A DNA stretch of 64,000 bases from Alcanivoracaceae bacterium (GTDB lineage Bacteria; Pseudomonadota; Gammaproteobacteria; Pseudomonadales; Alcanivoracaceae). Location of the stretch: positions 1-64,000 of the forward strand of contig JARGOL010000017.1 in NCBI GenBank assembly GCA_029212745.1, given 5' to 3'. Of the stretch, positions 1 through 64,000 are shown one piece after another (positions within the stretch are counted from its first letter, which is position 1; the number at the start of each line of letters is the position of its first letter). Below the pieces are notes generated by a model. The model saw only the letters and a program-made list of their open reading frames with translations, searched no databases and had not been told where the DNA came from. The position numbers and the translations under genes were made by a program.

Positions 1-78
1 GAAAATTCATCCCCAAGCAGAGCCCACACGTTTGCTTGCCTGATTGTTAAAGAGCACCGGGGTCACCCCCGTTGAGAG
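1..78 (-). other. 5' leader of a ribosomal RNA precursor (16S gene lies beyond the left edge)
   Basis: Read on the minus strand, this stretch has the order expected of an rrn leader: a GC-rich region after a strong promoter, a short hairpin (GGGG/CCCC stem, 59-62 with 66-69, resembling boxB), then boxA, then a GTGTGGGC element at 22-29 like boxC. Transcription runs leftward out of the window, so the mature 16S sequence is not visible. In Pseudomonas aeruginosa an rRNA operon also lies next to tyrZ, which supports the reading. Confidence 0.85.
45..56 (-). promoter_or_regulatory. boxA antitermination element of the rrn operon
   Basis: The minus strand reads TGCTCTTTAACA, identical to the rRNA boxA consensus bound by NusB-S10, which lets RNA polymerase pass Rho-dependent terminators in rrn operons. 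It lies about 20 bases downstream of the predicted start site and directly after a GGGGTGACCCC hairpin. Confidence 0.92.
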
Positions 79-84
79 AGGGGC

Positions 85-112
85 ATTCTACTCAGACGCC
101 CCTTCCTGTCAA
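85..112 (-). promoter_or_regulatory. rRNA operon sigma-70 promoter
   Basis: On the minus strand TTGACA (107-112) is followed after 16 bases by TAGAAT (85-90), close to the sigma-70 consensus with the short spacer typical of rRNA promoters. The sequence after the -10 box is GC rich (GCCCC), as expected of a stringent-response-sensitive discriminator, and an A-tract just upstream of the -35 box could act as an UP element. The -35 box is only about 40 bases past the tyrS stop codon, so upstream activator sites would overlap the end of tyrS. Confidence 0.88.
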
Positions 113-152
113 ACACTTTTTTCCGAAATCCCGCAGCGGGCCTGCCGAATGC

Positions 153-1352
153 TCAGGAAATGGTCACCCGGGCGATATTCTTCTTGCCCGCCTGGACCAC
201 CCGGGTCTCTCCCCGGGCCAGCATCAGGCCCGGATCCGCCGGCTTGCCGTCCACGTAAACCGCACCACGCCCCATCACGTCCTTGGCCGCCTTGCCGTTC
301 TTGACCAGCTCCGCCAGGCGCAGCACCTGCAGGATATGCAGTTCACCGGCCTCGCCGGCCTCCACCGTCACTTCCGGCAGGTTGTCCGGGATCTCGCCCA
401 GGGCAATCTGGTTGCCTGCCGAGCGCGGCGCCGCCTCGGCCGCAGCAGCATCGTGAAAGCGCGTGATCAGCTCCTCAGCCAGGGCCTTTTTCGGCCCCTG
501 GGGGTCATTATCCTGCGCTGCCTGCTCGCGCAGGGCATTGATCTCGCTCATGGGCCGGGCACTGAGCAGCTCGAAATAGCGCCACACCAGGTCATCCGGC
601 ACCGAGAGGATCTTGCGATACATCTCGCCGGGGGCATCGTTGACGCCTATATAGTTACCCAGCGACTTGGACATCTTCTGCACCCCGTCCAGCCCCTCGA
701 GAATGGGCAGGGTGATGCACACCTGGGGCGCCTGGCCGTGCTGCTTCTGCAGGGTACGCCCCATCAGCAGGTTGAATTTCTGGTCGGTGCCGCCCAGCTC
801 CACGTCTGCCTCAAGGGCCACCGAGTCATAGCCCTGTACCAGCGGATAGAGGAACTCGTGGATGGCGATGGGCTGCTGGCTGCTGTACCGCTTGCTGAAA
901 TCGTCGCGCTCCAGCATGCGCGCCACGGTGTACTGCCCCGCCAGGCGGATCATGTCGTCAGCGCCCAGCTTGTCCATCCACTCGGAATTGAACACCACCC
1001 GTGTCTTTGCCGGGTCAAGGATCTTGAACACCTGCTCCTTGTAGGACACCGCATTGCTGGCCACGTCTTCACGGGTCAACGGCGGCCGCGTGGCGCTCTT
1101 GCCGGTGGGATCGCCGATCATGCCGGTGAAGTCGCCGATCAGGAACAGCACCTCATGGCCCAGCTCCTGGAACTGGCGCAGCTTGTTGATCAGCACCGTA
1201 TGACCGAAATGCAGGTCCGGCGCGGTGGGGTCAAAACCCGCCTTGATACGCAGCGGACGGCCTTCCTTGAGCTTCTCAACCAGCTCGTCCTCGGAAATGA
1301 TTTCGTCGGTGCCCCGCTTTATCAAAGCGAGCGCATCTTCCAGCGTGGCCAT
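153..1352 (-). CDS. tyrS: Tyrosine--tRNA ligase (TyrZ type)
   Basis: This cytoplasmic class I aminoacyl-tRNA synthetase charges tRNA(Tyr) with tyrosine. The 399-residue protein has the HIGH-class motif as HFGH (residues 48-51), the KMSKS loop near residue 225 and a C-terminal S4 RNA-binding domain. HFGH and the length point to the TyrZ branch rather than the E. coli TyrS branch. The frame is open for 42 codons upstream, but the ATG at 1352 is chosen because homology starts at [10 protein letters not shown] and a good -10 box lies between 1398 and 1403. The gene runs toward the rrn promoter, and a weak hairpin (CCCG/CGGG, 130-140) is the only terminator-like element between them. Confidence 0.97.
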
Positions 1353-1397
1353 GTATACTCCCGTCGCCGCGTGAAATGGGGTGTTCAAGGGGCGGCT

Positions 1398-1426
1398 ATT
1401 ATAGAGTCTGGGCGCGCCGGCGCCAG
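1398..1426 (-). promoter_or_regulatory. Probable tyrS promoter
   Basis: The minus strand has a perfect TATAAT (1398-1403) with CTGGCG 17 bases upstream (1421-1426), a poor -35 match. The start site would be near 1391, giving a leader of about 40 bases to the tyrS ATG. Confidence 0.5.
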
Positions 1427-1566
1427 CCTCCATGGGCCCGCGCCCTGCTTTTGCCCGTCTGAACGGCCTTGATGCCATGCCGCCACCCCGGTTATCGTTG
1501 CCGGGTACCGGTTGATTCGTTGGAATTCACGCAGTTAGCCCAGACAACTAAACCAGCTTCGAGAAA

Positions 1567-2910
1567 ATGAGCCAGTCGCCACAACCGTTCCTCTATATGC
1601 TGCGCGATTTCCCACGCAGCCACCTGCTGGCCACCCTGGCGCTGGCAGGCATCGTCTCGCTGGCCGTGTTCCTGCCGCGGGACGGTCAGTCCGTCCCTGC
1701 CGAGCACACCGAGAAACTGTCCCTGGCACTGCCAGCACCGGGCAAGGCTGTGCCTGCTGCGCTGCCGGACCAGCCGGCCACACCGGACCCGCTGGAACGT
1801 ACCTGGACCGAGATCACCGTCAAGAGCGGCGACACCCTGTCGCGCCTGCTGCAGGACGAGGGCGTCAACGCCGGCGCCATCCACAACCTGGTTACTGCGG
1901 ACCCGGCCCTGAAGAAACTGGCAAAAATCCGGCCCGGTGAGACGTTCCGCGTCGAGATCGACCGCCTCGGCCGGTTGCTGGCCCTGGAGTACCGCCCCAC
2001 CCGCGTCAAGCGGCTGTTCGCTGAATACGTGGACGGCAACTGGACGGTGACCGAAGAAGAACGCGAATACCAGCGCCAGGTGCGTTACGCCGAAGCCGTC
2101 ATCGACGACTCCCTGTTCCTTGCCGGCCAGTCCGCCGGCATGACCGATGCCCTGACCATGAACCTGGCCGGCATTTTCGGCTGGGATATCGACTTCGTGC
2201 TCGACATCCGCCGCGGCGACCACTTCCGTGTGCTCTATGAAGAGCTGTATCTGGACGGCGAAAAGGTGGGCCAGGGCGAGATATTGATGGCGGAATTCTG
2301 GAACGACGGCCGCAAGGTCACCGCATTCCGCTTCACCGACAGTGAAGGCAACACCGACTACATGGATCTCAACGGCAACTCCCTGCGCAAGGAATTCCTG
2401 CGTACGCCGGTGGCATTCAGTCGCATCAGCTCCCGTTTCAGCCTCGGGCGCAAGCATCCCGTACTAAACAAGATACGCGCCCACCGTGGCATTGATTACG
2501 CTGCGCCCCGCGGCACTCCGATCAAGGCGGCCGGCGATGGCAAAGTCATCTTTGCCGGCAACAAAGGCGGCTATGGCCGTGTTGTCATCATCCAGCACGG
2601 TCAGAAGTACACCACCCTGTACGCACACATGAACGGCTATGCCCGCGGCATTCGTTCCGGCAAGCGCGTGCGCCAGGGACAGACCATCGGCTACGTGGGC
2701 AGCTCCGGGCTGGCCACCGGCCCGCACCTGCATTACGAGTTCCGCCTCAATGGTGTGCACCGGAACCCGCTCACCGTACCGCTGCCCAAGGCGCGCGGCA
2801 TTCCCGACAGCGAGCGCACCGAATTCCTGGTGCACGCCAACAAACTGCGCAACCAGATGGCCCTGCATGCGGAGGCGTTCACCCTTGCCCAGAACAACAT
2901 CAGCCAATGA
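1567..2910 (+). CDS. mepM: Inner-membrane-anchored M23 peptidoglycan endopeptidase (MepM-like)
   Basis: Predicted murein DD-endopeptidase that cleaves peptide cross-links so new strands can be inserted. The 447-residue protein has an N-terminal transmembrane anchor (about residues 17-36), an OapA/LysM-like region from about residue 80, and a C-terminal M23 zinc peptidase domain. The metal ligands are visible as HRGID (from residue 306) and HLH (387-389). The gene is divergent from tyrS and its last 26 bases overlap anmK, linking wall cleavage to recycling of anhydro-muropeptides; the same pairing occurs in Pseudomonas. The MepM name rests on domain order only, as several paralogues share it. 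Confidence 0.9.
   Translation: MSQSPQPFLYMLRDFPRSHLLATLALAGIVSLAVFLPRDGQSVPAEHTEKLSLALPAPGKAVPAALPDQPATPDPLERTWTEITVKSGDTLSRLLQDEGVNAGAIHNLVTADPALKKLAKIRPGETFRVEIDRLGRLLALEYRPTRVKRLFAEYVDGNWTVTEEEREYQRQVRYAEAVIDDSLFLAGQSAGMTDALTMNLAGIFGWDIDFVLDIRRGDHFRVLYEELYLDGEKVGQGEILMAEFWNDGRKVTAFRFTDSEGNTDYMDLNGNSLRKEFLRTPVAFSRISSRFSLGRKHPVLNKIRAHRGIDYAAPRGTPIKAAGDGKVIFAGNKGGYGRVVIIQHGQKYTTLYAHMNGYARGIRSGKRVRQGQTIGYVGSSGLATGPHLHYEFRLNGVHRNPLTVPLPKARGIPDSERTEFLVHANKLRNQMALHAEAFTLAQNNISQ
2871..2887 (+). promoter_or_regulatory. Ribosome-binding site that selects a TTG start for anmK
   Basis: GGAGG (2871-2875) stands 9 bases before a TTG at 2885 in the anmK frame. No ATG or GTG fits the family's N-terminus: the next in-frame ATG (2927) falls inside the conserved GLMSGTS motif. 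The signal lies inside the coding sequence of the upstream peptidase. Confidence 0.65.
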
Positions 2911-3985
2911 CCTGTATGTCGGGCTGATGTCCGGCACCAGCGTCGATGCCATTGATGCCGCGCTGGTGCGTTTTTCTCCCGCCTGCGACATTGTTGCCTG
3001 GCACAGCCACCCGATCCCCGAACAATTGCGCTGCGGCATTCTTGAACTGTGCCAACCGGGCGACAACGAAATCGATCGTTTCGGCCAACTGGATGTGGCG
3101 CTGGGCGACCTGTTTGCCGAAGCGACCCTGGCGTTGCTGGACAGTGCAGGCGTGTCCGCCGATGCAGTTACCGCCATTGGCAGCCATGGGCAAACCGTGC
3201 GGCATCGTCCCGGTGAGGGCGGCTTCAGTCTCCAGCTGGGCAGCGCTGACGTAATCAGCGCGCGTACCGGCATTGCCACTGTGGCCAACTTCCGCAATCA
3301 CGACATGGTGCTCGGCGGACAGGGCGCACCGCTGGTGCCGGCGTTCCATGCCAGCGTCTTCGGCCTGGCGGGGGAGCGCCGCGTGGTGGCAAACATCGGC
3401 GGCATGGCAAACATCACCGTGCTTGATGGTGACGCGGTCAGCGGTGGTTACGACACCGGCCCGGGTAATGTGCTGATGGACAGCTGGATATACCAGCAGC
3501 GTGGCGAACACCTGGACCACAATGGCGAATGGGCCGCCAGCGGCCAGTGCCTGGACGAGCTACTTGCCGACATGCTCACGGATGATTTCATTCGGCGGCC
3601 AGCGCCCAAAAGCACTGGCCGGGAAGACTTTGATGCCCACTGGCTGGCACGCTGGCCGCTGGAACAGTCAGCCCCTGCCGACGTGCAGGCCACGCTGCTG
3701 GCATTCACCGCCCGGAGTCTGGCGGACGCTGTCAACAACGCAGCCGCCGACCGGCTGCTGGTGTGCGGCGGTGGCGCCAGGAATGACACACTGATGCGCG
3801 CGCTGGCCGCGCTCTGCAATTGCCCGGTAACCAGCACCGATGATTACGGCGTGCCCCCCGAGCAGGTGGAAGCAGCCGCTTTTGCCTGGCTGGCGCGAGC
3901 AAGAATGGCTGGCGCGCCAGGCAACGCCCCGGCGGTTACCGGCGCGAACCGCGCCGCTGTTCTTGGCGCGCTGTACCTGCCCTGA
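2885..3985 (+). CDS. anmK: Anhydro-N-acetylmuramic acid kinase
   Basis: AnmK opens the 1,6-anhydro ring of anhydro-MurNAc and phosphorylates it to MurNAc-6-phosphate in cytoplasmic cell-wall recycling. The family signature GLMSGTS lies at residues 13-19 and an ASKHA-type GGGARN motif appears in the C-terminal half. A TTG start at 2885 gives 366 residues, the usual family size, and has a GGAGG site at the right distance. The gene overlaps the M23 peptidase by 26 bases, implying translational coupling. It ends 3 bases from the convergent AraC-type gene, with no terminator hairpin between. Confidence 0.95.
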   Translation: MPRTTSANDLYVGLMSGTSVDAIDAALVRFSPACDIVAWHSHPIPEQLRCGILELCQPGDNEIDRFGQLDVALGDLFAEATLALLDSAGVSADAVTAIGSHGQTVRHRPGEGGFSLQLGSADVISARTGIATVANFRNHDMVLGGQGAPLVPAFHASVFGLAGERRVVANIGGMANITVLDGDAVSGGYDTGPGNVLMDSWIYQQRGEHLDHNGEWAASGQCLDELLADMLTDDFIRRPAPKSTGREDFDAHWLARWPLEQSAPADVQATLLAFTARSLADAVNNAAADRLLVCGGGARNDTLMRALAALCNCPVTSTDDYGVPPEQVEAAAFAWLARARMAGAPGNAPAVTGANRAAVLGALYLP

Positions 3986-3988
3986 TCG

Positions 3989-5005
3989 CTAGCCAGCTCG
4001 TGCGGCACGGCGATAGGCTGCCGGCGTCGTGCCGGTCCAACGCTGGAACGCACGTATAAACGATGCCGGCTCCCCGTATCCCATACGCTGGGCAATCACC
4101 TCCACCGACAAACTGCTCTCCAGCAGGAACGCGCACGCCTTGTCCTCGCGCACCCGGTCTGCCAGCGCCCGGAAACGGGTGCCCTCACTGGCCAGCTGAC
4201 GGCGCAGGCTGCGCTCGGACATGCCCAACGCGTCCGCCACGTCGGTGGCCGACGGGAAGTCGCCGGTGAATAACCCCAGATGCTGAACCACCTTTTCCGA
4301 CAGCCCGTCCATGGTGGCTTCTTCCCGCTGCAGCAACAGCTGGTCACACTGGCCCTTGTAGACCCGGTGAGCGGTGGGATCGGCGGTGGGAAAACGCAGC
4401 CGCAGGTGCTCATTCTTTATGTACAGACGCGCTTCTTTGGCAGCAAAGGTCACCGGGCAGCGGAAGTACTCTTCGTACGCCGCCTTCTCCGCCGGCTCGG
4501 GATAGGGAAATTCCATGCGCTCCGGTCTCAGGTCCACACCCAGACCCGCCTGCAGGTCACGCATCAGCTTGTAGGTGCCGGATATCTCACCATCCACCCG
4601 GAAGCGGAAGGCCTGCTCGGGCAGCGCAATGGGCTTGAGCACCAACGCAGACAGTTCCGGCCCGGGCTCGAAACGCAGCCCTGCCGACAGGAACGTGCAA
4701 CCCTGGTAACGCACCCCGGTCTGCAACGCATGGTAGGCATCGTCGCAGGTCATCAACAGCATGGTGAACGGCCCGTAGCCCGCCAGGCCGAAATGGGCAC
4801 CGGCCTTGATCCCGGCCATGGGGTCCTTGATCTGTTCGGCCAGCGCCATAAACACACGCAGTTCCAGGGCCCGGTCGATCTGCGCGGCCGGGTCCATGCT
4901 GTCCAGATCCAGGCCGAACTTGCGCACCACCGGCGCCACGTCCTCGCCGTGCGCCTGCAGCCCCTGGATGATGTACATCAGGCCGATAACCGGGCGTTTG
5001 CTCAT
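3989..5005 (-). CDS. AraC-family transcriptional regulator with arabinose-binding-like N-terminal domain
   Basis: A 338-residue DNA-binding protein. The first 200 or so residues resemble the 'Arabinose_bd' N-terminal module found in OruR/ArgR-like AraC regulators. The last 100 hold two helix-turn-helix motifs, the first around VADALGMSERSLRRQL and the second around VEVIAQRMGYGEPASFIRAF. It starts from an ATG at 5005 and is divergent from the flavin monooxygenase gene at 5215, so it most likely controls that gene in response to a hydrophobic substrate or product. The effector cannot be read from the sequence. Confidence 0.9.
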   Translation of the reverse strand: MSKRPVIGLMYIIQGLQAHGEDVAPVVRKFGLDLDSMDPAAQIDRALELRVFMALAEQIKDPMAGIKAGAHFGLAGYGPFTMLLMTCDDAYHALQTGVRYQGCTFLSAGLRFEPGPELSALVLKPIALPEQAFRFRVDGEISGTYKLMRDLQAGLGVDLRPERMEFPYPEPAEKAAYEEYFRCPVTFAAKEARLYIKNEHLRLRFPTADPTAHRVYKGQCDQLLLQREEATMDGLSEKVVQHLGLFTGDFPSATDVADALGMSERSLRRQLASEGTRFRALADRVREDKACAFLLESSLSVEVIAQRMGYGEPASFIRAFQRWTGTTPAAYRRAARAG

Positions 5006-5054
5006 CCTGCCTCCGTGCCATCACTGGCCGTCGCTGCAGCCATACGATATTGAC

Positions 5055-5075
5055 ATTGGCCACTGTAAATTGGCC
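5055..5075. promoter_or_regulatory. Direct repeats in the AraC regulator/monooxygenase intergenic region, possible operator
   Basis: ATTGGCC occurs twice (5055-5061 and 5069-5075), start to start 14 bases apart, between the divergent regulator and monooxygenase genes. The related CACTGGCC appears near 5023 and again near 5098. AraC proteins often bind direct repeats, but the usual spacing is nearer two helical turns. No convincing -35/-10 pair was found for either gene. Confidence 0.25.
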
Positions 5076-5214
5076 GGAAATATCAATTCTAGAGGTATCA
5101 CTGGCCTATCGCCAGTCTCAACCCCCCTACTAAAGTGTGGGTATGACGCTACAAGGCCCGCAGCACCACACACGAATGGGCCGTTGAATAACAGCAACAC
5201 GCGAGGACCGGGAA

Positions 5215-6756
5215 ATGACCAGTCAGGCAAAGATCAAGAAACCGACCACCGAAATCGTCGATACCGTCATCGTCGGCGCCGGCTTTGGCGGCCTGTGCAT
5301 GGCCATCAAGCTGCAGGAAGCCGGCAACACCAATTTTGTCATCCTCGAGAAAGCCGACGAGGTGGGCGGCACCTGGCGTGACAACAGCTATCCGGGCTGC
5401 GCCTGTGACGTGCAGTCGCACATGTACTCGTTCTCGTTCGAAGGCAAGGCTGACTGGTCCAAGCGTTACGCACCCTGGAACGAGATCCAGGATTACATCC
5501 TCAAGACCACCGACAAATACGGCATCCGTCATTACATGCGCTACGGCCAGGAAGTCACCGGCGCCGTGTTTGATGAGACCAGCGGCCGCTGGACCATCAA
5601 GACCGCTGCCGGCAACACCTACAACTGCCGCCACTGGGTACTGGCCTCGGGCCCGCTGCATGTGCCCCAGATACCGAAGATCAAGGGCCTGGAAAACTTC
5701 AAGGGCAAGGTATTCCATTCCGCCCGCTGGGATCATGACTACGACCTGAAAGGCAAGAAGGTGGTCTCCATCGGCACCGGCGGCAGCGCCATCCAGTACT
5801 GCCCGGAAATCGCGCCGGATGTGGAAAAACTGCACGTGTTCCAGCGCACCCCGGCCTGGGTCATCCCGCGTGACGAACGCAAGTACCCGGAACTGGAGAA
5901 GAAGCTCTACAAGCGATTCCCGCTGCTGCGCAAGCTGCACCGGGCACGCTGCTACTGGACCAACGAATCGCGCGTCTGGCCGATCTTCAACCCGGCCATT
6001 GCCCGCACCCTGCAGAACCTGGCCAAGGCGTTCATCCGCATCCAGGTCAAGGACAAGACGCTGGCCAGGAAACTGACGCCGGATTACACCCTCGGCTGCA
6101 AGCGCATCCTGATCTCCAACAAGTGGTACCCGATGTTCAACCGCGACAATGTGGAGCTGGTCACCGACGGTATCCAGGAAGTACGCGAGCACAGCATCGT
6201 CACCAGCGATGGCGTCGAGCGCGAGGCCGACTGCATCATTCTCGGCACCGGCTTTGTCGTCGACCCGCGCATCTACATGGCTGATTTCGAACTCAAGGGC
6301 CTCGGCGGCCGACGCATCCAGGACGACTGGGCCGACGCGGCACAGGCCTACTACGGCATCAACGTCAGCGGCTACCCGAACATGCACCTGCTGGTGGGCC
6401 CGAACACCGGCCTGGGCCACAACTCGATCATCTTCATGATCGAATCCCAGGTGCACTACATCCTGGATGCCATGAAGAAACTGGATGACAAGGGCGCCGA
6501 CTACCTCGACGTCAAACAGGAAAAGCAGGACCGGTTCGTTGACCGCATGCAGGACATGCTCGAGGGCACCGTCTGGACCTCCGGCTGCACCAGCTGGTAC
6601 CAGCAGGCTGACGGCAAGAACACCACCATCTGGCCGGCGTCGACGTGGCGCTACTGGCTGGAAACCCGGAAGCTGCCAGAGAACGCTTATACCTTTGTCA
6701 GCTGTGCCAAGAGCAAGCACAGCAAGGCCGACACTGCAGAAACCGTTACCGCCTGA
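5215..6756 (+). CDS. Type I Baeyer-Villiger flavin monooxygenase
   Basis: FAD- and NADPH-dependent monooxygenase that inserts oxygen next to a carbonyl (ketone to ester or lactone). The 513-residue protein has the FAD-binding GAGFGG (residues 21-26), the Baeyer-Villiger fingerprint FKGKVFHSARWD (from residue 162) and a second Rossmann motif GTGGSA (near 187). A GTWRDNSYPGCACD stretch is typical of the family. It is divergently transcribed from an AraC-type regulator and followed by a strong terminator, so it is probably a single-gene unit. In a hydrocarbon-using host it could act on alkyl or cyclic ketones. AlmA-type alkane hydroxylases are related, but the fingerprint favours a Baeyer-Villiger enzyme. 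Confidence 0.88.
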   Translation: MTSQAKIKKPTTEIVDTVIVGAGFGGLCMAIKLQEAGNTNFVILEKADEVGGTWRDNSYPGCACDVQSHMYSFSFEGKADWSKRYAPWNEIQDYILKTTDKYGIRHYMRYGQEVTGAVFDETSGRWTIKTAAGNTYNCRHWVLASGPLHVPQIPKIKGLENFKGKVFHSARWDHDYDLKGKKVVSIGTGGSAIQYCPEIAPDVEKLHVFQRTPAWVIPRDERKYPELEKKLYKRFPLLRKLHRARCYWTNESRVWPIFNPAIARTLQNLAKAFIRIQVKDKTLARKLTPDYTLGCKRILISNKWYPMFNRDNVELVTDGIQEVREHSIVTSDGVEREADCIILGTGFVVDPRIYMADFELKGLGGRRIQDDWADAAQAYYGINVSGYPNMHLLVGPNTGLGHNSIIFMIESQVHYILDAMKKLDDKGADYLDVKQEKQDRFVDRMQDMLEGTVWTSGCTSWYQQADGKNTTIWPASTWRYWLETRKLPENAYTFVSCAKSKHSKADTAETVTA

Positions 6757-6786
6757 GCAGACAGCGTCTGCTTCAAGCTCCCTCAA

Positions 6787-6811
6787 GCGCGCCATCTGGC
6801 GCGCTTTTTTT
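6787..6811 (+). terminator. Rho-independent terminator of the monooxygenase gene
   Basis: GCGCGCC and GGCGCGC pair across an ATCT loop and are followed by seven T residues (6805-6811), 30 bases after the stop codon. The remaining 215 bases to the next gene hold no further structure I can name. Confidence 0.9.
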
Positions 6812-7026
6812 ATCCGCGCAGGTACCGTGTCATGGGCGCCTGCGCGTCCCCCCCGCCAAACTGGCACGCCCGCTCCGTACCCTGCACGCAGCGTGACCGG
6901 CGGGTCCCGGCAAGCACGCCAGTGTTCATGGGACTAGATTCTCCTCACGCCTCGGGAGGCGTATCACAACGCCGGCGGCCCACGCCCGCAGTGCCGGCAC
7001 GACAGATAAAAACAAGGGGATATCAC

Positions 7027-8076
7027 ATGAACTTCCTGAAAATCGGCGCACTGTGTGCCCTGCTGCTGGCAACCAGCCACAGCCTGGCCTTCGTTGGCGC
7101 CACGCACCGCCAGATGGTGCTGGATGCGGTGGACTACATGAGCCGCCACCCTGGCACCACCAACTACCAGCGCCTTGAAGCAGCCGCCAATGCGGCCGGC
7201 TACACCATCGACCAGTTCGCCACCGTGCTCGCTGATGCCGCCAGGGACGTGGACAACTTTCATGACACCTATCTGTGTGGCGCCATCACCGGCGACTGTG
7301 TCCGGGCGCCCGCCTATAACCTCGGCGACGAATGGGTCAATTACAGCTCCTGGAACCATTTCCAGAACCACCCCGGTGGTGCTGATGCCCACGGCAACGA
7401 CATCGGTGGCTACAACTACGGCAAGCTGGCCTACACCGGCACCGAGGACGAACTGGCTGCCAGCTGGCTGTGGAACGACCACATGGACGACGGCAATGGC
7501 GGCATGACCGGCTGGTGCTCCTGGTGGAGCTGCTGGGAAGACAGCGAATACAACAGTTACGGCATTACCCAGACCCGTTACGCCCTGGGCGGCAGCATGC
7601 GCAAGTCCATGTACGAGGACTTCCAGAACATGGCGTTCCAGCCGCTGGATAACGTATCCCAGTACTGGTACCAGCAATTCTGGTCATCGCCCTCTGCACA
7701 GACGCTGGGCTTTGTCCTGCACGCCACCGACCTGCTGCAGCCGCACCACACCTGGGGCCCCATTGGCCTCGGCCACAGCGACTGGGAAGGCTTTGTCGAA
7801 GACTACTACCAGAACTACAACAGCGACGCCCGTGTCACCTGGGCGCTTGGCAGCTACACGCCCATCCCGGCCAACAGCACCGAGATCCGTCCGCTGCTGA
7901 CACAGGGTGGCAATCTCAGCTACAGCATCGGTGGCTGTGTCATTGGTGGAGACGACTACGCCTGCCGTGACGCTGTGGCCCAGTGGGTGGTGCCACACGG
8001 TATCGCGCTGGTGGTGCATGTGCTCAACCATGCTGCTGACCGCTTCTATGTACCGGCGGGCTACGCCGCCTATTGA
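7027..8076 (+). CDS. Secreted zinc phospholipase C/P1-nuclease-fold protein
   Basis: A 349-residue protein with a clear signal peptide (cleavage near residue 19, after SLA). The mature chain shows metal-ligand spacing typical of the phospholipase C/S1-P1 nuclease fold: an early His in GATHRQM, an NHFQNH segment, then LHATDLLQPHH followed by GHSDWEGF, which matches the D-x5-H and H-x3-E parts of the zinc site. The first His-to-Asp spacing (H-x2-D) is one residue shorter than in classical PLC. The ATG at 7027 follows AAGGGG. It heads a cassette with a SurA-like chaperone and a membrane-anchored helical protein, which suggests assisted folding during export. Substrate (phospholipid or nucleic acid) is inference. 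Confidence 0.55.
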   Translation: MNFLKIGALCALLLATSHSLAFVGATHRQMVLDAVDYMSRHPGTTNYQRLEAAANAAGYTIDQFATVLADAARDVDNFHDTYLCGAITGDCVRAPAYNLGDEWVNYSSWNHFQNHPGGADAHGNDIGGYNYGKLAYTGTEDELAASWLWNDHMDDGNGGMTGWCSWWSCWEDSEYNSYGITQTRYALGGSMRKSMYEDFQNMAFQPLDNVSQYWYQQFWSSPSAQTLGFVLHATDLLQPHHTWGPIGLGHSDWEGFVEDYYQNYNSDARVTWALGSYTPIPANSTEIRPLLTQGGNLSYSIGGCVIGGDDYACRDAVAQWVVPHGIALVVHVLNHAADRFYVPAGYAAY

Positions 8077-8163
8077 GGCGCCTGCTTCCCCGCGTGCTTT
8101 GCCTCTGGCAGCACGCGGGAAACAGCCCGCCGATACCCGATAACGACAAAAGGTTGCTCTCCC

Positions 8164-9519
8164 ATGCCCTGGAAACGCTCAAGCAGTGGAAAGGGATTTA
8201 CCCGCCTCCTCCCCGGGGGCGGGCTTTTTATCCTGCTCCTCATGCTCACCATCAACACCGGCCATGCCCGGGAATCCACTGATCGCACCAGCGACGACAC
8301 CAACACGGGCGCACTGGTGATCAATAACCTGACCATCCCCGCCGAGGCCATCAGCCGCATGCATGCGCTGGTGCAACGTGACGACCCGACACTGGATCGC
8401 AAGGCCTTCATCGATGCCCTCATCGAAAGCCACCTGGTCGCCAGCCATGTCCGGGAGCAGGGCCTGGCAGACGTTGTACTCGACAGCCATGGTGTCGGTT
8501 TTGCACCTGCTGTGCAGATCGACAATCGCCAGGTGGCCACCTTGCGGGTGCTTTTTGCCGAACCGCTGGCCGCCGCCGTGGAAGCACTGGGCAAGAACGG
8601 CCTCAACGCGCTTCTGGCAGCACCCATTGACCCGGACTGGCAGGCCGTCAGCCGGGCACTCGGATCGCCGGTACGTCACGTCTACAGCCTGTCCCCGGCC
8701 GAACAACGCGCGGCCGCCGGCGTACCGTTGGCGCACTACCAACTGCCGGGCAGTGAGCAGACCCGCACCGTCACCCTGGCGGACATCTACCAGCGCCAGA
8801 ATGTACAGGGACGTATCGCCCTGCATGAAGGCGACCACACCTGGCTGGTGCGCGAGACACAGCTGTACATCGGCCAGCAATTTGTACGCGCCTGGAGCGA
8901 GGAACAGGCGCCCGTCACTGGCACCACCCTTGCTGCCATAAACACCCTGGTGGAAGACCGGCTGCTGCGTCAGGCCTGGCTCGCCCATAGCGGCGTTGCC
9001 ACGGAAATCCATGCCGGCAATCCGGCCCTGAAGGCGGCCTCGGAACAGGTCAGCCGCGCTGCCATACAGCGCTGGTACCAGGCCAACCGGGCGCGCTTTC
9101 GCAGTGTCCTTGCCGCCCGCGCCTCCGTGGTGCGCTGCAGCGACAAACACGCCTGCGAGAGCTGGCTGGCGACACAGGGCGCGGCGCTGCAGGGCAACGA
9201 GGCATGGCCGGCATCGAGCAGCAAAGACGTGACAGTCACCAACCAGTGGTACCAGCGAGACAGCACACGCAACTGGCTCACCGATGTGGTCCTGATGCAG
9301 CCGGACGACAAGCCACCGGCACCCATCCGCGGACCCGGCGGCAACAGCTGGTACCTGGTCCAGGTGAACGAACGCAAGTTGCATACCCACAGTGTCGACA
9401 GCCTGACCGTGGACATCGTCGCCCGTCGCGAGGTTGCAAGGGAGCAGCTGGTGCAGGATTACCTGGGCCTGACCGCACGGCTGCGCGAACAGGCGCATAT
9501 CAGGAGGCCAGCCTCATGA
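8164..9519 (+). CDS. Periplasmic SurA/PpiC-like folding factor
   Basis: A 451-residue exported protein with an N-terminal hydrophobic segment (about residues 20-34, cleavage near GHA-RES). It contains an INNLTIPAEAISRM segment and a helical DALIESHLVASHVREQGL segment, the pattern of the SurA N-terminal chaperone domain. A later WYQANRARF stretch resembles the lead-in to a parvulin domain, but the conserved parvulin active-site motif is not evident, so the isomerase may be degenerate or absent. It lies 87 bases after the phospholipase-like gene and overlaps the next gene by 4 bases. A dedicated role in folding the upstream enzyme is inferred from context. Confidence 0.55.
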   Translation: MPWKRSSSGKGFTRLLPGGGLFILLLMLTINTGHARESTDRTSDDTNTGALVINNLTIPAEAISRMHALVQRDDPTLDRKAFIDALIESHLVASHVREQGLADVVLDSHGVGFAPAVQIDNRQVATLRVLFAEPLAAAVEALGKNGLNALLAAPIDPDWQAVSRALGSPVRHVYSLSPAEQRAAAGVPLAHYQLPGSEQTRTVTLADIYQRQNVQGRIALHEGDHTWLVRETQLYIGQQFVRAWSEEQAPVTGTTLAAINTLVEDRLLRQAWLAHSGVATEIHAGNPALKAASEQVSRAAIQRWYQANRARFRSVLAARASVVRCSDKHACESWLATQGAALQGNEAWPASSSKDVTVTNQWYQRDSTRNWLTDVVLMQPDDKPPAPIRGPGGNSWYLVQVNERKLHTHSVDSLTVDIVARREVAREQLVQDYLGLTARLREQAHIRRPAS

Positions 9520-10208
9520 GGACGGGCGCAGTCATCCTGCTGGTCGCAATCACCACCGCCCTGCTGCTCTGGCAGCGCGGACAGGAAGTGCCGGCCACGC
9601 GCGCGGCGGATCCGATGCACACGCCTGAACTGGCGGCACCATCCTCAACCGAGCTGTCGCTGGCGCCAGCACCGGACTCAACGGCCGACGACAGACCCAC
9701 ACCTGCAAACGACGCAGACAACTGGGGCGTAACCCAGCCCAGCGCACCTGGGCCGGGCAGCCTGAATACCGATGCGGTCAACGCGCTTCGCGCCACGCGC
9801 CAGGGCGACAGGCGCGCCCCGACCATTGGCAGTGACGAACGCAATCGTCCCCTGGCCAGCGATGACCTGCGCGCAAACTATGCCGACTACCAGCAATGGC
9901 AGCACCAGCACCGGCTGGCTGGCTATGCCCGTTACCTGAGCGCGGCCAACGAAAAACTGGCACGCATTGATGAACACCTGGTGTGGGGCGCCCAGAACGG
10001 CGTCAGCGAACAGGACCTGGCAGCGGCGCGGGAAAAACGGGCGCGCCTGGCACAAAGCCGTGACCAGCTGCTGCAGGATTACCCGGCGCTGGCGGCGGCT
10101 GATACAGACACCCTGGAACCAGTCTCGGACGAGGGCATCGGCCAGCCACAGGAGGCCGGCGAGGATGACGGCACAGATACGGCCGGGGAATCAGAAGGGC
10201 AGGAATAA
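9516..10208 (+). CDS. Single-pass membrane protein with Pro/Ser-rich linker and helical periplasmic domain
   Basis: I do not recognise a family for this 230-residue protein. It has an N-terminal transmembrane helix (residues 5-19), a Pro/Ala/Ser/Thr-rich linker to about residue 85, an alpha-helical charged region (about 105-190) and an acidic tail. The layout resembles the lipase foldase LifO, which is also anchored by one helix and a variable linker, but the LifO signature is not present. The start at 9516 has AGGAGG 8 bases upstream and forms an ATGA overlap with the SurA-like gene, so the two are translationally coupled. Its 3' end overlaps the convergent gene at 10191 by 18 bases. Confidence 0.6.
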   Translation: MRTGAVILLVAITTALLLWQRGQEVPATRAADPMHTPELAAPSSTELSLAPAPDSTADDRPTPANDADNWGVTQPSAPGPGSLNTDAVNALRATRQGDRRAPTIGSDERNRPLASDDLRANYADYQQWQHQHRLAGYARYLSAANEKLARIDEHLVWGAQNGVSEQDLAAAREKRARLAQSRDQLLQDYPALAAADTDTLEPVSDEGIGQPQEAGEDDGTDTAGESEGQE

Positions 10209-11102
10209 AGGCGCGTCCGGATCAGGCTCCGGCTTTGGCAGGGGAGCCAGTCTGGCGGCTGGCCAGCGCATCACATCCTCGCGCCAGAAGCCGGCATCCC
10301 GGTAGGCGCGCTCGACCACACCGGCTTCGATCATCTGGTACAGGCCGCGGGCAAAACAGGCGCCCGCCCTGGCACCGGCAAAGCGGTGAATATGAAAGGC
10401 GAAATGCCGCGACCCGGGAATCGGCATGCGCAGGCCCGGCATCGGTGCCAGCACGGCACCATCCACTTCAATCAGGCTTCCCGCGCTGTTGTTGCTCGGT
10501 GCCAGCAATGCGTCGGCCCGCCCACTGGCCACCCAGCGGACCATGGTGGCCCAGCTGTTGGCGTCCAGGCGTTCCTTCACCGGCACGCGCCCGAGTGCCT
10601 GCCAGTCCCGTTCCCATTGCGTGGAAGACACCACGGTCAGGCGGGTCAGGTCTTCGGTTTTGCGCAACCGCTGCTGGCGCCCTTTGGCGGTATAGAACAG
10701 CGCCGTGAACTGGCCATCGGGTATGGTCGGGGGAGACAGGGCAACCAGCCCCTCATCAAACGGTTCCGACCAGATGGTGGTGCCGGTGGCGAGAATGTCA
10801 CCGGCCAGCAGCGACGCTAGAATGCGCTGGTAACTGTCCAGCTGCACCCAGGTCACGTCCCGGCGATCACAGCCGCGATCGAAGGCCTGCTGGAACAACG
10901 CCAGTTCCACCACGTCACGGCGCGCACCCGGGCCGCTGAAATCCGTGAGCGCGTACGGGTCACGCTCACCCAGCCAGGCCTGGTAGTCGCGCAATACATC
11001 CGAGGGCACACCCACTGGCAACGCTCCCAGGGCAACGCAGGGCAGCAGGAAAAGGACACACAGGGCGGTCAGCAGCGGCATCTTCAGGCGAAAGTCAGTC
11101 AT
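10191..11102 (-). CDS. Exported solute-binding-protein-like protein (family 3 type)
   Basis: A 303-residue protein with a signal peptide (hydrophobic residues 10-25, cleavage near ALG). The rest resembles bacterial extracellular solute-binding proteins of family 3 that occur without transporter genes. It has an N-terminal lobe around ALFQQAFDRG and a motif-poor C-terminal lobe. The start at 11102 (MTDFRLKMPLL) is chosen because the longer open frame upstream has no signal sequence. There are no permease or ATPase genes beside it, so it may be a sensory or orphan binding protein. It overlaps the convergent membrane protein gene by 18 bases. Ligand unknown. Confidence 0.6.
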   Translation of the reverse strand: MTDFRLKMPLLTALCVLFLLPCVALGALPVGVPSDVLRDYQAWLGERDPYALTDFSGPGARRDVVELALFQQAFDRGCDRRDVTWVQLDSYQRILASLLAGDILATGTTIWSEPFDEGLVALSPPTIPDGQFTALFYTAKGRQQRLRKTEDLTRLTVVSSTQWERDWQALGRVPVKERLDANSWATMVRWVASGRADALLAPSNNSAGSLIEVDGAVLAPMPGLRMPIPGSRHFAFHIHRFAGARAGACFARGLYQMIEAGVVERAYRDAGFWREDVMRWPAARLAPLPKPEPDPDAPLFLPF

Positions 11103-11247
11103 CGCCAACACTATGCCCGAGGTGCTGGCGCAGGGCCATAGCCGCGGCGCCCCGCAGAGCTGGCGAACTGCACAATCTTTGCAAGGTTGCTCGACATTCG
11201 CTGCACCGGGTGCCGCCATCCTGCCTCCATCACAGGAGGCCGCCATC

Positions 11248-12753
11248 ATGCTCACGTACACACGCCACGGATTACCCGCCCTTGCCGCCCTTGCCCTGCT
11301 CTCTGGATGCGGGGGTGACAACAGCAGTCCCGTCGTCATCGATAACCCCGCAGATCTGGACGACCAGCTCATGGCCCTGATCGCCGAGCACAACCTCACC
11401 GGTGCGCCAGAAGCGGGCCGCAACCTTCCTGACGTCAACGACCCACTGGCGCAACTGGGCATGCGCCTGTTCTTCAGCAAGAGCCTGGGCGGCGGCTTCG
11501 ACAGTGCCTGCGCCAGTTGTCATCACCCGCTACTGGGCGGTGCTGACGGACTCAGCCTGCCCATCGGCACCGGTGCGGACGACCCGGATGTGCTGGGGCT
11601 TGCGCGTTCGCACCCGGATGGCGTGCCCAATGTGCCACGGCATTCGCCCACCGTATTCAATGCCGGTTTGTGGGACACGGCCCTGTTCTGGGACTCGCGG
11701 GTGGAGAGCCTGGGCGGCGAAGCCGGCGCCAATGGCGCCGCTTCCGGCATACGCACACCGGACAGTGCCCTGTTCGTGGCGGATGCCGAGGCTGGTAACA
11801 CCCTGCCCCAGGCACAGGCCCGCTTTCCGGTACTGGAAGACACGGAAATGAAAACCGCGAACTTCGAGAACGGCAGTGACGCGAGCAGTGTGCGCGCGCA
11901 CCTGGCGGCCCGGCTCGGTGATTACGGCGTGGGCGCAGGCGAAATCGCCGACAACAACTGGCTTACCCATTTCCAGACCGCCTTTGCCAGTGGCGCGGAC
12001 GCCGAAACATTAATTACGTTCGACAACATCACAGCGGCTATCGCGGCGTATGAGCGCTCCATGGTTTTCACCGACACGCCATGGCGTGACTACATCGGCG
12101 GTGACGCGGCCGCCATCAGTGACAGCGCCAAACGCGGCGCCATCCTGTTCCTGACACCGGCGGAGGAAAACGGCGCCAACTGCATTGCCTGCCACAGTGG
12201 TGACCTGTTCAGTGATGAACAGGCACATATCGTCGCCTTTCCCCAGTTTGGTCCGGGCAAGGGGGACGGCGCCACCGGCGATGACGACTTTGGCCGCGAA
12301 CGGGAAACCGGGGATGCGCGCGATCGCTACCGACTGCGCACGCCGTCACTGCTGAACGTGGCGCTGACAGCTCCTTATGGGCACACAGGCGCATACCGCA
12401 ATCTTACCGAGGTGGTTCGCCACTACGCCAATCCCGGCGCCAGCGTAAACGGCTTTTTTGGCCGGGGTGGCTGGTGTTCACTGCCGCAAATCCAGGGCAT
12501 CGGCGACTGCGCCAGTCGTTACCCGAATGCCCGCGCCAACAGCCAGCTGGCGTTGGCGACGCTGGCAGATGAACAGGCAGCAGGCAGGGCGGTGTTGCGC
12601 CCCGTACCACTGAATCCGGATGAGGTCGCCGATCTGGTGAGTTTCCTTGAAGCCCTGACCGACCGATGCGCAGCGGACCCGGCGTGTGTCTCAACCTGGG
12701 TGCCGGCGCCGTCGGGTGCTGCGGATACGCATCAGCTCAATGCCACCTTCTGA
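11248..12753 (+). CDS. Di-haem cytochrome c peroxidase-family lipoprotein
   Basis: A 501-residue member of the CcpA/MauG family. It carries two c-type haem sites: CASCH at residue 88 and CIACH at residue 312. The N-terminus is a lipoprotein signal with lipobox LLSGC, so it is probably anchored to a membrane in the periplasm. AGGAGG lies 8 bases before the ATG at 11248. Classical family members reduce hydrogen peroxide or oxidise a protein cofactor. The protein is longer than the usual 320-370 residues, with insertions between the haems and an extended C-terminus, so its substrate may differ. No electron donor gene is adjacent. Confidence 0.85.
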   Translation: MLTYTRHGLPALAALALLSGCGGDNSSPVVIDNPADLDDQLMALIAEHNLTGAPEAGRNLPDVNDPLAQLGMRLFFSKSLGGGFDSACASCHHPLLGGADGLSLPIGTGADDPDVLGLARSHPDGVPNVPRHSPTVFNAGLWDTALFWDSRVESLGGEAGANGAASGIRTPDSALFVADAEAGNTLPQAQARFPVLEDTEMKTANFENGSDASSVRAHLAARLGDYGVGAGEIADNNWLTHFQTAFASGADAETLITFDNITAAIAAYERSMVFTDTPWRDYIGGDAAAISDSAKRGAILFLTPAEENGANCIACHSGDLFSDEQAHIVAFPQFGPGKGDGATGDDDFGRERETGDARDRYRLRTPSLLNVALTAPYGHTGAYRNLTEVVRHYANPGASVNGFFGRGGWCSLPQIQGIGDCASRYPNARANSQLALATLADEQAAGRAVLRPVPLNPDEVADLVSFLEALTDRCAADPACVSTWVPAPSGAADTHQLNATF

Positions 12754-12771
12754 AACCCTGTGCCGCACGAC

Positions 12772-13770
12772 CTAGCGGGCAGGCACCGGGCAGACGGGTA
12801 AAGGGCACAGTCGGGACGCTTGGCCAGATACCTCTGGAGGGGTGGCGGCAAATCGTTGCGGCGACAGCGCGGCCGCACACCGTTGTGCCTCGCCCGCCTG
12901 CCATGCACAGCCCAGTTGGCCCAGCGTGTGGGCCAGGTTGTTCCAACCGTCAGCCTGACGGGGGAAGCGGCGCAGCAAGCGGGCAAAGGTATCTGCGGCA
13001 CCGGCCCGGTCGCCCATGGCGTAGGCCACATTCCCCTGTCCGAGCAAGCCAGCCGGCTGGTCCGGCCAGCGCCCGGCAGCCACCCGGTAAGCGTCCATGG
13101 CCGCCTCAAGGCGACCACTGGATTCCAGATCGCTGGCTGCCGACAGGTATGGCAGTGGCCTGGCACTGGCAGGAAGTTCGTCCGGCGGCAGGATCACCAC
13201 CGCCCAATTGTCGGCCCGCGCCCAGGTATTGAGAAACGTGTTTACCGGTGTGGGGCTGGCCTGGTCAGTGCCTGAATGCAGAATCAACGCGTGCGCTGAG
13301 GCATCAAAGCCAACCACAACGGCGAAGTGCCACTGAGGCCACCAGTTGAACGCCAGGTTTTGCATCACCAGCACCGGATGCCCGGCGGCGACTTCCTTCA
13401 ACACACTGTGAAGCTTTCCATCCAGCGGATAGACCAGCATGTCATGGGCACGCGCCGTCGCCACGATTTCCACCTGCAGGGACCCTTTGCGCCCGGGCAG
13501 GTAGACCCGCTGTTTCAACTGCCCAGGTGTTGTCTCCAGCCCCTGACTGTTGAGCATCATCGCCAGCGAAGCCGGACCACACTGATAGCGCTGCTGGGAA
13601 AAGAACGGCACCGTCTCGAGCCGATGATAGGCAGGCAACACATTGCCGACAGCGGGCGAACCTTGATCAGTCGCCGTGGGCCACGCGGTGGTCGTGGTAC
13701 AACCGGCCACCAACATGGCCAGCCAAAGGCCGGCCATACTGATGGCGAGCTTTATCCGTACCCTGCGCAC
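12772..13770 (-). CDS. PA2778-family C39-like cysteine peptidase lipoprotein with TPR
   Basis: A 332-residue exported lipoprotein (lipobox LVAGC near residue 24). A C39-like papain-fold domain carries QRYQCGPASLAMML with the likely catalytic Cys, and WHFAVVVGFD with the likely His. A TPR-like region follows from about residue 215. It matches the PA2778 family, and directly upstream lies a PA2779-family gene, as in Pseudomonas. The start is a GTG at 13770 immediately after the upstream TGA; no good ribosome-binding site is visible, so translational coupling is likely. An ATG 12 codons later is the alternative. C39 domains usually process leader peptides, but the target here is unknown. Confidence 0.85.
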   Translation of the reverse strand: MRRVRIKLAISMAGLWLAMLVAGCTTTTAWPTATDQGSPAVGNVLPAYHRLETVPFFSQQRYQCGPASLAMMLNSQGLETTPGQLKQRVYLPGRKGSLQVEIVATARAHDMLVYPLDGKLHSVLKEVAAGHPVLVMQNLAFNWWPQWHFAVVVGFDASAHALILHSGTDQASPTPVNTFLNTWARADNWAVVILPPDELPASARPLPYLSAASDLESSGRLEAAMDAYRVAAGRWPDQPAGLLGQGNVAYAMGDRAGAADTFARLLRRFPRQADGWNNLAHTLGQLGCAWQAGEAQRCAAALSPQRFAATPPEVSGQASRLCPLPVCPVPAR

Positions 13771-14172
13771 TCACTGCACGCAGTTGACGAACGAAAACAC
13801 GTTGGTGGCACAGAGCATGTCCGTGATGATGAAAACCACAAACAGCAGAACGAGAACACCGACAACACCCTGACCGGCCGGCGCCTCTGCCAGTTGCTGC
13901 TCAAATTGTTCCAGCTCCTGCGGCGTCAGCTGCTTGATGCGCTCGCGGACCTGCTCGTCAGTAACACCCAGCTCAGCCATTTTTGCCTGCACCTCAGGGT
14001 GATCCAGGGCGCTGATCAATTGCTGACGGTCAAACTGCACCTGCTGTGCGGCAACCATGTCTCCCGTGCTCACCATGGCGGCCTGCGCTACCGGCGACCA
14101 CCCCGGCCCCAACGCCATGAAAAGAGCCATGAAAAGTGAGATTTTGCCAAGATACTTCCGGAACACTTCCAT
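13771..14172 (-). CDS. PA2779-family small membrane protein
   Basis: A 133-residue protein with an N-terminal signal or anchor (about residues 10-30, ending PVAQA). A helical middle contains AELGVTDEQVRERIKQLTPQ, and a C-terminal transmembrane helix ends near the protein terminus (VVGVLVLLFVVFIITDML). These features match the PA2779 family, which is found paired with PA2778-type peptidases. The ATG at 14172 has AGGAG about 7 bases upstream and is preferred to a start 12 codons earlier. The stop codon abuts the peptidase start. It may be a substrate or partner of that peptidase; function is not established. Confidence 0.85.
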   Translation of the reverse strand: MEVFRKYLGKISLFMALFMALGPGWSPVAQAAMVSTGDMVAAQQVQFDRQQLISALDHPEVQAKMAELGVTDEQVRERIKQLTPQELEQFEQQLAEAPAGQGVVGVLVLLFVVFIITDMLCATNVFSFVNCVQ

Positions 14173-14467
14173 CACGATCTCCTGATGCCGAGAGTGTCCT
14201 TTCAACATACGGTGAGCGCCGCCCCGGCATCAAACGACAGCGCAGGAACTGTGACAGACATCCTGCCGGAGGAAGAGGCCCAACGCTGTCAGAATTCAGG
14301 AAATTGAGCGCCAACACGGCGGCAACTGTTTCGATCATGTGCCGAATGCGCGCAAACAGCAAAGGGTTTCCTCATCCGCGCAGCGCTTTTGCGACACGCC
14401 GCGGCCAGCCATCCATGGCCCGATCACGGGCTCACACCCCGTGCGCAGCAATACAGCGATGTCGCAC
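14173..14467. other. Intergenic stretch of 295 bases with no recognised element
   Basis: It should contain the promoter of the PA2779/PA2778 pair and the end of the cioAB transcript, both on the minus strand. I see no good -35/-10 pair, no hairpin with a T-tract and no coding potential on either strand. Confidence 0.5.
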
Positions 14468-15466
14468 TTACTCGTAACTCAAGGCGGTCGCCTTGCCGCG
14501 GAACACCCGGTAAATGAATATCGTGTAGCCGATAATGGCTGGCAGCGCGATGATCGCACCCCAGAACGTAAACAGCAGTGATTCGGTGGCTGAGGCCGCC
14601 TCCCACAAGGTGAGCTGGCCAATGATGATTTCCGGGAACAGGCTGTAACCGAGGCCGATGCTGGCCATGACACAGATGACCGACAACGCCACAAACGCCA
14701 ACCAGCCGTAACCGTTGAACAGGATCTGCTTGCTGTGGAATATCCAGATCAGACCGGCGTAGGCCACCGCCGTGGACAGGGGGATTGGCAGAAGGCCAAT
14801 GGCGTTGGGCAGTGAAAACCACTTGTCGGCAATGGCCGGGCTCACCAGGGGTGTCGCCACGGACACCAGCAACAACCCGGCGCCCATGGGAAACACCGCC
14901 AACCGACCCCAGCGAATGGCTTTGCGGAACAGCTCGCCTTCGGTCTTGATCAACAACCAGGCCGCGCCCAGCATGATGTACAGGGCCGGCAGGGTCAGCG
15001 CGATCATGGCGGCAAACAGGGTGCTTGTGGTATCGCCCGTGAGACCCGTGACATAGGCTCCCACCATCCAGCCCTGGCACACCGACGCCACCAATGAACC
15101 CAGCGCAAACAGGCGGTTCCACATGGCCTTGCGCGCATCCCCTGCCTTGACGCGAAAATCAAACGCCACGCCGCGCAGGATCAGCCCCATCAGCATCAGC
15201 GTCACCGGCAGGTACAGTGATGTAAGCACAATGGAGTGGGCCTGCGGAAAGGCGATCAGCAGGATGCCTACACCCAGCACGATCCAGGTTTCATTGGCAT
15301 CCCAGAACGGGCCGATGGCGGCCACCATGACATCTTTTTCTTCGTCAGAGGCAAACGGCAGCAACATGCCGATACCCAGGTCATAGCCATCCAGCAACAC
15401 ATAGATCAGCAGTGCCAGTCCCATGGCACCGGCGAAGAAAAGGGGTAACCAGTAAGCCAGATCCAT
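14468..15466 (-). CDS. cioB: Cytochrome bd-type quinol oxidase subunit II (CioB/CydB)
   Basis: Membrane subunit II of the bd-type terminal oxidase, which reduces oxygen with quinol. The 332-residue protein has the subunit II N-terminus (LLDGYDLGIGMLLPF), the FWDANETWIV segment and about eight membrane helices. Its ATG shares one base with the subunit I stop codon (TGATG), so the two are co-translated. It is the last gene of the minus-strand pair. No CydX-like small gene was found after it. Confidence 0.96.
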   Translation of the reverse strand: MDLAYWLPLFFAGAMGLALLIYVLLDGYDLGIGMLLPFASDEEKDVMVAAIGPFWDANETWIVLGVGILLIAFPQAHSIVLTSLYLPVTLMLMGLILRGVAFDFRVKAGDARKAMWNRLFALGSLVASVCQGWMVGAYVTGLTGDTTSTLFAAMIALTLPALYIMLGAAWLLIKTEGELFRKAIRWGRLAVFPMGAGLLLVSVATPLVSPAIADKWFSLPNAIGLLPIPLSTAVAYAGLIWIFHSKQILFNGYGWLAFVALSVICVMASIGLGYSLFPEIIIGQLTLWEAASATESLLFTFWGAIIALPAIIGYTIFIYRVFRGKATALSYE

Positions 15467-16842
15467 CAGTTCTCTCCTGCCGTGATTTCACTGTCGTGCA
15501 TGGTCCGTTGCTGCGGCATCAGCGACAGGGAGCGCGCCGGCTTGGTGGCCAGGTAGCGCAAGGCGCCAACGTAGGAAACCAGCAGGAAAGCGTACAGGCC
15601 GACATAACCCAGCAAGGTCCCCATGACCGTGGCCGCGCTGTGATCTGCCACCACGTCAGCGGTTCGAAGCACACCATCCACCACCCAGGGCTGGCGACCA
15701 ATCTCGGTGACATACCATCCAGCCAGTACAGCCACCCAGCCGGAAAATGCCATGACGGACAGGACACGCAGCAGCCAGGCGTGGGCTTCAGCATTTTCCT
15801 CACGACGCCGGAACAGGGCCCAGGTGGCCCACCAGCCCACCAGCACCATCAGCACGCCCACACCCACCATCACCCGGAACGACCAGAACACCGGCGCCAC
15901 CGGTGGAATATCGTCGCCAAATTCGTTCAGGCCCTTCACCTCACCGTCCAGTTCATGGGTGAGGATCAGGCTGGCCAGTTTTGGAATCTTGATGGCCAGG
16001 TGGGTCGTCTTCTCTTCCTCATCGGGGAAGCCGAACAGTGTCAGCGGTGCGCCGCGCTCGGTCTCCCATATCCCTTCCATGGCCGCCACTTTGGCCGGCT
16101 GGTGCTCGAGGGTATTGAGGCCATGCAGGTCGCCAATAAACACCTGCAACGGCGCCAGCACCGCCGCCATCAGTGCACCGGTGCGCATCACCTTCCAGGT
16201 GGCCGGCCCGTCCACCTGCCTGAGGGCCCGCCAGGCGCTCACGCCCATGATCAGGAAAGCCACCGTCAGCAGCGAAGCATTGAGCATGTGGGCAAGACGG
16301 TAAGGAAACGACGGGTTGAAGATGACCTCCCACCAGCTCTCCACGAACAGCACGCCCTCCTCGATCCGGTATCCCGCTGGCGTCTGCATCCATGAATTCA
16401 GGCTCAATATCCAGAACGCCGAGGCCGTGGTGCCCAGGGCCACCAGCGAACTCGCCACCAGGTGGGTACGGTTCGACACCCGCTCCTTGCCGAACAGCAT
16501 GATGCCCAGGAACGACGCCTCGAGGAAAAAGGCCGTCAACACTTCATAACCGAGCAGGGGCCCGGCGATGTTACCTGCCCGCTCCATGAAACCGGGCCAG
16601 TTGGTGCCGAACTGGAAGCTCATGGTAATGCCTGAGACAACACCCAGCGCGAAACTCAGGGCAAAAATCTTGACCCAGAAAAAGTAGGCATATTCCCACG
16701 CCTTGTCGCCCGAAAAGGTGAATCGCAAGCGGAAATACAGCAGCACCCAACACAAGCCAATGGTGATCGTGGGGAACAGAATGTGAAAACTGATATTGGC
16801 AGCGAACTGGATACGCGCCAGTACAAACGGGTCAAAATCCAT
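15466..16842 (-). CDS. cioA: Cytochrome bd-type quinol oxidase subunit I (CioA/CydA)
   Basis: Catalytic subunit that oxidises quinol and carries the haems. The 458-residue length, against about 520 for E. coli CydA, indicates a short Q loop, the feature of the cyanide-insensitive (Cio) subfamily. Conserved blocks include the N-terminal R-I-Q-F-A-A-N-I-S-F-H segment with the haem-ligand His and GRQPWVV near the quinol site. AGGAGG precedes the ATG at 16842. The oxidase would support low-oxygen respiration or resist sulphide, cyanide or nitric oxide. A TTGACA and a TATTAT lie upstream but are 22 bases apart, and no FNR-type box is visible. Confidence 0.95.
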   Translation of the reverse strand: MDFDPFVLARIQFAANISFHILFPTITIGLCWVLLYFRLRFTFSGDKAWEYAYFFWVKIFALSFALGVVSGITMSFQFGTNWPGFMERAGNIAGPLLGYEVLTAFFLEASFLGIMLFGKERVSNRTHLVASSLVALGTTASAFWILSLNSWMQTPAGYRIEEGVLFVESWWEVIFNPSFPYRLAHMLNASLLTVAFLIMGVSAWRALRQVDGPATWKVMRTGALMAAVLAPLQVFIGDLHGLNTLEHQPAKVAAMEGIWETERGAPLTLFGFPDEEEKTTHLAIKIPKLASLILTHELDGEVKGLNEFGDDIPPVAPVFWSFRVMVGVGVLMVLVGWWATWALFRRREENAEAHAWLLRVLSVMAFSGWVAVLAGWYVTEIGRQPWVVDGVLRTADVVADHSAATVMGTLLGYVGLYAFLLVSYVGALRYLATKPARSLSLMPQQRTMHDSEITAGEN

Positions 16843-16958
16843 GGCTGGATTCCTCCTGGCTGACGGTAGGCATCCTTTCCCGTGGGGCGGCTGATAATAC
16901 CACGGCGAAGACTGTTACGTTTGTCAAAACGTGACTGGCTATCCAGCAGCCCGGAAAC

Positions 16959-16983
16959 AAAAAAAGGGGAGCCAAGGCTCCCC
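16959..16983 (-). terminator. Rho-independent terminator of the GH35 gene
   Basis: On the minus strand GGGGAGCC and GGCTCCCC form an 8-bp stem followed by seven T residues (16959-16965). It lies 42 bases after the glycosidase stop and isolates that gene from the cioA promoter. Confidence 0.92.
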
Positions 16984-17025
16984 ATAAACCAGGGCGCAAA
17001 GCGCCCTGCGCATCACACCGTGAAT

Positions 17026-20000
17026 CTACTGCCAGCTGAAGTTCAGTGCCTTGCGGCCCTTGATGGCATCGTTGCCCGCGTTCTCTCGGGCGTAGTCGAT
17101 ACCGATGTCGCTGATGACCCCCGCAGCCTCACTGCTGTGGGACGCATCCTCCAGCACGATGGCCACCACATTATCCTGTCCCGGCGGATTGAGGGTCTCG
17201 CGGGCCAGCGGGAATTCATCCGGACTGGTATTCATCCACATGTCGCGCCTGGCACGGCCCCAGAAGCCACGGCTGAGCCACTCATCATCGGAAAGCCAGC
17301 GACCAATGAGTTTGCCGTTGACGTAAATGGTGGCCTTGGCGCGCTGACCCTTGAGGCGCAACACCACCGGCGCATGCAGGCTATCAGCGTCCGGCAGGTC
17401 GGCTGCATCAAACCGTGAGCGGTACCAGAGCACATCGCCCTTTTGCAGGGCGCCGGGCAGGCTCGCGCTGGCCCAGGTGCTGTCGTCAAAGCCTGGCTGC
17501 TGGTAATTTGCCCGTTGCCCGCCCAGGTCAGCGCGTACCGACCAGTTATCGAGATCACGCCAGCCCACTTTGGCATCGCCCCACAGGCCTTTCTCGGAAT
17601 CAAACCCCAGGCCGGGAATCTTCATGGTGGTACCCGACAGGTTACCGCGTGGCCACATGAAGGAACCGTGGCCCCACACCTCGGTACGGAAGGCAATGAC
17701 GTTGGTGCCTTTCTTCAGGTACGGACGCAGGTCGGGGAAGGTGTAGTCATTGTTCCAGCTGTTGGAATCAATCTCGGTACCCAGGGGATTCATGGTGGCC
17801 AGGTATGTGCCGTTCACATAGATGCCGACGATATCGCTGGCATGGGGCACATAGAGATCGGTGGGCTCCCAGAACGGCAGCCAGTTCCAGCCGCTCAGTT
17901 CCAGCTCGGCACGGTACCAGGCATGGCCGGTGCCGATATCGTTGGCTTCCAGGGTGCGGGGATCACCCTGCCAGCTGCGCCAGCCAGCACCGGTGACATA
18001 GTTTTCCCGGGCCTCGTCCGTGTCGCGCTTCACCTTGCCGTCGGTGAGAAGCGTCGGCAGGGACGGACGGGCCACATAGGTGTCTTTCAGGTAAGTGGCG
18101 GCGGCCGTGGTGGCATTCCAGCCCTGTTGCGTCACCAGTGCACTGTTGGCCACAAACGGACGCGACGACATCACCAGCAGCTCGCGCGGGGTTTCATCGT
18201 AATCCAGGGTGAAGCTGAAGCCACTGGCGGAGGCACTGATGGAATCGTTATCGATATAGTCAGCACCCGCGACCACCAGGTCCTCACCGTTTACGTGCGG
18301 GAACCAGAAACGGCCGGCCTCGGCACGGGTGGTGATCACAACGCGCACGGTCTCGCCGTTGGCGGTTTCCAGCACCAGGTGGCGGTTGGCGCTGTGCGGA
18401 TAGCTGGCATTGAACACGCCGTCGTTCTGGTTCACCGTCACGCCGGCATCTGCATGAAGCACGGTGGCAACGCCGCCGGTCTGCTCGAGTTGCAGTTCAC
18501 CGGTGGAGCCTGCTGCACCGTAGACCACCAGCAGGGTATCGCCGTTGAAATCGCGCAGCGTGAGCAGCTCACTGGAGGTGAACGCCAGCCGCCCGCCAGA
18601 GGCCAGTGGCAGGCCCACCGCCAGCACGGCGCTACTGGTGGTATCGGTATCACCGAACTGCCCCGGGCCGGCGTAGCCCTCCACCGGCGCGGTCAGGCTG
18701 GAAAAACGCGGGAAGGTGGTGCCATCGATGTTGATACTGTGGGCAGGCAGCACCTGCTCGCTGCCAGTGGCATTGACCAGGTTGATAAAGGCGGTGCCGT
18801 TGCCGGCATCCAGCCAGTAGTGAATGCGGTCACTCCCTTCCACCGCACCGAGGCTGGGCGAATTGATGACCAGCCGCGGGTCGGCGCCATTCACTGTGCC
18901 GGAGCGGGTCGCCTGCGACACCGGTGCCAGGTACGGCTCCACTGCATCGAAGAACAGGTTGTCGCGGCGGAAGGTGTAGAACTTCTCGCGATGGCCGCCG
19001 GATGGACTGATGGCGCCGTCGTAGTCGATCACGTTGTGGAAATACCCCACCGTGGGTGACAGGAACAGGCTGATGATGTTGTCGATGTTGGAAAAGTCGA
19101 ACACCGTCTGCTGCCAATTGCCGGCATTGACCGCCAGCACCACGGAGTTGCGATAACCCTCGGTGTGCATGCCCACCACGTTGAAGGCAAAGGTGCCGTC
19201 GAAGCCGCCCATGATCATGCGCTTGATGCGCGCCGGGTCGCGGTCCGTCTCGGTGGTACCGGAGGGGAAGTTGGCATAGGCGCCGCCGTAGTTGGCCGGG
19301 TCGTGCATGTCCTTGAGCAGGTCATAGGCCACCTTCTCCGGCATCTCGCCGCCGAGACCGTTGTACACGTTGGGCATGGGGATGATGCCCGGGGTGGCAG
19401 CCATGCCGGAGGTCTTGCCGTCACCGGGACAGGTGGTGATGGGCACGTCGATGGCGTCATTGGTCACGATATCCCGCAGTGCCGACAGGTAAGCACGGGT
19501 GGGCACGACTGCCCCGAGTGCGCGCTCCGGGCCGCCTTCATGCCAGAACAGCTTGTCGACCTCATGGAAGGTCTCGAACCAGTTGTACTCATTCTCCACC
19601 GAATAGAGGATGATCGGCCCGCCGTTGCTGGCGAGAAACGGCCGGATGACGTCATTCAACCGGCCGAAGTAGCGCTCCACATAGGCAAGGAAATCCGGGT
19701 CATCCGTGCGCAGGTTCGCCAGCCCATCGGCAGCACGGCTCTTCTTGGTGGTCCGGTCCATCAGCCAGCCGGGCACGCCACCGCCATCCATCTCGTTGGT
19801 GATGTAAGGGCCCGGACGGAAGTAGACGAACAGGCCCTCCTGCCGGGCCAGGTCAAGAAACAGCGGCAGGTTCGGGTCGCTGAAATTGAATACGCCCTCT
19901 TCCGGCTCGATCACGTTCCATGGCACGTACAGATCGATGGTGTTGAACCCCGCCGCCCTGAAGCGCTTGAGGCGATCACGCCAGGCCGCCTGGGGCAACC

Positions 20001-20214
20001 GGAACCACTGCAGGGAGCCACCGCGCAGGATGCGGTACTCGCCGTCGATGACAAAGCCGCGACTGTCGACGCTGACCGCATAGGGCTGACCATCGGCCAG
20101 GCTGGCGCGCACGACTGACGGCGCCAGGGCCAGGCTGGCCAGCAGGATAATGGCGCCCCTGAAAAGCAGATTCAGGGGCGCCAATCGATTGAGTAAACCG
20201 TGTGGCTGCTGCAT
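17026..20214 (-). CDS. Large exported glycoside hydrolase family 35 protein (beta-galactosidase-like)
   Basis: A 1062-residue secreted glycosidase. After a signal peptide (cleavage near VVRA-S) comes a TIM-barrel GH35 domain with FVYFRPGPYITNE and the acid/base motif GGPIILYSVENEYN. Several beta-sandwich modules follow, and two galactose-binding-like jelly rolls appear near the C-terminus (for example around AKATIYVNGKLIGRW). The usual GH35 nucleophile motif is not obvious. The ATG at 20214 has AGGAGAA 6 bases upstream, so the 35 codons before it are probably not translated. It likely removes terminal beta-galactose from a polysaccharide, but no transporter or other sugar gene lies nearby. 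Confidence 0.85.
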   Translation of the reverse strand: MQQPHGLLNRLAPLNLLFRGAIILLASLALAPSVVRASLADGQPYAVSVDSRGFVIDGEYRILRGGSLQWFRLPQAAWRDRLKRFRAAGFNTIDLYVPWNVIEPEEGVFNFSDPNLPLFLDLARQEGLFVYFRPGPYITNEMDGGGVPGWLMDRTTKKSRAADGLANLRTDDPDFLAYVERYFGRLNDVIRPFLASNGGPIILYSVENEYNWFETFHEVDKLFWHEGGPERALGAVVPTRAYLSALRDIVTNDAIDVPITTCPGDGKTSGMAATPGIIPMPNVYNGLGGEMPEKVAYDLLKDMHDPANYGGAYANFPSGTTETDRDPARIKRMIMGGFDGTFAFNVVGMHTEGYRNSVVLAVNAGNWQQTVFDFSNIDNIISLFLSPTVGYFHNVIDYDGAISPSGGHREKFYTFRRDNLFFDAVEPYLAPVSQATRSGTVNGADPRLVINSPSLGAVEGSDRIHYWLDAGNGTAFINLVNATGSEQVLPAHSINIDGTTFPRFSSLTAPVEGYAGPGQFGDTDTTSSAVLAVGLPLASGGRLAFTSSELLTLRDFNGDTLLVVYGAAGSTGELQLEQTGGVATVLHADAGVTVNQNDGVFNASYPHSANRHLVLETANGETVRVVITTRAEAGRFWFPHVNGEDLVVAGADYIDNDSISASASGFSFTLDYDETPRELLVMSSRPFVANSALVTQQGWNATTAAATYLKDTYVARPSLPTLLTDGKVKRDTDEARENYVTGAGWRSWQGDPRTLEANDIGTGHAWYRAELELSGWNWLPFWEPTDLYVPHASDIVGIYVNGTYLATMNPLGTEIDSNSWNNDYTFPDLRPYLKKGTNVIAFRTEVWGHGSFMWPRGNLSGTTMKIPGLGFDSEKGLWGDAKVGWRDLDNWSVRADLGGQRANYQQPGFDDSTWASASLPGALQKGDVLWYRSRFDAADLPDADSLHAPVVLRLKGQRAKATIYVNGKLIGRWLSDDEWLSRGFWGRARRDMWMNTSPDEFPLARETLNPPGQDNVVAIVLEDASHSSEAAGVISDIGIDYARENAGNDAIKGRKALNFSWQ

Positions 20215-20406
20215 GCTTCGTTCTCCTGATTGTTGTTTTGCGGCGCGCGGGCGTACACCAGGGCCGCTCCGCCGCCTTTCCCGAGCCCGTGTCCTGAGCA
20301 CAGGCATGCTAGGCAGCAACCTGCACCGGGCGAAGGAAAAACCGGGAAAAACAAGGAAAAGACAAATTAACTCAGTAACTTATAAGAATATTGGGGCCGG
20401 GCACTG

Positions 20407-22047
20407 ATGCAGTTGCAGCTCAATATCGACCCGCGTCTGATGATGCTCCGGGTGATCATGCCGGTGCTGGTCCTGGCAGTGATGGTGGGCCTGGTGATGG
20501 CCATCAACACGGCCTTCCTGCAGCAACCCATGCGCGCCGTGGAAGGCATACAGGACCTGCGTGACTGGTCCCCTGAACGACAGTCGCGGATGATGCTGGC
20601 CGGCGAATGGGGATTCTTCTGGGATGACTACCTCAACCCCGATGACGTCTCTGCAGAAACCACCCTGATTGCGCCCACCTTCCTGTACCTGCCCGGCGTC
20701 TGGAACGATCACCTGAACCAGGGCGTGCCCCTGCCCCGCACCGGCCATGGCACCCTGCTGCTGCGAGTACTGCTGCCGGCACCGGGCGAGTACATGATCA
20801 AGATCCCGACGCTCACCAACGACTACCGACTGTGGATCAATGGCAAGCCCAAGGTGGTTAACCCGGACATGGAAAGCCCCGGCCAGGCGCGCAGTTCGGA
20901 AGCGACAACCCGGTACATCCGTTTCGACGCACCCAACAGCGAGGCCCTGCTGGTGATGCACCTGGCCAACTACCGGCATCGTGCCGGCGGCGTCTGGGAG
21001 CCCCTGTATATCGCACCCGCCAGTGCCCATGTCAGCCTGCACAGCCTGCCCATCTGGCGCGACATCCTGCTCGGTTTCCTGCTCGCCGCAGCCGGGGTGC
21101 TGGCATTGGTCACCGGCTACAAGCGCCAGCAACGCGCCTGGATCTGGCTGGCCTGCTATGCCTTTTTCATGGCCCTGCGTGCGGTCACGGTGGAGGAGCG
21201 GGTGTTCTTCCATGTCTTCCAGATCTATGACTGGCAATGGCAGCAACGCATTGAGCACATGGTGCTGTATTGCACCCTGCCCTGCCTGGCGTTCTATCTG
21301 GGCGAACGTTTCCGCCATTACTTCCCGGCACTCCTCCACCAGGTCACCACCACCGTGTGCGGCACCCTGATCCTGGTGGTACTGATCACCGACGCCGCCG
21401 TGTTCAGTCGCACGCCACCGGTATTCCAGCTGCTGGGGCTGTTCTACGCCGTGCTGATGCTGGGCTTCTGCTTTGCCAAACTGGCCAGCCAGCAACCGCG
21501 CGCCTGGCTGCTGTTCGCTGGCGTGTTCCTGCAACTGCTGGCCGGCCTCAACGATATCTTCTATACCAACAACGTCATGGACAGCATCAACATGCTGCAC
21601 ATCGGCGCCCTGGTTTTTGTCGCCAGCCAGTTCCTGGTGCCGGCTCGCACGGATACTGACACCCCGGTGGCGGCTGCCATCAGCGTATCGCCGTTGACGC
21701 CCGACACGCCGGAGAATCCCTACCTGGCCCTGCCCATGCGTGACAGTATCGTCGCAGTGATGAGCGATGCACTGGCGGCGTGGGAATCCCACGGCGAGGG
21801 TGGCAAGCTGTCACTGGCTGAACAAAGCCGGCAGTGGCGGGTCACAAATGATAACGGCACCCTGAAAACCCGGACGCTGGACAAGTACCTGCGCACTGAC
21901 ACGCTTCCGGGCCGACCACGCATGACCAACGTGGAAAAGACCGTCGCGTTCGTGCTGGCGAACGTGGCCTTGCCGGATAACGAGGCCCACCAGCTGACGC
22001 TGGCCCTGGAAGCCATCCGCGAGATAAAGCGCAGCAACCCGGCCTGA
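20407..22047 (+). CDS. 7TMR-DISM-type membrane protein with jelly-roll sensor domain and unassigned C-terminal domain
   Basis: A 546-residue inner-membrane protein. It has an N-terminal helix (about 14-32) and a periplasmic beta-rich domain (about 55-205) with a YRLWINGKPKVVNP segment typical of the DISM extracellular domain. A seven-helix membrane region (about 215-415) and a cytoplasmic C-terminal domain of about 110 residues follow. Most 7TMR-DISM proteins end in a kinase or GGDEF domain; here the tail (WRVTNDNGTLKTRTLDKYLR...) matches neither, and I cannot name it. It may be a signalling domain or a DNA-binding fold. It is divergent from the GH35 gene and 28 bases before a START-domain gene, so it may sense a sugar or lipid. 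Confidence 0.7.
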   Translation: MQLQLNIDPRLMMLRVIMPVLVLAVMVGLVMAINTAFLQQPMRAVEGIQDLRDWSPERQSRMMLAGEWGFFWDDYLNPDDVSAETTLIAPTFLYLPGVWNDHLNQGVPLPRTGHGTLLLRVLLPAPGEYMIKIPTLTNDYRLWINGKPKVVNPDMESPGQARSSEATTRYIRFDAPNSEALLVMHLANYRHRAGGVWEPLYIAPASAHVSLHSLPIWRDILLGFLLAAAGVLALVTGYKRQQRAWIWLACYAFFMALRAVTVEERVFFHVFQIYDWQWQQRIEHMVLYCTLPCLAFYLGERFRHYFPALLHQVTTTVCGTLILVVLITDAAVFSRTPPVFQLLGLFYAVLMLGFCFAKLASQQPRAWLLFAGVFLQLLAGLNDIFYTNNVMDSINMLHIGALVFVASQFLVPARTDTDTPVAAAISVSPLTPDTPENPYLALPMRDSIVAVMSDALAAWESHGEGGKLSLAEQSRQWRVTNDNGTLKTRTLDKYLRTDTLPGRPRMTNVEKTVAFVLANVALPDNEAHQLTLALEAIREIKRSNPA

Positions 22048-22075
22048 AAACCGGGCGAAACATGGAGAGAACGTT

Positions 22076-22831
22076 GTGCATACACGCCTGACCACCCTGC
22101 TAGTGGTACTGCTGGCATGGCTGCCCGGCAGCCTGCTGGCCCAGCCGCCAGAATGGAAGCTGATCACCGACCGGCGCGACATCAAGGTTTACATCGGCGC
22201 TGATCCGCAGGCGAGACTGAAGACCTTCCGTGGCGTCACCACCATGGAACTCCCCGATGAGTACGCCATGCTGGCACTGTACAACGACATTGAGGCGTTC
22301 CCGCGCTGGCTTCACATGATCGACGAGGCCGAGCTGCTGGGTGAGCGCTCACCGCTGGACCGTGACCTGCGCTTTACCATCAAGCTGCCCTGGCCCCTGT
22401 CCGACCGCGAAGTCGTGCTCAACAGCAAGCTGGAGCACGTCGTCGAAATCGGCAACGAGTCGGTGACCGCGGTACTCGAGGGAGATACCGGCCTGACCCC
22501 ACCGGTGGATGGCTATGTGCGACTGCCGGAATTCCATGGCACCTTCAGTTTCCGGCGTCTGGCACCCGGCAAGGTGGAAGCGATATTTGAAGTCAGCTCC
22601 GACCTGGGCGGCTACCTGCCACAGTGGATCGTCAACTTCGCGCTCAGTGATATCCCGTATTTTTCGCTGGAAAAAATGCGCCGCATCGTCAAGCAGCCGC
22701 AATACCAGAACCACTACTACCCCTACCTGGACCTTTTTGGCCCGGGACGGCCGACGGATGCACCGGCGGTGAAAAGCTGGGTGTATGGCACCGGCCTTGA
22801 CCGCACGCCGTCCGGCACTGGCGCACCCTGA
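22076..22831 (+). CDS. Exported START-domain lipid-binding protein
   Basis: A 251-residue protein with a signal peptide (cleavage near LLA-QPP) and a START domain covering most of the mature chain, with WKLITDRRDIKVYI at its start and LPWPLSDREVVLNS in the middle. START domains form a deep pocket for lipids or other hydrophobic ligands. The start is a GTG at 22076 with GGAGAG 6 bases upstream. It lies 28 bases after the 7TM sensor-like gene, so the two are probably co-transcribed. A periplasmic lipid-carrier role is inference. Confidence 0.82.
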   Translation: MHTRLTTLLVVLLAWLPGSLLAQPPEWKLITDRRDIKVYIGADPQARLKTFRGVTTMELPDEYAMLALYNDIEAFPRWLHMIDEAELLGERSPLDRDLRFTIKLPWPLSDREVVLNSKLEHVVEIGNESVTAVLEGDTGLTPPVDGYVRLPEFHGTFSFRRLAPGKVEAIFEVSSDLGGYLPQWIVNFALSDIPYFSLEKMRRIVKQPQYQNHYYPYLDLFGPGRPTDAPAVKSWVYGTGLDRTPSGTGAP

Positions 22832-22864
22832 TTTGCCCTGCCGGCCCGGGCTACCCGCCGGGCG

Positions 22865-23833
22865 TCATGGGGTAATGACAATTTTGCCGCTGGAGCGTCG
22901 CTCAAACAGCGCCGCAAACGCCTCACCGGCCTGCTCCAGGGTGTAGACATGATCGGGCGCCGTCTTCAGCGCCCCGGCTTCGGCCCAGCTGACCAACTGT
23001 TCAATCACCGGCGGCACCACAGCCGGGTTGCTCATCACCGCCCCGCCCCAGTTCACGCCTATGATCTCGCATTGCTTCAGCAACGGCAGGTTCAGGGGAA
23101 TGCGGGCAATACCGGTGACAAAGCCCACCACCAGATGACGTCCGCCCGGGGCCAGCAACCGCAACGCCGGTTCGGACAGGTCACCGCCCACCGGGTCGTA
23201 GACCACATTGACACCCATGGGCGCTTCGGCCTTTACCGCCTTGCGCCAGTCCGGATCGGTGTAATCAACGACAGCGTCCGCCCCGGCATCAATGCAGCGC
23301 TGGCGCTTTTCTTCGGTGGACGCACAGGCAATCACCTTCGCGCCCATGGCCTTGGCCACTTCGATGGCGGTGGACCCGGTGGTGCCGGATGCGCCCAGCA
23401 CCAACACCGTCTCGCCCGCCTTCAGCCGGCCGCATTCGCGCAGGCCATACAGGCCGGTGGCATAGGCAATGAAAAAATTGGCCGCATGTTCCAGCGGCAG
23501 GCTCTCAGGCAACTTGAAACAGCTGTTGCCTGGCAGTGTGACTTTCTCCGCCAACCCGCCCAGCATGGCGAACGCTGCCACATGATCACCCGGCTTGAGG
23601 TGTGTGACCTTGTCGCCCACGCTTTCCACGACACCGGCAATGGCGCTGCCTGGCACAAACGGCAACGGCGGTTTGATCTGGTACTCACCCTTCACCAGCA
23701 AGCCATCAAAGTAACCGATGCCAACGCCTTTCATGGCCAGCTTGATCTCACTACCACCCGGCTCACGCTCAGGTACGTCCGATACTCTCAGTGCCGACGG
23801 GTCGTCGAATTGCTCCACTTGCAGGGCGCGCAT
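22865..23833 (-). CDS. Zinc-independent NADPH:quinone oxidoreductase-like MDR protein
   Basis: A 322-residue medium-chain dehydrogenase/reductase. The N-terminal GroES-like half carries FVPGSAIAGVVESVG, and the Rossmann half carries VLVLGASGTTGSTAIEVAKA for NADP binding. The zinc ligands of alcohol dehydrogenases are absent, so it belongs with quinone oxidoreductases (Qor) or enoyl reductases. It starts from an ATG at 23833 after GGGAGAAACACC. Its substrate is unknown, and it is convergent with the START gene. Confidence 0.88.
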   Translation of the reverse strand: MRALQVEQFDDPSALRVSDVPEREPGGSEIKLAMKGVGIGYFDGLLVKGEYQIKPPLPFVPGSAIAGVVESVGDKVTHLKPGDHVAAFAMLGGLAEKVTLPGNSCFKLPESLPLEHAANFFIAYATGLYGLRECGRLKAGETVLVLGASGTTGSTAIEVAKAMGAKVIACASTEEKRQRCIDAGADAVVDYTDPDWRKAVKAEAPMGVNVVYDPVGGDLSEPALRLLAPGGRHLVVGFVTGIARIPLNLPLLKQCEIIGVNWGGAVMSNPAVVPPVIEQLVSWAEAGALKTAPDHVYTLEQAGEAFAALFERRSSGKIVITP

Positions 23834-23937
23834 GGTGTTTCTCCCGGATCAATACATGTCAATCAGTAACCGTCAGTCTGTGTACAGAACGGGGCGAACA
23901 CAATGACCAGATGGAGAGCGTGACGCAGAAGGGAATG

Positions 23938-24528
23938 TCAGGCGGGCAACGACTGAAGCATCAGCGCCAGCAGGGCACAGCTGCTGCCGAGCACGGCGCC
24001 GGCACCGATGTCGGAAGGATAGTGCACACCGAGCAACACCCGGGAGGCACCAATGGCCAGCGCCACACTGAACACCAGTGGCGCCATGGCGGGATACCAG
24101 GCCGACACCAGCACCGCCACCATGAACGCGGCAGCCGTGTGCCCGGAGGGGAAACTGAACCGGTCCGACGGCTTGATGAAGGCATTCAGCGCAGCCTGGG
24201 CATCCGCCGGCCGTGGCCGCTGGATAGTCCGCTTGAGTAACAGGTACAGCGGCAGCTCCATGAGGAAGCCCAGCACCATGGCGAGCACCAGATGCCGGGC
24301 ACCGCTGTCGCCAGACAGCCACAGCAGCAGGGCCAACACGGCGTAGAGGGGGCCATCACCCAGGCGTGATACCTGTCGGGCGATGCGGGCAGTCTGGCTG
24401 GCGGACGGCCGGTTAAGCAGCCAGACCATGAAGCGGGTGTCATACCCGGTGAGTTTTTCGAATGTGTGCAGGTCTGTTATACGTTTTTCCATGGCCGCCA
24501 TGGTGGCGCCGCCGTGCAACGCCATCAT
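23938..24528 (-). CDS. PAP2-family membrane phosphatase
   Basis: An integral-membrane lipid phosphatase of up to 196 residues. The three motifs of the type 2 phosphatidic acid phosphatase site are visible: KRTIQRPRP, PSGHTAA and SRVLLGVHYPSD. About five membrane helices surround them. Candidate substrates are undecaprenyl pyrophosphate, phosphatidic acid or phosphatidylglycerophosphate. The start is uncertain: ATG codons at 24528, 24501 and 24492 are in frame and none has a strong ribosome-binding site. The neighbouring HMG-CoA reductase hints at isoprenoid metabolism, which is inference. Confidence 0.88.
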   Translation of the reverse strand: MMALHGGATMAAMEKRITDLHTFEKLTGYDTRFMVWLLNRPSASQTARIARQVSRLGDGPLYAVLALLLWLSGDSGARHLVLAMVLGFLMELPLYLLLKRTIQRPRPADAQAALNAFIKPSDRFSFPSGHTAAAFMVAVLVSAWYPAMAPLVFSVALAIGASRVLLGVHYPSDIGAGAVLGSSCALLALMLQSLPA

Positions 24529-24631
24529 GACAGTGCGGTGACAATCCTGTTACACCGCCCCCTGCAACCCCGCAGTCTCAGCACTGCTCCAGCGTACGTG
24601 GCTCTTGCGCCGGCGAAGGGGGCAATTTTTC

Positions 24632-25804
24632 TCAGGGCCGATTGCGGCCGTACTGGTCATGGCTGGATACCCACTGGTCCGAAACAATGGCCGCGCTCAG
24701 GGACAGTTCACCACAGAGCACCACGGCGGCAATGATCTCGGCCAGCCGCTTGACCTTGCCGGTGCCGTAGCAGCCCATCACCTCAAGGCATTCACGCTGG
24801 CTGGGCAGCCCTGTGCCACCGCCGTAACTGGCCACGATCAGGGACGGGATGGTGATGGAAAAATAATAATCACCGTTATCCAGCACTTCGCCATGAACAA
24901 AGCCTGACGCCGACTCGGCCACGTTGGCCACGTCCTGGCCGCAGGCGATGAAAACGGCGGTAATGCCATTGGCAAAATGGGAACCGTTGTTTACCGAATT
25001 GGCCATCATTGCGCCCATGTTGGACAGCTGACGCTGGTAATGCAGCGTCTGTGCGTCGGTGTGCATGACGTCACGGATCAGTGCCTGTGGCAGCGTAACC
25101 TCAGCCACCACCCGTTTTCCTCGCGTGCGCAGGCTGTTCACCGTGGAATGCTTCTTGTCGGTGTCGAAGTTCGCCGCCAGTGAATGATGGGCCAGTCCGG
25201 GCGGCTGCTGCGCAAGTATCCACTGACAGGCATGGCGGGTGGCCTTGCTGACCATGTTCTGCCCGGCCGCATCCCCGGTGGTGTAGTTGAAGCGCAGCCA
25301 GCGCATCTTGCCCTGGGCATACTGCTCAATGTCCCTCAACTTGCCACTGCGGGTGGTCTCTTCGGCAACGGCACGAATGTCTGCCATATGGGCGCTGACC
25401 CACTCGCCGAAATCACGGGCATAGCGGGCATTCTCGAACACGAAGATGGGTGCCCGCTGCATGGCATCATCAATGACCGTCGTGGTAATGCCGCCGGCCT
25501 CGCGGGTCAGGCGCATGCCGCGGTTGTAGCTGGCCACCAGGGTGCCCTCGCTGGTGGCCATGGGCACAAACACCTCGCCATCGATGTGCTCGCCGTTGAC
25601 GCGCAATGGCCCGGCGAAGCCCAGGGGCACTTGCACCACACCTGAGAAGTTCTCGATATTGCCGGGTAACACTGCGGGATCGACGGAGTAGTGGCCAACA
25701 TGTTCCAGGGCAACACCGGTGGCTCCGGTGATGAAAGCACGCCGCTTGCCGGCCATGTCCTCGGAATAATCGTTGTCGCGGTCGCGCGGTAACTTGTTGC
25801 TCAT
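24632..25804 (-). CDS. Hydroxymethylglutaryl-CoA reductase
   Basis: A 390-residue HMG-CoA reductase, which interconverts HMG-CoA and mevalonate. Visible landmarks are ENFSGVVQVPLGFAGPL, ATSEGTLVAS (catalytic Glu), TTGDAAGQNM (nucleotide site), DTDKKHST (catalytic Lys), CGQDVANV (catalytic Asp) and SSHDQYGRN near the end (catalytic His). Membrane helices are absent, so it is a soluble enzyme. The ATG at 25804 is chosen because homology begins there and an AGGGA site precedes it; 28 codons upstream are also open. No other mevalonate-pathway gene is in the window, and gammaproteobacteria normally make isoprenoids by the MEP route, so its pathway is unclear. Confidence 0.9.
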   Translation of the reverse strand: MSNKLPRDRDNDYSEDMAGKRRAFITGATGVALEHVGHYSVDPAVLPGNIENFSGVVQVPLGFAGPLRVNGEHIDGEVFVPMATSEGTLVASYNRGMRLTREAGGITTTVIDDAMQRAPIFVFENARYARDFGEWVSAHMADIRAVAEETTRSGKLRDIEQYAQGKMRWLRFNYTTGDAAGQNMVSKATRHACQWILAQQPPGLAHHSLAANFDTDKKHSTVNSLRTRGKRVVAEVTLPQALIRDVMHTDAQTLHYQRQLSNMGAMMANSVNNGSHFANGITAVFIACGQDVANVAESASGFVHGEVLDNGDYYFSITIPSLIVASYGGGTGLPSQRECLEVMGCYGTGKVKRLAEIIAAVVLCGELSLSAAIVSDQWVSSHDQYGRNRP

Positions 25805-25951
25805 GCTGTGTCCCTGCCCACCTGGTTCATGCAAAGGCCCAAGCATGCAATGGCCGCGCAAAAGTGACAATGCAGAAAAGACCGCCATGCTGGCTCATGG
25901 GCGAGCCGGCCACTCAGTTTGCATCAGGCAGGGTGATCTCAGTCGTGTTGG

Positions 25952-26287
25952 TCAGACCGAGAAGGACGAGCCGCAACCACAGGTCGTGGTGGCGTTGGGA
26001 TTGTTGACTACAAAACGGGAACCCATCAGCCCCTGCTCGTAGTCCACCTGGGATCCGGCCAGGTACTGGATGCTCATCGGATCCACCAGCAGCGACACGT
26101 CACCGTTCTCGATCACGGTGTCATCGTCTTTCACCGCTTCATCGAAGGTAAAACCGTAGGAGAAACCGGAGCAGCCGCCACCCGTGATGTACAGGCGCAG
26201 TTTCAGCGACGGGTTGCCTTCTTCGTCACGCAGGGCCCGCACCTTGGTGGCAGCGCTGTCGGTCATGGAGATGATGGAATCAGACAA
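25952..26287 (-). CDS. erpA: Iron-sulfur cluster insertion protein ErpA
   Basis: A-type carrier that delivers Fe-S clusters to apoproteins, essential for respiratory growth in relatives. The 111-residue protein has the three conserved cysteines in GGGCSGF and TTCGCGSSF. The start is a TTG at 26287 (residues MSDS...), which fits the family N-terminus and follows a GGAAC site; an ATG 7 codons later is the alternative. A near-perfect IscR type 1 site lies 45 bases upstream, so expression is probably repressed when Fe-S supply is sufficient. In Pseudomonas erpA is followed by anmK; here about 22 kb separates them. Confidence 0.96.
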
Positions 26288-26331
26288 TGTACGTTCCGCA
26301 TAAAACCGGGTTCAGGGACGACAAGTCTGTA

Positions 26332-26356
26332 ATACCTGACTAAAACAGTCAAGTTT
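26332..26356 (-). promoter_or_regulatory. IscR type 1 binding site upstream of erpA
   Basis: The minus strand matches the 25-base IscR type 1 consensus ATASYYGACTRWWWYAGTCRRSTAT at 24 positions; only the second base differs. Its core is the palindromic GACTGTTTTAGTC. It overlaps a TTGACT that could serve as a -35 element. IscR with a 2Fe-2S cluster represses such sites in E. coli, including the one at erpA. Confidence 0.8.
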
Positions 26357-26366
26357 AAGGCGTCGG

Positions 26367-26783
26367 CTATTTCTTGCCCTCGCCGGCGTCGTCCTTGTCT
26401 TTCGGGGCCGGCAGATGGCGCTGTTCATCCTGGCGCACCAGCTTGCCGTTGACACGGGCCCCCATGATCATCTCGATCAGGGTGTAGTAGACATTGCCTT
26501 CCACCACCGCCTTCTCGGCCAGCTCCAGGTGCTCGGTGGCGTGGACATCGCCTTCCACACGGCCGTTGACCACCACCTTGTTGACCCGGATCTCGCCTTT
26601 GACGCAACCGCTTTCACCAATGGTCAGGCGGCCGTCGCCGTTGGCCACCGAAATATTGCCCTCCACGGTACCCAGCACATGCAGGCCGCCGGAGAAGGCG
26701 ATGTCGCCCTTGATCTCCGCGCTCGGTGCAATCAGGGTGTGGTCCGCGTAGTTCTGCTTCTCTTTTTTATCCCGCCCAAGCAC
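26367..26783 (-). CDS. Bactofilin
   Basis: A 138-residue polymer-forming cytoskeletal protein. The core (about residues 15-115) is a beta-helix of repeating turns with alternating hydrophobic and Gly residues, such as GGLHVLGTVEGNISV and VNGRVEGDVHATEHL. A charged tail rich in Lys and Asp follows. It starts at a GTG (26783) with GGAGAG upstream, and its first 17 bases overlap the DUF6776 gene. Bactofilins scaffold cell-shape and envelope enzymes. The order erpA-bactofilin-DUF6776-argC is the Pseudomonas order. Confidence 0.93.
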   Translation of the reverse strand: MLGRDKKEKQNYADHTLIAPSAEIKGDIAFSGGLHVLGTVEGNISVANGDGRLTIGESGCVKGEIRVNKVVVNGRVEGDVHATEHLELAEKAVVEGNVYYTLIEMIMGARVNGKLVRQDEQRHLPAPKDKDDAGEGKK

Positions 26784-27522
26784 TGCCTCTCTCCTGTAAC
26801 TGCCAGATAAAATTACGTTCCGACGTCTGCTGTCGCCCAGACGTGCTGGTCGCTTCTATAGTGACCTGTTCGGGCACCACGTCAAACGGTAATGACAGGC
26901 GCCCGGTGAGCTCCTGGAAATAGCGAAAACGGAAACTGGTCTCACTACCCTGGGCCAGCAGCTCGCTGGCATTGAGCGTCACCATCTCTTCTCCCTGGCG
27001 CCCGGACAGTGTCAGGCTGACACCACCGCGCAGGTAGCGCCGGTTGTCACCGACCTGGGTCAGCACCAGCCGGTAGGTATATACGCCCGGCTCAGCCGTG
27101 GTGCCAAGATCGAGCCGTTCGATACGCAGGCCCTCGTCTCCGGCGCCGGGCGACATGACGTTCTTGTAGAACGCCACCGCCTCTTCAAGTTCCGCAATCT
27201 GGCCACGCAGGTCCTTGATCTCTGCGCGGACCTTCTCCTGCGCCTGCTGCGCCACTTCGGTACCGGTCCGGTGCAGCGCCAGTTCCTCGCGCGCCATTTT
27301 CAGTTCGCGCTCCAGTTCCACCACGCTGGCGCGCAGGCTTTCCTGCTCCACCACATTGCTGGTCTGGCGATGCATGGAAAACAGGTGCCCGCCAATGAAC
27401 GCGCCTACCAGGCCGAGCAGCACAAACAACGTGACATAGACGCGGGTCCGGCGGCGCTTGCGCAGGTTAACCGGCTCCAGTGCCATTTCCTCCAGGGAGG
27501 ACTTTCTGCGTTTTGTGGCCAT
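26767..27522 (-). CDS. DUF6776-family membrane-anchored coiled-coil protein
   Basis: A 251-residue protein with a basic N-terminus (RKRRRTR, about 21-27), one transmembrane helix (about 28-46), a coiled coil (about 55-115) and a C-terminal beta-rich domain. This is the family found between bactofilin and argC in Pseudomonas (PA0663 type). It starts from an ATG at 27522 and overlaps the bactofilin gene by 17 bases, so the two are coupled. A role in tethering the bactofilin polymer to the membrane is plausible but inferred from gene order and topology. Confidence 0.8.
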   Translation of the reverse strand: MATKRRKSSLEEMALEPVNLRKRRRTRVYVTLFVLLGLVGAFIGGHLFSMHRQTSNVVEQESLRASVVELERELKMAREELALHRTGTEVAQQAQEKVRAEIKDLRGQIAELEEAVAFYKNVMSPGAGDEGLRIERLDLGTTAEPGVYTYRLVLTQVGDNRRYLRGGVSLTLSGRQGEEMVTLNASELLAQGSETSFRFRYFQELTGRLSLPFDVVPEQVTIEATSTSGRQQTSERNFIWQLQERGSAWAG

Positions 27523-27555
27523 CTGTTTTACCGGTTCATGTCCAGGGTGATGCCA

Positions 27556-28614
27556 TCACGGCAGCAGGGCGGCCGCTTCCAGGCCGGCCGTCTCGGAAAA
27601 GCCAAACATGATATTCATGTTCTGGATGGCCTGCCCGGCCGCCCCCTTGGCCAGGTTGTCGATCACCGAAAGCACGATGAGCGTATCGCCATCCTCGGGC
27701 CTGTGCAGTGCAATGCGACACATATTTGCGCCTTTGACGAAACGGGTCTCCGGATGCGAGCCGGCCGGCATCACGTCGACAAAGGGCTCTGCCTCGTAGC
27801 GTTTCTCCAGTGCGGCCTGCATGGCATCCAGGGCCGGGGCATCTGCCTTGACGGTGCTGTACAGCGTGGCATGAATGCCACGCACCATGGGCAGCAGGTG
27901 CGGCACAAATGTCACGCCCACATCGGTGCCGGCAATGTCGCCCAGGGACTGGCGAATCTCGGGCAGGTGACGGTGCCCGGAGGCGCCGTAGGCCTTGAAG
28001 CTGCCGGACGCTTCCGCCAGCAGCATGGGCACCTTGGCCTGGCGACCGGCACCACTGACACCGGAAGCACAGCTGGCAATCAGGCCGGACGTCTCCACCC
28101 AGCCACTTTCCAGCAGCGGCAGGTAACCGAGCTGGATCGCCGTGGGGTAACAACCGGGGCACGCCACCAGCCGCGCATCACGGATGGCATCGCGGTTCAT
28201 TTCCGGCAATCCGTAGACGGCTTCCCGGAGCAGCTCTGGTGCCACATGGGGCTCGCCGTACCACTGGCTCCAGATATCGGCATCACGCAGGCGAAAATCC
28301 GCCGACAGGTCGATCACCCGGGCGCCGGCCGCCAGCAACGCCGGCATCATGCGCATGGCCACGTTGTGGGGGGTGGCAAAGAACACCACATCACAGGCGG
28401 CCAGACGGTCGACATCCGGCGTCGTGAAATGCAACTCCAGGTGACCGCGCAGGTTCGGGTACATGTCAGACACGGCAACACCTTCCTCGCTGCGCGAGGT
28501 GATAGCCACGACTTCAGCGTGGGGATGGCCCACCAGGAAGCGCAGCAGTTCAGCGCCGGTATAACCGGTACCGCCGACGATACCGACACGAAGCTTGTCG
28601 GGTGCCTGTGACAT
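27556..28614 (-). CDS. argC: N-acetyl-gamma-glutamyl-phosphate reductase
   Basis: Third step of arginine synthesis: NADPH reduction of N-acetylglutamyl phosphate to the semialdehyde. The 352-residue protein has the Rossmann motif [16 protein letters not shown] at the N-terminus and the catalytic-cysteine motif ACPGCYPTA near residue 155. The ATG at 28614 has GAGGAG upstream. It leads the minus-strand cluster argC-DUF6776-bactofilin-erpA, with 33 bases to the next gene. Confidence 0.97.
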
Positions 28615-28697
28615 GTGACTCTCCTCGGGTAAAAACCGCCCTGAAAGCGGGCCATGATAGAAAGCCCGTCGGGCAGCTGCAATGAAAACCGCGGCGA

Positions 28698-30152
28698 CTA
28701 GCCCGCCTCGGCGGTCTTCTTCTGTCCTTTCGGGGCCGCTGTTTCCGCACCTTCCACCGGCAGTGCGCGCCCTTCTGCAAGGGCATGGGCCAGCGAATCG
28801 AACACCGGTGTCGGGTGCACCAGCTTGGCCACCGCGGTGGCGATGAATGCCGCCGCCATCAGCGACAGCAGCATCTCATGGTGGTTACCGGTGAGCTCCA
28901 TGACAATGACAAAGGCCGTGATCGGCCGCTGGGTGACACCGGCCAGGAACGCCGCCATGCCCACCAGGGTGACGCCCACCACGGAGGTATCCTGGAACAG
29001 GTGGCCCATGAAGGCACCAATCCCGGCACCGGTGGCCAGGCTGGGCGAAAACAGGCCGCCGGGCACGCCGGTGAAGTAGGTCAGCAACGTACTTGCCATC
29101 TTGGCCAGCGGAAACAGCAGGCCCGGTTCGTCCTTCTGCTCGATCAGCGCGCGGGCCTCGTCATACCCGGAGCCAAAGGTGATACCACCAGAGAGAAACC
29201 CGATCAGGGCCACCAGCAGGCCGCAGGCCAGCGCCACCCGGTAGGGATGCTTGCGCACCTGCGGCGCCAGCATCAGACTGCCGCGCATCAACAGCCATAC
29301 GAACAGGCCGCCCAGCAAGCCGCACAGCACCGCTGTGGCGATGATCTGCAGCCAGTAATCAATCAGGATCAACTGCGGCTCCGGCTGGCCGAAGAAACTG
29401 TAGTGACCGGCCATCGCCAGCACCACCACACCGGAGAGGATAATGGCCACGATCAGGGTACCGGTGGTGCGCTGCTCGAACGACTGCGACAGCTCCTCAA
29501 TGGCAAACACCACCCCGGCCAGCGGAGCATTGAACGCCGCCGACACACCCGCTGCGCCGCCGGCGACAATCAGGGCGTTGTCGACGTACTTGTCCTCCAG
29601 TCGCCCCCAGCGGCCCACCTGGTGCATCAGCGCCGCACCGATATGCACGCTCGGGCCCTCCCGGCCCAGCGAGCCACCGCACATGAGGCCGAAACAGGTC
29701 AGGGCAAATTTGGCCAGCACCACACGGATCGACAGGAAGGTGGGCCGCAACCACTTGTAGCGCTGTTTCAGCACCACCAGCACCTGGGGGATACCGGAGC
29801 CGCGCGCCGCCGGGCTGGAGTGGTTCATCAGCCAGACAATCATCACCAGGCCCAGCGGCGTCACCACCAATGGCGCGTAGACATTCCACTCGCGCAGCAG
29901 ATCGAACTGGTGGGCGGAGAAGTCAGCGGCCCAGGCGAACAGCTGCACCACCACACCAACCAGAATCGCACCCACCCAGAACACCGCACGCAGTTTCCAG
30001 TCGTTCAGCGTGCCCAGCTGGCGCCTGCTCAGGCGCCGGGTACGGAACAGGTAGTAGCGCAACAGGCGCGTGGTGCGTGGCGGTTTCTGCACAGCGGCTC
30101 CGGCCGGATGAAAGGGCCGCACAGGAGCGACCTGATTGAAACACCGGCACAC
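28698..30152 (-). CDS. ClC-family chloride channel or H+/Cl- exchanger
   Basis: A 484-residue inner-membrane transporter with the ClC selectivity motifs [16 protein letters not shown] (with the gating Glu) and [15 protein letters not shown], and about 16 hydrophobic stretches. The gating Glu suggests proton-coupled exchange as in ClcA. The open frame begins at a GTG (30152); a later start before the first membrane helix is possible because the first 40 residues are poorly conserved in type. It is divergent from hemJ. A role in acid tolerance or osmotic balance is typical but inferred. Confidence 0.9.
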
Positions 30153-30286
30153 GCGAACGGTGCGCCAGAAGCCACAGTATAGCGCATGCCGGCACGCTTC
30201 CGAAGGGCAGGACGGGTAGTCACCGCCTGCACTGCGGTTTCACCCCCGGCCTTGCTATGATTGGCGCCTGCACAAAGGAGCATTGA

Positions 30287-30727
30287 ATGGACGGTACCAC
30301 CTTTGCCTGGGTCAAGGCGTTCCACCTGATTGCGGTGATCACCTGGTTTGCGGCCCTGTTCTACCTGCCGCGCCTGTTCGTCTACCACGCCATGGCCGAA
30401 GACAGCATCAGCCGCGAGCGCTTCAAGGTGATGGAGCGCAAGCTCTACCGGGGCATCATGACACCGTCGATGATCGTCACCCTGGTGCTGGGCCTGTGGA
30501 TGCTGGTGGACAAGTGGTCGGTGCTCTACCAGCAGGCCGGCTGGATGCATGCCAAGCTGTTCCTGGTGGTTTTGCTGATTGGCTACCACCACATGTGCCT
30601 GGCATTCATGAAGAAGTTCGCCAACGACGCCAACACCCGCAGCCATGTGTTCTATCGCTGGTTCAATGAAGTACCGGTGCTGTTCCTGGTCGCCATTGTC
30701 ATCCTGGTAATCGTGCGTCCTTTCTGA
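30287..30727 (+). CDS. hemJ: Protoporphyrinogen IX oxidase HemJ
   Basis: Membrane enzyme that converts protoporphyrinogen IX to protoporphyrin IX, the penultimate step of haem synthesis. The 146-residue protein has four membrane helices and the conserved KAFHLIAVITWFAALFYLPR start with a key His, plus YHHMCLAFMKKF later. AAAGGAG lies 6 bases upstream of the ATG. hemJ also sits near argC in Pseudomonas. It is followed after 29 bases by thiD, then thiE and hemL, so porphyrin and thiamine genes share this strand. Confidence 0.93.
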   Translation: MDGTTFAWVKAFHLIAVITWFAALFYLPRLFVYHAMAEDSISRERFKVMERKLYRGIMTPSMIVTLVLGLWMLVDKWSVLYQQAGWMHAKLFLVVLLIGYHHMCLAFMKKFANDANTRSHVFYRWFNEVPVLFLVAIVILVIVRPF

Positions 30728-30756
30728 ACGCCGCCACTGACATCACGGAGGTTCCC

Positions 30757-31539
30757 GTGCCCGACAGCAATACGCCCACGCGCCCGAACGTGCTGGTCAT
30801 CGCCGGCCACGATCCATCCGGCGGTGCCGGCATCCATGCCGACATCGAAGCCGTGCATGCCATGGGCGCCCATCCCTGCACCCTTATCACCGGCCTGACA
30901 GTCCAGAACAGCATCAACGTCACCGGCTTCCAGCTCACTGATACCACCCTGCTGGAACAACAGGCGGATGCGCTGCTGGATGACCTGTCCTTCGCTGCGG
31001 TGAAGATCGGCATGACCGGCAGTGCTGCCATCATCGACATGGTGGCCCGCCTGCTTGACCGCCTGCCCGGCGTGCCGGTGGTACTGGACCCGGTGCTCGC
31101 CGCCGAAGCCGGCGGCAGCCTGGGCGAGGACACAGTGCCCCGGGCACTGTTGCAGCAGCTGTTCCCCAAAGCCGCCCTGGTCACGCCCAACCTGCCGGAA
31201 GCGCAGGCACTGGCCGGCGCCGAGACCATCGATGCCTGTGGCGAGGCACTGCTGGACGCCGGCGCCCTGTCAGTGCTGGTGACCGGCACCCACGACAACA
31301 CACCCTCGGTGCACAACCACCTGTTCATGCGCTCGGGTACCCGACGCTGGGAAACCGCGCGCCTGCCCGGCAGTTTTCATGGCTCCGGCTGCACCCTGGC
31401 AAGCGCCTGCGCGGCACGCCTGGCATTTGGTGACAGCCTCGAGCAGGCGGTGGACCATGCCCAGGCCTGGGTAGCAAAGGCGCTGGAACAGGCCTGGCAG
31501 CCCGGGCGCGGCCAGCTGGTGCCGCTGCGCAATGGCTGA
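30757..31539 (+). CDS. thiD: Hydroxymethylpyrimidine/phosphomethylpyrimidine kinase
   Basis: Phosphorylates HMP and HMP-phosphate to HMP-pyrophosphate for thiamine synthesis. The 260-residue ribokinase-fold protein begins with VLVIAGHDPSGGAGIHAD, and the C-terminal anion-hole motif appears as FHGSGCTLASA. The start is a GTG at 30757 with CGGAGG 5 bases upstream. It overlaps thiE by 8 bases. No TPP riboswitch is visible; the gap to hemJ is only 29 bases. Confidence 0.96.
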   Translation: MPDSNTPTRPNVLVIAGHDPSGGAGIHADIEAVHAMGAHPCTLITGLTVQNSINVTGFQLTDTTLLEQQADALLDDLSFAAVKIGMTGSAAIIDMVARLLDRLPGVPVVLDPVLAAEAGGSLGEDTVPRALLQQLFPKAALVTPNLPEAQALAGAETIDACGEALLDAGALSVLVTGTHDNTPSVHNHLFMRSGTRRWETARLPGSFHGSGCTLASACAARLAFGDSLEQAVDHAQAWVAKALEQAWQPGRGQLVPLRNG

Positions 31540-32158
31540 CCATCCGGTGCGCGGCCTGTATGCCATCACCGACCCGTCACTGCTCGCGGACGGGCGGCTG
31601 GAAACAGCCGTGGCGGCCGCGCTGGCCGGCGGCGCACGGCTGGTGCAGTACCGGGACAAGCCCGCCAGCGCGTCCCGGCGGCTGCAACGTGCCACTGCCC
31701 TGCGCCGGCTTTGCGAGGCGCACGGGGCAAGGCTGCTGGTCAACGATGACGTGGCGCTGGCCATGGACGCCGGCGCCCATGGCGTCCATCTGGGCCAGTC
31801 TGACGGCGATGTCCGCCAGGCCCGCGCACAGCTGGGAGCGGACGCCATCATCGGAGTCACCTGCCACGCTGACCCGGCTCTGGCACAGGCGGCAGTGGCC
31901 GCCGGCGCCAGCTATGTGGCCTTCGGCCGTTTTTTCCCCTCGCACACCAAGCCGCAGGCGCCGTCGGCGCCGGCCAGCGTGCTGGGCCATGACCTGCCGG
32001 TTCCGAAGGTGGCAATCGGTGGCATCACGCCGGATAATGCGCGGCAACTGATTCGCGCCGGCGCGTCCGCCCTGGCCGTTATCCACGCACTGTTTGCCAG
32101 TGACGATATTGAAGCCACGGCGCGGCGCTTTGCCCGACTTTTCCCGGAGGATCCATGA
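31532..32158 (+). CDS. thiE: Thiamine-phosphate synthase
   Basis: Joins HMP-pyrophosphate to the thiazole phosphate to form thiamine phosphate. The 208-residue TIM-barrel protein has [32 protein letters not shown] and [10 protein letters not shown] near the C-terminus, the family's substrate and Mg-binding segments. It overlaps thiD by 8 bases and hemL by 4 (ATGA), so thiD-thiE-hemL are translationally coupled. The same three genes are adjacent in Pseudomonas. Confidence 0.96.
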
Positions 32159-33441
32159 GCCGCAAGCATTCCAGTCAATTGTTCCGTAAGGCCCAGCAAC
32201 GCATTCCCGGCGGCGTCAACTCGCCGGTGCGCGCGTTCAAGGGTGTCGGCGGTGACCCGGTCTTCTTCCACCGTGGCGAGGGCCCGTTCCTGTTCGATGA
32301 GGACGACAACCGCTACCTCGATTATGTCGGCTCCTGGGGCCCGCTGATCCTGGGTCACTGCGACCCGGATGTCATCGCCGCCGTGGAGAAAGCGATCCAG
32401 GATGGCCTCAGCTTTGGCGCACCCACTGCCATCGAAATCGACATGGCCGACAAGGTCTGCGAGCTGGTGCCGTCCATGGACCAGGTGCGCATGGTCAGCT
32501 CCGGCACCGAAGCCACAATGAGTGCCATCCGCCTGGCCCGGGGCTTTACCGGGCGCGACAAGATCATCAAGTTCGAGGGCTGTTACCACGGCCACGCCGA
32601 CAGCCTGCTGGTCAAGGCCGGCTCCGGCGCCCTGACCCTGGGCGTGCCCAATTCACCGGGCGTCCCGGCCAGCGTGGCCGAGCACACCCTGACGCTGGAG
32701 TACAACAACGCCGCCCAGGTGGAGGAAGTATTTGCGCAGATGGGTGAGCAGATTGCCTGCATCATCGTCGAGCCGGTGGCCGGCAACATGAACTGCATTC
32801 CACCGGTGCCTGGCTTCCTCGAGGCGCTGCGCAAGTGCTGCGATGAACACGGTGCCGTGCTGATCTTCGACGAAGTGATGACCGGCTTCCGGGTGGCCTT
32901 GGGTGGCGCCCAGGCGCTGTATGAAGTGACCCCGGACCTGACCACACTGGGCAAGGTGATTGGCGGTGGTATGCCGGTGGGCGCCTTCGGTGGCAAGAAG
33001 GAAATCATGGCGCACCTGGCACCGCTGGGGCCGGTGTACCAGGCCGGCACGCTGTCCGGTAACCCGGTGGCCATGGCGGCCGGCCTGAAGACGCTGGAGA
33101 AGATCAGCACGGCGGGCGTATTCGAGACGCTGGCCGCGCGCACGGAGCGCCTGGTTCGCGGCCTCACTGACGCCGCCCATGCCAACGGCATTGCCTTTAC
33201 CACCAACCACGCCGGCGGCATGTTCGGGTTCTTTTTCACCGACCAGACCCAGGTCACGCGCTTCGCCCAGTCCGCTGCCTGTGACCAGGAGCGCTTCCGC
33301 CAGTTCTACCACCTGATGCTGGACGCCGGCGTCTACCTCGCCCCCAGCGCGTTCGAAGCCGGGTTCGTCTCCATCACCCATACAGAGGCGGATATCGACA
33401 GTACGGTGGATGCGGCACGGGCCGCGTTTGCGCGCCTGTAA
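32155..33441 (+). CDS. hemL: Glutamate-1-semialdehyde 2,1-aminomutase
   Basis: PLP enzyme that makes 5-aminolevulinate, the first committed tetrapyrrole precursor. The 428-residue class III aminotransferase-fold protein has [13 protein letters not shown] at the start, [14 protein letters not shown] in the cofactor-binding region and [18 protein letters not shown] containing the PLP Lys. It overlaps thiE by 4 bases. With hemJ just upstream, early and late haem steps are encoded in the same short segment. Confidence 0.97.
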
Positions 33442-33450
33442 CACGGTGCG

Positions 33451-33566
33451 CTAGAGCAACTTTTCGCGCAAGGTGGCGGCGTTGTAGCCCTTGATGACGT
33501 CGCTGCCGCCGATCAGGAAGGTGGGCACACCGCGAATGCCAGCAGGATGATGAAAATGCCTTTCAC
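33451..33566 (-). pseudogene. Decayed thioredoxin-fold (glutaredoxin-like) gene with internal deletion and frameshift
   Basis: A GTG at 33566 forms a GTGA overlap with the TPR gene stop and has AAGGAG 7 bases upstream. It opens MKGIFIILLAF... and stops after about 17 codons. Shifted by one frame, the next bases encode GIRGVPTFLIGGSDVIKGY...LREKLL, which looks like the C-terminal end of a glutaredoxin-type protein (cis-Pro in GVPTF) and ends at 33451. The Cys-x-x-Cys half is missing. The simplest reading is an originally intact third gene of the mrcB operon that lost its middle. It could instead be a chance match, since only about 30 residues remain. Confidence 0.5.
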
Positions 33567-34009
33567 TGGCGCGCTCCTTTCTGGGCCACCCGGGCTTCAC
33601 GGCGGGCCAGTGCAACGCAATCCGGGTCGTCGCTGCGTGCACACGCAGTCGCCACCAGCTGCCACAGGGCGGCGCGGTAGGCGCCGGTGGGCGGGGCAAA
33701 GCGCAGCGCCTTGCGAGCCAGGCCTTCGGCAGCACGGGGCTGGTCCTCACGCAGACGCAGCTCAGCCAGCTCGCGATACAGCCAGGAAGAATCAGGCACC
33801 AGCGTAACGGCACGTTCGAGCAACCGGCCCGCGGCCGCCAGCTCGCCCTGCTCACGGGCCACCACGGCCTGGCGCCAGAGGCTCTCCGACGGCGAGCCCA
33901 GCAGCGGATCACCGGCAGGCACATCCACCGGCGCCTGTACCACCGGTGCGCTGCTGCACGCCGCCAGCCAGGCCACCACCAGTGTCAGTCGAACAATCCG
34001 CGAAACCAC
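33563..34009 (-). CDS. Small TPR-like lipoprotein
   Basis: A 148-residue exported protein with a lipobox (LAACS, Cys near residue 18) and two TPR-like helical repeats (about 45-110). It starts at a GTG (34009) inside the end of mrcB, a 25-base overlap that implies co-translation with the penicillin-binding protein. By position it may be an outer-membrane partner of peptidoglycan synthesis, as LpoB is for PBP1b in enterics, but there is no sequence resemblance to LpoB. Confidence 0.75.
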   Translation of the reverse strand: MVSRIVRLTLVVAWLAACSSAPVVQAPVDVPAGDPLLGSPSESLWRQAVVAREQGELAAAGRLLERAVTLVPDSSWLYRELAELRLREDQPRAAEGLARKALRFAPPTGAYRAALWQLVATACARSDDPDCVALARREARVAQKGARQ

Positions 34010-36315
34010 TTGAACACTCCCTGCTGCATGGCATCAACGGTACCACAGCTACTGCGTTCCCGAGGCCGGTAGGCGTCACGGACGGGGTACTCGCGGGCGC
34101 CATCACAGCCCTTGCCGCTGAGGCGTTTGCCATCCGCATCGAGCCAGGTCATGGAGACACCGGCGGGCGGTGCCAGCACCAGCGGCCGGCGTGACAGCTC
34201 CGCCATCAGGTCGGTCCAGATGGGCAGCGGACCCGAGGCGCCGGAGACGCGGGTTTCACTGTTGTCATCCGCACCCAGCCAGACCACGGCCAGGCGATCG
34301 CCACTGAAACCGGCGAACCAGGCATCACGGTTGCCGTCACTGGTGCCGGTCTTGCCAGCCACCACCATGTCCGCCGGCAACTGGCGCAGGGCAGATTGCC
34401 CGGTGCCACGCAGGACCACCTGGCGCAGGGACCACTGCATCAGGAACCCTTCCGCCTCATCCACCACCTGCTCCGGGTTGACCGGATAACGGCCCAGAGG
34501 CTGACCGTCCTTGTCGAGGATATCGGTGATCGCCCGCAGGGGAGTGCGGAAACCGCCGGTGGCCAGGGTCTGGTACATGACCGCCACTTCAAACGGGCTC
34601 AACGCCAGACTGCCCAGCATGACACTGGGGTACGGCGGGATGTCCCGCTGAACACCGAGGCGTTGCAACGCCTCAAGCACCGATGCCAGCCCCACATCCA
34701 GGCCCACCCGGGCGATGGCCTGGTTACGCGACATGGCCAGCGCATCCACCAGCGGCATGCTGCCGCGTGATTCACCGTCGTAGTTCTGCGGCCGCCACAC
34801 CTGGCCGTCTTCCATGCGCACTTCCACCGCGCCGTCCACCACACGCGTGGCCAGCGTGCGGCCGGATTCCAGCGCCGCCAGCACCACCGCCGGCTTGGCC
34901 AGGGAACCGATCGGCCGAACCGCATCCAGCGCGCGGTTGAAACCCGCGCGGCGCGCCTGGCGATCACCCACCAGCGCCAGCACATCGCCCTGGTGGGGCG
35001 CCGTCACCACCACTGCACCGTTGAGGCTGTCACGGTTTTTCAGGTGCCGCGCCAGCGCCGCCTCTGCCGCATACTGGCTGAGCACATCGAGGGTGGAGTG
35101 AATCTGCAGGCCCTCACTGGACAGCACCTCTTCCGGATAATCGCGGGCCAATTGTCGCCGCACCAGATCCACAAACGCCGGGAACGCGTACAGGGCGGCA
35201 CTGCCGCGCGGAACCACATCCAGACTGCGCCCGCGCGCGGCAGCCATGGCCGCACCATCAAGCAGGCCCTGCTCATAGGCGGCAAACAGCACCGTGTCGC
35301 GGCGCTTCAGGGCGCGTTCGGTATGCCGGCGCGGATCATAGTAGCTGGGCCCCTTGAGCAGACCCACCAGCATGGCCATCTGGTGCGGCTGCAGCTCTTC
35401 CAGCGGCCGGCCGAAATAAAAGCGCGCCGCCAGCCCGACACCATGAATGGCCCGGGCACCGTTCTGCCCCAGGTACACCTCATTGAGGTACGCCTCGAGA
35501 ATGTCCTCCTTGCTGTAATGCAGCTCCAGCAGCAGGGCCATGGGGATTTCCACCAGCTTGCGCGCCAGCGTGCGCTCCCGGGTGAGCCAGAAATTCTTTA
35601 CCAGTTGCTGTGTCAGGGTGGAGCCACCCTGCTGCAGGCGGCCGGCCTTGAGGTTGGCCATCATCGCCCGGGCAAGCCCGCGCAGGGAAATGCCGTGATG
35701 TTCATGGAACGCCCGGTCTTCCGTGGCCAGCAGCATGCCGATGAACAGCGGCGGTACGTCGTCGAGGCGTACCAGCACGCGATCCTCATGATGCCGGGGA
35801 TGAATGCTGCCAATCTGTACCGGTTCCAGCCGGGCAACGATCTGCTTATCCGGCTGACGACTGTCGACCACGCTTTGCAGGCGGTTGTCACGCAATTCCA
35901 GGGACAGCAAACGGGCCGGCTCACCGCCGTCACTGTCACTGAATCCACGGGTATGCAGCAACAGCCGGCTGGACTGCAGGGCATAGCTGCCCGGTGCGGC
36001 GGCACGACCATCCTGGCGATACCGCATCAGGCCAAGCAACCGGGTCAGGTGGTCACGGGACAGCTGACGGCCCTGGTACAGCTCCACCGGCCGGGCATAG
36101 ACGCGCGCCGGCAGTTGCCACTGGTGACTGTCGAAACGCTTCTGTACCCAGGCATCGAGGAAAGCGGTGGCCACACCGGCGACCACCAGCAACACCAGCG
36201 ACAGCTGGCCAATAAAACGCCAGCTCCACCAGCGTCGCACCGGCGGTTGGCGCAACGCGGCCTTCTTCGGCGCCCGTTTGGGGCGTTTTGCGGATGATTT
36301 CTTTCTGGCAGGCAT
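33985..36315 (-). CDS. mrcB: Penicillin-binding protein 1B
   Basis: Bifunctional peptidoglycan synthase that polymerises glycan strands and cross-links peptides at the inner membrane. The 776-residue protein has a basic cytoplasmic tail, one membrane helix (about 33-52), and a UB2H-like region (about 60-150). The glycosyltransferase domain has ATEDRAFHEHHG and GGSTLTQQLVKN. The transpeptidase domain has SLAK (nucleophile Ser), SRN and KTGTS. An ATG at 36315 starts it, and it is divergent from the sugar kinase gene. The TPR lipoprotein and the decayed gene follow it on the same strand. Confidence 0.96.
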   Translation of the reverse strand: MPARKKSSAKRPKRAPKKAALRQPPVRRWWSWRFIGQLSLVLLVVAGVATAFLDAWVQKRFDSHQWQLPARVYARPVELYQGRQLSRDHLTRLLGLMRYRQDGRAAAPGSYALQSSRLLLHTRGFSDSDGGEPARLLSLELRDNRLQSVVDSRQPDKQIVARLEPVQIGSIHPRHHEDRVLVRLDDVPPLFIGMLLATEDRAFHEHHGISLRGLARAMMANLKAGRLQQGGSTLTQQLVKNFWLTRERTLARKLVEIPMALLLELHYSKEDILEAYLNEVYLGQNGARAIHGVGLAARFYFGRPLEELQPHQMAMLVGLLKGPSYYDPRRHTERALKRRDTVLFAAYEQGLLDGAAMAAARGRSLDVVPRGSAALYAFPAFVDLVRRQLARDYPEEVLSSEGLQIHSTLDVLSQYAAEAALARHLKNRDSLNGAVVVTAPHQGDVLALVGDRQARRAGFNRALDAVRPIGSLAKPAVVLAALESGRTLATRVVDGAVEVRMEDGQVWRPQNYDGESRGSMPLVDALAMSRNQAIARVGLDVGLASVLEALQRLGVQRDIPPYPSVMLGSLALSPFEVAVMYQTLATGGFRTPLRAITDILDKDGQPLGRYPVNPEQVVDEAEGFLMQWSLRQVVLRGTGQSALRQLPADMVVAGKTGTSDGNRDAWFAGFSGDRLAVVWLGADDNSETRVSGASGPLPIWTDLMAELSRRPLVLAPPAGVSMTWLDADGKRLSGKGCDGAREYPVRDAYRPRERSSCGTVDAMQQGVFKWFRGLFD

Positions 36316-36413
36316 GGCGCGCAGTCTATCAGCTTTTGTCGTGGGCGGGCGCCGGCGCGCTGTGGTTCACGCAGCCGTCGCAACGGTCCGGGCACTGTTC
36401 CCGGGCGCCCGGT

Positions 36414-36442
36414 TTGGCAATAGACCAGCGCATGACCATAAT
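36414..36442 (+). promoter_or_regulatory. Sigma-70 promoter of the sugar kinase-Rieske-srkA operon
   Basis: TTGGCA (36414-36419) and CATAAT (36437-36442) are separated by exactly 17 bases. The start site would be near 36449, leaving a leader of about 25 bases to the ATG at 36475. Confidence 0.65.
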
Positions 36443-36474
36443 GTTCACCCTCAGACACAGGCCCGGGTTTCTAT

Positions 36475-37485
36475 ATGGAAAAGCGTTACGACATCTACGC
36501 CGTGGGTAATGCCCTGGTGGATACCGAAATCGAAGTGGACGATGCCTTCCTTGAGTCGATGAGCATCGACAAGGGCATGATGACCCTGGTGGACCAGCAG
36601 CGGCAGCACGAACTGGTGGCAGCCCTGGACAACCACGGCAAGATTCACCGGCGCGCCAGCGGCGGCTCCGCCTGCAACACCGTGGTGGGTGCCTGCTACT
36701 TTGGCGCCAGCGCCTACTACGCCTGCAAGGTGGCTGACGATGATACCGGCGCCTTCTTCGTCCACGACCTGTCTGCTGCCGGCGTCGATACCAATGTGGC
36801 GGGCAGCCGTCCGGCGGGCATCAGCGGCAAGTGCCTGGTGATGGTGACGCCGGACGCCGAGCGCACCATGAATACCTTCCTGGGCATTTCCGAGACGGTA
36901 TCACCGGACGAACTGGATGAGGATGTCATCCGCCAGTCGCGCTATGCCTACATCGAGGGCTACCTGGTGTCATCCGACAGCGCCCGCTCTGCTGCCATCC
37001 GCCTGCGTGAGCTGGCCACGCAGCATGGTGTCAAGACAGCCCTGACCCTGTCCGACCCGGCCATGGTGAAATTCTTCCGCGAAGGCCTGGTGGAAATGAT
37101 CGGCGATGGTGTCGACCTGCTGTTCTGCAACGAGGAAGAAGCGCTGACCTTTACCGGCACCGACAGCCTGGACGATGCGCTCGAGCAGCTGATGGAAGTG
37201 GCTGGCGCCATCGTGGTCACGTTGGGCGCACGGGGAGCGCTGCTCTGGGACGGCAACAAGCGCCACCAGGTGGCGCCGGTGGCGGTCAAGGCCGTGGACA
37301 CCAACGGTGCCGGCGACATGTTTGCCGGTGCATTCCTGTATGCACTCAGCAAGGGACACAGTTTCCCCCGGGCAGGCGCCCTGGCCAGCGCCGCCTCCGC
37401 GCAGGTGGTCAGCGACTTTGGCCCGCGCCTGGCGCCGGAAGCCCACGCCAGCATCCGCGACAGCGTGCTCGGGGAGAAAGCCTGA
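36475..37485 (+). CDS. PfkB-family carbohydrate kinase, probable adenosine/ribokinase type
   Basis: A 336-residue sugar or nucleoside kinase of the ribokinase superfamily. The N-terminal GNALVDTEIEV and GGSACNTVV segments form the substrate side, and DTNGAGDMFAGAF (from residue 275) is the PfkB signature 2 with the catalytic Asp. Homologues are often annotated as adenosine kinase, but specificity cannot be read here. The gene shares one base with the Rieske gene that follows (TGATG) and sits under its own promoter at 36414. Confidence 0.9.
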   Translation: MEKRYDIYAVGNALVDTEIEVDDAFLESMSIDKGMMTLVDQQRQHELVAALDNHGKIHRRASGGSACNTVVGACYFGASAYYACKVADDDTGAFFVHDLSAAGVDTNVAGSRPAGISGKCLVMVTPDAERTMNTFLGISETVSPDELDEDVIRQSRYAYIEGYLVSSDSARSAAIRLRELATQHGVKTALTLSDPAMVKFFREGLVEMIGDGVDLLFCNEEEALTFTGTDSLDDALEQLMEVAGAIVVTLGARGALLWDGNKRHQVAPVAVKAVDTNGAGDMFAGAFLYALSKGHSFPRAGALASAASAQVVSDFGPRLAPEAHASIRDSVLGEKA

Positions 37486-37820
37486 TGCAGCCGGTATGCG
37501 CCACCGACCAGGTACCCGTGGACGGCGCCTGCGAAGTGCAGGTCAATGGCGAAGGTGTGGTCATCGTCAATCGGGACGGCCAGTTCTATGCCTACATGAA
37601 CTGGTGCCCGCACCTGGGCATCGAGCTCAACTTCATGCCCGACCAGTTCATGGACGAGGACAACACCTTCATCATGTGCGCCAACCATGGCGCATTGTTC
37701 GAGGTGGAATCCGGCAACTGCCTGTCCGGCCCCTGCGCCAACGAATGTCTCAAGGCGGTGGAGCTGGACGTGCGCGACGGCCAGATACACCTGGGTGAAC
37801 TGCCGGCCACCACGCCGTGA
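37485..37820 (+). CDS. Rieske [2Fe-2S] ferredoxin-like protein
   Basis: A 111-residue stand-alone Rieske domain. The cluster ligands are in CPHLG (from residue 41) and CANHGALF (from residue 65), the usual C-x-H and C-x2-H pairs. No membrane segment or catalytic oxygenase domain is present, so it may carry electrons. It overlaps the kinase by one base and srkA by 4, so the three are made together. Why a Rieske protein is coupled to two kinases is unclear. Confidence 0.9.
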   Translation: MQPVCATDQVPVDGACEVQVNGEGVVIVNRDGQFYAYMNWCPHLGIELNFMPDQFMDEDNTFIMCANHGALFEVESGNCLSGPCANECLKAVELDVRDGQIHLGELPATTP

Positions 37821-38818
37821 CAGACGCCGGCAGCGAATCCCTCCACCCCTTTGATGCACTGTCACCGGATGTCATTCTTGATGCCGTTGACGCCGCCGGC
37901 TGGCTCACAGACGGCCGCTTCCTGGCCCTGAACAGCTACGAGAACCGGGTCTACCAGGTGGGCGTGGAAGACCAGACCCCGGTGATCGTCAAGTTCTACC
38001 GCCCGGAGCGCTGGAGCGACGCACAGATTCTGGAAGAACATGCCTTCGCCGCCGAGCTGGTCTCGCACGAGCTGCCTGTGGTGGCGCCACTGTCCATCAA
38101 CGGCAAGACACTGCTGCGCCATGAGGACTACCGCTTCTCGGTGTACCCGCGCCGCGGTGGCCATGCGCCGCCGCTGGACGACCCCGACGCGCTGGTGATC
38201 ATGGGGCGTTACCTGGCCCTGCTGCATAACGTGGGTGCGGTAAAACCGTTCGAGCACCGGCCGACCCTGGACCTGGCCAGCTTCGGCATCGACGCCGTAG
38301 CGCATATCAGCGAGCACTGGATTCCGGATTCCCTGCGCGAAGCCTACACCTCCCTCACCCGCGACCTGCTGGCGACACTGACCCGGCGCTTCGAGGAAGC
38401 GGGCACCCAGGCACTGATCCGCACCCACGGCGACTGCCACGGTGGCAATGTACTCTGGCGCGATGACCTGCCCAGCTTCGTCGACCTGGATGATGCGCGC
38501 ATGGCCCCTGCCATGCAGGACATCTGGATGCTGCTGTCCGGTGAGGCCCATGAGCAGCAACGCCAGTTGATGGAAATTGCCGAGGGCTACAACGAGTTCC
38601 GGGACTTTCCGGTGCGTGAGCTGAACCTGATCGAACCACTGAGAACCCTGCGCATCCTGCATTTCTGTCACTGGATCGCTCAACGCTGGGATGACCCGGC
38701 CTTCCCGAAGGCGTTCCCGTGGTTTGGCAGCGAGCGTTTCTGGGGAGAGCACATCCTTGAACTGCGCAACCAGATGGCGGCCCTGCAAGCACCTGCACTG
38801 ACCCTGCCGAGGCCCTAG
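37817..38818 (+). CDS. srkA: Stress response kinase SrkA (YihE family)
   Basis: A 333-residue serine/threonine kinase with the APH/choline-kinase fold. Key residues appear in NRVYQVGVED...VIVKFYRPERW (ATP-binding Lys), HGDCHGGNVLW (catalytic loop Asp) and VDLDDARMAP (metal-binding Asp). In E. coli SrkA counters stress-induced cell death linked to MazF and the Cpx response. The start is a GTG at 37817 in a GTGA overlap with the Rieske stop codon. Confidence 0.93.
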   Translation: MTDAGSESLHPFDALSPDVILDAVDAAGWLTDGRFLALNSYENRVYQVGVEDQTPVIVKFYRPERWSDAQILEEHAFAAELVSHELPVVAPLSINGKTLLRHEDYRFSVYPRRGGHAPPLDDPDALVIMGRYLALLHNVGAVKPFEHRPTLDLASFGIDAVAHISEHWIPDSLREAYTSLTRDLLATLTRRFEEAGTQALIRTHGDCHGGNVLWRDDLPSFVDLDDARMAPAMQDIWMLLSGEAHEQQRQLMEIAEGYNEFRDFPVRELNLIEPLRTLRILHFCHWIAQRWDDPAFPKAFPWFGSERFWGEHILELRNQMAALQAPALTLPRP

Positions 38819-38827
38819 GCAAACGTC

Positions 38828-39544
38828 CTAGAGCGTCACCGGCACCGCTTGGTCAAGGCGGAACGCCTCCGCACTGATGGCGGTTTTCCAGGCCATGATC
38901 TCCACCCCTTTCTGCGCGGCTTCACGCAGCAGCCGGCCGTACACCGGGTCGATGTCATCGGCCGGGCCGGCGGTGCGGGCGCCGGTGTGCTGGACACAGA
39001 AGAACAGCACCGCCCGGGCACCACTTTCCGCCACCGCCATCAGCGTGCGCAGGTGCTTCTGGCCACGCTCGGTCACCGCATCCGGAAAGCGGATATGGCC
39101 GTCGTCCTCATCGTCCGGTCCCGGCCCCAGAGTGACGTTCTTAACCTCCACAAACACCGGCTGGCCGGCAGCTGTCTGCAGCGCCAGGTCAAAGCGGCTG
39201 TCATCCCAGGTGACTTCGCGCCGCAGGCTGGCAGGCTCACCCAGCTGCGGGAACTGTCCTTCCGAGATCGCCTCCGCCACCAGGGCGTTGGTGCGCATGG
39301 TATTCACGCCGACCCAGTGCCCTGGGGGAATCTGCACCGCCTCAAGGGTATGCCGGTACTTGCGTTTGGGATTGCCGCTGTCGGAGATCAGCACCGGGGC
39401 ACGCTCGGCCGTGCAGTGCTTCATGGAACCGGTATTGGGGCAGTGCACGGTGATTGTACTGCCGTCGGCCCGCTCCACATCCACCATGAAGCGCTTGTAC
39501 CGGCGCAGGAAAATGGCCTGCTCCAGGGGCGGCGCAAAAATCAT
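38828..39544 (-). CDS. sfsA: Sugar fermentation stimulation protein SfsA
   Basis: A 238-residue member of the SfsA family. An OB-fold-like N-terminal part contains FLRRYKRFMVDVE and HCPNTGSM. A nuclease-like C-terminal domain contains PVFVEVKNVTLG, the D/E-x-K motif of restriction-endonuclease folds. E. coli SfsA was described as a regulator of maltose genes; its biochemical role is not settled. It overlaps the aminotransferase gene by 4 bases (ATGA) and is convergent with srkA. Confidence 0.95.
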   Translation of the reverse strand: MIFAPPLEQAIFLRRYKRFMVDVERADGSTITVHCPNTGSMKHCTAERAPVLISDSGNPKRKYRHTLEAVQIPPGHWVGVNTMRTNALVAEAISEGQFPQLGEPASLRREVTWDDSRFDLALQTAAGQPVFVEVKNVTLGPGPDDEDDGHIRFPDAVTERGQKHLRTLMAVAESGARAVLFFCVQHTGARTAGPADDIDPVYGRLLREAAQKGVEIMAWKTAISAEAFRLDQAVPVTL

Positions 39545-40713
39545 CCGGCCTTACCCAGGAACCGGCCGAGCCGTGCCACCGCCTCCTCCAGCCGCTCCAC
39601 CGTGGCAGTGTAGGCAATGCGCACATAGCGCTGCGGGCCATGGGCGGGACCGAAATCCATGCCCGGCGTCATCGCCAGCGCCTGCTGCTCGAGCAGGTCG
39701 TTGCAGAAGCGGAAGCTGTCATCGGTGATGGCAGAGACATCCAGGTACATGTAGAAAGCGCCGGCCGGATCACCACACACTGACAATCCGAGGCCGGGCA
39801 ACGCGCCCAGCAGGTAGTCACGGCGCGCCTGCAATGCCTGCCGCCGCGCCTCCAGTTCTTCCAGGGTGTCGGCATCGAACGCCGCCAGCGCGGCGTATTG
39901 TGCCGGCGTCGACGGCGCCAGGAAAAAGTTCTGCGCCATGCGCTCCAGCGCCGGCACCAGCGCCTGCGGCGCCACCAGCCAGCCCAGCCGCCAGCCGGTC
40001 ATGCCGAAGAACTTGCTGAAACTGTTGAGCACCAGCGCCCGGTCGGTCACCGAGAGCACCGTTTCAGGTACCTGGTCATACACCAGCCCCTGGTAGATCT
40101 CGTCCATCACCAGCACGCCATCATGGCGACTGACCACCCCGGCAAGGGCCGCCATTTCCTCACCGGACAACACCGTCCCGGTGGGATTGTCCGGCGAGGC
40201 AAGCAGCGCTGCCACAGTGTTGGCCTGCCAGTGCTGCTCGAGCGCCGCAGCGGTAACCCGCAACTGCGCATCCAGTGGCAGGGGCTGCGCCTGGCCGCCG
40301 ACCAGCTCGAGGAAATGACGATTGCAGGGATAACCGGGGTCCGCCATCAGGACGCCGTCACCGGGTTCCACCAGTGCGGCCATGGCCAGCTGCAGGGCCC
40401 CGGACGCCCCGGGTGTCATCACCACCTGTTCGGGCGACACCGTCACCTGGAACCGGGCCTGATACCAGCCGGCCACGGCCTCGCGCAGTGCCGGCAAACC
40501 GGCAGCGGGACTGTAGCGGGTGTGACCGGCATCGAGGGCGCGACGGGCTGCCGCCATCACCGGGGCCGGTGTGGGGAAATCCGGCTCCCCCACTTCCAGG
40601 TGAATCACATCGCGACCGGCCGCCTGCATTTGCTGGGCCCGCTCGAGCAATGCCATGACCTGAAATGGGGCAATGCGTTGGCACCGTGACGCCTGTCGGA
40701 TAGAAGAAGGCAT
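39541..40713 (-). CDS. Class I/II PLP-dependent aminotransferase
   Basis: A 390-residue fold-type I aminotransferase. Landmarks are HLEVGEPDFPTP, ASPDNPTGTVLSGEE (substrate and PLP contacts) and NSFSKFFGMTGWRLGW, which holds the PLP Lys. It resembles aspartate/aromatic aminotransferases or alanine aminotransferases; the substrate cannot be fixed. In Pseudomonas an aminotransferase and dksA are also neighbours. It is divergent from dksA and co-transcribed with sfsA. Confidence 0.9.
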   Translation of the reverse strand: MPSSIRQASRCQRIAPFQVMALLERAQQMQAAGRDVIHLEVGEPDFPTPAPVMAAARRALDAGHTRYSPAAGLPALREAVAGWYQARFQVTVSPEQVVMTPGASGALQLAMAALVEPGDGVLMADPGYPCNRHFLELVGGQAQPLPLDAQLRVTAAALEQHWQANTVAALLASPDNPTGTVLSGEEMAALAGVVSRHDGVLVMDEIYQGLVYDQVPETVLSVTDRALVLNSFSKFFGMTGWRLGWLVAPQALVPALERMAQNFFLAPSTPAQYAALAAFDADTLEELEARRQALQARRDYLLGALPGLGLSVCGDPAGAFYMYLDVSAITDDSFRFCNDLLEQQALAMTPGMDFGPAHGPQRYVRIAYTATVERLEEAVARLGRFLGKAG

Positions 40714-40715
40714 GA

Positions 40716-40744
40716 CTGGAAATGTCCCGTTTGAGCCCTATAAT
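40716..40744 (+). promoter_or_regulatory. Probable dksA promoter
   Basis: A perfect TATAAT (40739-40744) has CTGGAA 17 bases upstream, a weak -35 match. The start site near 40751 would give a leader of about 135 bases before the dksA ATG; no riboswitch or attenuator structure is evident in it. Confidence 0.5.
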
Positions 40745-40887
40745 GCGCCCGGTTTTACAAGGGTGACAAAAGCCCGCAGATGGGGGTATTGTCAGTGGCT
40801 TGAATTCGGTCGGGCGATGACCGACGCCGTGGGAACCGGCGCTCACATTACCAGCGAGCAGCGAGTATGTTAAGGGAGTTACTGAAA

Positions 40888-42027
40888 ATGGCCACCAGTA
40901 AAAAGAAGAAAACGGCAGCCAAAAAAGCCCCGGCCAAAAAGAAGGCCGCAGCAAAGAAAGCCGCCGCGAAAAAAGCCACTCCCGCCAAGAAAAAGACCGC
41001 CGCGAAGAAAGCCGTAACCAAGAAGAAGGTTGCTGCCAGGAAAACCGTGGCGAAAAAGAAAGTGGCTGCCAAAAAGGCTGCCGTAAAGAAAAAGGCAGCG
41101 AAGAAAGTGGCCGCAAAGAAAGCCGTCAAGAAAAAAGCAGCACCGAAAAAAGTAGCGGCGAAGAAAAAGGCCGTCGCGAAAAAGAAGGTGGCCGCCAAGA
41201 AGGCCGTTGCCAAAAAGCCGGCTGCCAAAAAGCCGGCTGCCAAGAAGGTAGCGGCGAAGAAGACAGCGGCCAAGAAGAAGGCAGCAACCACCGCAACGAA
41301 AAAGACCAGCGCCAGCAAGAGCGTGGCCAGGAAGAAGGCCGTCAGCAAGAAAACCGTAGCGCCCGCCAAGGCCACGGCCAGCAAGACAGCCTCCAAGGCA
41401 ACCAAGGCGCCCGCATCAAAGGCGCCGGCCAAGCAGAGTTCAGTGAAGAAATCCGCCAGCAAGAAAGCACCCGTCGCCGCGCGCAGCAAGTTGCCGGCGA
41501 AGAAGGCGGCTGCCAAACCGGCAAGAGCCAGTGCGGGGAAAAAGCAGTCCCCTGTACAGGTACCACAGCGCGTGAAAAAACCCGTTTCAAAACTTCCTGC
41601 CGCCAAGCCCGGCAGCTCCATCCATGGCTTCGAACCCTACAATCCGGACAAGGGCGAGGAGTACATGAGCGAGCGGCAACGTGAGCACTTCCGCAAGATC
41701 CTGCTGGCCTGGCGCCAGGAGCTGATGGAAGAAGCCGACCGCACCATGCATCACCTGCAGGACGAGCAGGCCAACCTGCCTGATCCCGCTGACCGCGCCA
41801 CCCAGGAAGAAGAGTTCGCCCTGGAGCTGCGCACCCGCGACCGCGAACGCAAGCTGCTCAAGAAGATCGAGAAGGCCCTGGACCAGGTGGACAAGGACGA
41901 GTACGGCTTCTGCGATGCCTGTGGCATCGAGATCGGCATCCGTCGCCTGGAAGCCCGCCCCACCGCCGAGCTTTGCATCGACTGCAAGGAACTGGCGGAG
42001 ATCAAGGAAAAGCAGCTGGCCGGCTGA
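40888..42027 (+). CDS. dksA: RNA polymerase-binding factor DksA with a long Lys/Ala-rich histone H1-like N-terminal extension
   Basis: DksA binds the RNA polymerase secondary channel and, with ppGpp, represses rRNA and activates amino-acid promoters. The C-terminal 135-140 residues are a complete DksA: GFEPYNPDKGEEYM, the coiled-coil tip LPDPADRATQEEEF with its two acidic residues, and the zinc finger CDAC...CIDC. Before it come about 235 residues built of AAKKK-, VAKKK- and KKPAAK-like units, resembling AlgP or histone H1 tails. No start codon allows a separate DksA with an intact conserved N-terminus, so the fusion is real if the sequence is. The ATG at 40888 has GGGAG 9 bases upstream. gluQ follows, as in relatives. 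Confidence 0.95.
   Translation: MATSKKKKTAAKKAPAKKKAAAKKAAAKKATPAKKKTAAKKAVTKKKVAARKTVAKKKVAAKKAAVKKKAAKKVAAKKAVKKKAAPKKVAAKKKAVAKKKVAAKKAVAKKPAAKKPAAKKVAAKKTAAKKKAATTATKKTSASKSVARKKAVSKKTVAPAKATASKTASKATKAPASKAPAKQSSVKKSASKKAPVAARSKLPAKKAAAKPARASAGKKQSPVQVPQRVKKPVSKLPAAKPGSSIHGFEPYNPDKGEEYMSERQREHFRKILLAWRQELMEEADRTMHHLQDEQANLPDPADRATQEEEFALELRTRDRERKLLKKIEKALDQVDKDEYGFCDACGIEIGIRRLEARPTAELCIDCKELAEIKEKQLAG
40894..41580 (+). repeat. Low-complexity tract encoding degenerate Lys/Ala repeats
   Basis: About 690 bases of imperfect tandem units of 9 to 15 bases built on GCC-AAG-AAG-like triplets. They encode AAKK, VAKKK and KKPAAK repeats, with the second half enriched in Ser, Thr and Pro (for example TASKTASKATKAPASKAP). 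The repeats make the tract prone to slippage and to assembly collapse, so its length may vary between strains. The opposite strand is openly hydrophobic (Phe/Ala/Leu-rich), an artefact of the repeat. Confidence 0.85.
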
Positions 42028-42066
42028 TCCGGCCCGGGGCGCCGCCGGCGCCCCGGCCTGTTTGCC

Positions 42067-42924
42067 ATGCCCGCACACGCCTCTGCCGTTTACCGCGGCC
42101 GGTTCGCCCCGACACCGTCAGGCCCGCTGCACCTCGGATCACTGACCACCGCCGTGGCCAGCTGGCTGGACGCGCGCCAGCATGGCGGCCAATGGTTGCT
42201 GCGCATCGATGACCTGGACCCGCCACGGGAAGTACCCGGCGCCGCTGACACCATCCGCCAGCAGCTGGAACAGTGTGGCCTGCACTGGGACGGCCCGGTG
42301 ATTTACCAGAGCCAGCGCCAGATGTACTACACCGACGCCGTGGAGCAGTTGCTGCGCCAGGGCGATGCGTTTCGTTGCGCCCTGTCGCGCAAGGACCTGG
42401 CGGCCTACCCGGATGGACACCCCGGCCCGTCTGTCGCCGTCACTGACAACGAAGACACCGCCGTACGGCTGGCCGTGCCAGACGAGCAACGCCAGCTTGT
42501 CGACGCCTGCGCCGGCGCCTGGCCCTACAACCTGCAACGCCTGGGCGGAGCCTTCGTGATCCGCCGCCGCGACGGGCTGTTTGCCTACCAGCTGGCCTGC
42601 GCCGTGGACGACGCCGCCTTTGCCATCACCCATGTCCTGCGCGGCGATGACCTGCTGCCATCAACGCCGCAGCAGTGCTACGTGCTTGAGCGGCTGGGCC
42701 TGCAGCCGCCGCACTATGCCCACATCCCGGTGATCCGTGACGCGGCCGGCGAAAAGCTGTCCAAGTCCGCGGGCAGCGCCCGCATTGATACGTCAGACCC
42801 CTGTGGGGAAGTGGCACGCGCCCTTGCCGGCCTGGCGCTGCCCCACGACCCACAGGCCCCGGTGGAAGAGCAGCTGGCCCGCGCCCTTTCGGCCTGGCAA
42901 AGCCCTTTCCGCCCCTCAGCCTGA
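42067..42924 (+). CDS. gluQ: Glutamyl-Q tRNA(Asp) synthetase
   Basis: Truncated GluRS paralogue that attaches glutamate to queuosine in tRNA(Asp). The 285-residue protein has RFAPTPSGPLHLGS (HIGH motif, residues 22-25) and GEKLSKSAG (KMSKS loop, near 232), and lacks the anticodon-binding domain of true GluRS. The zinc-binding cysteines seen in E. coli are not all present: the region reads FRCALSRKDL with a single Cys, so the zinc site looks lost. It lies 39 bases after dksA, the usual partner in gammaproteobacteria. Confidence 0.94.
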   Translation: MPAHASAVYRGRFAPTPSGPLHLGSLTTAVASWLDARQHGGQWLLRIDDLDPPREVPGAADTIRQQLEQCGLHWDGPVIYQSQRQMYYTDAVEQLLRQGDAFRCALSRKDLAAYPDGHPGPSVAVTDNEDTAVRLAVPDEQRQLVDACAGAWPYNLQRLGGAFVIRRRDGLFAYQLACAVDDAAFAITHVLRGDDLLPSTPQQCYVLERLGLQPPHYAHIPVIRDAAGEKLSKSAGSARIDTSDPCGEVARALAGLALPHDPQAPVEEQLARALSAWQSPFRPSA

Positions 42925-42998
42925 CGCCGGCAGGCACAACAGCGACGCCGGGGCGCGGTGTTGCTAGGATAGGGAAAAGGCCTCGCAGAAGCGGAACC

Positions 42999-43175
42999 AT
43001 GTATACCGATCGATTGCTGATCATTTTCATTCTCGGCACCTACCTGCTGTCGCCGGTCATCATTGAATGGTGGAGCGACGGTGGTCAGGCGTGGTTCCGC
43101 CCGTTCCTGGTATGGCTGTTCCTGATCGGCCTGAGTTACTGGATTGCCCGGAGCCGGGACTTCGATGGGTTTTAG
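42999..43175 (+). CDS. cbrX: Small membrane protein CbrX
   Basis: A 58-residue gene between gluQ and cbrA, too short for usual cut-offs. It has two hydrophobic segments (about residues 6-20 and 36-50: LLIIFILGTYLLSPVII and FLVWLFLIGLSYWIA). Its last 11 bases overlap the start of cbrA (43165). Pseudomonas has a gene of this size and position, cbrX, whose translation is coupled to cbrA. The assignment rests on position, size and topology. GCGGAA stands just before the ATG as a weak ribosome-binding site. Confidence 0.8.
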   Translation: MYTDRLLIIFILGTYLLSPVIIEWWSDGGQAWFRPFLVWLFLIGLSYWIARSRDFDGF

Positions 43176-46110
43176 CTTTTACCAGCTGTTTGCGATTGCG
43201 GTCGGCTACCTGCTGTTTTTGTTCCTGGTGGCCTGGATCACCGACCGCGGCTACCTGCCTGCGCGGCTGGTCCGTCACCCGGTGGTGTACGTGCTGTCCC
43301 TGGGCGTGTTCTGCAGTGCCTGGGCCATTTATGGCAGCGTCGGTTATGCCCACCAGTACGGCTACAACTACGTGGCCTACTTCCTCGGCATCTCCGGCGC
43401 CTTCCTGCTGGCGCCGATCCTGCTGGCACCGATCCTTCGCCTGACCACGACCTACCAGCTGGGATCGCTGGCTGACCTGTTTGCATTCCGCTTCCGCAGC
43501 CGGGCGGCCGGCGCCCTGACCACCCTGATCATGCTCGCCAGCATGCTTCCGTTGCTGAGCCTGCAGATCAAGGCCGTGGCCGAATCCATGGAGGTCCTCA
43601 GCGGCGCCCCGGAGCCAATGAATATCGCCGCCTGGTTCTGCGGCCTGATCACCCTGTTCGCCATCCTGTTTGGCGCCCGCCACGCCACCGCCCGGGAAAA
43701 GCACGAGGGCCTGGTGGTGGCCATCGCCACCGAATCCCTGATCAAGCTGCTGGCCTTCGGCGCGGTGGCCCTGATAGGCCTGTTCGATGTCTTTGATGGC
43801 CCGGCCGGGCTCAGCGCCTGGCTGGAACAGCACCCGGAAATGCTGGCGCGGCTCTACTTTCCCCTGCAGGACGGCACCTGGCACAGCCTGGTGCTGGCAT
43901 TCTTCGTCTCCGCCGTGGTGATGCCGCACATGTTCTACATGGCGTTCACCGAAAACCTCAACCCGCGCGCACTTATCACCGCCAGCTGGGGCCTGCCACT
44001 GCTGCTGCTGGGCATGGCCATCTGCGTGCCCATCATTCTCTGGGCGGCCCTGCACGAACAGGTGGCGACACCGGCGGACTACTTTACCCTGGGCCTGAGC
44101 CACAACTTCGGCGGCAACGGCGCCGTGCTTGCCTACATTGCCGGCCTCGCCGGCGCCAGCGGCATGCTGATTGTCGCCACCCTGGCACTGTCGGCCATGT
44201 GCCTGCACCACTTCGTGCTACCGCTGCGTCGTCCGCAGCCGGGCGAAGACCTGTACCAGTGGCTGCTCTGGGCCCGGCGTATCCTGATCGGCGTGATCCT
44301 CGCCCTCGCCTATGTGTTCTACGCCTGGACCGGGCACCGGCACACACTGACCGAGCTCGGTGTGCTGTCGTTCGTGGCCACCCTGCAGTTTGTCCCCGGG
44401 CTGGTGGGCACCCTTTTCTGGCCCATGGCCAACCGCTTTGGCCTGTTCGCCGGCCTGATGGTGGGCTTCACCATCTGGATGCTGACCCTGGTCATTCCCA
44501 CCATTACCCCGGGCTGGCAATTCACCCCGCTGCTGGAATTACTGGATATCCGCTTTGCCGACCCGGCCAGCATCTGGCACACCATTGCCCTGTTCTCCGT
44601 TGGCGCCAACGGCGTGGTGTTCGTGCTGGTGTCACTGTTCACCCCGACCTCGCCGGCGGAACAGGGTGCCGCAGAGGCCTGCGCCGTGGACAGCCTGCGC
44701 CGGCCCTACCGCTGGGAACTGGAAGCCAATGACGTGGACGACTTCATCCAGTCACTGGGTGACCCGCTTGGCGCCGTTACCGCGCAGCGCGAAGTGGACC
44801 TGGCCCTGCGCGATCTCAACCTGTCGCGCAGTGAAACCCGGCCCTATGCCCTGCGGCGACTGCGCGACCAGCTGGAGACCAACCTGTCCGGCTTGCTAGG
44901 CCCGTCTGTGGCGCACCAGATGGTGGACGACCACCTGCCCTACAAACCCCAGGGCGAGGAGGAAACCAGCGAAGACATCCAGTTCATCGAGTCGCGCCTG
45001 GAGCAGTACCGTAACCGCCTCTCCGGCCTCGCCGCCGAGCTCGACAGCCTGCGCCGCTTTCACCGCCAGACACTGCTTGAGCTTCCCATGGGCGTGGTCA
45101 GCCTGGGCCAGGACGGCGAGATCATCGGCTGGAACCTGGCCATGGAAACCCTCACCGGCATCAGCGGCCGGCGCATGGTGGGCTCGCGCCTGGCCAACCT
45201 GCCGCAACCCTGGCGCGCCCTGTTCCTGGAATTTGCCATGGGTGACATCAGCCGCATTCCCCAGCAACAGATCCAGGTGGACGGCGAATCGCGCTGGCTC
45301 AGCCTGCACAAGTCGGTCATCCACGGCTCCCTCGACGGAGAGCGGGATGCCGGCCAGGTAATCGTGGTGGAAGACATCACCGATCTGCGGGCACTGGAAA
45401 GCCGCCTGGCGCACAACGAGCGGCTGGCATCCATCGGCCGCCTGGCGGCTGGCGTGGCCCATGAAATCGGTAACCCGGTCACCGCCATCGCCTGCCTGAC
45501 CCAGAACCTGGCCCATGGCAGCGACGAGGAACTGAACCAGAACGCCGACCAGATCCTGGCGCAGACACGGCGCATTTCACGCATCGTCGAGTCACTGGTG
45601 ACGTTCAGCCACAGCGGCGGCCACTCACCCAGCGAAGAGGTGCCGGTTGCAGTCCACGATGTGGCCGACGAGGCCATCGCCCTGTTGCGCCTGGACCCGG
45701 ACCGCAAGCAGCAGGCATTCGACAACGGCATCGCCACAGGCATCGAGGTGCGTGGCGACCCGCAGCGACTGCTGCAGGTATTCGTCAACCTGCTCACCAA
45801 CGCCTCGGATGCCACCGACAACAGTGACCCGATCTGCCTGCAGGCCAGCACCGACAGCGATGTGGTCACCATCACGGTGGAAGACCGCGGTCACGGCATC
45901 CGCCGCGAACTGCAGGACACCCTGTTCGAACCCTTCGTCACCAGCAAGCCACCGGGCAAGGGAACCGGGCTTGGACTGGCGCTGGTTTACAGTATTATCG
46001 AGGATCATCATGGCAGTATTCAGGTTGACAGCCCCATCGTTCACGACCGGGGCACGCGCTTTACACTGAAATTGCCACGGTACCGGCAAAGCACACAGGT
46101 CCAGTCATGA
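43165..46110 (+). CDS. cbrA: Sensor histidine kinase CbrA with SLC5-type transporter domain
   Basis: Membrane sensor of the CbrA/CbrB system that governs carbon-nitrogen balance and amino-acid use. The 981-residue protein joins a sodium/solute symporter domain of 12-13 helices (about 1-500), a linker, a PAS domain (about 625-735), a HisKA domain with GVAHEIGNPVTA (His near 766) and an ATPase domain with GTGLGLALVYSIIEDH. The ATG at 43165 overlaps cbrX; a TTG seven codons earlier is less likely. It overlaps cbrB by 4 bases. Whether the symporter half transports histidine here, as in Pseudomonas, is not visible. Confidence 0.95.
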   Translation: MGFSFYQLFAIAVGYLLFLFLVAWITDRGYLPARLVRHPVVYVLSLGVFCSAWAIYGSVGYAHQYGYNYVAYFLGISGAFLLAPILLAPILRLTTTYQLGSLADLFAFRFRSRAAGALTTLIMLASMLPLLSLQIKAVAESMEVLSGAPEPMNIAAWFCGLITLFAILFGARHATAREKHEGLVVAIATESLIKLLAFGAVALIGLFDVFDGPAGLSAWLEQHPEMLARLYFPLQDGTWHSLVLAFFVSAVVMPHMFYMAFTENLNPRALITASWGLPLLLLGMAICVPIILWAALHEQVATPADYFTLGLSHNFGGNGAVLAYIAGLAGASGMLIVATLALSAMCLHHFVLPLRRPQPGEDLYQWLLWARRILIGVILALAYVFYAWTGHRHTLTELGVLSFVATLQFVPGLVGTLFWPMANRFGLFAGLMVGFTIWMLTLVIPTITPGWQFTPLLELLDIRFADPASIWHTIALFSVGANGVVFVLVSLFTPTSPAEQGAAEACAVDSLRRPYRWELEANDVDDFIQSLGDPLGAVTAQREVDLALRDLNLSRSETRPYALRRLRDQLETNLSGLLGPSVAHQMVDDHLPYKPQGEEETSEDIQFIESRLEQYRNRLSGLAAELDSLRRFHRQTLLELPMGVVSLGQDGEIIGWNLAMETLTGISGRRMVGSRLANLPQPWRALFLEFAMGDISRIPQQQIQVDGESRWLSLHKSVIHGSLDGERDAGQVIVVEDITDLRALESRLAHNERLASIGRLAAGVAHEIGNPVTAIACLTQNLAHGSDEELNQNADQILAQTRRISRIVESLVTFSHSGGHSPSEEVPVAVHDVADEAIALLRLDPDRKQQAFDNGIATGIEVRGDPQRLLQVFVNLLTNASDATDNSDPICLQASTDSDVVTITVEDRGHGIRRELQDTLFEPFVTSKPPGKGTGLGLALVYSIIEDHHGSIQVDSPIVHDRGTRFTLKLPRYRQSTQVQS

Positions 46111-47456
46111 GCCACATTCTCATTGTCGAAGACGAACCGGTTATCCGGGGCGCGCTGCGCAAACTGCTGGAACGCCACGACCATTCCGTGGCCGAGGCGG
46201 AATCTGTGGAACAGGCCCATGATCTGGACCCGGCCGATTTCGACCTGGTCATCAGTGACCTGCGACTGCCGGGCGCGCCCGGCACCGAGCTGATGACCCG
46301 CTTCCCGTCCACGCCGGTACTGATCATGACCAGCTATGCCAGCCTTCGCTCGGCCGTGGATGCCATGAAGATGGGCGCGGTCGACTACATCGCCAAACCG
46401 TTTGACCACGACGAAATGGTCATGGCGGTGGACCGCATTCTCAAGGAAAAGCACATCAGCCGGCATAACGATGTCATGCGCGCCGACCTGGCCCGCAACT
46501 GGCCGGTAACCAACATCATCGGCGACAGCGACCCCATGCAGGCCTTGCTCGACCAGGTACGCAAACTGGCCAGCACCGACACCAGCGCCCTGATTCGCGG
46601 CGAATCCGGCACCGGCAAGGAATTGATTGCCCGCTCCCTGCACGAGCACAGCGAGCGCCGCAGCGCCCCGATCATCACCGTCAACTGCTCCGCCATCGCG
46701 GCCGAACAGCTGGAGGCCGAACTGTTCGGCGTGGAAAAAGGCGCTTTTGAGGGCGCCCACAGCAACCAGCGCGGCCTGGCCGAGTCCGCCGATGGCGGCA
46801 CCCTGTTCCTGGATGACGTCGACCACCTGCCGGTGGACGCCCAGGCACGCCTGCTGCGGCTGCTGGAAGAAGGCGAAATCCGCCGTGTGGGCAGCCTGGC
46901 CGGGCGCAAGATCAATGTGCGCATCATCGTCGCCACCCACAACGACCTGGCCGCCTGCGTCCAGCGCGGCGACTTCCGCGAAGACCTGTTCTACCGCCTC
47001 AACGTGGTGGAACTGCGCCTGCCACCGCTGCGCGAGCGTGGCCACGACCTGCAGCAGCTGGCGGACGCCGCCCTGGAGCGGGCCTGCGAACGGCTGGGCC
47101 GGCCCAACCTGTCGATCAGCGAAGAAGCCCGTGACGCCATGCAGCGCTATTACTGGCCGGGCAACGTGCGTGAGCTGGAAAACGCCATCGAGCGGGCCGC
47201 CATACTGGCGGAGGATGGGGCCATCAGTGCCGATCTGCTGGGCATCGACCCCAGCGCCAAGGCACCGCGGCAGCTGGCCGACCCGCAGGAGGAATTGTCG
47301 CTGGAGGATTACTTCGCCCGATTCGTGCTGGAGAACCAGGACCAGATGACCGAGACCGAGCTGGCCCGGAAACTGGGCATCAGCCGCAAGTGCCTGTGGG
47401 AACGCCGCCAGCGCCTGGGCATCCCGCGCAGCAAGCAGGCCAGCAGCGGCGGCTGA
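46107..47456 (+). CDS. cbrB: NtrC-family response regulator CbrB with variant GAFEGA loop
   Basis: Sigma-54-dependent activator paired with CbrA. The 449-residue protein has a receiver domain (phospho-acceptor Asp near 51 in ISDLRLPG), an AAA+ domain with GESGTGKE (Walker A, from 165) and LFLDDVDHL (Walker B), and a Fis-type HTH at the end (ELARKLGISRKCLWERRQRLG). The sigma-54 contact loop, normally GAFTGA, reads GAFEGA at residues 212-217. In Pseudomonas CbrB activates the sRNA gene crcZ, which lies directly downstream, as a CrcZ-like RNA does here. Confidence 0.95.
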   Translation: MSHILIVEDEPVIRGALRKLLERHDHSVAEAESVEQAHDLDPADFDLVISDLRLPGAPGTELMTRFPSTPVLIMTSYASLRSAVDAMKMGAVDYIAKPFDHDEMVMAVDRILKEKHISRHNDVMRADLARNWPVTNIIGDSDPMQALLDQVRKLASTDTSALIRGESGTGKELIARSLHEHSERRSAPIITVNCSAIAAEQLEAELFGVEKGAFEGAHSNQRGLAESADGGTLFLDDVDHLPVDAQARLLRLLEEGEIRRVGSLAGRKINVRIIVATHNDLAACVQRGDFREDLFYRLNVVELRLPPLRERGHDLQQLADAALERACERLGRPNLSISEEARDAMQRYYWPGNVRELENAIERAAILAEDGAISADLLGIDPSAKAPRQLADPQEELSLEDYFARFVLENQDQMTETELARKLGISRKCLWERRQRLGIPRSKQASSGG

Positions 47457-47467
47457 CGCCGACGAAC

Positions 47468-47485
47468 GGTTACCCTGGTGTTACC
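47468..47485 (+). promoter_or_regulatory. Candidate CbrB upstream activating sites for the CrcZ-like RNA
   Basis: GGTTACC (47468-47474) and TGTTACC (47479-47485) are direct repeats 11 bases apart, one helical turn, just after the cbrB stop. An inverted GTAACC lies at 47547-47552. TGTTAC-like half-sites are what I recall for CbrB binding in Pseudomonas. A GG (47530-47531) and GC (47541-47542) in AGGCTTCACGTTGCAAG resemble a sigma-54 -24/-12 pair but are one base too close. Confidence 0.4.
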
Positions 47486-47553
47486 TTCCTACACAGAATT
47501 CACACAGTTGCAGGCCTGACCCCTTAACAGGCTTCACGTTGCAAGCGTAACCC

Positions 47554-47814
47554 TTTGAATTTTAAAGCCTTCTTTCAATTTGCAAAGGCGGACACATATC
47601 GTCACGATTAACTCACGCCAGCTAACAACAACAACGACGGCGTAACAGGCTCTCAGCCACACAACAAAAACAACGGGCTGACACCAAGAACAACAACTCC
47701 AGAGCCGATGCAGTGTTTGGTCGCATAGCGACCGTTGGCAAAATCAGAAAGAAAACAATAACAACAATAGAATCAGCGCAATAGGGATCACAGGTTCGCC
47801 TGTGGTCCCTTTTT
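47554..47814 (+). ncRNA. crcZ: CrcZ-like small RNA (Hfq/Crc decoy)
   Basis: The cbrB-pcnB intergenic region has no good gene on either strand but carries four A-rich motifs of the AAN/CA type: AACAACAACAACG (from 47624), AACAAAAACAACGG (from 47661), AAGAACAACAACTCC (from 47686) and AAAACAATAACAACAATAG (from 47752). Such motifs bind Hfq together with Crc. In Pseudomonas CrcZ sits at this exact place, is activated by CbrB and sequesters Hfq to relieve catabolite repression. A GGTCGC-ATA-GCGACC hairpin (47719-47733) and a strong terminator complete it. The 5' end is a guess; about 260 nt is shorter than the roughly 400 nt of P. aeruginosa CrcZ. Confidence 0.8.
47783..47814 (+). terminator. Terminator of the CrcZ-like RNA
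   Basis: A 12-bp stem, AGGGATCACAGG with CCTGTGGTCCCT (one U-G pair), closes on a TTCG tetraloop and is followed by four T residues. A UUCG loop makes it unusually stable. Confidence 0.93.
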
Positions 47815-47934
47815 CAATTCTGGCCCCGGCAAATATGCCCGCGCGTGCAGCAGACCCCGGCAACCCAGCCTCCCGACTGTGTTCGCAAAGTGATACCATC
47901 GCGCACTTGCCCATCATGCGGAACACCCCAGCAC

Positions 47935-49302
47935 ATGTTGCGAAAACTTCCAGGCTTTATGACACGACTGATCGGAAGAGGTTCCTCGACCCGTTTGCCG
48001 GTGCCGGACATTCATACCCGTGATCACCATACGATCTCGCGCAAGGACATCAGCAAGCCCGCCCTTGATGTGCTCTACGGATTGCACAAGGCCGGCTACA
48101 AGGCGTTCCTGGTGGGCGGCAGCCTGCGTGACCTGCTCACTGGCGGCCACCCCAAGGACTTTGACGTCGCCACCGACGCACCCCCCGAGGCAGTGGAAAA
48201 GCTGTTCCGGCGCAGCCGCATCATCGGCCGGCGCTTTCGCATCGTTCATGTCTACTTCGGCCGTGATGTCATCGAGGTGGCCACCTTCCGGGCGCTCGCC
48301 GATGACCATGACGAGCAACGGCAGAGCGACGACGGCATGCTCCTGCGCGACAATGTCTACGGCACCATCGAGGAAGATGCGCTGCGCCGTGATTTCACCA
48401 TCAACGCGCTTTATTACAACATTGCCGACTTTACCCTTTATGACTTTGTCGGCAGCCTCAAGGACATCGAAAAGCGCCGCATCCGCCTGATTGGCGACCC
48501 GGAAACGCGCTATCGCGAAGACCCGGTGCGTATGCTGCGTGCGGCGAGATTTGCCGCCAAGATGCAGTTCGACATCGACCCGGCCACGGAAAAGCCGATC
48601 CATCAGCTTAACGAACTGCTCTATCAGGTGCCGGCGGCACGCCTGTTTGATGAAGTCCTGAAGCTGTTTCTTGGCGGCTATGCGCGCCAGTCACTGGCGA
48701 GCCTGCAACAGCTCGGACTGCTGGAAATCCTGTTCCCGTCGCTGGCCCATCACCTGCATGATTCCGCCGACAAGCAGGTCTGGCAACGCATGCTGGAAGC
48801 GGCCATGGACAACACCGATGCGCGCCTGGCGCGCGGCAAGCCGGTGACACCGGCGTTCCTGTATGCGGTGCTGCTGTGGCCGGATGTCCGCGCCCGTTAC
48901 CAGCAGCTTTGTGACAGCGGCATGCCGGCGGCACCGGCCATGAACAAGGCTGCCACCGCTGCCTTGCAGGAACAGCTGCAGGTGACTTCCATACCGAAAC
49001 GCTTTTCCTCGGTCATGCGTGATATCTGGGCATTGCAGACGCGCCTGCATGTCCGCCACGGCAACCGCGCCGAGGCACTGGTCACGCAGCCGAAGTTCCG
49101 CGCCGGTTACGACTTCCTGCTGCTGCGCGAAGAAAGCGGCGAACTGGAGCCGGGCCTGGGCGACTGGTGGACCCGCTACCAGGATGCCCACCCGGATCAG
49201 CGTGAGGCCATGGCCAGCAAGGTCAAGCCCAGCGGCGGCAAACCACGACGCAAACGCCGCCGCCGGCGCAAACCGCGGCCGGACAGTGGCGGCGATGACT
49301 GA
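47935..49302 (+). CDS. pcnB: Poly(A) polymerase I
   Basis: Adds poly(A) tails to RNA 3' ends, marking them for decay by PNPase and other exonucleases. The 455-residue protein has the nucleotidyltransferase motif LVGGSLRDLLTGGHPKDFDV with its D-x-D, RDFTINALYYN further on, and a strongly basic tail (PRRKRRRRRKPR). Starts at 47935 (MLRKLPGF) or 47959 (MTRLIGRG) fit the family; neither has a strong ribosome-binding site. It follows the CrcZ-like RNA and overlaps folK by 8 bases. Confidence 0.95.
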   Translation: MLRKLPGFMTRLIGRGSSTRLPVPDIHTRDHHTISRKDISKPALDVLYGLHKAGYKAFLVGGSLRDLLTGGHPKDFDVATDAPPEAVEKLFRRSRIIGRRFRIVHVYFGRDVIEVATFRALADDHDEQRQSDDGMLLRDNVYGTIEEDALRRDFTINALYYNIADFTLYDFVGSLKDIEKRRIRLIGDPETRYREDPVRMLRAARFAAKMQFDIDPATEKPIHQLNELLYQVPAARLFDEVLKLFLGGYARQSLASLQQLGLLEILFPSLAHHLHDSADKQVWQRMLEAAMDNTDARLARGKPVTPAFLYAVLLWPDVRARYQQLCDSGMPAAPAMNKAATAALQEQLQVTSIPKRFSSVMRDIWALQTRLHVRHGNRAEALVTQPKFRAGYDFLLLREESGELEPGLGDWWTRYQDAHPDQREAMASKVKPSGGKPRRKRRRRRKPRPDSGGDD

Positions 49303-49819
49303 CACCGCCTGCATTGGCCTGGGCAGTAACCTGGGCGATTGCGAACAGACGCTTTACCGGGCATTACGTGCCCTGCATGCGTACCCGGGCATCCGCGTGG
49401 ACGCGGTCTCGCCCCTGTATGCCAGCAAACCGGTGGGGCCGCAGGACCAGCCCGACTTTCTCAATGGCGCCGCCCGCCTGCGCACCTCCCTGTCTGCCCT
49501 GCAACTGCTCGACGTGATGCAGGCTATCGAACGCGATGAGGGACGGGTGCGTCACCGGCACTGGGGCGAACGGACCCTGGACCTGGACCTGCTGCTGTTT
49601 GCCGACCAGCAGATAGACGATGCCCGGCTGGTGGTGCCCCATGCCCATCTGTGCGAGCGTGAGTTTGTCCTGCGCCCGCTGGCAGACATCGCCGGGTCCT
49701 GGCAGATCCCGGCAACCGGCCTGTCGGTGGCCGATGCCCTGGCCGCATGCAATGCGCAGGGGGTCTGGTACCATGGCCCGTGTAACTGGCATATCACGGG
49801 TGGCCATGAATCCGACTAG
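49295..49819 (+). CDS. folK: 2-amino-4-hydroxy-6-hydroxymethyldihydropteridine diphosphokinase
   Basis: Transfers pyrophosphate from ATP to 6-hydroxymethyl-7,8-dihydropterin in folate synthesis. The 174-residue protein has IGLGSNLGDCEQTL at its start and RHWGERTLDLDLLLF, the family signature with the Mg-binding Asp pair. It starts inside the end of pcnB (8-base overlap) and overlaps the deoxynucleoside kinase gene by 14 bases. Confidence 0.95.
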   Translation: MTDTACIGLGSNLGDCEQTLYRALRALHAYPGIRVDAVSPLYASKPVGPQDQPDFLNGAARLRTSLSALQLLDVMQAIERDEGRVRHRHWGERTLDLDLLLFADQQIDDARLVVPHAHLCEREFVLRPLADIAGSWQIPATGLSVADALAACNAQGVWYHGPCNWHITGGHESD

Positions 49820-50477
49820 CATCAGGGACCAGCGTGCGCTGCCCCGCTTCATTGCCGTTGAAGGGCCCATCGGCGTCGGCAAGACGACACTGGCGCGGCG
49901 CCTGGCAGAGACGTTCAACTACGACATGCTGCTTGAACAGGCGGAAGAAAACCCGTTCCTGCACCGCTTCTATGAGGAGCCGGCGCGTTACGCACTGCAG
50001 ACCCAGCTGTTCTTCCTGTTCCAGCGTGCCCAGCAATTGCGCGACCTGTCGCAGAATGACCTGTTCGAGCAGGTGCGCATCAGCGACTTCCTGATGGAGA
50101 AGGACCGGCTGTTTGCCGAAGTCACCCTGGATAAGGACGAATTTGCGCTGTACGACAACGTCTACCAGCACCTGACCCTGAATGCGCCGACACCGGATCT
50201 GGTGATTTACCTGCAGGCGCCGGTGGCTGTGCTGCAGGAACGCATCCAGCGGCGCGGCATCAGCCACGAGCAGCCGATCACCGGCGACTACCTGGAGCGG
50301 CTCAACGACGCCTATGCCCGGTTCTTCCACTTCTACGATGACGCGCCACTGCTGATCGTCAATGCCACTGACATCGACCTGGTCAACAATGACCGCGACT
50401 TCCAGCAACTGGTGGATCACGCACTGGACATCCGTTCCGGGCGTCACTACTTTAATCCGCGCCCGCTGGCGGGCTGA
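49806..50477 (+). CDS. Deoxynucleoside kinase
   Basis: A 223-residue salvage kinase of the deoxyguanosine/deoxyadenosine kinase family. The P-loop is [10 protein letters not shown] near the start, an ERS/DRL-type segment appears as MEKDRLFAE, and the LID-like [11 protein letters not shown] follows. Substrate preference (dG, dA or others) cannot be told. The ATG at 49806 is chosen; a GTG two codons upstream is possible. A kinase of this kind also lies between folK and panB in Pseudomonas. Confidence 0.9.
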
Positions 50478-50488
50478 CGGAGGATTCC

Positions 50489-51277
50489 ATGGCTGTAACA
50501 CTGCGCACCCTGCACAAGTACCGTGCCGACAAACAGAAGTTTTCCGTGCTGACGGCCTATGACGCCTGTTTTGCCCAACGCATCAGCGAAGCCGGCATCG
50601 ACGTCATGCTGGTGGGCGATTCCCTTGGCATGGTGCTGCAGGGCCATGACAGCACCGTGCCGGTGAGCGTCGCCGACATGGCCTACCACACCGCCGCCGT
50701 GGCCCGCGGCAATACCGGCAGCCTGGTGATGGCCGACATGCCGTTCATGGCCGCTGCCACGCTGGAGCGCGCCCTTGATGCGGCCACCACCCTGATGCAG
50801 GCTGGCGCCAACATGGTCAAGCTGGAAGGTGCCGGATGGCTGGCTGATACCATCGCCGTGCTCAAACGCAACGGCGTACCGGTGTGCGCACACCTGGGCC
50901 TGACACCACAGTCGGTGAACGCCTTTGGCGGCTACCGGGTGCAGGGCCGTGACGAAGACACCGCCCGGCAACTGATTGATGATGCCCTGGCACTGGAGGC
51001 GGCCGGCGCCGATGTGCTGCTGCTTGAATGCGTGCCCCGGGCGGTCACAGCGAAGCTGGTGGCGTCGGTGTCAGTGCCGGTGATCGGCATCGGCGCCGGT
51101 CCGGAATGTGACGGCCAGGTCCTGGTGATGCACGACCTGCTGGGCGTCAGCCCCGGCAAGCCGGCCCGCTTCGTGCGCAATTTCCTGGCCGGCAACGACA
51201 GCATTGAAGCCGCGTTCCGGGCGTACGACCGCGCCATCAAGGACGGCAGCTTTCCGGCCGACGAACACTGTTTCTGA
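50489..51277 (+). CDS. panB: 3-methyl-2-oxobutanoate hydroxymethyltransferase
   Basis: First step of pantothenate synthesis: transfers a hydroxymethyl group from methylene-THF to 2-oxoisovalerate to give ketopantoate. The 262-residue TIM-barrel enzyme has [17 protein letters not shown] (Mg-binding Asp) and [26 protein letters not shown] lies 6 bases before the ATG. It is followed by panC after 25 bases. Confidence 0.97.
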
Positions 51278-51302
51278 TCCGCGCCCGCGAACTGGACACC
51301 CT

Positions 51303-52157
51303 ATGCAGACCGTAACCACCATCGCTGACGTTCGCGCCCAGGTCGCCGACTGGAAACGCCAGGGCCTGCGCGTCGCTTTCGTGCCGACCATGGGCAACCT
51401 GCACGCCGGCCATATCAGCCTGGTGACCGAAGCCCGCCGACGCGCCGACCGCGTGGTTGCCAGCATCTTCGTCAACCCGACCCAGTTCGGCCCCAGCGAG
51501 GATTTTGACGCCTACCCGCGCACACTGGCAGCAGACCAGGAGAAACTGGCCGCAGCGAGCTGTGACCTGCTGTTCGCCCCCACCGTGGATGAAATGTATC
51601 CGCGCGCCAACAGCACCTGGGTAGACGTGGACCAGCTCGGCGACTTTCTCTGCGGCGCCAACCGGCCCGGCCACTTCCGCGGCGTCACCACCGTGGTATC
51701 GAAACTGCTGCATATCGTGCAGCCGGACATCGCCTGCTTCGGTGAAAAGGATTTCCAGCAGCTGGCCATCATTCGCCGAATGGTGGAGGATCTGTTCTTC
51801 CCGGTGGAGATCGTCGGCGTTGACACAGCCCGGGAGGACAACGGCCTGGCCATGAGTTCCCGCAATGGCTATCTCAGCGCCGCGGAAAAGCAGCAGGCTG
51901 CCACCCTGCAGCAGGTCCTGCAGGCCATGTGCGCCGCCATCGAGGCCGGTGAAAGCGACTTCAGGGCGCTTGAGAGTAAATACTCGCAAACCCTCAGCGA
52001 CAAGGGTTTTAAGGTGGATTACCTTACCGTGGCTGATGCCGACACACTGGCTCCCGCCCAGTTGCCGCACCGCCCGCTGGTGATCGCCGTTGCGGCCAAG
52101 CTCGGCAGCACGCGATTGATAGACAATGTCCGGGTCGGCGTTGAGCGTGACCGGTGA
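51303..52157 (+). CDS. panC: Pantothenate synthetase
   Basis: Joins pantoate and beta-alanine using ATP. The 284-residue protein has FVPTMGNLHAGHISLV (HIGH-like nucleotide site) and FVNPTQFGPSEDFDAYPR, plus a KMSKS-like MSSRNGYLS loop near residue 187. The ATG at 51303 is chosen by homology; the frame is open 33 codons upstream inside panB. panD follows after 95 bases, giving a full panBCD set. Confidence 0.97.
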   Translation: MQTVTTIADVRAQVADWKRQGLRVAFVPTMGNLHAGHISLVTEARRRADRVVASIFVNPTQFGPSEDFDAYPRTLAADQEKLAAASCDLLFAPTVDEMYPRANSTWVDVDQLGDFLCGANRPGHFRGVTTVVSKLLHIVQPDIACFGEKDFQQLAIIRRMVEDLFFPVEIVGVDTAREDNGLAMSSRNGYLSAAEKQQAATLQQVLQAMCAAIEAGESDFRALESKYSQTLSDKGFKVDYLTVADADTLAPAQLPHRPLVIAVAAKLGSTRLIDNVRVGVERDR

Positions 52158-52252
52158 TTCAGGCATACTGGCGCGCCATTTTCGGCACTGATGCCTGATT
52201 TGAAGCGCTAAGGCGTTTTCCGTATTACAGGGTAGCAAGTGAGGATTTAGCC

Positions 52253-52633
52253 ATGCAGTGCACCATGCTCAAAGCCAAACTGCACCAGGCCCGCGTCACC
52301 CACGCGGAACTGGAATATGAAGGTTCCTGCGCCATTGATGGTGATCTGCTGGATATGGCAGGCATCCTCGAGTATGAACAGATCCAGATCTACAACGTGG
52401 ACAACGGCGAGCGTTTCACCACTTACGCCATCCGCGCTGAAGAAGGCTCGCACATGATCTCGGTGAACGGCGCTGCCGCACACCTGGCCAAGCCGGGCGA
52501 CCGCGTGATCATCTGTGCCTACGCCAACTACTCCTCTGCGGAGCTGATCAATTTCAAGCCGCGCCTGATCTACATGGCCGAGGGCAACGCTGTGAAAGGC
52601 TCCAGCAACGCGATTCCGGTGCAGGTCGCCTGA
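52253..52633 (+). CDS. panD: Aspartate 1-decarboxylase
   Basis: Makes beta-alanine from aspartate. The 126-residue proenzyme self-cleaves between Gly24 and Ser25 (YEGSC) to form its pyruvoyl cofactor. [21 protein letters not shown] and [11 protein letters not shown] are the recognisable stretches. The ATG at 52253 has GAGG 8 bases upstream; an ATG four codons later is the usual family start. In some gammaproteobacteria cleavage needs PanM/PanZ, which was not seen here. Confidence 0.97.
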
Positions 52634-52654
52634 GCCTTGCGCAGCCATTGAAAG

Positions 52655-52678
52655 AACCGGCCGCTGGCCGGTTTTTTT
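52655..52678 (+). terminator. Terminator after panD
   Basis: AACCGGCC and GGCCGGTT pair across a GCT loop and run into T residues (to 52678). It closes the pcnB-to-panD operon. In Pseudomonas pgi sits between panD and acs; it is absent here. Confidence 0.92.
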
Positions 52679-52805
52679 ATGCCCGCCATTCCCTGACCAG
52701 GGTGACATCCGCGGTTGCCCGCTTTGCCTTTACCGGGCCGGTTGATTGTTGAATAGTGTCTGCGGCACATTGGTAGGCCGTTCATGCACAGAAAGGGAGA
52801 CAGGC

Positions 52806-54743
52806 ATGTCCGAGATCAAGCTTCACCCGGTAACCGAGGCATTCCGCGCACAGGCATTGATGACGCGCGAGAAGTACGACAGCTGGTACCAGCAGTCAAT
52901 CAGCGACCCGGACACCTTCTGGGGCGAGCGCGCCCAAGAAATGCTCGACTGGATGTCGCCCTGGGAGACTGTTTCAAGCTGGGATTTCAACAGCGGTGAA
53001 GCACGCTGGTTTGACGGCGCCACGCTCAATGTCACCAGCAACTGCATTGATCGACACCTGGACACGCGCGGCGACCAGACCGCGATCATCTGGGAAGGTG
53101 ATGAGCCGGACCAGGACATGCACATTACCTATCGGCAGTTGCATGAGCACGTCTGCCGCCTGGCCAACGCCCTCAAGCAGCGCGGCGTCAAGAAAGGCGA
53201 CCGCGTCTGCATCTACATGCCGATGATCCCGGAAGCGGCCTACGCCATGCTCGCGTGCGCACGCATTGGCGCTGTCCACTCGGTGGTGTTCGGCGGGTTC
53301 TCGCCGGAAGCACTCAAGGATCGCATCCTGGACGCCCAGGCCTGCGCGGTGATCACCGCCGACGAAGGGGTTCGCGGCGGCAAGCGCATTCCCCTCAAGG
53401 CCAACACCGACCGGGCGCTGCAGCACTGCCCCGAGGTGCACACCAACCTGGTGGTGAAACGCACCGGCGGCGAGATTGACTGGCACACCGGCCGGGATGT
53501 CTGGTACCACGAGATCACCGCAGAGGTGGACAGCCAGTGCGCACCTGAGCCAATGGCGGCGGAAGACCCGCTGTTCATCCTTTATACCTCCGGCTCCACC
53601 GGCAAGCCCAAGGGCGTCATGCATACCACCGCCGGCTACCTGCTGTGTACCGCCCTGACGCACAAGTACGTGTTCGATTATCACGACGGCGATATCTACT
53701 GGTGTACCGCCGATGTGGGCTGGATTACCGGCCACAGCTACATTGTCTACGGCCCGCTGGCCAACGGCGCCGTCACCCTGATGTTCGAGGGCGTGCCCAC
53801 GTATCCCGATGCGTCGCGCTGCTGGCAGGTGGTGGACAAGCACAAGGTGAATATTTTCTACACGGCGCCCACCGCCATCCGTGCCTTGATGGCCAAGGGC
53901 GATGACCCGGTGACCAGCACCGATCGCAGCTCCCTGAAACTGCTGGGCACGGTGGGTGAGCCCATCAACCCGGAAGCCTGGGAGTGGTACTACCGCGTAG
54001 TGGGTGACAGCCGCTGCCCGGTGGTGGACACCTGGTGGCAGACCGAGACCGGCGCCATCATGATTGCGCCGCTGCCCGGTGCCGTGGACCTGAAGCCGGG
54101 CAGCGCCACCCTGCCCATGTTTGGCGTCCAGCCTGCCCTGGTGGATCCGGACGGCAAGGAACTGGACGGCGCCACCAGCGGCAACCTGGTGATCAAGGCC
54201 AGCTGGCCGAGCCAGATTCGCTCCGTTTATGGCGATCACCAGCGCATGATCGACACCTACTTTTCCACCTACAAGGGCATGTACTTCACTGGCGACGGCG
54301 CGCGCCGGGACGAGGACGGTTACTACTGGATCACCGGGCGGGTGGATGACGTGCTCAACGTCTCCGGGCACCGCCTGGGCACCGCCGAGATCGAGTCAGC
54401 ACTGGTGCTGCACAAGGCCGTGGCCGAGGCCGCCGTGGTCGGCTATGAGCACGACGTAAAGGGCCAAGGCGTCTATGCCTACGTGACCCTGATGCAGGGC
54501 GTGGACAGCAGTGACGACCTGCTCAAGGAGCTGCGCGACTTTGTCGCCGCAGAGATCGGTGCCATTGCCAAGCCGGACCTGATCCACTTTGCCCCCGGCC
54601 TGCCCAAAACCCGCTCGGGCAAGATCATGCGCCGCATCCTGCGCAAGATCGCCGCCAACGAACTGGACAGCCTCGGTGACACCTCCACCCTGGCAGATCC
54701 GGCCGTGGTGGAGGAGCTGATCAGCGGACGCATGAACAGCTGA
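52806..54743 (+). CDS. acs: Acetyl-CoA synthetase
   Basis: Activates acetate to acetyl-CoA through acetyl-AMP. The 645-residue ANL-superfamily protein has [17 protein letters not shown] (nucleotide loop), [11 protein letters not shown] and [11 protein letters not shown] near the C-terminus, the Lys whose acetylation inactivates the enzyme in other bacteria. The ATG at 52806 follows GGGAG; 20 codons upstream are also open. It is a single-gene unit bounded by terminators. Confidence 0.97.
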
Positions 54744-54800
54744 TCGACCGCAGCAATGCCGGCTCTTGATTCCCGGTTGCTGTCACATTACGGTAATAGG

Positions 54801-54825
54801 CGCCCCATTTTGGGGCGTTTTTTTT
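54801..54825 (+). terminator. Terminator after acs
   Basis: CGCCCC and GGGGCG pair across an ATTTT loop and are followed by eight T residues (54818-54825), 58 bases past the acs stop. Confidence 0.92.
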
Positions 54826-54856
54826 GGATCCAATAAAAGACCAACAGGGAGTCATT

Positions 54857-55168
54857 ATGAAAAAGCTGGTAACTGCTTGCGTTATGGGCGGCGCTATTCT
54901 GCTCAGCGGCTGTCAGGCCCCGTATTCCGGCGGCATGATCTACAGCAACTACAATGCACCGGTAGACGTGCGCGACAATGCCACCGCCTGCGACAAGCGC
55001 GGAGAGTCGCAGATGGTGAACCTCTTCGGCATGTTCGCCGTCGGTGACGCCGGGGTGGAAGCCGCCAAGGCCAATGGCGGCGTCTCCAAGGTAGGCAACG
55101 TGGATATCAACTACCAGAGCCTGCTGGGGATTTTCGGCAAGACCACCACGGTGGTGTGCGGCGAGTAA
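54857..55168 (+). CDS. TRL-like small lipoprotein
   Basis: A 103-residue lipoprotein (signal peptide MKKLVTACVMGGAILLSGC, lipobox LSGC). The mature part follows the TRL-like family pattern: YSNYNAPVDV, a GDAGVEAAKANGGVSKVGNVD segment and a C-terminal GKTTTVVCGE. Family function is unknown. The ATG at 54857 follows CAGGGAG. The gene is flanked by two terminators, so it is transcribed alone. Confidence 0.8.
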   Translation: MKKLVTACVMGGAILLSGCQAPYSGGMIYSNYNAPVDVRDNATACDKRGESQMVNLFGMFAVGDAGVEAAKANGGVSKVGNVDINYQSLLGIFGKTTTVVCGE

Positions 55169-55180
55169 ATCGCCCACAGC

Positions 55181-55214
55181 ACAAAAAAGGCCGGCATCAG
55201 CCGGCCTTTTTTGT
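55181..55214. terminator. Bidirectional terminator after the TRL-like gene
   Basis: AAAAAAGGCCGG and CCGGCCTTTTTT pair across CATCAG. The T-tract on either strand makes it work in both directions. Confidence 0.92.
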
Positions 55215-55316
55215 GTCTGCTCGCCAGGCCCGGCAACCGAGGGCATCGCGATACGGTGTATCCCGACAGCCGCTATGCGTATTCTTGGGGCTTGTAACCG
55301 AACAAGGAGGTGGCAT

Positions 55317-56936
55317 GTGTCTGTCTTGAAGGGGCTCAACGCCCTGCTGGTCCTCGCTGTTGTCTGGCTGTCAGGCCCGGCCCTGGCCCAACAGCCCACT
55401 GTCATGGATGTGCTGGAAACCAGTGAAGCAGCCAGCGACGACGGCGCTGACACCCCCGAACGGGTGCGTGCGCCAGTGGACGACTACTATCGCGAGACCC
55501 CGCGCTCCAGCATGGTGGGCTTCCTGACATTCGCCCGTGCCGGCGACTACGACCGCGCCAGTGAATACCTGGACCTGCGTTATCTCAGTGGCGAGGCAGC
55601 CAACCGCTCTGGCGCCGAGCTGGCCCGGGCATTCAAGATCATCCTCGACAACCAGCTCTGGGTGGACACCAGCCTGCTCAGCACTGACCCGGCTGGTCAC
55701 AGTGACGACAACCTGCCGGGCTATCGCGACCTGATCGGCATCATCCGTGCCGACACGCGCATCTACCAGCTGTGGATGCAGCGCGTGCCGGCAGGGAACG
55801 AGCGCTTCCTGTGGAAAGTCTCCAACCGTACCGTGGAGCAGATCCCTTCCCTCTATGCCCTGTACGGCTACGGGCCGGTGGAGGAGTACCTGTCCACCAC
55901 CTTGCCGGCCGCCGACCTGTTCGGCGTCGCCCTGTGGGAATGGGTGCTGGCGCTGGCCATACTGCTGCTCAGCTGGCTGATCCTGACGCCTGTCTTCCTG
56001 CTGCTGCGCGCCCTGGTCCGCCACCTTCGGCCGAAGCTTGGACAGGCCCTTGCGCCAATGATCACCGGTCCGCTTCACCTGTGGACGGCCTTGATCCTGT
56101 CCCATGAACTGAACGGGCTGTTTCATCACAGCATGGAAGCCCGCGCCATTGCCCAGGCTGGCACGCTGCGCATCATTGCCGGCGCCTGGCTGGCCATGAT
56201 GCTGGTGACGCTGCTGCGCGAGTATTTCATCTGGCGACTGGAACGCGAGGACCGTGACAACGCACGCGTCCTGTTCAAACCCCTGTCGTCAGTAGCCAAG
56301 ATACTGATCTTTGTTGCCGCCTTGCTGCTGTGGCTGAACAACATCGGCTTCGATGTCACCACACTGGTGGCAGGCCTGGGCATCGGCGGCCTGGCCATTG
56401 CCCTGGGCGCGCAGAAGTCTTTCGAGAACCTGATCGGCACAATCATCATTTACACCGCATCACCGGTGAAGATCGGTGATTTCTGTTCGGTCGAGGGCAC
56501 CATTGGCCGGGTGGAGGAGATCGGTCTGTGGTCCACCCGGATACGGACCCTGGACCGCTCCGTTGTGTTCATCCCCAATTCGCAGCTGGCATCCGGGGTG
56601 ATCGAGAACCTGTCATTGCGTGACAAGTTTCCCTTCTCCCGCATCGTCTACCTGACCCATGACACACCGCGCGAAAAGATCGAGACCGTCATGGGCCGCA
56701 TCCGCGAAATACTGGAAAGCCATGAGCTGGTGGATGAAAGCCTGCGCCGGGTTCATCTTGAAAACATCGGCGAATTCGGCTTCGAGGTGAATGTGAAGGC
56801 CTTCATCAAGACCACCAGCATGACGGCCAACAAACAGGTGGTGGCAGAGATCAACCTGGCGATCAATAACGTCATCCAGGAAGAGGGCGTCATGTACGCC
56901 CAGCCGCTGCTGCCCCGGAACACGAACAGGGCCTGA
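55317..56936 (+). CDS. MscS-family mechanosensitive ion channel
   Basis: Inner-membrane channel that releases solutes when turgor rises. The 539-residue protein has a signal peptide (cleavage near ALA-QQP), a periplasmic domain (about 30-190), several membrane helices, and the MscS pore helix GLGIGGLAIALGAQKSFEN. A conserved beta domain follows (VGDFCSVEGTIGRVEEIGLWSTRIRT). AGGAGG (55305-55310) fixes the start as a GTG at 55317; an ATG 14 codons earlier lacks both a ribosome-binding site and a proper signal peptide. It is larger than E. coli MscS (286 residues), nearer to YnaI or YbdG types. Confidence 0.92.
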   Translation: MSVLKGLNALLVLAVVWLSGPALAQQPTVMDVLETSEAASDDGADTPERVRAPVDDYYRETPRSSMVGFLTFARAGDYDRASEYLDLRYLSGEAANRSGAELARAFKIILDNQLWVDTSLLSTDPAGHSDDNLPGYRDLIGIIRADTRIYQLWMQRVPAGNERFLWKVSNRTVEQIPSLYALYGYGPVEEYLSTTLPAADLFGVALWEWVLALAILLLSWLILTPVFLLLRALVRHLRPKLGQALAPMITGPLHLWTALILSHELNGLFHHSMEARAIAQAGTLRIIAGAWLAMMLVTLLREYFIWRLEREDRDNARVLFKPLSSVAKILIFVAALLLWLNNIGFDVTTLVAGLGIGGLAIALGAQKSFENLIGTIIIYTASPVKIGDFCSVEGTIGRVEEIGLWSTRIRTLDRSVVFIPNSQLASGVIENLSLRDKFPFSRIVYLTHDTPREKIETVMGRIREILESHELVDESLRRVHLENIGEFGFEVNVKAFIKTTSMTANKQVVAEINLAINNVIQEEGVMYAQPLLPRNTNRA

Positions 56937-56953
56937 GCAAAAATCGACAGGCA

Positions 56954-56983
56954 GAAAAAAGCCCGCCGAAGCGGGCTTTTTTG
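56954..56983. terminator. Bidirectional terminator between the mscS-type gene and pnp
   Basis: GCCCGC and GCGGGC pair across CGAA, with six A residues before and six T residues after. It can terminate both convergent genes. Confidence 0.92.
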
Positions 56984-56994
56984 TCCAAGGCCTA

Positions 56995-59100
56995 TCAGCT
57001 CTGGGCGGCTTCCTCGAGCTGCGCTTCCTTGAGCGACAGCTTGATACGGCCACGCTGGTCCACATCCAGCACCTTGACGCGAATGATGTCACCTTCGTTG
57101 ACGTAGTCGGTGACCTTCTCCACACGTTCAGGGGCGATCTGGGAAATGTGCAGCAGACCTTCAGTGCCGGGAATGATCTCGACAAAGGCACCAAAGTCGA
57201 CGCAGCGCGTGACCTTGCCTTCGTAGATGGTACCCACTTCCGCTTCTGCCGTGATTTCCTCGATGCGACGCACTGCTTCCTGGGCGTTCTCGCGGGTCTC
57301 ACCGTAGACCTTGATGGAGCCATCGTCCTCAATGTCGATGTTGGCACCGGTCTCTTCGCACAGGGCACGAATGGTGGCGCCACCCTTGCCGATCACGTCG
57401 CGGATCTTCTCCGGATTGATCTTGATGGTCATCAGGGTCGGTGCGTTCTCGCTCAGTTCCTGGCGCGGCTCGGAGATGGCCTTGGCCATTTCACCGAGGA
57501 TGTGCAGTCGGCCTTCGCGAGCCTGGTTCAGGGCCTTCTCCATGATCTCTTCGGTGATGCCCTCGATCTTGATGTCCATCTGCAGGGCGGTAACACCGTT
57601 TGAGGTGCCGGCCACCTTGAAGTCCATGTCGCCGAGGTGATCTTCGTCACCGAGGATGTCGGAGAGAACGGCAAAGCGCTCGCCTTCCTTCACCAGGCCC
57701 ATGGCGATACCGGCCACCGGCGCTTTCACCGGCACACCGGCGTCCATCAACGCCAGGGACGTGCCACAGACGGATGCCATGGACGACGAACCATTGGACT
57801 CGGTGATCTCGGAGACCACACGGATGGCGTACGGGAACTCATCACCCTTGGGCAGCATCGCCTGCACACCGCGACGGGCCAGTCGGCCGTGGCCGATCTC
57901 ACGACGCTTCGGTGAGCCAACAAAACCGGTCTCACCGACACAGAACGGCGGGAAGTTGTAGTGCAGCATGAAGTTGTCAGTGCGCGCACCTTCCAGGGCA
58001 TCAATCGTCTGCGCATCGCGCATGCCACCCAGGGTGGCGGCGACGATGGCCTGGGTCTCACCACGGGTGAACAGGGCCGAACCGTGGGTCTTGGGCAGCA
58101 CGCCCACTTCCACGTTGATCGGACGCACGGTGTTCAGGTCACGGCCATCAATACGCGGCTTGCCGTCGAGCACGTTGTCACGCACGGTGCGGTACTCCAG
58201 CTCGCCGAACAGGCTCTTCACCTCGTCGGCTTCCGGTGCACCCTCTGCGCCGGTGGCAAAGGCGGCAATGGCGGCGTCGCGCAGCTCACCCACACGGGCG
58301 TAACGCTGTTGCTTGTCGGTGATGCCGTAGGCTTCTGTGAGCTGGGCACCGAACTGGCCCTTGATGCTTTCCAGCAGGGTCTGGTTGGACTCGGCCGGGG
58401 CCCAGTCCCAACGCGGCTTGCCAGCTTCAGCAGCCAGTTCCTTGATGGCGTTGATGGCCACCTGCATTTCCTGGTGACCGAACAGAACGGCACCGAGCAT
58501 CTGGTCTTCAGACAGCTCCTGGGCCTCGGACTCCACCATCAGTACGGCACCCTCGGTGCCGGCCACGACCAGGTCCAGCGCGGAGTTCTCCAGCTGGCTG
58601 TAGGTCGGGTTGAGGACGTACATGCCATCAACAAAACCCACGCGCGCAGCGCCGATGGGACCGTTGAACGGAATGCCGGAGATGGACAGGGCCGCGGAGG
58701 TGCCGATCATGGCGGCGATATCCGGGTCAGTGTCCTTGCCGGTGGACATCACGGTGGCGATGACCTGGACTTCGTTCTTGAAGCCATCCGGGAACAGCGG
58801 CCGGATCGGGCGGTCGATCAGGCGGCAGGTGAGGGTTTCCTTCTCGGAGGGACGGCCCTCACGCTTGAAGAAGCCACCGGGGATCTTGCCGGCAGCGTAG
58901 GTCTTCTCCTGGTAATTCACCGTGAGCGGGAAAAAGCTCTGGTCCGGCTTCGCTTCCTTCTTGCCAACGGCGGTAACCAGCACAGCGGTTTCGCCGATGG
59001 TGACCATTACGGCGCCAGTAGCCTGGCGGGCAATTCGGCCGGTTTCCAGCGTGACGGTCTCATTACCGAACTGGAATTGTTTCTTAACAACGTTAAACAT
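56995..59100 (-). CDS. pnp: Polyribonucleotide nucleotidyltransferase (PNPase)
   Basis: Phosphorolytic 3'-5' exoribonuclease of the RNA degradosome. The 701-residue protein has two RNase PH domains (about 1-230 and 310-545). The second carries [11 protein letters not shown] and [20 protein letters not shown] with the catalytic Asp residues. A KH domain ([13 protein letters not shown], about 560) and an S1 domain (about 622-690) follow. The ATG at 59100 lies downstream of rpsO with a terminator hairpin between, so read-through and an own promoter both may supply it. Confidence 0.98.
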
Positions 59101-59205
59101 ATCGTCTCTTCTCTTCGATTTTCACTATATCTGTCGTTTCATACCTAAACGGCGCGGCGCACATGATACCCCTTATCGCGGCGGCAAAGTAGCCGCCCCA
59201 CAGAC

Positions 59206-59232
59206 AAAAAAGCCCGGCAGAGCCGGGCTTTT
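59206..59232 (-). terminator. Terminator between rpsO and pnp
   Basis: On the minus strand an AAAAGCCCGGC/GCCGGGCTTTT stem with a TCT loop ends in six T residues (59206-59211), 18 bases past the rpsO stop. In E. coli the same gap also holds an RNase III hairpin; none is obvious here. Confidence 0.88.
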
Positions 59233-59249
59233 CTGGGGTTCGGACCTGC

Positions 59250-59519
59250 TTAGCGACGCAGGCCGAGACGCTCGATGAGCTTCAGGTAGCGCTCACGGTC
59301 CTTGTTCAGCAGGTAGTCCAGCAGCTTGCGGCGCTGGTTTACCATGCGGATCAGGCCGCGACGGCTGTGGTGATCCTTCTTGTGGTCCTTGAAGTGGGAC
59401 TGCAGGGTGTTGATGTTCTCGGTGAGCAGGGCTACCTGCACTTCCGGGGAACCGGTGTCACCGTCGCCCTGGGCGAATTCCTTGACCACTTTTGCTTTCT
59501 GTTCTGCACTCAGTGCCAT
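59250..59519 (-). CDS. rpsO: 30S ribosomal protein S15
   Basis: Primary 16S-binding protein of the small subunit platform. The 89-residue length and [34 protein letters not shown] and [12 protein letters not shown] are characteristic. The ATG at 59519 has AAGATGG-type context with GGAG upstream. It lies between truB and pnp in the standard order. Confidence 0.99.
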
Positions 59520-59599
59520 CTTGCTTCTCCAAATATGCCAGTTGGGTGTCGCGCGCAGCCATGCATATTTATAGCTGCCGCCGGTTTAACTGATTAAAA

Positions 59600-60517
59600 T
59601 CAGTTGCTTATCAGGCGTTTCGGGGCAATCAGCCCGTCCTCCTGCACTTCCCCGACACCGAGGAATTTCTCCGACGATGCCTGGTAAAGACTGACCCAGC
59701 CACTGCGTGGCCGGTCGCTGGCCATGACGGGCTGGCCCTTGCTCAGGTAGAACGCCGCGTCATCGCCCAGTTTTACGGCGGGCCAGTCTGCCACGGCTGT
59801 GGATAAAGGCAAGAGCATTTCGTCGATTGCCTCGAATCCACCGCTGTCCTTGATCGCGCCAAGCTGCTCCAGGGTGAGCATGCGCTCCGCCGGGTAGGGG
59901 CCGGCAGACAGGCGCCGCAGCACGGTGACATGGGCGCCGCAGCCCAGGGCCTGGCCAATATCCTCCACCAGGGAACGGATATAGGTGCCTTTCGTGCAGT
60001 CCACCTCGAAATCCGCTTCATCGCCGCGGAAATCCAGCATTTCCAGGCGGTGGATGGTGACCGCGCGGGCCTTGCGCTCCACCTCGATGCCCTGGCGCGC
60101 CAGCTTGTACAGGGGCTGGCCATCCACCTTGATGGCCGAATACATGCTCGGCACCTGCTCGATGTCGCCGCGAAACGGTTCCAGCGCTGCCAGCACCTGG
60201 TCTTCCGTGATGTCCACGGGTTGCGTGCTGATCACCTCGCCATCGGCATCGCCGCTGTCAGTAACGACCCCGAACTTCGCCGTCACCCGGTAGGACTTGT
60301 CCGCGTCCAGCAGGAACTGGCTGAACTTGGTGGCCTCGCCGAAACAGATCGGCAGCATGCCGGTGGCCAGGGGGTCGAGGCTGCCGGTGTGGCCGGCCTT
60401 GGCCGCTGCGAACATGCGCTTGGCCATCTGCAGGGCGCCGTTACTGGTCACGCCCTGGTGCTTGTCGAGCAACAGAATGCCGTTGATCGGCCGGCCCTTG
60501 TTACGCCGTTTCGCCAC
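59600..60517 (-). CDS. truB: tRNA pseudouridine(55) synthase
   Basis: Makes pseudouridine 55 in the T-loop of tRNAs. The 305-residue protein has NGILLLDKHQGVTSN, the catalytic motif AGHTGSLDPLATGMLPI with its Asp, and CTKGTYIRSLVEDIG. A C-terminal PUA-like part follows. The ATG at 60517 lies 26 bases after rbfA. Confidence 0.97.
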   Translation of the reverse strand: MAKRRNKGRPINGILLLDKHQGVTSNGALQMAKRMFAAAKAGHTGSLDPLATGMLPICFGEATKFSQFLLDADKSYRVTAKFGVVTDSGDADGEVISTQPVDITEDQVLAALEPFRGDIEQVPSMYSAIKVDGQPLYKLARQGIEVERKARAVTIHRLEMLDFRGDEADFEVDCTKGTYIRSLVEDIGQALGCGAHVTVLRRLSAGPYPAERMLTLEQLGAIKDSGGFEAIDEMLLPLSTAVADWPAVKLGDDAAFYLSKGQPVMASDRPRSGWVSLYQASSEKFLGVGEVQEDGLIAPKRLISN

Positions 60518-60543
60518 GGATCAATCCTCAGCTGGAATGGGGT

Positions 60544-60945
60544 TCAGTCCTGGTCCGACTCGTCGTCGGTCGTGCTGTCGCTGGCCCGGGCCTGTTCGAT
60601 CAGCTGTGACATGTGAATGGCCTGCTCGGGCAATTCGTCATAGTGGAACCGCAGCTTGGGTGTGGTGCGGGTATTGAGCACCTTGGCCAGTTCGCTGCGC
60701 AGGAAGCCGGCCGCCTTGACCAGTACCGCCTCCGTCTCTCTGCCCTGCTCGGCATCTTCGCCAAGCACGGTGAAGTAGACATCGGCATAGCTCAGGTCCC
60801 GCGAGACCTTCACGTCCTGCACCGTCACCATGCCGACGCGCGGATCTTTCATCTCGAAACGGAACAGCCGCGCCAGCTCTCTCTGGAGCTGGTCGGCTAT
60901 CCGGTCGGTTCGCTGGAAGCCCTGCGGGCGACGATGACGAGTCAT
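60544..60945 (-). CDS. rbfA: 30S ribosome-binding factor A
   Basis: Assists 16S 5'-end maturation and cold adaptation. The 133-residue KH-like protein has DRIADQLQRELARL, DPRVGMVTVQDVKVSRDLSYADVYFT and TTPKLRFHYDE. The ATG at 60945 (MTRHRRPQGF) fits the family; 15 codons upstream are also open, partly inside infB. It ends with an acidic tail. Confidence 0.96.
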   Translation of the reverse strand: MTRHRRPQGFQRTDRIADQLQRELARLFRFEMKDPRVGMVTVQDVKVSRDLSYADVYFTVLGEDAEQGRETEAVLVKAAGFLRSELAKVLNTRTTPKLRFHYDELPEQAIHMSQLIEQARASDSTTDDESDQD

Positions 60946-60958
60946 GGCTGCCGGCGGA

Positions 60959-63715
60959 TCAGAGGCTGCGCGCCACTTCGCGCACTTCAAACACCTCGAT
61001 CTTGTCGCCTTCCTTGACGTCGTTGTAGCTCTTCACCGCGATGCCACACTCCATGCCGTTGCGCACTTCCTGGACGTCCTCCTTGAAGCGGCGCAGGGAT
61101 TCGAGCTCGCCCTCGAATACCACCACGTCATCACGCAGTACACGGATCGGGCGGTTGCGGTAGAGCACGCCCTCGACAACCATGCAGCCGGCCACGGCAC
61201 CGAACTTGGAAGAACGGAACACGTCGCGCACTTCGGCCACACCGAGGATCTCCTCGCGCTTCTCCGGCGCCAGCAGCCCGGACAGGGCCTTCTTGACGTC
61301 GTCGATGAGCTCGTAGATCACCGAGTAGTAGCGCAGGTCAATGCCTTCGCGCTCACACAGGCGCTTGGCAGACGCATCGGCACGGACGTTGAAGCCCAGC
61401 AGTACCGCCTCACTGGTCATGGCCAGGTTGACGTCGGACTCGTTGATGGCGCCGACACCGCTGGAAACGATGCTGACCTTCACCTCGTCGGTGTTGAGGT
61501 CATTCAGGGCACCGATCAGCGCTTCCAGGGAACCACGCACGTCCGTCTTCAGGACGATGTTCACCTCGCGCGCTTCCTCGCTGCCCATGTTGGCAAACAG
61601 GTTCTCCAGCTTGGAGGCCTGCTGGCGCTTGAGCTTCAGGTCACGATCACGCTCGCCGCGGAACTGGGCCACTTCACGGGCCTTCTTCTCATCGGACACG
61701 ACCAGGGCCTGCTCACCGGCCTCCGGCACATCATCCAGGCCCAGTACTTCTACCGGGATGGACGGGCCGGCCGTCTTCACCTGCTGGCCATGCTCATTGG
61801 TCATGGCGCGCACGCGGCCAAAGCTGGAACCGGCCAGCAGCATGTCGCCGACACTGAGTTCGCCTTCCTGGACCAGGATATCGGCCACGGTACCCTTGCC
61901 TTTCTCGACGCGGGCCTCGATGACCACGCCGCGGGCGGGACCGGAGGGAGCAGCTTTCAGCTCCAGCAGTTCCGCCTGCAGGGTGATGGCTTCGAGCAGA
62001 TCATCAACGCCTTCACCACTGTGAGCCGAGACATACTTGAACTGGTAGTCGCCACCCCACTCTTCGGAAATCACTTCCATCTGCGACAGTTCGTTGCGCA
62101 CACGGTCGGGATCGGCGTCTTCCTTGTCCATCTTGTTGACGGCAATGATGATCGGCACGCCGGCGGCCTTGGCGTGATTGATCGCCTCTTCCGTCTGCGG
62201 CATGACGCCATCATCGGCAGCCACCACGATCACGACGATGTCAGTGGCCTGGGCACCACGCGCCCGCATGGCTGTAAACGCCGCGTGGCCAGGGGTATCC
62301 AGGAAGGTGATGGAACCGTTATCGGTGTCCACGTGGTAAGCGCCCACGTGCTGGGTAATACCACCGGCCTCACCCGCTGCCACCTTGGCGCGACGGATAT
62401 AATCGAGCAGCGACGTCTTGCCGTGGTCAACGTGACCCATGATGGTCACCACCGGCGCACGCGGCTCCGGCTCGGCTTCGTAGCTGATCAGGCTGGCGAG
62501 ATCGTCTTCATACGTTTCTTCCTGGCCTTTCACCGGCACAGGATTGTGGCCCATCTCTTCCACCAGCAGTACCGCCGTTTCCTGGTCGATGTGCTGGTTT
62601 ACAGTGGCCATTTCACCCATCTTCATGAGCGTGCGAATGAGTTCTCGCGCCTTGATGCTCATGCGCTGCGCCAGGTCGGCAACAGTGATGGTTTCCGGAA
62701 TTTCTACGTCATATACCATTTTTTCGGTAGGACTCTTGAAGCCATGCGCCTTGTTGAAGGAGCTCTTCATCTGGCCGTGGGCCACATAGCGATTGGATTC
62801 CTCGCGGTCACGCGAGCCGGGACGGCGACGACGACGGCGCGAAGTGCGCTCTTCGTCACGCCAGCTGGCTTCCATTGCCTCCGAAACGATATTGGAGCCC
62901 TTGTCTTCTTCCTCTTCCTTGGGCTGCTCTTCCCCGCCGCGCTTTTCCAGCTCGGCAGCAATACGGGCAGCTTCCTCGGCAGTGGCTCGGGCAGCTTCTT
63001 CTTCGGCTTTCTTGCGGGTTTCGGCTTCCTGCTTGCGACGGGCTTCATCAGCCTCGCGCTTACGCTTCTCTTCTGCCTCGCGGGCGGCCTTCTCTTCAGG
63101 CGTTTCAGCTATCTCGGGCTTGGCCTTCTTCGGCGCTGCCTTGCTGGTCGCCTTCGGCACTGACAGGCGCTTGGCTTTCTCTTCCGCTGCCTTGCGCGCT
63201 TTCGCCTCAGCTTCCTTCAGCTCTTCAGGGGACATGTTGGCCAGATCAGCATCTGCCTTGGCCTTTTCTTCTGCCGCCCTGCGCTCTTCTTCCTCGGCCT
63301 TCTTGCGCTCTTCTTCCTCAGCCTTCTTGCGGGCCTCTTCCTCGGCCTTGCGCGCGGCCTCTTCAGCCGCTGCACGCTCTTCTTCCTGACGCTGGCGCTC
63401 CTGCTCCTCGAGCACTTCACGCTTCACGTATGTCCGCTTCTTGCGCACTTCCACCGCCACCGTCTTGGCCTTGCCGGACGCGCCGGTGGTCTTGATGGTG
63501 CTGGTGCTCTTGCGCTTGAGGGTGATTTTCTTCGGCTCGGTATCGGCTGCGCCGTGGGACTTGCGCAAGTGAGCAAGCAGTGTCTGCTTCTGTTCGTCAG
63601 ACACTGCCTCGGCAGCATCCTTGTGCGGCAGGCCAGCTTCGTTCATCTGCGTCAGCAGGGTATCCACCGGGGTGCCCACCAAGTCAGCCAGTTTCTTTAC
63701 GGTCGTTTCCGCCAT
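60959..63715 (-). CDS. infB: Translation initiation factor IF-2
   Basis: GTPase that delivers initiator tRNA to the 30S subunit. The 918-residue protein has an N-terminal IF2N module (about 1-55), then a long charged coiled coil rich in Glu, Ala, Lys and Arg (about 90-290). The G domain begins with [19 protein letters not shown] (P-loop near 420), DTPGHAAF and NKMD, and domains II-IV follow. It follows nusA after 63 bases and precedes rbfA after 13. Confidence 0.99.
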
Positions 63716-63778
63716 GTCAGCTAACCTTGCTCCTGTTCATCTCTCACTTGCGGGGGGCAGCGCCGAGCGCTGCCGCTA

Positions 63779-64000
63779 TCAGCCAGACACTTCCTGATCC
63801 TCGAACCAGGGTGCGCGGGCTGTCATGATCAGCGCGGCTGCGCGCTCTTCATCCATGCCTTCAATCTCGAGCAGGTCGTCAACGGCCTGCTCAGCAAGAT
63901 CTTCCATGGTGACGATGCCATTGCTGGCCAGCGTCACGGCCAGGTCACGGTCCATGCCTTCCATATTGAGAAGGTCATCGGCCGGCTGGGCCTTTTCCAG
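63779..64000 (-). CDS. nusA: Transcription termination/antitermination factor NusA, C-terminal end only
   Basis: The last 73 residues are visible; the rest lies beyond the right edge. They form an acidic helix-hairpin-helix repeat (DLLNMEGMDRDLAVTLASNGIVT and DLLEIEGMDEERAAALI), the AR2 region that contacts the RNA polymerase alpha subunit or NusG in enteric NusA. Position upstream of infB confirms it. Confidence 0.95.
   Translation of the reverse strand: MEKAQPADDLLNMEGMDRDLAVTLASNGIVTMEDLAEQAVDDLLEIEGMDEERAAALIMTARAPWFEDQEVSG

Follow-up and report, generated by a model that had tools for sequence, protein, structure and literature searches.

Knowledge of DksA comes largely from the short protein of Escherichia coli. 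Compared with that protein (1TJL, 151 aa), the DksA described here shares the whole body, including the DxxDxA tip and the C4 zinc finger, and differs at the N terminus, where the aligned part is preceded by 16 residues in E. coli DksA and by about 243 Lys/Ala-rich ones in the present protein. The nearest counterpart in print is the DksA of Xanthomonas euvesicatoria, which is likewise N-terminally extended: it comprises 256 aa rather than 147, its start being most likely an upstream GTG, and the long form is backed by peptides and start-codon mutants, with a processed variant also present on immunoblots (PMC5559785). The Xanthomonas extension is about 109 aa long; the available text of that report frames it as an annotation correction and does not state its composition (PMC5559785). 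Members of the TraR/DksA family that are "even longer than DksA" and of unknown function have also been mentioned; in the accessible portion of that source these are C4 zinc-finger TraR homologues in general, and a lysine-rich tail is not named (PMC9239242). For VHML Orf8, a TraR homologue, the same source suggests that an N-terminal extension lowers activity. No description of a lysine-rich or H1-like tail on DksA itself was found in the open-licence PMC literature searched, and other papers may describe one.

Comparable tails are known from other proteins. AlgP/AlgR3 and PhaF of Pseudomonas carry long, disordered, H1-like Lys/Ala/Pro tails tied to DNA and granules, and AlgP, with its KPAA repeats, is located on polyphosphate granules (PMC9239181). 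In these proteins the KPAA tail is C-terminal and follows a helical/phasin domain, whereas here the tail is N-terminal and DksA is the sole folded part; by Pfam and AlphaFold2 the 379-aa protein does not show the AlgP/PhaF domain order. H1-like lysine repeats also occur on DNA- or RNA polymerase-binding proteins of Streptomyces, namely TopA, where they raise processivity, HrdB, Ku and HupS (PMC7398561). Residues 49-135 of the tail gave weak phmmer matches to three HrdB/SigA chains (5e-4 to 8e-4), but the Streptomyces repeats belong to other proteins of another phylum, so that this is a compositional likeness that does not imply homology. Lys/Ala-rich repeats with a PF07382 match above cut-off are likewise shared with chlamydial Hc2 and other HC2 proteins; those are stand-alone nucleoid proteins, while the models NF038052 and NF038053 are not reached here. 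An HC2 protein has been found on PHB granules (PMC3783465), and lysine-rich disordered regions of E. coli proteins bind polyphosphate (PMC12345225). In a transcriptome of A. dieselolei, one TraR/DksA-family gene, of ambiguous copy, falls at 10 MPa (PMC4810429).

Gene locus and domain composition

All coordinates refer to the window, i.e., the whole 64,000-nt stretch analysed (JARGOL010000017.1, forward strand). Positions 40888-42027 on the plus strand translate as a single open frame of 379 aa with no internal stop. The preliminary description had read this as an uninterrupted frame in which an H1-like Lys/Ala tract is fused to a complete DksA, and profile searches bear this out; its figure of 235 residues for the extension was roughly right, 243 being closer (Table 1).

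Table 1. Coordinates of the tailed dksA gene, its upstream signals and its downstream neighbour in the window
Feature	Position	Strand	Basis
Sigma70-like promoter match, TGGAAA-16-TATAAT	40717..40744	+	10/12 consensus positions; consensus match only
AGCGAG upstream of ATG 40867, a weak ribosome-binding-like motif	40853..40858	+	
Leader codons MLRELLK, possible true start at ATG 40867	40867..40887	+	Conserved
Shine-Dalgarno AAGGGAG for ATG 40888	40872..40878	+	34/34 unique leaders; -7.9 kcal/mol with 16S 3' end
H1-like tail rich in Lys and Ala (residues 1-243), predicted to be disordered	40888..41616	+	Composition, HC2, AlphaFold2, dN/dS
DksA body, residues 244-379, and stop	41617..42027	+	TIGR02420, Pfam, 1TJL alignment
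gluQRS, downstream neighbour	42067..42924	+	NF004314, 320.9 bits vs cut-off 256

Against E. coli DksA (1TJL), residues 244-379 match positions 16-151 at 2.1e-59, and the alignment covers 17-151. The body passes the TIGR02420 equivalog (167.9 bits against a cut-off of 115.5) and falls under the cut-off of NF008045 (PRK10778; 218.6 against 289 bits, model positions 16-151 of 151); since NF008045 is a second, narrower DksA model, the body is filed as DksA by TIGR02420. Pfam matches comprise DksA_N and the C4 zinc finger (PF01258, 39.2 against 24.9 bits), and the four-cysteine zinc site is present (C342, C345, C363, C366). L323, K326, R357 and K367 align with E. coli L95, K98, R129 and K139, which we take to be the ppGpp site 2 residues. 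The DxxDxA of the coiled-coil tip is found at D299, D302 and A304 in the 1TJL alignment, presumably corresponding to D71, D74 and A76 of the E. coli tip; DxxDxA is named as the coiled-coil tip motif in PMC9239242. D299, D302, A304 and C342 are invariant across the 14-row alignment used for AlphaFold2, which placed helices in the body at 262-295, 301-336 and 364-378. Judged by these residues, the body is a complete canonical DksA and presumably an otherwise normal secondary-channel/ppGpp factor.

A genome-wide profile search of the window's own genome returned only one match above the DksA family cut-off, together with two weak relatives of less than 50 bits each; the gene is therefore the single canonical dksA of its genome. 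Its neighbourhood looks ordinary: sfsA and a PLP aminotransferase gene precede it on the opposite strand, and 3' of gluQRS lie a histidine kinase and an NtrC-like regulator, whose scores both stay under the thresholds of the named models, followed by pcnB. On the minus strand, a 257-aa ORF at 40848-41621 mirrors the lysine codons and would give an F/A/L-rich translation; it is probably not a gene, and mis-annotation is possible.

The tail, cut at 244 aa, contains 85 K, 75 A, 21 V, 18 S, 16 P, 15 T and 5 R and lacks D and E altogether, and its DNA contains degenerate 15-base tandem units. Pfam HC2 (PF07382) matches residues 5-134 slightly above cut-off (44.7 against 40 bits), and the curated NCBI models of stand-alone H1-like proteins are not reached (NF038053, 44.4 against 80 bits; NF038052, 23.9 against 135 bits). 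Because HC2 is barely over its cut-off and the stricter NCBI models stay under theirs, "H1-like" is used here for composition, not descent. The only HC2 match in the genome is the dksA gene itself; across the order, HC2 matches are scattered, with 46 of 135 genomes at E<=0.001 and 14 of 135 over the cut-off, a pattern that gives no clear sign of a swap between a free-standing AlgP-like protein and the fused tail. Up to residue 240, AlphaFold2 assigned no secondary structure, and the pLDDT of the ten-residue blocks was 40-51. The model comes from one run on the shallow alignment (mean pLDDT 54.8, pTM 0.31) and is informative only for the body helices and the missing structure of the tail.

Translation start and upstream signals

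Three promoter-like sites lie in the region, where shuffled sequences average 0.1. Among the starts tested, ATG 40888 has the best ribosome-binding site. Seven codons before it lies the in-frame ATG 40867, which is invariant in all 34 unique family leaders, and M[LI]RE[LF][LIVF][KRN] precedes MA in 44 of the 45 family DksA genes. Leader codon 6 is represented by nine different codons among the 34 unique leaders, every one of them NTN. The codon pattern of 40867-40887 thus looks more like coding sequence than spacer, so that the protein may begin MLRELLKMATSKKKK and comprise 386 aa, with translation starting at 40867 instead of 40888. AGNGAG is found at -14 to -9 of ATG 40867 in 30 of the 34 unique leaders; pairing of the 17 bases 5' of this ATG with the 16S 3' end reaches only -2.8 kcal/mol. 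In another family of the order, three genes of tailed DksA (L133, L135 and L136) carry a conserved in-frame peptide SKDSMLKAIK..FGR before MPAK that recalls the MLREL leader.

Two findings could have undone the fusion, namely a stop or frameshift between the repeats and DksA, or translation that begins only at the DksA body, and the sequence lends support to neither. A sequencing or frameshift artefact is ruled out by the frame being open in 43 other tailed genes of the family. An untranslated tail, with DksA starting inside the frame, is very improbable. The argument for it is ATG 41665, which has a strong Shine-Dalgarno-like stretch (-7.7 kcal/mol), but this codon lies within the DksA body, where it encodes the M of the conserved EYM motif. 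None of the eight ATG/GTG/TTG codons in frame at 41047-41572 offers a good ribosome site for an internal start between tail and body (best -4.3), and the tail codons evolve as coding sequence, as described below.

Evolution of the tail within the family

Canonical DksA was found in 45 of 46 family genomes, the window's included, the missing one being 64% complete, and 44 of these 45, again with the window's own, carry the tail. Relatives named with the same architecture are Alcanivorax, with Alcanivorax hongdengensis, A. profundi, A. nanhaiticus and DG881, isolates among them. In the 44 tailed genes the tail measures 190-321 residues, with 20-35% K, 25-39% A and at most six D/E. The single exception, in a 2.1 Mb genome (G031; L202, G031:C78:10000-14500), is a clean short DksA that has a start of its own and lacks the MLREL leader. 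Since this genome lacks the tail and tail-less DksA works in E. coli, the tail is dispensable in some lineages. Two family genomes have, in addition to a tailed canonical DksA, a DksA-like paralogue with a Lys/Ala tail of its own that starts MAVKRK and lacks two of the four zinc cysteines (L283, G034:C5:477813-479536; L284, G038:C1:21895-23618).

Tail identity, charge and dN/dS were computed on the 41 unique genes that match the strict leader pattern. The net charge of the tail ranges from +47 to +90 in these 41 unique proteins. At a body identity of 97-100%, median tail identity is 0.86 with 13.5 gapped positions; at 0.80-0.85 it is 0.56, near the value of 0.47 for shuffled tails. Tails of near-identical-body pairs differ by indels and substitutions with composition retained, and length drifts between relatives. 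The preliminary description had suggested that repeat number could tune ppGpp-dependent control; despite the drift in length, this is speculative. Constraint therefore seems to act on composition and charge more than on sequence.

For dN/dS, the body synonymous-difference limit kept 523 of 820 pairs, and the medians, where computable, are 0.19 for the tail and 0.09 for the body. In the 25 closest pairs (computable in 24) the tail gives 0.08-0.55 and the body 0-0.16. Protein-first alignments lower dN in distant pairs; independent of this effect is the gap-free pair L031/L029, with 22 silent and 14 other differences over 258 codons (dS 0.12, dN 0.025). Several of the closest pairs show, in raw numbers, at least as many amino-acid-changing as silent differences, and the argument rests on per-site rates. 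Because per-site amino-acid change in the closest pairs is 0.08-0.55 of the silent rate, the tail is translated and evolves as a constrained protein. It is stable through the family.

These data bear on whether the tail is a functionless repeat expansion that is merely tolerated at the N terminus. The 15-base tandem units and the fast indels are what such low-complexity drift would leave behind, but a tail dN/dS below 1, the near absence of D/E and the retention of the tail in 44 of 45 genomes, at body identities mostly of 0.8 to 1.0, speak against drift, which we regard as quite improbable.

Distribution across the class and possible roles of the tail

To survey the class, an even draw of 104 genomes was searched, and all matches at E<=1e-25 were taken; 91 genomes had DksA over the cut-off. 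Loci were read for 78 of the 91, and the other 13, with open frames of 112-179 aa, were counted as lacking a long tail because their frames are too short. A long Lys-rich extension of 96-303 residues is present on 23 of the 91 DksA genes, the window's included, and one of 40-99 residues on 13, two of which are weak (L248, Arg-rich with an ambiguous start, and L254, 40 aa with 12% K). The remaining 42 read loci have no or only a short extension; this group includes two borderline cases, L271, where a Lys-rich stretch is cut off by the end of the contig, and L240, where the long frame upstream is rich in A, P and R and does not pass the lysine rule. As a control, 1908 other frames, some of them overlapping copies of one locus, were put through the tail detector, which flagged 41 at >=40 aa and 30 at >=60. 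In the window's own order, most DksA rows among the matches listed have frames of <200 aa, and at least three further families have members with long tails: f18 (L133, L135, L136, L139), f4 (L140, L145) and f42 (L144). DksA/TraR-like proteins from Nitrospinae, Thermoanaerobaculia and Sedimentisphaerales MAGs (L108, L109 and L110) also show a Lys-rich stretch before the matched part; they were found with a tail-containing query, which favours tails, and give no frequency.

Extensions on DksA orthologues, which the preliminary description had proposed to map on a tree, are thus recurrent, and tailed and tail-less genes are intermixed on the DksA-body tree. The fusion is no one-off oddity, and its label as the "most unusual protein" proves too strong, the architecture being recurrent, and at the same time too modest, since DksA is a central regulator and this common form of it was not found described in the literature searched. 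The tree comprises 94 rows (78 from the class draw and 16 picked) and 135 columns and is weakly resolved, with four of 91 inner branches starred. Over these 94 rows, tail presence clusters no more than shuffled labels do: it requires 28 changes against a shuffle mean of 30.8, 97 of 500 shuffles being as low, and the starred branches force only three changes. Mapping of a single origin was considered and rejected, since this tree by itself demonstrates neither one origin with losses nor repeated gain. Repeated gain is argued for by the DksA-like paralogue of G034 and G038, which bears a separate Lys/Ala tail, and this points to repeated acquisition of the tail. Because tail presence is not clustered, the tails of different families need not share one function, and the same scatter is the third observation in favour of drift. 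GC content was considered and rejected as a driver; third-position GC of the body has a median of 0.52 in tailed (n=33) and 0.63 in untailed genes (n=42), which is not clearly different (Mann-Whitney p 0.08).

For the family studied here, we think it just about probable that the tail acts as a polycationic electrostatic tether, by which a DksA that is ordinary in other respects becomes concentrated at nucleic acid or polyphosphate. The disordered, strongly cationic N terminus would bind phosphate backbones without sequence specificity, whether those of nucleoid DNA, of nascent RNA or rRNA, or that of polyphosphate; DksA would thereby be kept concentrated near transcribing RNA polymerase and stay there longer, the body performing its usual job in the meantime. 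Indels and substitutions with composition kept are expected for a charge-based tether. Also in its favour are the intact body, the high charge and scarcity of D/E, the constrained evolution and predicted disorder of the tail, and the recurrence of such tails in the class and on the paralogue. The analogy with AlgP/PhaF and with Streptomyces TopA, HrdB, Ku and HupS makes the tether idea of the preliminary description reasonable; the ligand of the tail and its effect on transcription are inferred. Counting against a tether are the dispensability of the tail in some lineages, its unclustered distribution on the tree, the HC2 match, which rests on composition and is a weak sign of common descent, and the suggestion that the extension of VHML Orf8 lowers activity (PMC9239242).

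The full-length protein might instead be a precursor that is cut into ordinary DksA and a free H1-like peptide acting as a nucleoid protein. Lysine-rich tracts are, as a matter of general knowledge, easy targets for proteases. The preliminary description had proposed to look for proteolytic processing, and X. euvesicatoria offers a precedent in its N-terminally longer DksA (256 against 147 aa) with a processed variant on immunoblots, although that band may be plain degradation (PMC5559785). We consider a precursor possible, if fairly unlikely.

In a polyphosphate switch, the tail would mainly bind the polyphosphate of starved cells, parking DksA on granules or altering its activity. Binding of polyphosphate by Lys-rich disordered regions of E. 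coli proteins (PMC12345225) and the location of AlgP, with its KPAA repeats, on polyphosphate granules (PMC9239181) are consistent with this, and by the title of one cited paper E. coli polyphosphate accumulation is regulated by DksA, not ppGpp. Sequence, however, cannot separate polyphosphate, DNA and RNA binding of such tails, and as the main role of the tail the switch appears unlikely. Either precursor processing or a polyphosphate switch could coexist with the tether.

A broader and doubtful extension of the tether reading is that many gammaproteobacterial lineages use a tethered DksA. The tail would partition DksA between nucleoid, nascent RNA and polyphosphate, and polyphosphate made in starvation would compete for the tail and redistribute DksA, closing a loop between ppGpp/DksA and polyphosphate; gain of the tail would have occurred more than once, in one case on a DksA-like paralogue that shares its genome with a tailed DksA.

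On DksA, a central regulator, the H1-like tail is a common variation of which the open-licence literature searched gave no description. If a quarter (23 of 91, long tails) to two fifths (36 of 91, at least 40 residues) of the sampled gammaproteobacterial families carry such a tail, the localisation of DksA, its residence on RNA polymerase and its link to the chromosome or to polyphosphate may differ widely from the model.

Follow-up and report, generated by a model that had tools for sequence, protein, structure and literature searches.

In Pseudomonas aeruginosa, Hfq represses mRNAs through A-rich sequences at their ribosome-binding sites, Crc helps in this repression, and the small RNA CrcZ titrates Hfq (PMC4063720, PMC8395346). 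The main repressor in this species is Hfq, not Crc (PMC4063720), and a role for IHF at crcZ has been described (PMC8395346). Some pseudomonads, namely P. putida, P. syringae, and P. fluorescens, carry CrcY or CrcX as additional copies of the same class of A-rich Hfq decoy. A second relevant precedent comes from nitrogen control in alphaproteobacteria, where NtrC of both R. capsulatus and Caulobacter lacks the GAFTGA motif and is reported to act at sigma70 promoters (PMC10274813). Alcanivorax and its relatives are major marine oil degraders whose choice between carbon sources is poorly known. The main text of a dRNA-seq paper on A. dieselolei B-5 already states that Alcanivorax lacks Crc and looks elsewhere for the basis of carbon-source choice; that main text does not mention CrcZ or CbrB (PMC9788540).

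The locus described here lies in a stretch of 64,000 nucleotides (the window) from the 3.3-Mb gammaproteobacterial genome of a member of the Alcanivoracaceae; judged by the CbrB tail, its closest named relatives are Alcanivorax/Alcanivoracaceae. Read off the ORF translations, its gene order is dksA–gluQ–cbrA–cbrB–[gap]–pcnB–folK–(a nucleoside kinase)–panB–panC–panD–acs, which we take to be the order around Pseudomonas crcZ as well. The gap of 478 bases (47457–47934) runs from the cbrB stop to a pcnB ATG at 47935. A previous sequence-only reading of this stretch had placed a CrcZ-like small RNA in the gap, at the position where Pseudomonas encodes CrcZ, and cbrB upstream and pcnB downstream are confirmed. 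Lying between cbrB and pcnB, where CrcZ is found, the predicted RNA is a positional ortholog of CrcZ. Its features and those of its promoter region are collected in Table 1.

Table 1. Features of the cbrB–pcnB region, in window coordinates.
Feature	Position	Strand	Remarks
cbrB	46107..47456	+	NtrC-family response regulator; loop GAFEGA, not GAFTGA; HTH tail kept
CbrB upstream activating site block, TGTTACCTTCCTACACAG	47479..47496	+	TGTTAC half kept in the family; GTAACA half degenerate here
IHF-like site, TAACCCTTTGAAT	47548..47560	+	one mismatch to consensus YAANNNNTTGATW; same place in the Pseudomonas gene
-35-like box, TTGCAA	47580..47585	+	TTGC invariant (29/29); lies roughly at the place of the sigma54 -24 box TGGCAC of other families
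-10-like box, CACGAT	47603..47608	+	CANNAT invariant; exactly 17 bp past the -35-like box in 29/29
CrcZ-like sRNA, predicted	47615..47814	+	about 200 nt; 5' end placed 7 nt past the -10 box; T-run of the terminator taken as 3' end
Hairpin H1 (ACGCC/GGCGT)	47615..47643	+	CA motif 1 (47624-47634) in the loop
Hairpin H2 (GGCTC/GAGCC)	47648..47706	+	loops hold CA motifs 2 (47663-47673) and 3 (47686-47696)
Hairpin H3 (GGTCGC ATA GCGACC)	47719..47733	+	hairpin present there in most relatives, sequence variable
CA motif 4, AACAATAACAACAA	47754..47767	+	predicted single-stranded
Near-invariant element, AGAATCAGCGCA	47769..47780	+	follows CA motif 4 and precedes the terminator
Intrinsic terminator, AGGGATCACAGG-UUCG-CCTGTGGTCCCT plus T5	47783..47814	+	many compensatory changes in the family
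pcnB	47935..49302	+	neighbor downstream of the gap; putative start codon

The predicted window RNA carries several A-rich (AAnAAnAA) Hfq motifs, as does CrcZ. The four separated CA motifs that the sequence-only reading had pointed out are borne out by a count of 4 such clusters on the plus strand of the gap, compared with a mean of 0.39 in dinucleotide shuffles, none of which (0/500) reached 4. The region also folds more stably than all 200 of 200 shuffles (z = -4.0), and each of the predicted folds leaves 86–100% of the CA-motif bases unpaired. The internal hairpin and UUCG-loop terminator of the same reading correspond to H3 and to the terminator in Table 1. H1 is clear in most relatives, and the window's own minimum-energy fold pairs these positions differently. 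The expected transcript of ~260 nt has to be shortened to about 200 nt because conserved promoter-like boxes put its start at about 47615.

With the sequences aligned at their predicted starts, most members of the family share one RNA plan, which runs 5' to 3' from H1 with motif 1 through H2 with the middle motif(s), H3, the last motif, and AGAATCAGCGCA to the terminator. The terminator stem covaries, with 5 pairs changed on both sides. In the gaps of 29 Alcanivoracaceae, A-rich clusters number 103 on the plus strand; the expectation from shuffles is 22, and the count for the opposite strand is 11. Conservation of the CA motifs and terminator in sister species, on which the first reading had staked its proposal, holds in the 28 other family loci aligned. 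A covariance model built on the last 77 positions of the RNA (R1) likewise finds exactly one locus in 35 of 36 family genomes, always adjoining cbrB, the missed genome being 64% complete. The same 77-position model found no second copy in Alcanivoracaceae and no match in 21 genomes that represent 21 other families of the order. On this comparative evidence, the gap contains a conserved predicted sRNA gene, present once per genome in Alcanivoracaceae. Most other families sampled also have A-rich clusters after cbrB, and such clusters occur in Pseudomonas, Microbulbifer, Spongiibacter, Zhongshania, Pseudohalioglobus, Aestuariicella, and Marinimicrobium; the same class of putative RNA is spread across the order. 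The element AGAATCAGCGCA is among the best conserved parts in the family and is absent from the other-family gaps checked. It may be a base-pairing or a protein site.

The RNA shares with Pseudomonas CrcZ (RF01675) the cbrB–pcnB position, the CbrB site, the IHF-like site, several A-rich Hfq motifs, and a terminator. Unlike Pseudomonas CrcZ, which is 407 nt long, it has a predicted length of about 200 nt, lacks a sigma54 box, has no Crc in its genome, and is present in a single copy; it would belong with CrcY and CrcX to the A-rich Hfq decoy class, whereas these are additional copies and no second copy was found in Alcanivoracaceae. An Rfam scan of the window at the gathering score (95 bits for RF01675) returned no CrcZ. 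When scanned permissively, RF01675 gave a score of 13.3 bits for the window, 28.5 and 24 for two relatives, and 307 for a Pseudomonas-type control locus. The suspicion that the sequence is too diverged for the standard family model was well founded, with 13 bits set against a 95-bit cut-off. An RF01675 search of the window's own genome gave no match, and its controls gave none either. The permissive scan also returned CyaR at 21.5 bits, a match rejected as arising only from an A-rich stretch plus the terminator. The RNA is best called CrcZ-like because its Rfam score is too low and it lacks both the sigma54 promoter and the Crc partner. No literature linking CrcZ with Alcanivorax, Marinobacter, or Cellvibrio was found in a search that left subscription journals mostly outside; CbrB and Alcanivorax were named together in a single paper found, which is on a metatranscriptome.

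The promoter region retains its upstream half and differs in its core. Like the TGTTAC...GTAACA site of CrcZ, the upstream site is recognizable by TGTTAC, found in 29/29 family loci at a phased distance, which is 112–114 bp to the -35-like box in most loci and 101–102 bp in the window and the nearest genera; the two distances differ by one helical turn. A strict sigma54 box, by contrast, occurs in 0/29 family loci versus 80/94 other loci, and several of the remaining 14 have close variants (e.g., TGGCAT) or else truncated or divergent gaps. Most of the other-family promoter regions inspected show a CbrB-type site and an IHF-like site, together with a clear TGGCAC…TGC box. A GG-N10-GC element was sought at the gap and was not found at the conserved place in the 29 family loci. 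These loci all contain TTGCNN-N17-CANNAT, a pattern seen in only 2/94 others and there far downstream, and its 17-bp spacer is poorly conserved. The boxes look like a putative sigma70-type promoter activated from an upstream site; since CANNAT is weak as a sigma70 -10 box, they may instead serve another sigma factor or form a site of some other kind.

This change in the promoter is matched in the activator. The GAFTGA loop, which contacts sigma54, is lost in 30/30 Alcanivoracaceae CbrB proteins examined, where it reads GAFEGA (window), GAFAGA, GAFAAA, or DALPGA, or is deleted, whereas 34 distinct CbrB sequences from other families keep it as G[AS]F[TS]GA. The loss extends to the most diverged family member (G006), whose AAA+ Walker A is a degenerate GEASTGKQ; most family members have GESGTGKE or a close variant. 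The HTH tail of CbrB is strongly conserved. Loop loss is specific to CbrB, since other NtrC-type regulators sampled in the family have GAFTGA or GSFTGA in 7 of 8 cases (the eighth is GAFTNA) and RpoN is still encoded. The NtrC of R. capsulatus and Caulobacter is likewise an NtrC-family activator that lost the sigma54 loop (PMC10274813); in contrast to these cases, Alcanivoracaceae involve CbrB, with a matching change visible in the target promoter.

Hfq is encoded in the genome of the window, and the Crc partner of CrcZ is missing from the family. With a P. aeruginosa Crc query, which matched the Pseudomonas-type genome G055 at 86% identity, strong homologs were found in nearly all other families and only remote matches in Alcanivoracaceae. 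A Crc profile gave at most one homolog per family genome, at E about 1e-20, and two such homologs were identified as exodeoxyribonuclease III (XthA) by the curated model PRK11756, with 453–457 bits against a cut-off of 280. Crc is absent in 46 family genomes, the lone homolog per genome being XthA where tested. The search for a crc gene elsewhere, which the first reading had suggested, thus ended, by query, profile, and PRK11756, in its absence from the whole family. That reading had predicted Hfq-dependent catabolite repression beyond the pseudomonads, of which the CrcZ-like, CbrB-linked sRNA stands and the classical system with Crc and sigma54 does not. In Hfq (G000:C16:7378-7554), position 25 is F; the corresponding distal-face residue of P. 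aeruginosa Hfq is Y25, and the ring is kept. Some of the other-family "Crc" matches (L117, L120, and L121) carry QET and WNIAH-type motifs and resemble an active exonuclease III belonging to the Crc lineage, so an exonuclease at this locus may have given rise to Crc. One further genome of the same order, G053, has neither a clear CbrB ortholog nor Crc, and the two may have been lost together elsewhere.

A search for potential Hfq targets covered 800 kb of stretches of the window's genome, with gene starts predicted by a simple script. AAnAAnAA occurs at 24 of 731 predicted gene starts, compared with 3–12 for 14 masks of the same A content (Poisson P about 2e-6 versus the mean mask and 1.5e-3 versus the highest), and once at an equal-sized place inside genes. 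In a P. aeruginosa control, the motif was found at 6/329 starts versus 1–3 for the masks, and in a presumed A. borkumensis genome the enrichment was marginal (15 versus a mask maximum of 14). The enrichment at gene starts fits an Hfq regulon, as supporting evidence only. An alkB-like gene in the window's genome (G000:C21; L256:4063-5226, minus strand) matches solved alkane 1-monooxygenases and shows a strong A-rich operator, AAAACAACAACAGGGGAGAG, immediately ahead of its start; it was set aside as a conserved target, since most relatives lack the motif (present in 3/30 loci, and in one of these the start is doubtful).

We consider it probable that this locus encodes a CbrB-controlled, Crc-free Hfq decoy and that CbrB without GAFTGA activates a sigma70-type promoter. 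From sequence we infer that the RNA is transcribed, that sigma70 is used, that CbrB activates it, that it binds Hfq, and that it acts as a decoy. On a poor carbon source, CbrA/CbrB would switch on the ~200-nt RNA, with CbrB lacking GAFTGA activating TTGCAW-N17-CANNAT from the old site about 102-113 bp upstream. The RNA would then titrate Hfq via its four A-rich (ARN)n sites, kept accessible in loops, and so free mRNAs whose ribosome-binding sites bear A-rich operators from repression by Hfq. Hfq and the decoy alone could run the same logic without Crc. As to origin, it seems fairly likely that the ancestor of Alcanivoracaceae lost Crc, that its CbrB shed the sigma54 loop, and that its crcZ promoter went from sigma54 to sigma70-type, leaving a Crc-free system of Hfq plus decoy.

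Other readings of the promoter boxes fit less well. The locus could hold an ordinary CrcZ of drifted sequence, whose promoter CbrB still activates with sigma54 via a divergent -24/-12 element with TTGCA as its -12; RpoN is kept, TTGCA is similar to a sigma54 -12 element, and the upstream and IHF-like sites are retained. The lack of GG-N10-GC at this place in 29 loci counts against it, as do the loss of GAFTGA from all family CbrB proteins examined, set against its retention in most other activators sampled, and a second invariant box exactly 17 bp downstream that sigma54 would not need, and we regard it as quite improbable. Still less credible is a reading in which the TTGC and CANNAT boxes form a protein-binding site and processed cbrB read-through is the sole source of the RNA: in P. 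aeruginosa, CrcZ can be released by cleavage of a cbrB-crcZ transcript as well (PMC8395346), but the boxes, their 17-bp spacing, and an RNA plan starting 7-8 nt downstream fit a promoter in 29/29 loci.

The role of the RNA may also have shifted. With Crc gone and AGAATCAGCGCA so well conserved within the family and absent from the other-family gaps checked, the RNA might be a CrcZ relic serving as a general Hfq sponge, or as a base-pairing sRNA that acts through this element, uncoupled from carbon catabolite repression. We judge this unlikely, given that the CbrB site is kept with its helical phasing, the HTH tail of CbrB is strongly conserved, and gene starts show an excess of A-rich motifs. 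A CbrB-controlled decoy acting on Hfq remains the preferred reading, and the putative circuit is a rewired version of the CrcZ circuit, not simply CrcZ in a new genus, because Crc is absent, the sigma54 promoter is gone, and the sigma54-contact loop of CbrB is lost. If true, a Crc-free Hfq/CrcZ system would mean that Crc is dispensable in nature and would offer a direct test of its contribution. The paired change in activator (GAFTGA loss) and target promoter (sigma54 box to sigma70-like, phase kept) would be a clear sigma-factor switch, assignable to the base of a single family.

Elsewhere in the window, a sub-threshold RsmZ match (55061-55214, plus strand) was rejected as a false positive made up of a coding ORF end plus a terminator, and an ordinary Ribosomal S15 leader (RF00114, 49.6 bits) lies at 59463-59582 on the minus strand.
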